From a virus, in the IMG/VR virus record IMGVR_UViG_3300017713_000089, positions 1 to 23,450 of that record: 23,450 nucleotides of DNA; one strand, written 5' to 3'. Positions within the stretch are counted from its first letter, which is position 1. Each line of letters starts with the position of its first letter. The position numbers and the translations under genes were made by a program. The notes beneath the pieces were generated by a model. That model made no database searches and was not told where the DNA came from. It was given only the letters and a program-made list of their open reading frames with translations. Below, one piece after another: positions 1 to 23,450 of this stretch.

Positions 1-134
1 AAAGCATAACCAGTATAACTAGGTACAACTTTACGCACTGAGTAAATAGCATTATCATTAGCCTGTCTAGCATCGGATGGAAGTAAACCAACTTGTCTTG
101 TAGCAAGTTGTCCAAGGTTCAACCATAAAGACAT
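1..134 (-). CDS. Partial phage protein, 5' end only (unknown)
   Basis: The gene begins with ATG at 132-134 and stays open for 44 codons to the left edge of the window, so only its N-terminus is seen. The translation starts MSLWLNLGQLATRQVGLLPS and continues with a hydrophilic stretch ending ...VPSYTGYA. An AGAGG ribosome-binding site lies about 6 bases upstream of the start, and the stop codon of the preceding gene is one base away, which supports a real, translationally coupled gene. It belongs to the transcription unit started by the promoter at 484-511. I do not recognise the family. Its place after the internal virion proteins would fit a tail or fibre-associated structural protein, but that is inference from position only. 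Confidence 0.6.
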   Translation of the reverse strand, partial: MSLWLNLGQLATRQVGLLPSDARQANDNAIYSVRKVVPSYTGYA

Positions 135-135
135 A

Positions 136-462
136 TTATACCTCTTGGATGTCTAATGCTCTAATATTTACTGTACCACTTGTTTCGATATACTGTCCTG
201 CTTTAAGTACAAATGGACGAGTAACACCGTAGGGTGGGATACAAGCATTTCCATTAGCCGCAGATGGGTTAGTAATATCGTTTGTTGCTTTGATTGCAAA
301 CCATACAACAGACCCGCTGTAGTCTTGAATCTCTACAATCCGATCATTGGTTGCATCAAACTGTAAACCTGTATTTGCTACAGTAACCTTAGCATCAGTA
401 GTGCTTAAGCCACCTACCTGAATTGCAGTTCCATCTTTTTTAAATTGCTTTGCTTGAAACAT
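136..462 (-). CDS. Small beta-rich phage structural-like protein (108 aa, unknown)
   Basis: The 108-residue product has no signal peptide or membrane segment and is rich in T, V, A, N and G, with alternating hydrophobic stretches that suggest a beta-sandwich. It ends in ...TVNIRALDIQEV. The start is well supported: GGAGG sits 7 bases before ATG at 460-462. A consensus-like promoter lies immediately upstream, in the short gap after the giant virion protein gene, so this gene can be expressed independently and strongly. Size, predicted fold and strong promoter resemble a virion decoration or accessory protein, and it shares the small beta-rich character of the 115-aa protein next to the capsid gene. 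No specific family is recognised and no function is asserted. Confidence 0.75.
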   Translation of the reverse strand: MFQAKQFKKDGTAIQVGGLSTTDAKVTVANTGLQFDATNDRIVEIQDYSGSVVWFAIKATNDITNPSAANGNACIPPYGVTRPFVLKAGQYIETSGTVNIRALDIQEV

Positions 463-483
463 CTTTCAACCTCCGTTCACTTT

Positions 484-511
484 GTTATATATATATTAAT
501 ATCTTTGTCAA
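484..511 (-). promoter_or_regulatory. Sigma-70-type promoter for the 108-aa gene
   Basis: Reading the minus strand, the -35 box TTGACA (506-511, 6/6 match) is followed by 16 bases and the -10 box TATAAC (484-489, 5/6 match). Transcription would start near 477, leaving a short leader with a GGAGG site before the ATG at 462. The -35 is embedded in ACTTGACAA, also found at two other promoter-like sites in the window. It sits in the 58-base gap between the giant virion protein and the 108-aa gene. The sequence match is direct; its activity is inferred. Confidence 0.75.
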
Positions 512-536
512 GTTTTTTCTTTAAAAATAACTTGAC
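507..536. repeat. Inverted repeat overlapping the -35 box and a stop codon
   Basis: Perfect 8-base arms (507-514 and 529-536; GTCAAGTT and AACTTGAC on the minus strand) are separated by 14 bases. The pairing can be extended by a TTTT/AAAA run if one A is bulged. One arm covers most of the -35 box of the downstream promoter, and the stop codon of the 2453-aa gene (521-523) lies in the loop. It could be an operator for a dimeric repressor or a 3'-end hairpin of the upstream transcript. It has no GC-rich stem followed by a T-run, so it is not a classic terminator. Confidence 0.5.
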
Positions 537-3500
537 TTACTCTTTTTATTTTTCTTTTCGTAAACTCCTGAAGACACCCCAAAGAACTCTGGTATTGTTA
601 TTGTAGCACCTTCAAATAATGTTAACTCCTGCTTGTGGGCTTCTATTGCTGTCTGAAATAAGATAGGTGTCAAAGACTGAAGTGCGGCTTCGCTCTTACT
701 TATATCCTGTCCTGTAACCCAATCCTCTCCATACACAAACTCGTGGAAGATACCGAATGGTGGTGACAGCTTCCACTTAACAAAGTTTGAGCCTGCTCTC
801 CATAAGTCAATATCGTCATCTGGCACAGCCCCCTTCTTGATAGCTTGTGCTAGTAATCTAAATGGCTGTTGGAAACCTGCCCATATATCCCAACGTCTGT
901 CACCTATGACTATCTTACCAAAGTCAGAATCTTCTGGGTCATCGCCCACCTCTGCACCCGCTAGTGCCGCAAGGGTAAGTACAGTCATACCTGCACCCAA
1001 GAACGAAAGCCATGTAGTCATCACCTCTGTCCGTAGCTCTGGATGCTTATTAAATATTTCAATTGACTTAGGAGCCATCTGAATTCGTGACATTGTAAAT
1101 CTAGGTGAGAAGAACACTAAAGATAACTGGTCAGCCGCACCTGCAAATTTACCAAGATCACCACGACCTAACCCCATATTTATAAAGTTAGCCCAAGCCT
1201 CCATTGCTTTTTTATTGCTTCGTAAATCTGGATTACGCTCCATAAGGTCTATCATTATCTCAACACCTAGCATATTAAGATAGTTTACCATATGACGTTC
1301 TGACATTCTTCGTATTGTTTTAAATACAGGTATTCTATCACCTAGCCTAGATGTAAATGCTTCTTCACCCTGTATTAAACCGCCATCAATATCTCTGATA
1401 AACAAACCAAATTCTTCTAAGTTGTAATCTTCAGCTCGTTTGCGTACATATATATCCACTTCTTCTGAAGTTGTTTCTTTAAAGAAAGTCATAAAGGCAT
1501 CTTTAAATACTTTGCTTGCTATAAATGGATGACGAGCAGATAAATACAAACCTTGTCTAGCAACAGAAGACATATCAGCCATAGTCAAAGCTAGTCGTGG
1601 AAAACCAATAATATCTGCTAAGTGGTATTTGTATATTGGTATACTTCTACCACCAACAGGTATTGCAAATAAAAAGTTTTCTTCTTTGGTTTCTTCTAAC
1701 CGTCTTATCTTTGACCTTAGTCTAACACGAAGTGCATTGAGCTTTCTTTCTAGCTCTAATACCTTTTCAGTTTTTTTAGTTCTCTTCTTCTTATTTAGTA
1801 TAGTTGTAAAGTCATTGTTTCTTAATCGTACCTCTAACTCAGCAATCTGCTTTTCTAGTTTTTGTATAGCTCGTAACTCATCCAGTTCTTCTTGTGCTTT
1901 TGTTACTGCTTCTGATCTAGCTTTCTTACTGCTCTTAGGATTGCCTACTTGATGAGCGGCTGTTCTAAGATTCTCAATCTTTTCACGAATCTTGCCTACA
2001 GTTTCATCATCGTATATAGTGTTAAGTGTATTAGCTAATCCTTCCAGTGCTTCTTCTAGTTTGTCTAGCTCTGCTAAAAACTGTTTTACATTCTTAGGGT
2101 TTGCACGAGTTTCTTTTTCTATATCAAACAATTGAGCCGCTAGTTCATTTACCCTTGTATCTGCATTAGACGCAATTTTAAGTAAAGCCATAAATGCAAC
2201 ATACTGTTTCTTTAAATCAAATGATGGCAATGTGTTGTTAGCAATAGCCATTTTAATTTGATCTATTGTAAACTCTTTCTTATCAACAACTAACGTATCT
2301 TGTATTTGTTTGTATATTTCTTCTGGAGATACTTTGCGACCTTCCTCTACAGCTCTGTTTACAAATACTTCAGCAAGTCTAGCTATCAGTTGTTCTTCTC
2401 TACCCTCGTAGTTTTCTGTGTCAATAACACCGCCTCTAAATCCACTAGCAGGTATGCGTTGTTCTTTACCACCAAACTTAGCTCTAAACACAATTTTTAA
2501 TTTATCTAAGCCTTTGTTTATTAATTGTTCTGTATCAGCAACACGCTTTTTAAAGAATCCATTTTTCTTAGTGGCTTTTTCCTCATAGTCTTCTATAACT
2601 GCATCAGCTATATCTGAACCAACTCTTATATCATCAGATGTATCAAGAACAGTAGATTCTATTTCATCTTCTGTTTCCTGCATTTCATTAAATGTATTAA
2701 CAATAAAATCTAAGTCTTCTTTTTCTAAAGCCCCGCCATTAGCACGAATAGCTTGTGTTAAATAATATTGTAAATCTTTTGTTCTACCTTGCCAACGCCT
2801 ATAAGCTAAAGCCCGTGCCTCTTGTGTGCCTGCTACTGTATATGCTGATATTAGTTGATTCATAACTTCAGCGGCAGAATCTCTAGTTGCCTCTAAGTCC
2901 ATAGCAATATCTGTATGTCCTCTGGCATATGCACCGTCAATAGATGCGTCTAGGTCTCGTATTTCTTTTAGTAAAATATTTATAGCTACTTGAAAACCAA
3001 CCGAATGCGTTACAATGTCTTGGCTTCCAACAGCTAGGCTTTCAACAGCTATTTGATACATATTTTTTATAAAATAATTTGAATCAAATTCACCATTTAA
3101 TGTGCCATAAGTCTGTAAAGCCGCTTTAGTGGCTTCTAATAGACCTATTCTTTCGGCAGGTGTGCGTTTTTCTAATCCAAGAGCTTCGATAATGTTATCG
3201 ATTCCTGCATTAGTAAAATCAAAGTTTATTTCTTCTCCAAAGATAACATCAAAGTCTGCTTCATCTTCAGTTCTTTGTTCTTTTGGTTGATTAAAACTTT
3301 CAAATGAAACAGATACTATTGGTCTTCTAGTTTCAGAAACTCCTCGTCTATCCCCATCACCGACAGGGTCTCCGACCAACTGAGTTCCGTCTTGAGTATC
3401 TCTTCGTACATAGGCTGTGCCTTCTTGATTTCTTCTATCAGCATCGGTTCTATATTGAGTCCACTCGTAGCTATCCAACTCGTTATTGACTGCTTCTTCT

Positions 3501-6500
3501 CTGTAGCTTTCTTTTCCATATTCTTCTCCAATAGCAGAGCTAAGTGATTTTTTTATACTTGATTTTATATTATCGGGAAAGATTTTTCTTATTTTTTCCC
3601 AAGTAATAGATTGTAATTCTCTAGGCAAAACTCCTAGCTCTTTAGCTGTATCTCTGTAAGCATCAGCTAATAACCCGTAAACCAAAGATGACCTATTTTC
3701 TATATCTCCTTCTTCTTTCTTTCTTAGGTTTTTAACCATAGGGCTAGAAGAAAATAGTGCTTTAACACCAACATCAGTTCCAGAATGAGGGAACATAAAA
3801 GCGGCGGCATATGCGTGAGTATCTATTGTAACATCATTATCAGATGATGGTTGTACTATATTGTTATAGAAACTTCTAACTTTATGGGCTTTACCAAGTT
3901 TATCGCTAATGTTTTCTATGCTTCCATCTTCTAAAATTGAAATAGCTTTATATATTTCAGAGTTAGAACCAAACCCATGCTTAGCGGGAGTGCCATCTTT
4001 TTTAAGTTTTATTTCAACAGGAACACCTTCTGGTGCTAAAATATCGAAACTTTGACCGTGTGTATGCAATGAAATAATTCGTGTAATAAGACCTGCATAA
4101 GCATTATACTCTCTGGAGTCTATTTCTAATGCTTCTCGTAAGGACATATTACTAACTTTTTCTACTAACTCTCTTCTCTTTTTTTGTTTAGCTTCTTGTT
4201 TAGGATTTAGTACAAATAAATCAATAGCATCAGACATAGCTGTTACATCTATTTTTTCATCTATATGATTTTGGTAAACATCAATAATATTTAATGCTTG
4301 CTGAACATTCATAAACCAATCTTTTTGAGGCGATTGAGTTGCGATAACTCCACCAACTTGGTCAACAGTCAATCCAGTTCTAGCAGATACATCTCTAGCT
4401 ATTGCATTAGCACCATCATACCATAATTTAGATCGTTCTTTAATATCATTTGGAACATCTTCATATAATGATTTTAGGTTATCTTTTAATGTGTTAATTA
4501 ATAAATCTAATCTTTCAGATGCAGGCGTTTTTTCATCTGTTATTTGTTTGCCTAGTTCAGACTTAGAAAATGCAGGTGGAAATCCACTTAATAATTTTTT
4601 TATTGCTGTTTGTTTTTTATCTTCTGGTAATAATTCAGCACTAACATTTTCTATATCACCTTCCATAGATGTAGGCACTCTTTGCTCTACGTCACCTGTA
4701 GTAGAAGGAGCCTCAGCTTCTATTTCAGCTAAACTTTCTCTAGTAGATCGAGCGTTTCTTTTGTTGGTTTCAATAATTACTTTGGGATCATCTTTTTTAA
4801 ATATAGATGCATCAGGATTTACAGAACTCCAACCTTCATAAAGAGTAACTAGTGCTTCATAATATTCTAAATCAGCTTCCAATGCTTCTTTAGAGTCAAC
4901 CTCTACATTTTTCTTTTTATTTTTTCTTCTTTGTTCAAATAATCCTTTTAATTGTGCATAAGCAAAACTTTTATCACTAGCAGATGCATTAGGATTATTT
5001 ATTATAGCTTCGTTTTCTAGAATTTTTTTACGATTAGCAATTTGTTGTATTTCAAACATTATATCGTTATATTCGTCACTCTGTTTATCTTCTATTTTTT
5101 TTCTTTGCTCGTTTAATTCGTCTTGACGTTTTTGTAACGACTCTATGGTTTCCTCTTGTAAAGGTTCTGTTTCTTCTAAGGTAGCTGTACCTACAGCTTC
5201 TACTTGTTGTTTAGTAATAACTGTACCTGTAGAAAAACCACGCTCTACAGAACGCAAAAATCCTATAACTTCTGTCTCGTCATTAGCTAATCGAATACCT
5301 GCTACGCTTAGTATCTTATTTAAAAACTCATATATAGATGTGCGTATAGACGGCAATGATGTGTACGATGAAGCCATAATACCTGCTAACTCTGCCATAG
5401 CTTCTTCTTTTTGTGCTACTTCAGAATAGTCTGGATATAACGCCATAAACCTTTGCAGTCTTTCGACAAGCTCTGTATTGCCACGAGTCATTACTACATC
5501 AAACATACGATTAATCTGATCGTTATATGTGCCTTCAGTAAGTATGTTTTCTAGCAATGCGTGAAAGGCTTCGTGTGCTATTGTAGTTTCAGATGCTAGC
5601 TCTTCATTGATATGTATAACGCCCTTATCGTAAAACCCACCACCTTCTTTGCCAGTAGCAGAGTTGTACTCTTCAGTAGTAGCGTATGTTTTTATAGTAA
5701 CATTTGGTGCTATACGAGATAGTGCAGACTTAATGCGAACCACTTGGTCAGCAATGTTTTTTGCTTTTTTATTACGAAGTTGGCTTAACACACGGCTTTT
5801 AGTTTCGGCTAGTGACTCACCCTCACGTTGATACTTTTTAATCTTAGCATCGTATTTGTCTGTGTTAAGTAAGTCATTGACTACTTTAGGTGTTAGTACA
5901 GCAAAGTCATCCTGTCTAGCATTGAACTTAGGGTCACGTCTTTTGTTGCGTATTAAAAAATCTAGGTATTCTGTGTCACGATTGTTCTTAGCCCAAGCAT
6001 TGTATCGTTCTTGTGCTTTTACATCACCATTTACACCTGCTACAAAATCGTCACGAATCTCTGGGTGGTTGCCTATAAAGTTGTTTAAATCCTCATCTGA
6101 CATTGTTTCACGGGCTACAGTCCAGTCTTCTGTCGTGAATACCTGTATATCAGTCTCCTCAGCTTGCGAGAATTCGTTTACAGCGTCATTCGCCTTAGAG
6201 ATGATATCTTGTATCTCTTCAGGCGTTTGAGCTAATACAGCCTGTTCTGCGAGGTCTAAGGCTATCTCCTCTGGTACACCCTGATTTTTGAGTTCTTTGT
6301 TTATGTTGTCTCGTCTCTTAACAGGGTCTTTTTCTAGTGCGGCTCTGTTCATCTGTACTTCTTGCACAGCCGCTTTAAACTCATCAGTTTGTACTGTTTC
6401 GATTACAGACGGTAACCCCATACTAACTGCTACCGATGGCAATGCCTCAACCATAGCTTCAACGCCACCTTTAGATAGCTCGGCAATAGTTTCTATGTTT

Positions 6501-7882
6501 GCTTGGTCTTTTAACCCTGCACCAATATCTGCAATAAGGCTACGAGCTTCATCAGACTGCTCTAGTGTCATGCCAGTAGATTCTTGTACAATTTGTTGCA
6601 AGCCTTCCTCTACAGTTTCGCCAAGAGTACGATACGCTAATATAAACGAACCTTTTCGAACAGCATTGCCAACAACTTTGTCGGTCATTAGTTTGTTCAT
6701 TACAAAGTTAGTAAGACGTTTATTTACACCCGCACCAGTTATACCACCAAAATTTAACTTACCAATGCTAGGTAGGTTTACTAATCGTTCTATTAATGCA
6801 TACGGCACACCCGCTGTGTTTGCTATAGCGGTAGCACGTTTAAACTCTTCGTCCGACATATTTGCTACATCTTTGTCAGATAAATAAGCCTCAAGCATTG
6901 TCCCTGCACCCTGTTGCTGTAGGTATGCAATGTTTACAGCTCGACCCGCATTAGCAATAACTGCACCTGCGGCTGTACCAGTACCACCACTACCAATAGT
7001 TGTTGCAATAGACCCAATAGCAAATGGAGCGGCTATCAAGCCTTGCTCTAACATTAATGGTGCTGATTGTGTTGCCGTTAGAAATGCTCTTTTAGGGCTA
7101 AAGTATGATTTGTCACTATAGTCAAAAGCTGAACCGATAGCTTGTTGCACCTCTGCTTTTTGTTTTATTAGGTTAGCTACTTCTTCTTTGTCACCACGAG
7201 TAGCCGCAAATGCAATACGTTGGTCTGTTGCAATGTTATATAAACCATACCTGTAGTTGCCACTAACATCGCCACTACCTTTTACTACCGTACCAGTAGT
7301 AGGATTATATTCTAAATCTCTATTTAGCTTACCTGCCATTACATCTTCATAGTAGCCACGAATAGGACGTAAAGGTAAACTAATATCAAATGGTGCTAAC
7401 TCTGGTTTCGTAACTTTTGGAGCGTCCTGCGGTACAGCGTTTGCATAACGATCTGCATTGCTAACAAAATAATTATCATCTTCCTCAGTAAACTCACTCT
7501 TTCGTTTAGCAAGAACTCCTTCATAATCGATATCTTGATCATCTGGAATACCCTCCTCTAGGCGTATAAGGTCATCATATATATTGCCATTAGTGCCACG
7601 ATTTATTGAGTCCATTGAATCGCCACGCTTTGCACCTTCAAATGCATATAGAGTCGATTGTGCTTCCTCTAATGAAGTAGTTGTATTGTTATATGCTGAC
7701 ACTTCTTCGTCAGACATAGTTTCTCTAACGTCTGTATTTAAAATAGAATTAGGTGTAAACTGTGGTTTTTCGTCATCATCAAAAGAATATCCTGCGTTAC
7801 GAAAATCTTTTATCTTCGTTCGGATTTCATCTTGAGTATAGCCACGTTCTGCACCTGCTATAATAAAGTCAGATTGTTTCAT
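521..7882 (-). CDS. Giant internal (ejected) virion protein with metallopeptidase motif, 2453 aa
   Basis: This is the third of three internal virion protein genes, in the place of T7 gp16 (1318 aa) but nearly twice as long. Visible parts: an acidic N-terminus; an Ala/Gly-rich hydrophobic stretch (about 274-330); a zinc-metallopeptidase motif HEAFH (770-774) with candidate third ligands E826, E827 or E831; a coiled coil (about 900-1010); a region (about 1100-1400) with KVRSFY and VTIDTH (1351-1356) that resembles a phage family I recall as DUF7178; a helical region with GTQEARAL (1685 on); a long coiled coil (about 1880-2080); and a C-terminal region with FFSPRFTMSR (2257-2266) and a membrane-like helix (about 2288-2308), reminiscent of large polyvalent phage proteins. 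No lytic transglycosylase motif is seen. An AAGG site precedes the ATG. The likely role is ejection into the host to help DNA entry; protease activity is inferred from motif only. Confidence 0.8.
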   Translation of the reverse strand: MKQSDFIIAGAERGYTQDEIRTKIKDFRNAGYSFDDDEKPQFTPNSILNTDVRETMSDEEVSAYNNTTTSLEEAQSTLYAFEGAKRGDSMDSINRGTNGNIYDDLIRLEEGIPDDQDIDYEGVLAKRKSEFTEEDDNYFVSNADRYANAVPQDAPKVTKPELAPFDISLPLRPIRGYYEDVMAGKLNRDLEYNPTTGTVVKGSGDVSGNYRYGLYNIATDQRIAFAATRGDKEEVANLIKQKAEVQQAIGSAFDYSDKSYFSPKRAFLTATQSAPLMLEQGLIAAPFAIGSIATTIGSGGTGTAAGAVIANAGRAVNIAYLQQQGAGTMLEAYLSDKDVANMSDEEFKRATAIANTAGVPYALIERLVNLPSIGKLNFGGITGAGVNKRLTNFVMNKLMTDKVVGNAVRKGSFILAYRTLGETVEEGLQQIVQESTGMTLEQSDEARSLIADIGAGLKDQANIETIAELSKGGVEAMVEALPSVAVSMGLPSVIETVQTDEFKAAVQEVQMNRAALEKDPVKRRDNINKELKNQGVPEEIALDLAEQAVLAQTPEEIQDIISKANDAVNEFSQAEETDIQVFTTEDWTVARETMSDEDLNNFIGNHPEIRDDFVAGVNGDVKAQERYNAWAKNNRDTEYLDFLIRNKRRDPKFNARQDDFAVLTPKVVNDLLNTDKYDAKIKKYQREGESLAETKSRVLSQLRNKKAKNIADQVVRIKSALSRIAPNVTIKTYATTEEYNSATGKEGGGFYDKGVIHINEELASETTIAHEAFHALLENILTEGTYNDQINRMFDVVMTRGNTELVERLQRFMALYPDYSEVAQKEEAMAELAGIMASSYTSLPSIRTSIYEFLNKILSVAGIRLANDETEVIGFLRSVERGFSTGTVITKQQVEAVGTATLEETEPLQEETIESLQKRQDELNEQRKKIEDKQSDEYNDIMFEIQQIANRKKILENEAIINNPNASASDKSFAYAQLKGLFEQRRKNKKKNVEVDSKEALEADLEYYEALVTLYEGWSSVNPDASIFKKDDPKVIIETNKRNARSTRESLAEIEAEAPSTTGDVEQRVPTSMEGDIENVSAELLPEDKKQTAIKKLLSGFPPAFSKSELGKQITDEKTPASERLDLLINTLKDNLKSLYEDVPNDIKERSKLWYDGANAIARDVSARTGLTVDQVGGVIATQSPQKDWFMNVQQALNIIDVYQNHIDEKIDVTAMSDAIDLFVLNPKQEAKQKKRRELVEKVSNMSLREALEIDSREYNAYAGLITRIISLHTHGQSFDILAPEGVPVEIKLKKDGTPAKHGFGSNSEIYKAISILEDGSIENISDKLGKAHKVRSFYNNIVQPSSDNDVTIDTHAYAAAFMFPHSGTDVGVKALFSSSPMVKNLRKKEEGDIENRSSLVYGLLADAYRDTAKELGVLPRELQSITWEKIRKIFPDNIKSSIKKSLSSAIGEEYGKESYREEAVNNELDSYEWTQYRTDADRRNQEGTAYVRRDTQDGTQLVGDPVGDGDRRGVSETRRPIVSVSFESFNQPKEQRTEDEADFDVIFGEEINFDFTNAGIDNIIEALGLEKRTPAERIGLLEATKAALQTYGTLNGEFDSNYFIKNMYQIAVESLAVGSQDIVTHSVGFQVAINILLKEIRDLDASIDGAYARGHTDIAMDLEATRDSAAEVMNQLISAYTVAGTQEARALAYRRWQGRTKDLQYYLTQAIRANGGALEKEDLDFIVNTFNEMQETEDEIESTVLDTSDDIRVGSDIADAVIEDYEEKATKKNGFFKKRVADTEQLINKGLDKLKIVFRAKFGGKEQRIPASGFRGGVIDTENYEGREEQLIARLAEVFVNRAVEEGRKVSPEEIYKQIQDTLVVDKKEFTIDQIKMAIANNTLPSFDLKKQYVAFMALLKIASNADTRVNELAAQLFDIEKETRANPKNVKQFLAELDKLEEALEGLANTLNTIYDDETVGKIREKIENLRTAAHQVGNPKSSKKARSEAVTKAQEELDELRAIQKLEKQIAELEVRLRNNDFTTILNKKKRTKKTEKVLELERKLNALRVRLRSKIRRLEETKEENFLFAIPVGGRSIPIYKYHLADIIGFPRLALTMADMSSVARQGLYLSARHPFIASKVFKDAFMTFFKETTSEEVDIYVRKRAEDYNLEEFGLFIRDIDGGLIQGEEAFTSRLGDRIPVFKTIRRMSERHMVNYLNMLGVEIMIDLMERNPDLRSNKKAMEAWANFINMGLGRGDLGKFAGAADQLSLVFFSPRFTMSRIQMAPKSIEIFNKHPELRTEVMTTWLSFLGAGMTVLTLAALAGAEVGDDPEDSDFGKIVIGDRRWDIWAGFQQPFRLLAQAIKKGAVPDDDIDLWRAGSNFVKWKLSPPFGIFHEFVYGEDWVTGQDISKSEAALQSLTPILFQTAIEAHKQELTLFEGATITIPEFFGVSSGVYEKKNKKSKSSYF

Positions 7883-7884
7883 GT

Positions 7885-9408
7885 TTACCTTTCTGGGAAA
7901 AATTCATCTACAGGGTCAAGTGTTACATTGATACTAGATATGCGTGGCTTCAAAGGCATACGAACAGAAAACTTTCTTACTTCTTTTAATGCTTGTGCAA
8001 CAGCTAGATTAATTTCATTTTGAAACGGTGCTATCTCGCCATCATCTTCTTGTGCTTCTTTAAATATAACACTTCCATGAGCTTTTTGAGCTTTGCCAGT
8101 TGTTAGTACAATTTTTTGACCATCTACCTTGTAGTATCCTTTTTTCATTCCTTTTAAAAAGTCTTCCATTAAAAACACAGAATCCATATACAATTCATCA
8201 CGTTGATCAGCAGGCATAGTACCAGTTAATGCATTAAACTGTCTGTGAAACTCTCCTAATGCTCTACTTTGTACGTTAATAAATAACTCTTGGGTTGGAT
8301 TTACATTAGCAAAAAATCCATTTCTATTTGGATCAGCCATAGCGTCATATATAGGAGACATTAGTTTAGAACGCACTAATGGCGTGGGGTCTGCTTTATT
8401 TACTAAATCTAATATATCATCTATTTGATCTAAGGGGTCACCTTTAAATTTACCTTCCATAAAATTATTAATACGATCTTTTGCTTTTCTTATACGCTTA
8501 ACATCGCCCCTAGACACATCTTCATCTAACCCAAGCTCTACCTGTTGTGTTTTTAAGGTAATAGCACTTCTGTAATAATCAGCAATATCTTGTGGCATTT
8601 TACCTTCATTTTCTTGTTGATTAATATAAGTTGTTGTAAGCATATCGTTTTTTAATAACTTATCAGCCGCATCCATAGAAGGTCGCACAACATCTTGTAT
8701 TGCTGTTCGTATAGCACCTCTTGCGTTAGTTCTTGCTTGTTCTAACTGAGCAAAAGTTAAATGCTTTGTTAACTCTTCATTATTTATCATTCGTCTTATT
8801 TCATGAGGGTCATTACTACTTGCTATTTGATTTTGCAAGTATCCATACCGCCCACTAGATATATACTCTAACGCTTTGGATTCACCAGTATAGTTCGAGA
8901 GTAACGCCAGTTTTTTATCACCTTCTTCAAAGTTGCCCGACTTGTAGTAATTATTGGCATCACGCACCATTTTACTTTCGTAATCAGCCAACTGCATTTG
9001 CAACTGATCTTCTTTTTCGCCCAATGCAATGCGGGCAGAATCATTTTTCCAACGTTGAACAAACTTTTTAGTATTAGTGTAGCCACGAGTTTTAACTTCA
9101 TTTTCTATCTCCAGTAGTTTTGGTTGAACAACTGTATCAAAAACATCTTCAATATTAGCACCATCTTCTATAAGTGCTTTAGTGCGTATTTCTGCTATCT
9201 CAGCTTGTTTTTCTAAAGCAAAGTTTTCATAGTCAGCCGCATCAGAATCAGCTTTCATTGCCGATAATTTTGAACCTATCTTGCTAAGAGTTTGCCCCAT
9301 TAACTGGTCACCCTCAGCTACAGTTGCCTCTACACTTGGGTCTAATCTAGCCGCTTGATAGTCGGCACTTGGTCTACTACGTTGTTGATATAAAGGTATC
9401 TTAGCCAT
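7885..9408 (-). CDS. Internal virion protein, T7 gp15-like by position (507 aa)
   Basis: The 507-residue protein is predicted to be almost entirely helical and highly charged, with no membrane segment or signal peptide. It starts MAKIPLYQQRSRPSADYQ and its first third is coiled-coil-like (about 35-150). It lies between a gp14-like small protein and a gp16-like giant protein, the order of T7 genes 14-15-16, which encode the ejected core. T7 gp15 is longer (747 aa), and I see no clear sequence signature, so the name rests on position, size class and composition. AGGA lies about 8 bases before the start ATG (9406-9408), whose preceding gene stops one base upstream. The stop lies two bases before the giant protein start, so the three genes are probably translated as a set. 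Confidence 0.7.
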   Translation of the reverse strand: MAKIPLYQQRSRPSADYQAARLDPSVEATVAEGDQLMGQTLSKIGSKLSAMKADSDAADYENFALEKQAEIAEIRTKALIEDGANIEDVFDTVVQPKLLEIENEVKTRGYTNTKKFVQRWKNDSARIALGEKEDQLQMQLADYESKMVRDANNYYKSGNFEEGDKKLALLSNYTGESKALEYISSGRYGYLQNQIASSNDPHEIRRMINNEELTKHLTFAQLEQARTNARGAIRTAIQDVVRPSMDAADKLLKNDMLTTTYINQQENEGKMPQDIADYYRSAITLKTQQVELGLDEDVSRGDVKRIRKAKDRINNFMEGKFKGDPLDQIDDILDLVNKADPTPLVRSKLMSPIYDAMADPNRNGFFANVNPTQELFINVQSRALGEFHRQFNALTGTMPADQRDELYMDSVFLMEDFLKGMKKGYYKVDGQKIVLTTGKAQKAHGSVIFKEAQEDDGEIAPFQNEINLAVAQALKEVRKFSVRMPLKPRISSINVTLDPVDEFFPER

Positions 9409-9409
9409 A

Positions 9410-9859
9410 TTATAATCCTACATCTGTTGCAAATTGAGAAAATCCACCAAGTAATGTAGCACGAGCTTGTGCTTGTCCTGCCCTTCTTGCCATTCTGCCT
9501 TCGTAAAGTTGCATCTCTGCACCAGACAAAGCACCCTCTGCTTCTATTTGTCTTGCCCTACGATCATTTAATATATCCATATTCATTTTAGCCACTTCAT
9601 CTAGTTGTACTAGTAAGGGAGAACCAACATCTCCTCTTGCACCACTAGCCGCAAATGCCGCTCTTTGTTGAGATCGTAACCGTCTAAATTCTTCTACAGA
9701 TATTTGAGTTTCTGCTCGTTTAGCATACTCAATATTTTGTGCTTTGTTACGCATAATTTGAGCATTATATTCAGCCGCTCTTTGTCTTGCTTTGCCTTCC
9801 GCTTTTGACGCAGATGCTGACATTGCCGCTCCCGCTAATCCTATAAAAGCCCCTAACAT
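9410..9859 (-). CDS. Internal virion protein B-like (T7 gp14-like), 149 aa
   Basis: The protein begins with a short hydrophobic Ala/Gly-rich segment (MLGAFIGLAGAAMSASASKA) followed by a helical Ala/Arg/Gln-rich body typical of T7 gp14-type ejection proteins (T7 gp14 is 196 aa). I chose the ATG at 9857-9859: it overlaps the upstream stop as TAATG and has GGGAG 7 bases before it. A longer in-frame reading would add 15 residues from inside the tail gene and has less support. Proteins of this family are thought to help form the channel across the outer membrane at DNA ejection. Family assignment rests on order (after tail tubular protein B) and composition. Confidence 0.7.
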   Translation of the reverse strand: MLGAFIGLAGAAMSASASKAEGKARQRAAEYNAQIMRNKAQNIEYAKRAETQISVEEFRRLRSQQRAAFAASGARGDVGSPLLVQLDEVAKMNMDILNDRRARQIEAEGALSGAEMQLYEGRMARRAGQAQARATLLGGFSQFATDVGL

Positions 9860-12800
9860 TAGAAATCTCCCTCTGCATTTACTACCATTGCCAATACTGT
9901 GCATGGTGTAGGTGTATCATTTATTACATATACTAGTTTTAAAAACTCACTTGCATTGTCCATCCATACTGTTGCGTCTTCACTATATAAATCAGTTGCT
10001 GTAATATCTGGATTAAATTTAACCGCATCTGTTGTTGTTTTAGTTTGACCAACTTTTGCTTGATAAGTGTCTTTAAATCTAATAATAGCAAATTGAGCAT
10101 CCTTCTTAGAAGCCATACTAGTTGTGGTTCTTGTTTCTACATCTAAATACATTGGTGCTAATGTTGCTGTATAATTTAAACCTACAACTACTTTTGTATG
10201 ACCAGTAGATCCTATATTAATAGAGCCTAACGAAACTGTCTTATCAGCTAGAGGAACACCATCTGCACAAACAGAAACAGTTAACCCTTCTAAATAATCT
10301 AATCCAGTTAAGGTTGCTGATGAAGGACTGCTGTAAACAGTAGCAAAATCGCTTCCTACAAAATTTGTTGTATATCCTGTAAACTCTCTATCTCTTAAAA
10401 CTGCTATAAATCGTTTTGTACTTGAGTCTGCTTCCCAATTAGTAGAGTCATTATTTGGTGTAGTTGATCCAGATGTATGGTTTTGTAAAGCTACATATGT
10501 AACGCCACTATATTTAACATAGTTACCTTGAGTATAAGATGTACCACTAGCAACCCAATCAGAAGGATTTATAGTAACTTTTGTACTTAAATATACTTGG
10601 TCACTAGACTGACTGCTTGGCAACACAGAAACAGATTCAAACTCACCGCTTGTATTACAGGTATGCCTGTGCCATGCGTAAACTTTTTGATCTCTTTCAT
10701 ACGTTAAACCAAGTAACTGACCATCTGATCTAATTATCCATATAACATCATCGGGTTGTTGTTGATATGCCCAGTTTTCTATACCACCCTCTGTAATATG
10801 TTCTGCAAAAATTGTTAAATCTTGTGCTATAAAATCATCGCTATTATATTCATATTTCCATTCACGAACTTTTCTACCTTGTCTCATAGCAAAAATAACA
10901 GCAGAGTTTATTAATGTAGCTTGTGTATTATTTGAGCCATATGTAGTTTTTCTTTGCAAACTAAATGATGTAGGGGAAACTGGCACATCATCTGACTCTG
11001 CCTGTAAAGACCACTCACTACCAGAAGTTCCTATAATTAATGCTTCGTGAGGAACCAACCAGACAATACTATCAAGGTTGCCAGAATTGATTGTAAATGA
11101 CATAGCACTTGTATCTAACGATCCTAAAGTAAAGTTATTGTAGTCATCTGTAGCAGACAACCAAATAGTATTAACATCTCCAGAAACACCAGAAAAACAT
11201 AATCTATTTTGAAACAATGCTATACAAGATGGAAACCCATTATTTGCAGAAAAAGCACCCTCTGTAAAAAGCGTCATATTGGGGTATCTTTTTGCCCAGT
11301 TACCCGCACTTAGCTGTGCCGAAAGCGTTGAATTTGTACTACTATCTACGGTGCTTATACATTCGTAATAAACCGCTTCTCCAGTAGCAAGAAACTTGTA
11401 TAACGAACCGCCATTAGAACCTCCAGAATCTTCTGACTGAACAACATAAATTTGTAAATTATCATCAGAGTCATAGTGAATTGATAATCCAGTAGGTCTC
11501 GCAACAGTTCCACCAATGCTTATTGCGTTAGACGCAGTATGTGGAGATGTATATGATAATAAATCTACAGCACCTGTTGTTGAGTTCAAGGCATAGATAG
11601 TATTATCAACCAAAGTTATATCTGTATAGAATGGTACTGTTTGACTTGTTCCATATTGTGTTAACGATATACTAGAACTAAATGAAGAGTTATAAACAAC
11701 AAGTTTTGAATTGTTAACATAACTATATCCCTGAAAACTACCGTGAGGTGAATAGTTTGATGTTCTTTCTTGCGAATAATAATGTATAAAAAATCTATCA
11801 GCAGAGCTACCAAAACCAATTGATCTTGGATAATATTGATGAGAAGCAATGGCACCTGTACCATTTGTCGCTGTTAAATTTAATACCGTACTAGCAGAAC
11901 CTAAAGTGGTAGCTGAAAAAGAAATAACCTTCATTTCAGAAGATGAATTTTGAGCCAAGAGATAAATTTTATCATTTGCAAATGCAATATCAAATACATC
12001 TTCTATACCTGTATAGTTAACTTTTGCAATGCAGGTAATTTTATTATCAACAGGTGAAGAAAAGAATCTATATATTGTATGATCATCGTCTGCATTTTGT
12101 GCTACAGCATACATATATCTTACATTTGTTAATGTTACAGTAGGCGATGAACCTAAGTTATAAGAACCGCTATGACTACTAGTAACAGCATATTTAAACT
12201 GTGTAGCACTTACTCTGTCTGTAACAACTACATCACCTGTAGGGTCGGGTAACACTTGAGATAATGGTGGGTTAGTAAAAATTAAATCACTTATATTTAA
12301 AGTCATTCCAACAGCAATATTATTATTAGCACTAGTTGTAATAGTTACTTTATTAGAGCTAGAATCTACAGAAGCCGCACTAATTGTATATGTTTCTTGT
12401 GATACTTTACCAGTTCCAAGACCAACAACATTGTTCATATTTGTTAAATCATTAGCAACTAAACCAGTACCTAATGCAACATGAGTTGTACCTGTTAACT
12501 CAATTGGATTGCCACTAGTATAATTAAAATTAGTTGCTGTAAATGCCGCATCACTTAAAATTTTACTTCCTGCATTATAATTAATACCACTAGCCCAAGC
12601 ATTGTAGTCTCCTATTTTATCTTGAAAAGGGCTTACTACTGATGCCTTAACTTCTGTTGCACTAGTGTATTCAGTTATTCTAACCAAAGAGTTAACATAT
12701 GGGCTTTCAATTAATAAACTAAAATTAAAAGGTGCCCCACTAGCTCTATCTACATGATCATATCTAACACGAAGTCTAACATTATTGCCTTCTGGTTCTT

Positions 12801-13674
12801 CTGAAGAAGTTATAAAGTTTTTTGAATTATTAGTTCCTGCGGCTGTACCATTACCCGTTGTATCGCCCACAACAATATAATCTGAAAATGTTACACCCTC
12901 ATCTAAACTTCTTTGTATAATAACACGACCAAGCCAAGTACCATTAGTTTCAAAACTCCAGTTTGAATTAGATGCATTTACTGATTGAGATATTTGAGAA
13001 GAGTCATAATTTGCTGTTATAGATTGCTCTGCTGTTGTTCTCAAAGCCTGAAACGCAAAGTAAGCACCAACATGATTAGAGTTAAATAAATCTCTATTTG
13101 CAGTTAATATAGTTGTTCCGTTTATTGCAGATGTAGTTACACTAATGCTTTCATCAGTATTTTGTTCCTTCAAAGGTGGAAAGCCTGTACTAAAATCATA
13201 TTCAGAAAACTGCCAACTAATATCATTAGCCGCAGATGTTCTACTTAATGTACTAACAACATGACTTGGGTGTGTAATAAATAATACATCACCAGATTGT
13301 GCAAATTTTAAATCTTTTATTTCAGCCCGCAAATAAGAATGAGATACCTCAAATGGACTGCTACCACTATTTACTGGAGAACCATTTTTGTAAAACCTAA
13401 AGTATCCACCGTTAGCAGTATTATCGCTATTGCCAATCTCAAGCATAAAAGATTCGCTTACACTAAATGTAAATGGATATAATCTTATCTCTTGATCTGA
13501 TTTTGTTTGAGATACATATTCTAAAGAAGGTCTGCGTACAACTCCACCATAAGGTAAAGGCACAAAGTTTTCTAACTCTTGACAACCTGCTTGATATTTA
13601 TCTACATCTTCACGAGCATACAAATAAGGGGAAAGCTCACCTGCGTTAAAGCTATTTACAATTTTCTTTGGCAT
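9859..13674 (-). CDS. Tail tubular protein B (nozzle), enlarged, with carbohydrate-binding-like insert (1271 aa)
   Basis: The N-terminus contains FNAGELSPYLYAREDVDKYQ followed by a GGVVRRP segment, the hallmark opening of T7 gp12-like nozzle proteins, and it directly follows tail tubular protein A. At 1271 aa it is much longer than T7 gp12 (794 aa). The extra length includes Ser/Thr/Asn-rich beta regions (about 160-520), a run of propeller-like strands (about 530-770), and a compact segment (about 1035-1082) with W1040, the GTSYTQGNYVKYSGVTYVAL pattern and W1080, which resembles CBM5/12 chitin-binding modules. The product should form the tail nozzle that contacts the cell surface; glycan binding is inference. 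The start ATG (13672-13674) has GAGGGG two bases upstream. Confidence 0.85.
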   Translation of the reverse strand: MPKKIVNSFNAGELSPYLYAREDVDKYQAGCQELENFVPLPYGGVVRRPSLEYVSQTKSDQEIRLYPFTFSVSESFMLEIGNSDNTANGGYFRFYKNGSPVNSGSSPFEVSHSYLRAEIKDLKFAQSGDVLFITHPSHVVSTLSRTSAANDISWQFSEYDFSTGFPPLKEQNTDESISVTTSAINGTTILTANRDLFNSNHVGAYFAFQALRTTAEQSITANYDSSQISQSVNASNSNWSFETNGTWLGRVIIQRSLDEGVTFSDYIVVGDTTGNGTAAGTNNSKNFITSSEEPEGNNVRLRVRYDHVDRASGAPFNFSLLIESPYVNSLVRITEYTSATEVKASVVSPFQDKIGDYNAWASGINYNAGSKILSDAAFTATNFNYTSGNPIELTGTTHVALGTGLVANDLTNMNNVVGLGTGKVSQETYTISAASVDSSSNKVTITTSANNNIAVGMTLNISDLIFTNPPLSQVLPDPTGDVVVTDRVSATQFKYAVTSSHSGSYNLGSSPTVTLTNVRYMYAVAQNADDDHTIYRFFSSPVDNKITCIAKVNYTGIEDVFDIAFANDKIYLLAQNSSSEMKVISFSATTLGSASTVLNLTATNGTGAIASHQYYPRSIGFGSSADRFFIHYYSQERTSNYSPHGSFQGYSYVNNSKLVVYNSSFSSSISLTQYGTSQTVPFYTDITLVDNTIYALNSTTGAVDLLSYTSPHTASNAISIGGTVARPTGLSIHYDSDDNLQIYVVQSEDSGGSNGGSLYKFLATGEAVYYECISTVDSSTNSTLSAQLSAGNWAKRYPNMTLFTEGAFSANNGFPSCIALFQNRLCFSGVSGDVNTIWLSATDDYNNFTLGSLDTSAMSFTINSGNLDSIVWLVPHEALIIGTSGSEWSLQAESDDVPVSPTSFSLQRKTTYGSNNTQATLINSAVIFAMRQGRKVREWKYEYNSDDFIAQDLTIFAEHITEGGIENWAYQQQPDDVIWIIRSDGQLLGLTYERDQKVYAWHRHTCNTSGEFESVSVLPSSQSSDQVYLSTKVTINPSDWVASGTSYTQGNYVKYSGVTYVALQNHTSGSTTPNNDSTNWEADSSTKRFIAVLRDREFTGYTTNFVGSDFATVYSSPSSATLTGLDYLEGLTVSVCADGVPLADKTVSLGSINIGSTGHTKVVVGLNYTATLAPMYLDVETRTTTSMASKKDAQFAIIRFKDTYQAKVGQTKTTTDAVKFNPDITATDLYSEDATVWMDNASEFLKLVYVINDTPTPCTVLAMVVNAEGDF

Positions 13675-13682
13675 AGCCCCTC

Positions 13683-14633
13683 TTATGGAATACTGTTATA
13701 GTTTGTCTGCGAGAACGGTGGGTAACTATTGCTTGAACTTGTAGTTGTATAAGTAGCCTCTAACCATTCGCTATCATTAACAGCATAGTTATTTTGCTCA
13801 AATCCATTAACTCGTCTAGCTTCTGGTAGAATAACACCATAGAACTCTTGTATTAGAGAGTCCTTCAAATCTTGGTTTCCTGCAACTGGAACGGCTAACT
13901 TGCCTGCAAGCATAGTGTAAAATACTTCTGCAAATAATGCATCCATATCTTCTGGCTCTGGTAATTTGTCGTAACAAATAAAAATTCTATTATCGTTGGA
14001 TAGTAGGGAATCTTTTTCTATTTCCCACTCTACATTTGGTTTTGCATATTGATATGCGTCATCTGTGTTAGATACATACAAACAACGAAGTAGGTTATCT
14101 GGAACTTTGAAAGAGTAGTCATATCCGAATGTTGGTTTTACAGCCGTAAGAGTAACACCAGTAGCGGCTGTGCTTCCAGAGTTGTAATCACCTACAGGCG
14201 AAAAAGATGTTGTGCTTAGTGTTCCTACTGCTACATTGCTACCGTTGTATCCCATAGTTAAAGACCAACGATCATTTGTATTATCGTAGGTTAGACTAAC
14301 ATATCCATTTTGACCACTTGTGCCTGTTGTAAAAGTTGGTCTGCCATTAGAGTCTGGCGTAGATGCTATAAGGTTACCACTAAAACCACTTTGAGACGAA
14401 ATAGTAGAGCCAATAGCAAACTTAATTTTATACACACCTATCTCAGAACGAGCTTTGCAACAGTTCCAAGAATGCATACGAACTAGTTCTTTTAAAGTTT
14501 GTTCGTAGTGTAAATCGCATTGGTTAAAAATACTACCTGTATTGCTTGAAAAAGTTGTATTGGTTAATTGATTACGCTCGTTGCCGATTTTGCTTAGAGC
14601 CATGTTGCATATCTGTACTTTTGTCAAAGCCAT
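13683..14633 (-). CDS. Tail tubular protein A (adaptor/gatekeeper), with ~100-aa insert (316 aa)
   Basis: The first 65 residues carry the T7 gp11 pattern: ICNMALSKIGNERNQL, then HYEQTLKELVRMHSWNCCKA. After residue 170 the pattern resumes with YDYSFKVPDNLLRCLYV. Between them, about residues 68-166, lies a Gly/Ser/Thr-rich beta-looking insert absent from T7 gp11 (196 aa), possibly an immunoglobulin-like or decoration domain. The protein should form the dodecameric adaptor between portal and nozzle. AGGA lies 7 bases before the ATG at 14631-14633, right after the T-run of the terminator, so this gene is either read through from the head genes or started by a promoter I did not locate. Confidence 0.85.
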   Translation of the reverse strand: MALTKVQICNMALSKIGNERNQLTNTTFSSNTGSIFNQCDLHYEQTLKELVRMHSWNCCKARSEIGVYKIKFAIGSTISSQSGFSGNLIASTPDSNGRPTFTTGTSGQNGYVSLTYDNTNDRWSLTMGYNGSNVAVGTLSTTSFSPVGDYNSGSTAATGVTLTAVKPTFGYDYSFKVPDNLLRCLYVSNTDDAYQYAKPNVEWEIEKDSLLSNDNRIFICYDKLPEPEDMDALFAEVFYTMLAGKLAVPVAGNQDLKDSLIQEFYGVILPEARRVNGFEQNNYAVNDSEWLEATYTTTSSSNSYPPFSQTNYNSIP

Positions 14634-14644
14634 AGTAGTATCCT

Positions 14645-14676
14645 AAAAAAAAGGGTAAGGGGAGGTTGCCCTCCCC
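14645..14676 (-). terminator. Rho-independent terminator after the head genes
   Basis: On the minus strand a perfect 7-bp stem (14659-14665 with 14670-14676, GGGGAGG/CCTCCCC) closes a GCAA tetraloop. It is followed by TTACCC and a run of eight T (plus-strand A 14645-14652). It sits 6 bases after the stop of the decoration gene and before the ribosome-binding site of tail tubular protein A. The six-base gap between stem and T-run may make it partial, allowing some read-through into the tail genes. Confidence 0.8.
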
Positions 14677-14682
14677 AATGTA

Positions 14683-15030
14683 TTACTCGTTTGTTGCGAT
14701 CAGGATTACACCTGAAACAGATGCAGTAGCGTCAGTAGTAGCAAGAAGAATCTTGCCTCCTACGTCAACATTACCTGCAAATTCACAAAGACTTGAAGCC
14801 CCTGTTTTTACTGCAGTTAATGCACCTGCGTATCCAATGTCAACGTCTCCTGAACTTGGGGTCAAGTTAGCATAGACGACACGAGCTTCCTGCGGAAGAA
14901 CTATTGATACTGTGTGACTAGCTGCCCCTGTAGAAGAAATTGTAACAGGAATAGCCTGAACATTTCCACGATAGTTAGACTTAGTAACTAAGCCTGCATT
15001 TACTGCTGTAACTTCACTTGAATTAGCCAT
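14683..15030 (-). CDS. Probable capsid decoration/stabilising protein (115 aa)
   Basis: The 115-residue product is small and rich in V, A, S, T and G, with alternating strand-like hydrophobics and no charged helix or membrane segment, so a beta-sandwich is likely. It begins MANSSEVTAVNAGLVTKSNY and ends ...GVILIATNE. It lies immediately downstream of the major capsid gene and upstream of a strong terminator, so it shares the capsid promoter and would be made in amounts similar to capsid. That position and fold type fit head decoration or cement proteins; I do not recognise a named family. AGGAG sits 8 bases before ATG (15028-15030). Confidence 0.7.
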   Translation of the reverse strand: MANSSEVTAVNAGLVTKSNYRGNVQAIPVTISSTGAASHTVSIVLPQEARVVYANLTPSSGDVDIGYAGALTAVKTGASSLCEFAGNVDVGGKILLATTDATASVSGVILIATNE

Positions 15031-15045
15031 TTTAAATACTCCTAA

Positions 15046-16074
15046 TTAAGAATTTGAACAAGGAATGACAACAACTTTTTCCTCTTCCATACGGACAGCA
15101 CCAAGCTCTGCCTTCATGTAAGCGTAGTAGTTGAAGCCTTTATCAGCCCGTTCAGACACCTTAGTAGTCATGTCAGGGTTGATTTCCAACAAAGCCGCAT
15201 CAGGCATAAATGCATAACACGCACGAGTAGAGTCAGTCGAAGCAGACTGCCAAGCACCTGTAGACGCCAAATTAGTATCAGCGATTTCAAAGTATGCTTG
15301 AAGAGTAGTTGAAGTTGAGCTGTAGCTTGCTTCTAATGTTTCAATTTCAGCACCAGTACGGTTGATGAAAGGAACAATGTTAGAGATACAGAACTTCGCA
15401 CCCATATAGTCATAGATAGCACCTGCTGAACGGTCAAGCGGACGATTCGCAGTATAATCGAAGTTGATAAAGTTATCATCTTCCATCATGTGCTTCCATT
15501 GTACCCAAGAAATCTTGAACACAGGAGCTTGTGAATCAATGTCTACGTTGTTGTTACCGAACTTTTCTAGCACAGACAAAAATTTCTTGTAAGTGAAGTC
15601 ATAGTTGTTATCAGCATTAGCGTCTACGCCTACAGCTTCGTTATCACGAAATGCTTGTGTAGTTGCAGAAGTTTCAACGTCAGTTGTGTTAGCTGTTCCT
15701 AAGAACGCTTGGTCGAGGATAATGTCCTCTTGACGCATGAACTTGTTCTTCATTGCGTTTAGTTTAGCGTTACGAGGATCAGTTCCCATCTTGCTCAAGT
15801 CTGCCCAGTCCATGAACTGACCATCCTGAAATGCCTGACGAGAAGTCCGACGACGACTGTAATCAAGTTCTGATACAGGTGAGTCACCGAAACGGTTAGT
15901 TACTTTCTGGGGCAACCCGCCACCAGTTGTACGCTGATAAACACCTTCTTTACGGAACAGATCGCCTGCAGCTAACTGAACGTAAGGACGGAGCTTACCA
16001 CCCTTGACTTCAACCGTTTCACGAATTGCACGGTCAAAGCCAATTACATATGTGTTTAATAGGTCTTGCGACAT
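15046..16074 (-). CDS. Major capsid protein (342 aa)
   Basis: The 342-residue protein starts MSQDLLNTYVIGFDRAIRET and includes SELDYSRRRTSRQAF (about 69-83) and FMRQEDIILDQAFLGTA (about 112-128), conserved-looking elements of a phage capsid family (HK97-type fold, possibly the Phage_capsid_2 group; the exact family is from memory). Length matches T7 gp10A (345 aa). It lies between the scaffold gene and a small decoration gene, the usual place for the capsid gene. It has a strong GGAGG site 7 bases upstream of ATG (16072-16074), and a promoter and a 140-nt leader of its own. Base composition is noticeably less AT-rich and codon use looks more selected than in neighbours, as expected for a very highly expressed gene. 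Confidence 0.88.
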   Translation of the reverse strand: MSQDLLNTYVIGFDRAIRETVEVKGGKLRPYVQLAAGDLFRKEGVYQRTTGGGLPQKVTNRFGDSPVSELDYSRRRTSRQAFQDGQFMDWADLSKMGTDPRNAKLNAMKNKFMRQEDIILDQAFLGTANTTDVETSATTQAFRDNEAVGVDANADNNYDFTYKKFLSVLEKFGNNNVDIDSQAPVFKISWVQWKHMMEDDNFINFDYTANRPLDRSAGAIYDYMGAKFCISNIVPFINRTGAEIETLEASYSSTSTTLQAYFEIADTNLASTGAWQSASTDSTRACYAFMPDAALLEINPDMTTKVSERADKGFNYYAYMKAELGAVRMEEEKVVVIPCSNS

Positions 16075-16075
16075 A

Positions 16076-16216
16076 TCTAAACCTCCAATTTAATGATTAA
16101 TATAATAATTAGTTTCTTTCGGCTCTGAGTATCCGCACTTACGGGTCTTGCCTAGATTTTAGGTTCTCACCCCAGACTCTTCAACAGGCTTTATAAAAGG
16201 TATCTGTGTTAAATCT
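16076..16216 (-). ncRNA. Structured 5' leader RNA of the capsid transcript (unassigned)
   Basis: Between the predicted transcription start (near 16216) and the capsid ATG lie about 140 untranslated bases. Three small hairpins can be drawn: GGT-GAGA-ACC with a GNRA loop (16162-16171), CCTA/TAGG (16051+100 to 16163, i.e. 16151-16163) and CCG/CGG (16133-16144), all enclosed by GAGT/ACTC (16176-16179 with 16127-16130). The first two share two bases, so they would be alternatives. The segment 16120-16190 is clearly richer in G+C than the AT-rich bases on either side. It could stabilise the mRNA, act as a translational switch, or bind a protein. I do not recognise a known riboswitch consensus; the folding was done by eye. 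Confidence 0.45.
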
Positions 16217-16222
16217 GAAAAA

Positions 16223-16251
16223 CTAATACTTTGTAAGAAGATAATTGTCAA
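16223..16251 (-). promoter_or_regulatory. Sigma-70-type promoter for the major capsid gene
   Basis: On the minus strand TTGACA (16246-16251, 6/6) is followed by 17 bases and TATTAG (16223-16228, 4/6). It lies within the 184-base gap between the scaffold stop and the capsid start, the longest gap in the structural gene cluster. The -35 lies in the shared nonamer ACTTGACAA. Paired with the terminator at 14645-14676 it isolates a capsid plus decoration unit. Confidence 0.7.
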
Positions 16252-16258
16252 GTAAATT

Positions 16259-17122
16259 TTATAATAAATTTGCAGGTGGATTAAGTGATGCCTTTTTAGC
16301 CAACAACTGTCCATACTCCTTTGTTAACTGTTGATAACTTAAATCACTAGTATTTTCGTGTGCATACATTTTACGCTCAACTTCAACTAACTGATCATCA
16401 ACAGTAGCAATCGACTCATTCTTATTAGCAATGATTGCATCATCTTTAATTAATGGAACAATCTTATCATTTATTGCTTTAATAAAAGCTGTATTATTTC
16501 CAAGTTGTGGGTCATCTTTTAGTTCTGACAATCCTAAGAAGTCAAGACACTCAGCAACACGAGAAATATTATATTCATACTCATCTCCACGCCACTCTTC
16601 ACGAAGGTCTTGCTCTGCTTCTGTTGCAAGCATATCGTATTCTTTTTCTTCTTCTTGTTCAGAAAGTTCGTTTCTAGCTAACTCATATTCAACCAAAGCC
16701 TGTGCTTGGTCATTAGATAACCCCATAGCGTGAGCAATTTCCTTAAACTCACCCATAGCTTCATCGTCTACCTCAAAACCTTCTGGTGCTTCTGGAAACT
16801 CAATGTTATAATCTTCAGACGAATCTGGAACATTAAATATTTCTTTACGTTGTTCAATGATTGAAGGGTCATCAGACTCCATTAGTTCTTGTAACTTTTT
16901 ACCAGTAAACCCTTGTGCATGAATAGCACCTTTAGCTAGGTCTTCTGGTGTAGTGTACTTTGACCAAATAGAATGTTTGCCTAAATCATCTGGCAAAGAG
17001 TTACGCCATTCTTCTGTAAAAGTGCCTTCATCAGAGAGCATATCAATATATTCTTGCTCGCTATGTTCAACACCAGTATCTACTACTTCTTCTTGTATTT
17101 CTTCGTGAACTTCTTCACTCAT
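16259..17122 (-). CDS. Capsid scaffold/assembly protein (287 aa)
   Basis: The protein is very acidic (it starts MSEEVHEEIQEEVVDTGVEH), predicted mostly helical with a Glu-rich coiled segment near 150-190 (ELSEQEEEKEYDML), and contains WRNSLPDDL (about 39-47) plus a TPEDLAKGAIHAQ segment (58-70), a pattern common in podovirus scaffold proteins. The length is close to T7 gp9 (307 aa). It directly precedes the major capsid gene, the normal order. GGAG lies 7 bases before ATG (17120-17122). It should direct procapsid assembly from inside the shell and leave or be degraded before packaging. Function rests on position, composition and the short conserved elements. Confidence 0.82.
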   Translation of the reverse strand: MSEEVHEEIQEEVVDTGVEHSEQEYIDMLSDEGTFTEEWRNSLPDDLGKHSIWSKYTTPEDLAKGAIHAQGFTGKKLQELMESDDPSIIEQRKEIFNVPDSSEDYNIEFPEAPEGFEVDDEAMGEFKEIAHAMGLSNDQAQALVEYELARNELSEQEEEKEYDMLATEAEQDLREEWRGDEYEYNISRVAECLDFLGLSELKDDPQLGNNTAFIKAINDKIVPLIKDDAIIANKNESIATVDDQLVEVERKMYAHENTSDLSYQQLTKEYGQLLAKKASLNPPANLL

Positions 17123-17144
17123 ATTACTTCTCCTTTTTGTTCAA

Positions 17145-17426
17145 TTATCTACATTTCCATTTTCGTAAAGCAAGTGCTTTTCGTGTAGGTCTTCCCTTAC
17201 TGTCTTTCATAGCACCCTTCATGCCGCTCATTCTTGCACAAAAAGATGCTCGCCTCTTAGCGTCTTTACTTCCACGTTTTGCTTTACCTGTTACGGGTGC
17301 TTTTAAGTTGCTACCAGTTTTAGCATTGTAATACTTGCGACCCTTTGCAGATAAACCACCAGTAGGGTTCTTATGCACTTTACGCATAGAAACACCCTTC
17401 TTACGATTAAGTGCAGTTCTAGGCAT
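17145..17426 (-). CDS. Small very basic protein, DUF6321-like (93 aa)
   Basis: This 93-residue protein is strongly basic (Lys/Arg-rich) and has the run GGLSAKGRKYYNAKTGSNLK (about 23-42) followed by an SFCARMSGMKG element (about 61-71) and GRPTRKALALRKWKC near the end. I recall this pattern as DUF6321, a family seen in many marine phages; the function is unknown. The three cysteines are not spaced like a zinc finger. The start ATG (17424-17426) overlaps the upstream stop as TAATG. Lying between the portal and scaffold genes next to another basic protein, it may bind nucleic acid in the head or during assembly, but this is inference. Confidence 0.78.
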   Translation of the reverse strand: MPRTALNRKKGVSMRKVHKNPTGGLSAKGRKYYNAKTGSNLKAPVTGKAKRGSKDAKRRASFCARMSGMKGAMKDSKGRPTRKALALRKWKCR

Positions 17427-18034
17427 TACATATATTTCCGTTTATACTTTATTCCACCACCACGAACTTTAGATAAACCAGTTCGTACCTTCTTGTACTT
17501 TTTACCTTCTTTGTCTGTGTAAACTTTTTCAGTAGGTGATACTCGTTTTTCTTTTTGTTTCTTAACAACTTCTGCTACAGCTTCGGTTGCTTTCTTTTTG
17601 CCTACAGCCGCTTTAGCAGTTTCACTTGAAGGTGTTTTAATTTTAGTACCTGCGTTTACTTTTTTAGTTGGTGCTTTAGATGTAGGAACACGATTTGTTT
17701 TTTTCTTAGTAGTACCTTTTTGCTGTTCTTTTTCTTTAGCTATCTTTGCACGAAGTTTACGAGTAGCTTCAGTAGAACGAAGACCACGAGCTGTTTTCTT
17801 CATAGTAGATCGTATTTCTGCCTCTTGCTTTTTAAGCCTAGTAGCCTCTTTATTTGCGGCTTTACCACGCTTATTTTTACTTGGCACTTTATCACCATCA
17901 AGTTTTTTTAAAGTTTCGGAAATAGTTGATTTAGGCTTACCACCTTGATAATTTCCACGAGAGTTTGCTTTTTTTACAGCTTCAGTTGGTTTTTTATCAT
18001 TACTTTTTTTTCGTTTATATATTGATTTACGCAT
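17426..18034 (-). CDS. Highly basic, lysine-rich histone-H1-like protein (202 aa)
   Basis: The 202-residue product is dominated by Lys, Thr, Ala and Arg with almost no aromatic or bulky hydrophobic residues until the C-terminus, which reads YTDKEGKKYKKVRTGLSKVR and ends ...KYKRKYM. It starts MRKSIYKRKKSNDKKPTEA. Such composition is typical of disordered DNA-binding proteins such as H1-like or protamine-like tails. A GAGGA site lies 7 bases before ATG (18032-18034), which directly abuts the stop of the preceding gene. It may be packaged to bind DNA, or may bind nucleic acid in the cell; I recognise no family. Low-complexity composition makes homology searches unreliable. Confidence 0.75.
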   Translation of the reverse strand: MRKSIYKRKKSNDKKPTEAVKKANSRGNYQGGKPKSTISETLKKLDGDKVPSKNKRGKAANKEATRLKKQEAEIRSTMKKTARGLRSTEATRKLRAKIAKEKEQQKGTTKKKTNRVPTSKAPTKKVNAGTKIKTPSSETAKAAVGKKKATEAVAEVVKKQKEKRVSPTEKVYTDKEGKKYKKVRTGLSKVRGGGIKYKRKYM

Positions 18035-18244
18035 TTATCTGTCCTCGCTTGTCATAGCTTCTATATATCTAAATAAATCTTGCATACCATTACGATATGC
18101 ACACTCTGCATGAGTCAACTGACTCCCTACTTGTTCATCTACAGAACAAAAGTTTCTTATATCTTTCAATACAGTATCGCCTTCTTCTGTAGAAAATACT
18201 CTGCGGTATGAACCCACAAGTATATTTAATTCATCATTGTCCAA
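18035..18244 (-). CDS. Bbp19-like small phage protein (about 69 aa, TTG start)
   Basis: The product has the pattern YRRVFSTEEGDTVLKDIRNF, then cysteine- and glutamine-rich linker, then AYRNGMQDLFRYIEAM, which resembles the Bbp19-like domain first named from Bordetella phage BPP-1 (function unknown, next to portal genes). The frame is open back to a TTG at 18263-18265, but a GGGAG at 18254-18258 lies 9 bases before the TTG at 18242-18244, so I place the start there. The start overlaps the last codons of the portal gene by 11 bases. A start at 18265 would give 76 residues and has no ribosome-binding site. Family assignment is tentative, gene status is good. Confidence 0.68.
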   Translation of the reverse strand: MDNDELNILVGSYRRVFSTEEGDTVLKDIRNFCSVDEQVGSQLTHAECAYRNGMQDLFRYIEAMTSEDR

Positions 18245-19895
18245 GATCAATATCTCCCTGTTCAATTTGATTTACAATACTGGTTGAGTCAACAGCACCA
18301 CTTACCTTTTGTGCGGCATCTGCCATCTTAGGTGCGGCATTAATCATTTGTTGTTGTTGCATCATCTCCATTTGTGCCGCCCGTTCAGCTTCTAATTCGC
18401 TTGGGTCTTTTAATGCATTCATACTAGAGCTGTTTGCATACCATATTTCACGGAAAAGTTTATCTGGTTGAACATTCTGCAATGATGCCTGCATATTTGG
18501 ATCCATCTGAGATAGCTCACCAAACACACGCAATGTGTTGATTGCACCCATAGTCTCAAAAGACTTAGTTGCCATAGACAACCGACCAACATAGTCAATC
18601 TCATAGCTTGGGTCTTCTTGAAGTGCCGCAGGTATTTCTGGCAGTAAGTTCTTTTTCTGTGCAATATAAAAAAGGTGTTCCATCATAGGATTAACGTGTT
18701 CGTTAAGGTAACGACTAACAAACGGAGAAAGCGTCATCATATCTGTAGTCATACGCTCATTTACTTCGGTAGCTGTCATGTTACGGTAATCTTCTAGCGG
18801 ACGGAACAAGTGATTGAAGAACATTTGCTTAATTTGTTTTTCATGTACCTGATACATTTCAAAAGCCAAACCAGAATCCCCACAAGGCGGCAAACGCTCT
18901 GGCTTACCGTTAGGGTTAGTTGCCCTCCATTTAATTATTGCACCTGCACGATTGCTGATGTTTGTTACGCTGTCATCATCTGGTACAAGCCATTGGCTGT
19001 TAGCTCTCTGCTCTGCGGCAAGCACCATAGAACGATAGATAACATTTGTGCGTCTAGCTGTGCCAAGCACCATGCTCATAGGCGAACGACCATATACTTC
19101 GTCATTGCCTTTGGTAAATCTTGCTACTTTGTATGGATTGTAATCAAATCCACTTTCTTGAACCACAGTACCACGCTCACGATTTATGTGATAAGAGGCG
19201 AATGGTTTGTTGATAGCTTTTTTAGATGACTTGTCATACGATGCACGAGGCATAATAAATTGAATAAATGTATATTTTTTATGCTTATAATCTTGGGCTT
19301 CTTGTTCTATCTGCTCAAGACCTGCCGCTTTTAATGCTTCTACACCATACTGCTGAATCGCTTGTCGTGGTGTTAGTTTAAACTCACGAGCAATAGTATC
19401 TACCGCACCTAAGTTGTTTTCTTCAATACGCACATTATCAATGATGTGGTTGCGAAAACGAATAATATCTTTCTCGTCTTCTTCTAGTGTTAGGCAGTTA
19501 GTGCCAAACGCTCCCATGCACAATAACGATTGAAACTCTTCTTGTGCAAAGTTAGAGCCAATAAGCAACTGATGCACAATACGGCTGACCTGTTCAAAGT
19601 AATAAGCAACAGATTCATCAGCCATGAGCATTGGATTAGGGTGACGGTATTTAGCCCACACGCTGTTTGGTGGGAACATATGAGAATAAAACCCTGCGGC
19701 AAAGTTATAGTTAGCTTCAATACAGGTATCAATCATACGCTGTGGTGACTTTTCCATACCTTCATAACGAACACGATTAATGTTATCGTTTGTAGGCATA
19801 GCCCAATCAGCACATTCTTGCCAAAGGTTTTTCCAATTACCAATGGCATATGAGTTCATTGAATCAAATTTTTTAACTAATGCCTTGCCATCCAT
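18234..19895 (-). CDS. Portal (head-tail connector) protein, T7 gp8-like (553 aa)
   Basis: The 553-residue protein begins MDGKALVKKFDSMNSYAIGN, contains the WAMP element near residue 31 and the AAGFYSHMFPPNSVWAKYR segment (about 66-84), and continues with features of the Head-tail_con family. Its length matches T7 gp8 (536 aa). The C-terminus is Gln/Met/Ala-rich with a likely helix (about 505-530), as in the family's crown region. It should form the dodecameric portal ring through which DNA is packaged and ejected. ATG (19893-19895) overlaps the preceding stop as TAATG. It follows two small proline-rich genes and precedes a Bbp19-like gene. Confidence 0.93.
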   Translation of the reverse strand: MDGKALVKKFDSMNSYAIGNWKNLWQECADWAMPTNDNINRVRYEGMEKSPQRMIDTCIEANYNFAAGFYSHMFPPNSVWAKYRHPNPMLMADESVAYYFEQVSRIVHQLLIGSNFAQEEFQSLLCMGAFGTNCLTLEEDEKDIIRFRNHIIDNVRIEENNLGAVDTIAREFKLTPRQAIQQYGVEALKAAGLEQIEQEAQDYKHKKYTFIQFIMPRASYDKSSKKAINKPFASYHINRERGTVVQESGFDYNPYKVARFTKGNDEVYGRSPMSMVLGTARRTNVIYRSMVLAAEQRANSQWLVPDDDSVTNISNRAGAIIKWRATNPNGKPERLPPCGDSGLAFEMYQVHEKQIKQMFFNHLFRPLEDYRNMTATEVNERMTTDMMTLSPFVSRYLNEHVNPMMEHLFYIAQKKNLLPEIPAALQEDPSYEIDYVGRLSMATKSFETMGAINTLRVFGELSQMDPNMQASLQNVQPDKLFREIWYANSSSMNALKDPSELEAERAAQMEMMQQQQMINAAPKMADAAQKVSGAVDSTSIVNQIEQGDIDLGQ

Positions 19896-20107
19896 TATTG
19901 ACCCAATATGTTTGTTGTACCTTTTGTATTTTCACCAAGTTTTTTAGCTTTTGTTTTACGCTTGGTAAGAATAGTAGATGCTCTACCCTGTCTAGCCGCT
20001 TGTGTTTTTTGAGCCATTCTTTGCTGACCCGCTGTATCTACACGAGTTGGTGTAGGAGAAGGTGGCGGTGGAGGTGGTGCAGGTTCTGGTGCTGATGATC
20101 TACCCAT
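19895..20107 (-). CDS. Small proline-rich phage protein before the portal (70 aa)
   Basis: The 70-residue product opens with MGRSSAPEPAPPPPPPSP, a poly-proline stretch, followed by a basic part with the motif RQGRASTILTKRKTKAKK (about 39-56). Small proteins of this kind, with an RGRASTIL-like element, are common directly upstream of portal genes in podoviruses; the function is unknown to me. AAGGAC lies 5 bases before ATG (20105-20107), and the stop overlaps the portal start. Its architecture parallels that of the adjacent 78-aa gene. Confidence 0.8.
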   Translation of the reverse strand: MGRSSAPEPAPPPPPPSPTPTRVDTAGQQRMAQKTQAARQGRASTILTKRKTKAKKLGENTKGTTNILGQ

Positions 20108-20116
20108 AATAAGTCC

Positions 20117-20353
20117 TTATTGATAATTACCCATACTAAAAACGGTTGTTCCTTTTCCAGAACCCCGTACATCTGCTAAAGTTTTGCCCTGACCTACTAC
20201 ATCTTTGTATTCTAATGGTTGTTTAGGTCTTTTTGCTTTTTGATTCTTTTTTCTTGCCTTCATTGCGTCTTTTTCGAAATCAGCCTCTATAGGCATACGA
20301 GTAATCATAGGTGCAGGTGGCGGTGTGTATGTAGGCGATTTTGTGCTTCCCAT
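20117..20353 (-). CDS. Small proline-rich/basic phage protein (78 aa)
   Basis: The product starts MGSTKSPTYTPPPAPMITRM, then a charged, lysine-rich middle (KARKKNQKAKRPK, about 33-45), and ends in a short tail with VFSMGNYQ. GGAG sits 7 bases before ATG (20351-20353), and the preceding stop is two bases away. The similarity to the next gene, which also starts MG, then a Ser-rich stretch and PPP, suggests a related role or an old duplication, but the rest of the sequences do not align obviously by eye. The function is unknown. Confidence 0.75.
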   Translation of the reverse strand: MGSTKSPTYTPPPAPMITRMPIEADFEKDAMKARKKNQKAKRPKQPLEYKDVVGQGKTLADVRGSGKGTTVFSMGNYQ

Positions 20354-20355
20354 TA

Positions 20356-20742
20356 CTAAACTCCAACTTCAAATCTATGGCGGTGATCACTAAACTCTCT
20401 ACCTCGCAGAGATGTACGCCATAGTAAATTTTCTATTTTTTCTTTTTTAATTAGTCTTACCTTACCGTCAAATCTTTCATAGGCAACGTATTTCATATCT
20501 TTCATCGTGTAATGAAACGCCTTTTTCGGGTCACCTGCGAGAATGTATATATACCAAGTGTCTAACTTGTCAAGTCTTTTTTGTGTTTTATTTTTTATAG
20601 ATTCTGAATATGTTTGATAGGCACACACAAAACATTCATCATCAGAATGAAACCCACCCACCTTTCCGCATTGTTCAAGTATTTCAAAGAACTCACTCTC
20701 TTTTCCTTTATATAATTCTTTTGCTTTTTCATACGGTGTCAT
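20356..20742 (-). CDS. Conserved-looking hypothetical protein between terminase and portal (128 aa)
   Basis: This 128-residue soluble protein starts MTPYEKAKELYKGKESEFFE and contains two cysteines as CFVC (about 37-40), a hydrophobic segment DTWYIYILAGDPKKAFHYTM (about 61-80), and a basic C-terminus with RHRFEVGV. No signal peptide or membrane helix is clear, and I do not recognise the family. ATG (20740-20742) overlaps the large terminase stop as ATGA, so translation is probably coupled to terminase. It contains a promoter-like sequence (20546-20573) facing the portal genes. Confidence 0.75.
   Translation of the reverse strand: MTPYEKAKELYKGKESEFFEILEQCGKVGGFHSDDECFVCAYQTYSESIKNKTQKRLDKLDTWYIYILAGDPKKAFHYTMKDMKYVAYERFDGKVRLIKKEKIENLLWRTSLRGREFSDHRHRFEVGV
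20546..20573 (-). promoter_or_regulatory. Possible internal promoter toward the portal genes
   Basis: Inside the 128-aa gene, minus strand, TTGACA (20568-20573) is followed by 16 bases and TATATA (20546-20551, 4/6 to TATAAT). The -35 sits in the same nonamer ACTTGACAA as the promoters at 484-511 and 16223-16251; here it is also a perfect 11-base palindrome centred on A (ACTTGACAAGT). Being within coding DNA, it may be a chance match. Confidence 0.35.
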
Positions 20743-22121
20743 ACTAAATATGAACCTCCATCTATGTATTGTGGTGTTATATTAGTTCTATCAACATTAA
20801 GATATTGATCTATCATACGATTATGAATGCACATACCCATCATACGCACAGCATCCGCTCCATGAGAGTATTCATTATGCAAAACTCTGCCCGTAACTGG
20901 ATTCCATTGATAGTTTATTAAACACTCAATTAACTTATCTAGTTTTGAGTTAATCCATACGGTTGGCAAAAACCTACGAATAATTTCAATATCATCACGC
21001 ACAGAGTTAGTCTTGGGAATCGGACGAACCTCAAATCCATATTCTGTACGGCAAAAATCAATAATGTTAGTACCTGTATTGTTTGCTCTCTTCTTAGAGT
21101 CGTGTGGCATATAATGCCCGCCATAGTTATAACCCTTTTGATTTATCACATCTATGTAATGCTTTATATCATATCCTGTGTTTTCATAGTAATCAATCAT
21201 CTGTATTCTGTCTGTTCTGCTATCAACTGTACCAAACACTATTGCCGTAGGGTCGTCTACACCCAAATCCCAAAACGTGTACACCACATCGTTTATATTG
21301 TGTGTCAAAGGGGTAATCATACCTTTGTTTTCTAGCTTAGTCATTTCGTAGCCATACACAGAGTTAGCCACATCAGCAACCGCTTCGTTTAAATACTCCT
21401 GCCTAGCAAGCGAATAACTAATCATCTTAGAATCCACACGGTTCTGAATGTTTAAATACTCATTGCCAGTAAGCGGGTCAATCTTGCCAAGAAGCTCTGG
21501 GTTCAGGCTCATCTCATCCCCCACCCAACAATACCGCTTTGTATCTTGTGGCGTCAGCCACTCGGTAAACCAGTTAGGGTCATCTTTGTTAGCCTCGTAC
21601 ATCTGGTACAGAAGATTTTTTCTACCACGCATTGTACCGTTGGCTATAAAGAACGCATTACCTTCATCTAAAATCGGAGACAAAAACCCCGTGACCTCTT
21701 CTTTGTGAAGTGAAAACTCAGACAAGGCGTACCCATAACCCCCCTGCCCCACAAAATCAAGGTTGTCAGTACCGCTAAAGTTAATCACCGAACCGTTGAT
21801 AAGACCAATCTTCATATCCGTATTGTTCTTATAATCTACAATCTCAGGGGGAAAAATAATATCCAACAGGTTGCCACTCTTTTTGCCGATAGTTACAATG
21901 TTATTCCACAATGCCCTCTCAGCCCACTTTCTAGTCGGAAATAGGTAGTAGTAAGACCCAACCCGCTCTAACGCCTTACAGCTCAATATAGAAGCCGTGG
22001 TGACATCCTTACCGTGCCGCCTCGCCCAAGAGATCACAATGTTCTTAGCACCACTCTCCACAGCGTCCCAAACATTAAACTGATACTCACGGGGACATAT
22101 CGATGGAATGCGTATCTTCAC
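20739..22121 (-). CDS. terL: Terminase large subunit (460 aa)
   Basis: The packaging motor. The ATPase domain shows a Walker A of the phage type, ARRHGKD (33-39), a Walker B-like YALSE (131-135, with E135 catalytic candidate) and an ANGT coupling motif (160-163). The C-terminal nuclease domain shows the three expected acidic positions: D285 in FWDLG, D341 in HDSKK, and D423 in HGADAVRM. The length of 460 aa is short compared with T7 gp19 (586 aa) but normal for other podovirus terminases. The start is GTG (22119-22121), overlapping the previous stop as GTGA. It would pump DNA through the portal and cut concatemers. Confidence 0.93.
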   Translation of the reverse strand: MKIRIPSICPREYQFNVWDAVESGAKNIVISWARRHGKDVTTASILSCKALERVGSYYYLFPTRKWAERALWNNIVTIGKKSGNLLDIIFPPEIVDYKNNTDMKIGLINGSVINFSGTDNLDFVGQGGYGYALSEFSLHKEEVTGFLSPILDEGNAFFIANGTMRGRKNLLYQMYEANKDDPNWFTEWLTPQDTKRYCWVGDEMSLNPELLGKIDPLTGNEYLNIQNRVDSKMISYSLARQEYLNEAVADVANSVYGYEMTKLENKGMITPLTHNINDVVYTFWDLGVDDPTAIVFGTVDSRTDRIQMIDYYENTGYDIKHYIDVINQKGYNYGGHYMPHDSKKRANNTGTNIIDFCRTEYGFEVRPIPKTNSVRDDIEIIRRFLPTVWINSKLDKLIECLINYQWNPVTGRVLHNEYSHGADAVRMMGMCIHNRMIDQYLNVDRTNITPQYIDGGSYLV

Positions 22122-22303
22122 TTAGCTTTTTTGCTCCCTGTGCCCTTAGCACTCCAGTCTATCTCGTCATAGTTAGACTCATACCTCTTCTTGTCAAACC
22201 TCATCGACATATAGTTATCCCCTGCCCTAGTCTTACCCTTCTTCCAATCACGCTCATCTTGGGCTTCCTGTGTGTATCTGTGTGGTACATTACCTCCGCT
22301 CAT
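22118..22303 (-). CDS. Small hydrophilic protein upstream of terminase (61 aa)
   Basis: The product starts MSGGNVPHRYTQEAQDERDW and is rich in charged residues, with a basic C-terminus (SAKGTGSKKAK). GGAGG lies 6 bases before ATG (22301-22303), inside the end of the previous gene. The stop overlaps the terminase GTG start, so the two are probably translationally coupled. No domain is recognised. Small DNA-binding or terminase-associated proteins are common here, but no function can be claimed. Confidence 0.72.
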   Translation of the reverse strand: MSGGNVPHRYTQEAQDERDWKKGKTRAGDNYMSMRFDKKRYESNYDEIDWSAKGTGSKKAK

Positions 22304-22433
22304 CTATCTCCTCCGCATAACACATCATACATATATATTCTTCAACCTCACCTTCAGCATCCAATACTTCCAATATCGGGTTGTCGATTGTGTCAATACA
22401 ACAGCAACGCTCGCAAGTATTAATCTTCTTCAC
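22290..22433 (-). CDS. Tiny zinc-binding protein (47 aa, GTG start)
   Basis: I place the start at GTG 22431-22433, which has GGAG 6 bases upstream. The product, MKKINTCERCCCIDTIDNPI then an acidic stretch and YICMMCY, has CxxC (C7/C10) and CxxC (C35/C38), the layout of a zinc ribbon. A longer reading from an ATG at 22491-22493 is possible in the same frame, but it begins inside the previous gene and adds residues without a ribosome-binding site. It overlaps both neighbours by 14 bases. Role unknown. Confidence 0.62.
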   Translation of the reverse strand: MKKINTCERCCCIDTIDNPILEVLDAEGEVEEYICMMCYAEEIDERR

Positions 22434-22599
22434 CTTTTTCTCCAATGCAATAAGTAAAATCAATCCCGCAGTATGGACAAAATTTAGGGTCATTTATAGA
22501 CATAGGTAACTCTACTACATAAAAGTAATTATCACAGTCTATACATAGGCAGTAAGATAAGTCTTCAAGTTTCACATCTGGTATATCAAAATTTTTCAT
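22420..22599 (-). CDS. Small zinc-ribbon protein (59 aa)
   Basis: This 59-residue frame (ATG 22597-22599, TAA 22420-22422) starts MKNFDIPDVKLEDLSYCLCI and carries C19xxC22 and C41-P-Y-C44-G, a clear zinc-ribbon pattern, with extra cysteines at 17 and 51. Two adjacent tiny genes with zinc-ribbon layouts support both as real. No clear Shine-Dalgarno is seen before the ATG, and the promoter-like element upstream would give a very short leader, so translation could be nearly leaderless. Such proteins often bind DNA, RNA or RNA polymerase; the function here is unknown. Confidence 0.62.
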   Translation of the reverse strand: MKNFDIPDVKLEDLSYCLCIDCDNYFYVVELPMSINDPKFCPYCGIDFTYCIGEKGEED

Positions 22600-22613
22600 A
22601 ATGTTTAGAAGGG

Positions 22614-22642
22614 TCTATATTTCGAAAAATTTAAAATCGCAA
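22614..22642 (-). promoter_or_regulatory. Weak promoter-like element before the zinc-ribbon and terminase genes
   Basis: On the minus strand TTGCGA (22637-22642, 4/6) is followed by 17 bases and TATAGA (22614-22619, 4/6). It lies in the 59-base gap between two genes. Inverted copies of AGGGTC (22648-22653) and GACCCT (22610-22615) flank it, so a regulator could bind across it. G-rich runs GGGTAGGGTCGGG lie just upstream. The box matches are modest, so this is tentative. Confidence 0.35.
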
Positions 22643-22658
22643 AACCCGACCCTACCCT

Positions 22659-23066
22659 TTAATTTTGTACCTGCCCTTTGATTTCTTGGCAAGAGTTTAT
22701 GTTGTTTGTTGGTGTCTGTTGCTCCGAAAGATCATCGTAGTCTGTAATATCTTTAAAGCGTACTATCTCTATGCGAAGATCATCATTATCTTGCTTGATA
22801 TTTGTATACTCGGCAAAGTATTTCCCCGCTGTAGCGTTGCCGTCAAGCATCATTTGGTATAAATTTTGCAACGTGTGCGTGCGTGTAAGGCTTTGATCGT
22901 TGAAATCAATGGCGGTGGTTAAAACATTCGATTTATCCTTGTTTTTTTCGATTTGTTTTTCTTGTTTGCGTATAGTGTTGATTGTCTCTGTGCATATAGC
23001 ATAAAGCTCTTTGTTATCCGCTGATTTGATCTCATCATATAAGGTTTTGGCGTCTTTATATTTCAT
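22659..23066 (-). CDS. Possible terminase small subunit (135 aa)
   Basis: The AT-rich gene encodes a helical, charged protein starting MKYKDAKTLYDEIKSADNKE, with a Lys-rich coil (about 28-46), the segment TLQNLYQMMLDGNATAGKYF (about 65-84) and DNDDLRIEIVRFKD (about 94-107). Position four genes ahead of the large terminase, size and helical content suggest a small terminase subunit, but no helix-turn-helix signature is certain. I choose ATG 23064-23066; the frame stays open upstream to a GTG at 23232-23234, and the extra 56 residues differ strongly in base composition and may be a separate element. No good ribosome-binding site precedes any candidate start. Confidence 0.5.
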   Translation of the reverse strand: MKYKDAKTLYDEIKSADNKELYAICTETINTIRKQEKQIEKNKDKSNVLTTAIDFNDQSLTRTHTLQNLYQMMLDGNATAGKYFAEYTNIKQDNDDLRIEIVRFKDITDYDDLSEQQTPTNNINSCQEIKGQVQN

Positions 23067-23450
23067 ATTGCCAAGGTAAATCTGAACCCCCCAAATATCA
23101 ACTGAAAAAAGATGTGAAAGTTTTGCTTGCATACCTGTGAAGAATCCTGTAGGGTCACTATTGTAACGATTAATAAAGCGAGTCCGAGATGGTGCGAGTC
23201 GGGCGGTTGCAGATGACGGGCAACTCAAATACACGTTAATGCACTAAGCGTCTGAGTGGGTAACGGCAGGCATCCTTCGGGAGGCGATGGGAATGCTAAC
23301 AAGGCGGATAATGCGATACAACGGCTGAAACGTGTGACGGCAGACCAACGAAAACGGCGATGATATGACAAGCGAGACGAGATCATATCCTTAGCGGGTT
23401 ACTTACAAAACCGCTTCGAAATGGCGAAGACTTCAACGGGTTAATATCCT
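23067..23450. other. GC-rich, gene-poor region with hairpins; possible prophage regulatory RNA leader
   Basis: About 51% G+C by hand count of four 60-base lines (23161-23400), against about 27-32% in the adjacent gene. No frame of 60 codons lies wholly within it. Direct repeats include ACGGCAG (23263-23269, 23337-23343), CGGGTTA (23395-23401, 23437-23443) and ATATCCT (23385-23391, 23444-23450). Hairpins include TCC-TTCG-GGA (23273-23282), GATATGA/TCATATC (near 23361-23389), CTTCG/CGAAG (near 23413-23428) and GTTGC/GCAAC (near 23206-23224). The minus-strand frame at 23070-23234 reads ...SRTRFINRYNSDPTGFFTGM, which recalls Ash/Icd-like prophage leaders; this is from memory and unverified. A C4-type antisense RNA or a replication site are other readings. 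Confidence 0.4.
23263..23358. repeat. Four ACGGC motifs in the GC-rich end
   Basis: ACGGC occurs at 23263-23267, 23321-23325, 23337-23341 and 23354-23358, the first and third extended to ACGGCAG. Spacings between starts are 58, 16 and 17 bases, so the last three sit about one and a half helical turns apart. This could be a protein-binding cluster or chance in a GC-rich stretch. Confidence 0.35.

What the first reader, a model, noticed from the sequence alone, without database searches (positions are those of the whole stretch)
23067..23450. GC-rich, hairpin-rich right end resembles a prophage antisense-RNA/Icd-like leader
Composition jumps from about 30% to about 51% G+C, and the region holds several hairpins and repeats but no long gene. 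The minus-strand frame that runs on into the 135-aa gene reads RTRFINRYNSDPTGFF then GVQIYLGNMK, which recalls leaders of Ash/Icd-like proteins downstream of C4-type antisense RNAs in P1/P4-like prophages. If right, a lysogeny-type RNA switch sits directly before the packaging genes of a podovirus, or the window marks a recombination boundary.
Basis: inference. Interest (0 to 1): 0.6.

Follow-up and report, generated by a model that had tools for sequence, protein, structure and literature searches.

The report
Early-transcript leader before phage ribozymes
The G+C-rich end of this phage contig is most likely the untranslated start of the phage's divergent (probably early) transcript; in closely related phages it runs straight into a self-cutting RNA (a twister ribozyme) that would cut it off, so it is not a P1/P4-style antisense switch.

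Summary
The composition step is real: 23171-23450 is 50.4% G+C in a 37.7% window, the richest 280-nt stretch of the contig. It is not hairpin-rich: it folds no better than shuffles on either strand. No Rfam match, C4 included, even at E<=10. The 'Icd-like' minus-strand frame carries stops in relatives and has no meaningful Pfam match. It is not an assembly join: related contigs keep the junction. The contig stops ~20 nt short of the informative part.

Relatives show what follows. The region is the ~300-nt leader between the late operon (minus) and a divergent, probably early operon (plus). It ends in a type-P1 twister ribozyme whose P1 helix pairs the leader's 3' end with the Shine-Dalgarno of gene 1; P1, P2 and the L1-L4 pseudoknot covary. 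Twister-P5 or pistol ribozymes precede most following genes. The leader exists as exchangeable modules and holds a recombination breakpoint.

Best reading: an untranslated leader RNA of a ribozyme-punctuated phage operon, released by self-cleavage. Ribozyme-punctuated phage transcripts were proposed before (hammerheads, PMC3088659). The leader's own job is unknown.

The parts
22662..23066 (-). first gene of the late (packaging) operon, 135 aa, unknown function; the right-hand limit of coding sequence
   Evidence: ORF (the ATG at 23066 lies inside the 191-aa frame); relatives at 90-100% identity start at the same ATG; no PHROG match, no relevant Pfam match
23067..23170 (.). conserved control region between the divergent operons; candidate promoter on +: TTGCAT 23127-23132, 17 nt, TAGGGT 23150-23155, expected start near 23162
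   Evidence: alignment of five genomes keeps both hexamer sites and the 17-nt spacing. The hexamers are poor sigma-70 matches and the mechanical scan does not list them: inference
23162..23450 (+). G+C-rich untranslated leader, module type A, cut off by the contig end; in relatives it continues ~25-35 nt to the ribozyme cleavage site
   Evidence: composition, no ORF, 91.9% identical to L003 and L004, replaced by an unrelated module B in L005/L017
23311..23450 (+). right half of the leader, 99.3% identical in L021, whose left half, promoter region and late operon are different: recombination breakpoint inside the leader
23450..23450 (+). contig end; in L003/L004 the type-P1 twister ribozyme, whose P1 5' strand is CCTCTCTCATTG, begins about 20 nt further on, and gene 1 of the divergent operon follows
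   Evidence: the 4526-nt contig L002 is 100% identical and ends at the same base

Best explanation
The region is the 5' untranslated leader (about 300 nt) of the phage's divergent, probably early, operon, transcribed on the plus strand from a promoter at about 23127-23155. Just past the contig end the leader runs into a type-P1 twister ribozyme placed directly in front of gene 1. The ribozyme's outer helix P1 pairs the 3' end of the leader (CCUCUCUCAUUG) with the Shine-Dalgarno region of gene 1 (CAAUGAGAGG). Self-cleavage at U^AAUGC would detach the whole G+C-rich leader as a separate RNA with a 2',3'-cyclic phosphate, and would free the ribosome-binding site once the severed P1 strand falls off. 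Further twister or pistol ribozymes in front of most of the next genes would then cut the polycistronic transcript into single-gene messages. Shown by sequence: the layout, the ribozyme matches in relatives, their covariation, the modular leader. Inferred: that the window's own phage carries the twister, the promoter, the cleavage in vivo, and its effect on translation. Unknown: what the detached leader does.
For: Colinear relatives L003 and L004 continue the same leader into a type-P1 twister (L003 5595-5524 minus, 41.1 bits, E 5e-7; L004 E 1.6e-4, L005's contig as L026 E 4e-4, L017 E 0.01, and E 7e-5 when searched alone; L021 E 0.002). Type-P5 twisters above the gathering score precede three following genes of L003 and one just below it precedes a fourth; pistol ribozymes sit in gaps of the same operon in L021 and L023. 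Covariation read: P1 AUUG/CAAU becomes AUAG/CUAU (L017) and AACUUU/AAAGUU (L023); P2 UGC/GCA becomes UGU/ACA (L017) and UGUA/UACA (L023); pseudoknot GUGA/UCAC becomes GCGA/UCGC and GCC/GGC. All P1 3' strands contain the GAG(A/G)G of the Shine-Dalgarno. The genes beyond the leader run the other way and include DUF932, HIRAN/PD-(D/E)XK and GP88 proteins. The module is purine-rich (60%) on the + strand, and module B is better conserved than terL (96.8% vs 81.9%).
Against: The window stops before the ribozyme, so its presence in this very phage is extrapolated from phages sharing the leader at 92-99%. The P1-type matches lie below the Rfam gathering score (31-41 vs 67.2 bits), and L021 has A instead of U at the cleavage dinucleotide. 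In L005 and L021 a T-run insertion sits in the P1 strand. The promoter is weak by consensus. No transcript or cleavage data exist, and 'early' is judged from gene content only.
Confidence: 0.68

Rival explanations
1. A mosaic spacer: the leader has no function of its own, and its near-identity between phages reflects recent recombination at the early/late junction (compatible with the ribozyme context).
For: Breakpoint inside the leader in L021; wholly different modules in the same place; no structure, no ORF.
Against: The relatives examined keep a G+C-enriched leader: 0.48-0.52 for A/B, 0.40 in L023 against 0.33 overall, 0.44-0.47 in part of L014. A pure spacer need not.
Confidence: 0.3
2. 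C4-like antisense RNA: the leader, once cut off, acts on ribosome-binding sites. Its 3' tail CCUCUCUC-AUUG is complementary to the Shine-Dalgarno of gene 1 and, in part, of the other genes in the operon.
For: In three clades the tail pairs best with its own downstream sites: L003 sites -12.3 with own tail vs -11.8 with foreign tails; L017 -15.1 vs -11.0 and -10.5; L023 -14.0 vs -12.1 and -10.9 kcal/mol. Downstream sites follow the tail (CAAUG, CUAUG, GUUG).
Against: No C4 family match. The full leader pairs no better with early translation starts than with random mRNA (-17 to -27 vs mean -23). The pairing to gene 1 is fully explained as twister P1. Copies within one operon may simply share ancestry (three clades only), and L003 genes 4 and 5 do not match the tail. 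Part of the complementarity is what any anti-Shine-Dalgarno would show.
Confidence: 0.12
3. Processive antitermination leader (works like the put RNA of phage HK022): the RNA made right after the promoter modifies RNA polymerase so that it reads through the long operon.
For: Position directly after the candidate promoter and high conservation of exchangeable modules.
Against: put is a short pair of stable stem-loops (own knowledge); this leader folds no better than shuffles. No similarity between modules A and B that would show a shared polymerase-binding motif.
Confidence: 0.1
4. Assembly chimera at the contig end.
For: Composition step close to a contig end; the contig stops here.
Against: L003 and L004 carry the same junction over 1.5 kb and L021 carries the last 140 nt in another phage.
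Confidence: 0.02

Closest known systems
Clustered hammerhead ribozymes in prophage transcripts (Perreault et al. 2011, PMC3088659)
   Same: Several self-cleaving ribozymes flank single genes or short gene blocks of a phage transcript; proposed there to cut long RNAs into operon- or gene-length mRNAs, with cleavage shown in vitro and, for one triple set, in E. coli
   Different: Here type-P1 twister, type-P5 twister and pistol, not hammerhead; twister and pistol both serve as gap elements in related phages; the first ribozyme takes the Shine-Dalgarno of gene 1 into its P1 helix and has a ~300-nt leader in front
Twister ribozymes, type P1 (RF03160) and type P5 (RF02684)
   Same: Core sequence, P1, P2, P4 and the L1-L4 pseudoknot
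   Different: P1-type copies score below the Rfam gathering cut-off; P1 overlaps a ribosome-binding site
Pistol ribozymes (RF02679), known to lie near phage genes (PMC4604425)
   Same: Full-length matches above the gathering score in L021 and L023
   Different: None found in the window's closest relatives L003 and L005
C4 antisense RNA of P1/P7/P4-like phages
   Same: Leader RNA upstream of a phage operon, with complementarity to a ribosome-binding site
   Different: No family match; no Icd/Ash gene; the complementarity is a ribozyme helix; cutting would be by a ribozyme

Membership tests
C4 antisense RNA (P1/P7/P4 immunity) | matches the C4 covariance model(s) of Rfam | tested here: not met
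   no match at gathering score nor at E<=10 for 23000-23450 on both strands
C4 antisense RNA (P1/P7/P4 immunity) | icd/ash-type gene with leader downstream | tested here: not met
   minus frame: only a weak irrelevant Pfam hit, E 0.12; frame stopped in L003, L004, L017, L023
C4 antisense RNA (P1/P7/P4 immunity) | short stretches complementary to the target's ribosome-binding region | tested here: inconclusive
   present beyond the window but explained as twister P1; whole leader not above background
Type-P1 twister ribozyme (element next to the window end, in relatives) | full-length model match with conserved core | tested here: met
   model positions 1-68 covered, E 5e-7 (L003), E 7e-5 (L017); bits below the gathering score of 67.2
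Type-P1 twister ribozyme (element next to the window end, in relatives) | covarying P1, P2 and L1-L4 pseudoknot | tested here: met
   compensatory differences among L003, L005, L017 and L023 read by hand
Type-P1 twister ribozyme (element next to the window end, in relatives) | self-cleavage at U^A | not testable with these tools
   needs in vitro transcription; L021 lacks the U
Type-P1 twister ribozyme (element next to the window end, in relatives) | present in the window's own phage | not testable with these tools
   the record ends at 23450 and L002 ends at the same base
put-type antitermination RNA | stable paired stem-loops right after the promoter | tested here: not met
   module folds no better than shuffles

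The most novel reading that the evidence does not exclude
The twister ribozyme releases a phage-made small RNA whose 3' tail is an antisense to the Shine-Dalgarno sites of the whole operon, so that one self-cleavage both opens gene 1 and makes a trans regulator of the rest; tail and sites co-evolve between phage clades.
Probability: 0.1. Interest if true: 0.78.

Novelty: new variant of a known kind. Interest (0 to 1): 0.46.

Why it matters
The natural role of small self-cleaving ribozymes in bacteria and phages is still largely open. Here is a compact, comparable phage operon in which ribozymes of different classes occupy gaps between genes, and in which the first one takes a ribosome-binding site into its own helix behind a conserved leader. 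That makes 'ribozymes process phage early mRNA' directly testable with short constructs.

Tried and rejected
C4/Icd/Ash: no RNA or protein family match, frame not conserved. Group I/II intron: considered because of GTGCG-like letters, rejected since no Rfam match at E<=10 and module B lacks them. rRNA/tRNA or host mimicry: no similarity in E. coli genomes, no tRNA. Plasmid or phage records: none for the module (one search gave only a 41-nt hit at E 0.3). Coding: all frames broken; two protein-looking stretches searched against phage records without a meaningful result. Stable RNA structure of the module: folding z-scores +1.5 to +2.3 on the plus strand for type A; too few distinct sequences (two modules with 2-3 members each, plus one hybrid) for covariation within it, so no RNA model was built. 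One collection scan was wasted by a wrong gap length (repeated). The exact 21-nt motif of the right half is absent from the species genome collection.

Full report
What was claimed. A G+C jump at the right end of the contig with hairpins, repeats and no gene, read as a C4-type antisense RNA with an Icd/Ash-like leader on the minus strand, or as a recombination boundary.

Check. G+C is 0.375 in 22600-22999, 0.385 in 23067-23170 and 0.504 in 23171-23450; no other 280-nt stretch of the contig reaches that value. So the step is real, from 38% to 50%, beginning at about 23171. There is no ORF above 53 aa, and all six frames are broken. The region is not unusually structured: z is +1.1 on the plus and +2.5 on the minus strand against dinucleotide shuffles, and the same holds for the module alone. 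Repeats are few and short. Rfam gives nothing, at gathering scores for the window or at E<=10 for 23000-23450. The minus-strand frame RTRFINRYNSDPTGFF...GVQIYLGNMK has no relevant Pfam match. In relatives it carries one or more stops in L003, L004, L017 and L023.

What lies beyond the contig. The window is an entire IMG/VR record of 23450 bases. Contig L002 is 100% identical over 4526 nt and ends at the same base. L003 (38-kb contig) and L004 carry the same order, module plus late genes, at about 86% over 1.5 kb, and continue. L005 and L017 match only up to about 23171 and then have an unrelated module. Thus the junction is natural. The genes further out run the other way, so the region lies between two divergent operons. 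The far operon encodes a DUF932 protein, a HIRAN/PD-(D/E)XK protein and, in L021, a GP88-like protein; I call it early by inference.

Ribozymes. Rfam finds type-P5 twister ribozymes above the gathering score in that operon (three in L003, two in L005; two in L021). A permissive search finds one more P5 copy and a type-P1 twister directly before gene 1 of L003 (41.1 bits, E 5e-7). The P1 copy is also found in L004, L005's contig, L017 and L021. In L003 each of the first five genes has a twister in front; the following genes overlap or nearly overlap. In L021 two gaps hold pistol ribozymes instead (62 and 59 bits; gathering score 34.5), and the distant relative L006/L023 has two pistols. By eye, L023 also has a twister-like element before its first gene.

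Covariation. Reading the first element in L003, L005, L017 and L023: P1 is CCUCUCUCAUUG/CAAUGAGAGG, then ...AUAG/CUAU..., then CCUCUCUCAACUUU/AAAGUUGAGAGG. P2 is UGC/GCA, UGU/ACA, UGUA/UACA. The L1-L4 pseudoknot is GUGA/UCAC, GCGA/UCGC, GCC/GGC. In each case P1 includes the Shine-Dalgarno of gene 1. These pairs were read off by hand, not counted by the pair-counting tool.

The leader in the window. From a candidate promoter (TTGCAT 23127-23132, TAGGGT 23150-23155; spacing of 17 kept in five genomes; not listed by the mechanical scan) to the expected cleavage point the leader would be about 310-330 nt in the relatives. Module A (window, L003, L004) is 92-97% identical among members, and module B (L005, L017) 96.8% where terL is 81.9%. 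L021 joins a different left half to the right half of module A (99.3% over 140 nt with the window), and its late side is only about 70-72% similar to the other phages. So the leader is where early and late halves of these genomes have been recombined. Other relatives also have a G+C-enriched leader in this place.

Mechanism. Most likely the leader is made first, then detached by the twister; the cut breaks the P1 helix that holds the ribosome-binding site of gene 1. The detached leader may be inert, an antiterminator or an antisense RNA. Against a general antisense role, the whole leader pairs with early start sites no better than with random mRNA. For a limited one, the tail pairs best with downstream sites of its own phage in three clades, but these are few data and part may be shared ancestry.

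Known work. Clusters of hammerhead ribozymes around prophage genes, and the idea that they cut long phage RNAs into gene-length messages, were published in 2011 (PMC3088659). Pistol and twister ribozymes are known to lie near phage genes and near other ribozymes (PMC4604425). The present case is a variant: twister and pistol classes, a ribosome-binding site in P1, and a modular leader in front. My literature searches covered open-licence papers only, so earlier descriptions of this exact arrangement may exist.

Limits. The window ends before the ribozyme; cleavage, promoter and translation effects are untested; the P1-type matches are below the curated score.

Noticed in passing
L021 (3300048433_000447) 2993-3057 and 3386-3451; L023 2901-2970 and 2341-2402: Pistol ribozymes sit in gaps of the early operon; in L021 they occupy early gaps of an operon whose other gaps, and the gaps of L003/L005, hold twisters, i.e. 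ribozyme classes seem to replace each other.
   Followed up: partly
L014 4520-4640 (minus), also L012, L013: Distant relatives have before their first early gene a conserved element with an anti-Shine-Dalgarno stretch TTTCTTCTCCT complementary to AGGAGAAA and two hairpins, but no Rfam match: possible unrecognised ribozyme in the same architectural position.
   Followed up: partly
L003, L005, L021 type-P5 twister leaders: Most type-P5 twisters are followed by AGCACAGCGANNCAATGAGAGG, which resembles the P2' and L1 strands of the type-P1 twister; two alternative P2 partners per leader.
   Followed up: no
L026 16185-16236 (minus), L021 11584-11635 (minus): Glutamine (glnA) riboswitch aptamers in these phage contigs, above the Rfam gathering score.
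   Followed up: no
L023 770-870 and L014 4270-4320: Nearly the same hairpin GCATGGCACGAnCGGGTCGCTCCCGTTCCCAATTTTA occurs at the end of an early gene in two distant relatives.
   Followed up: no
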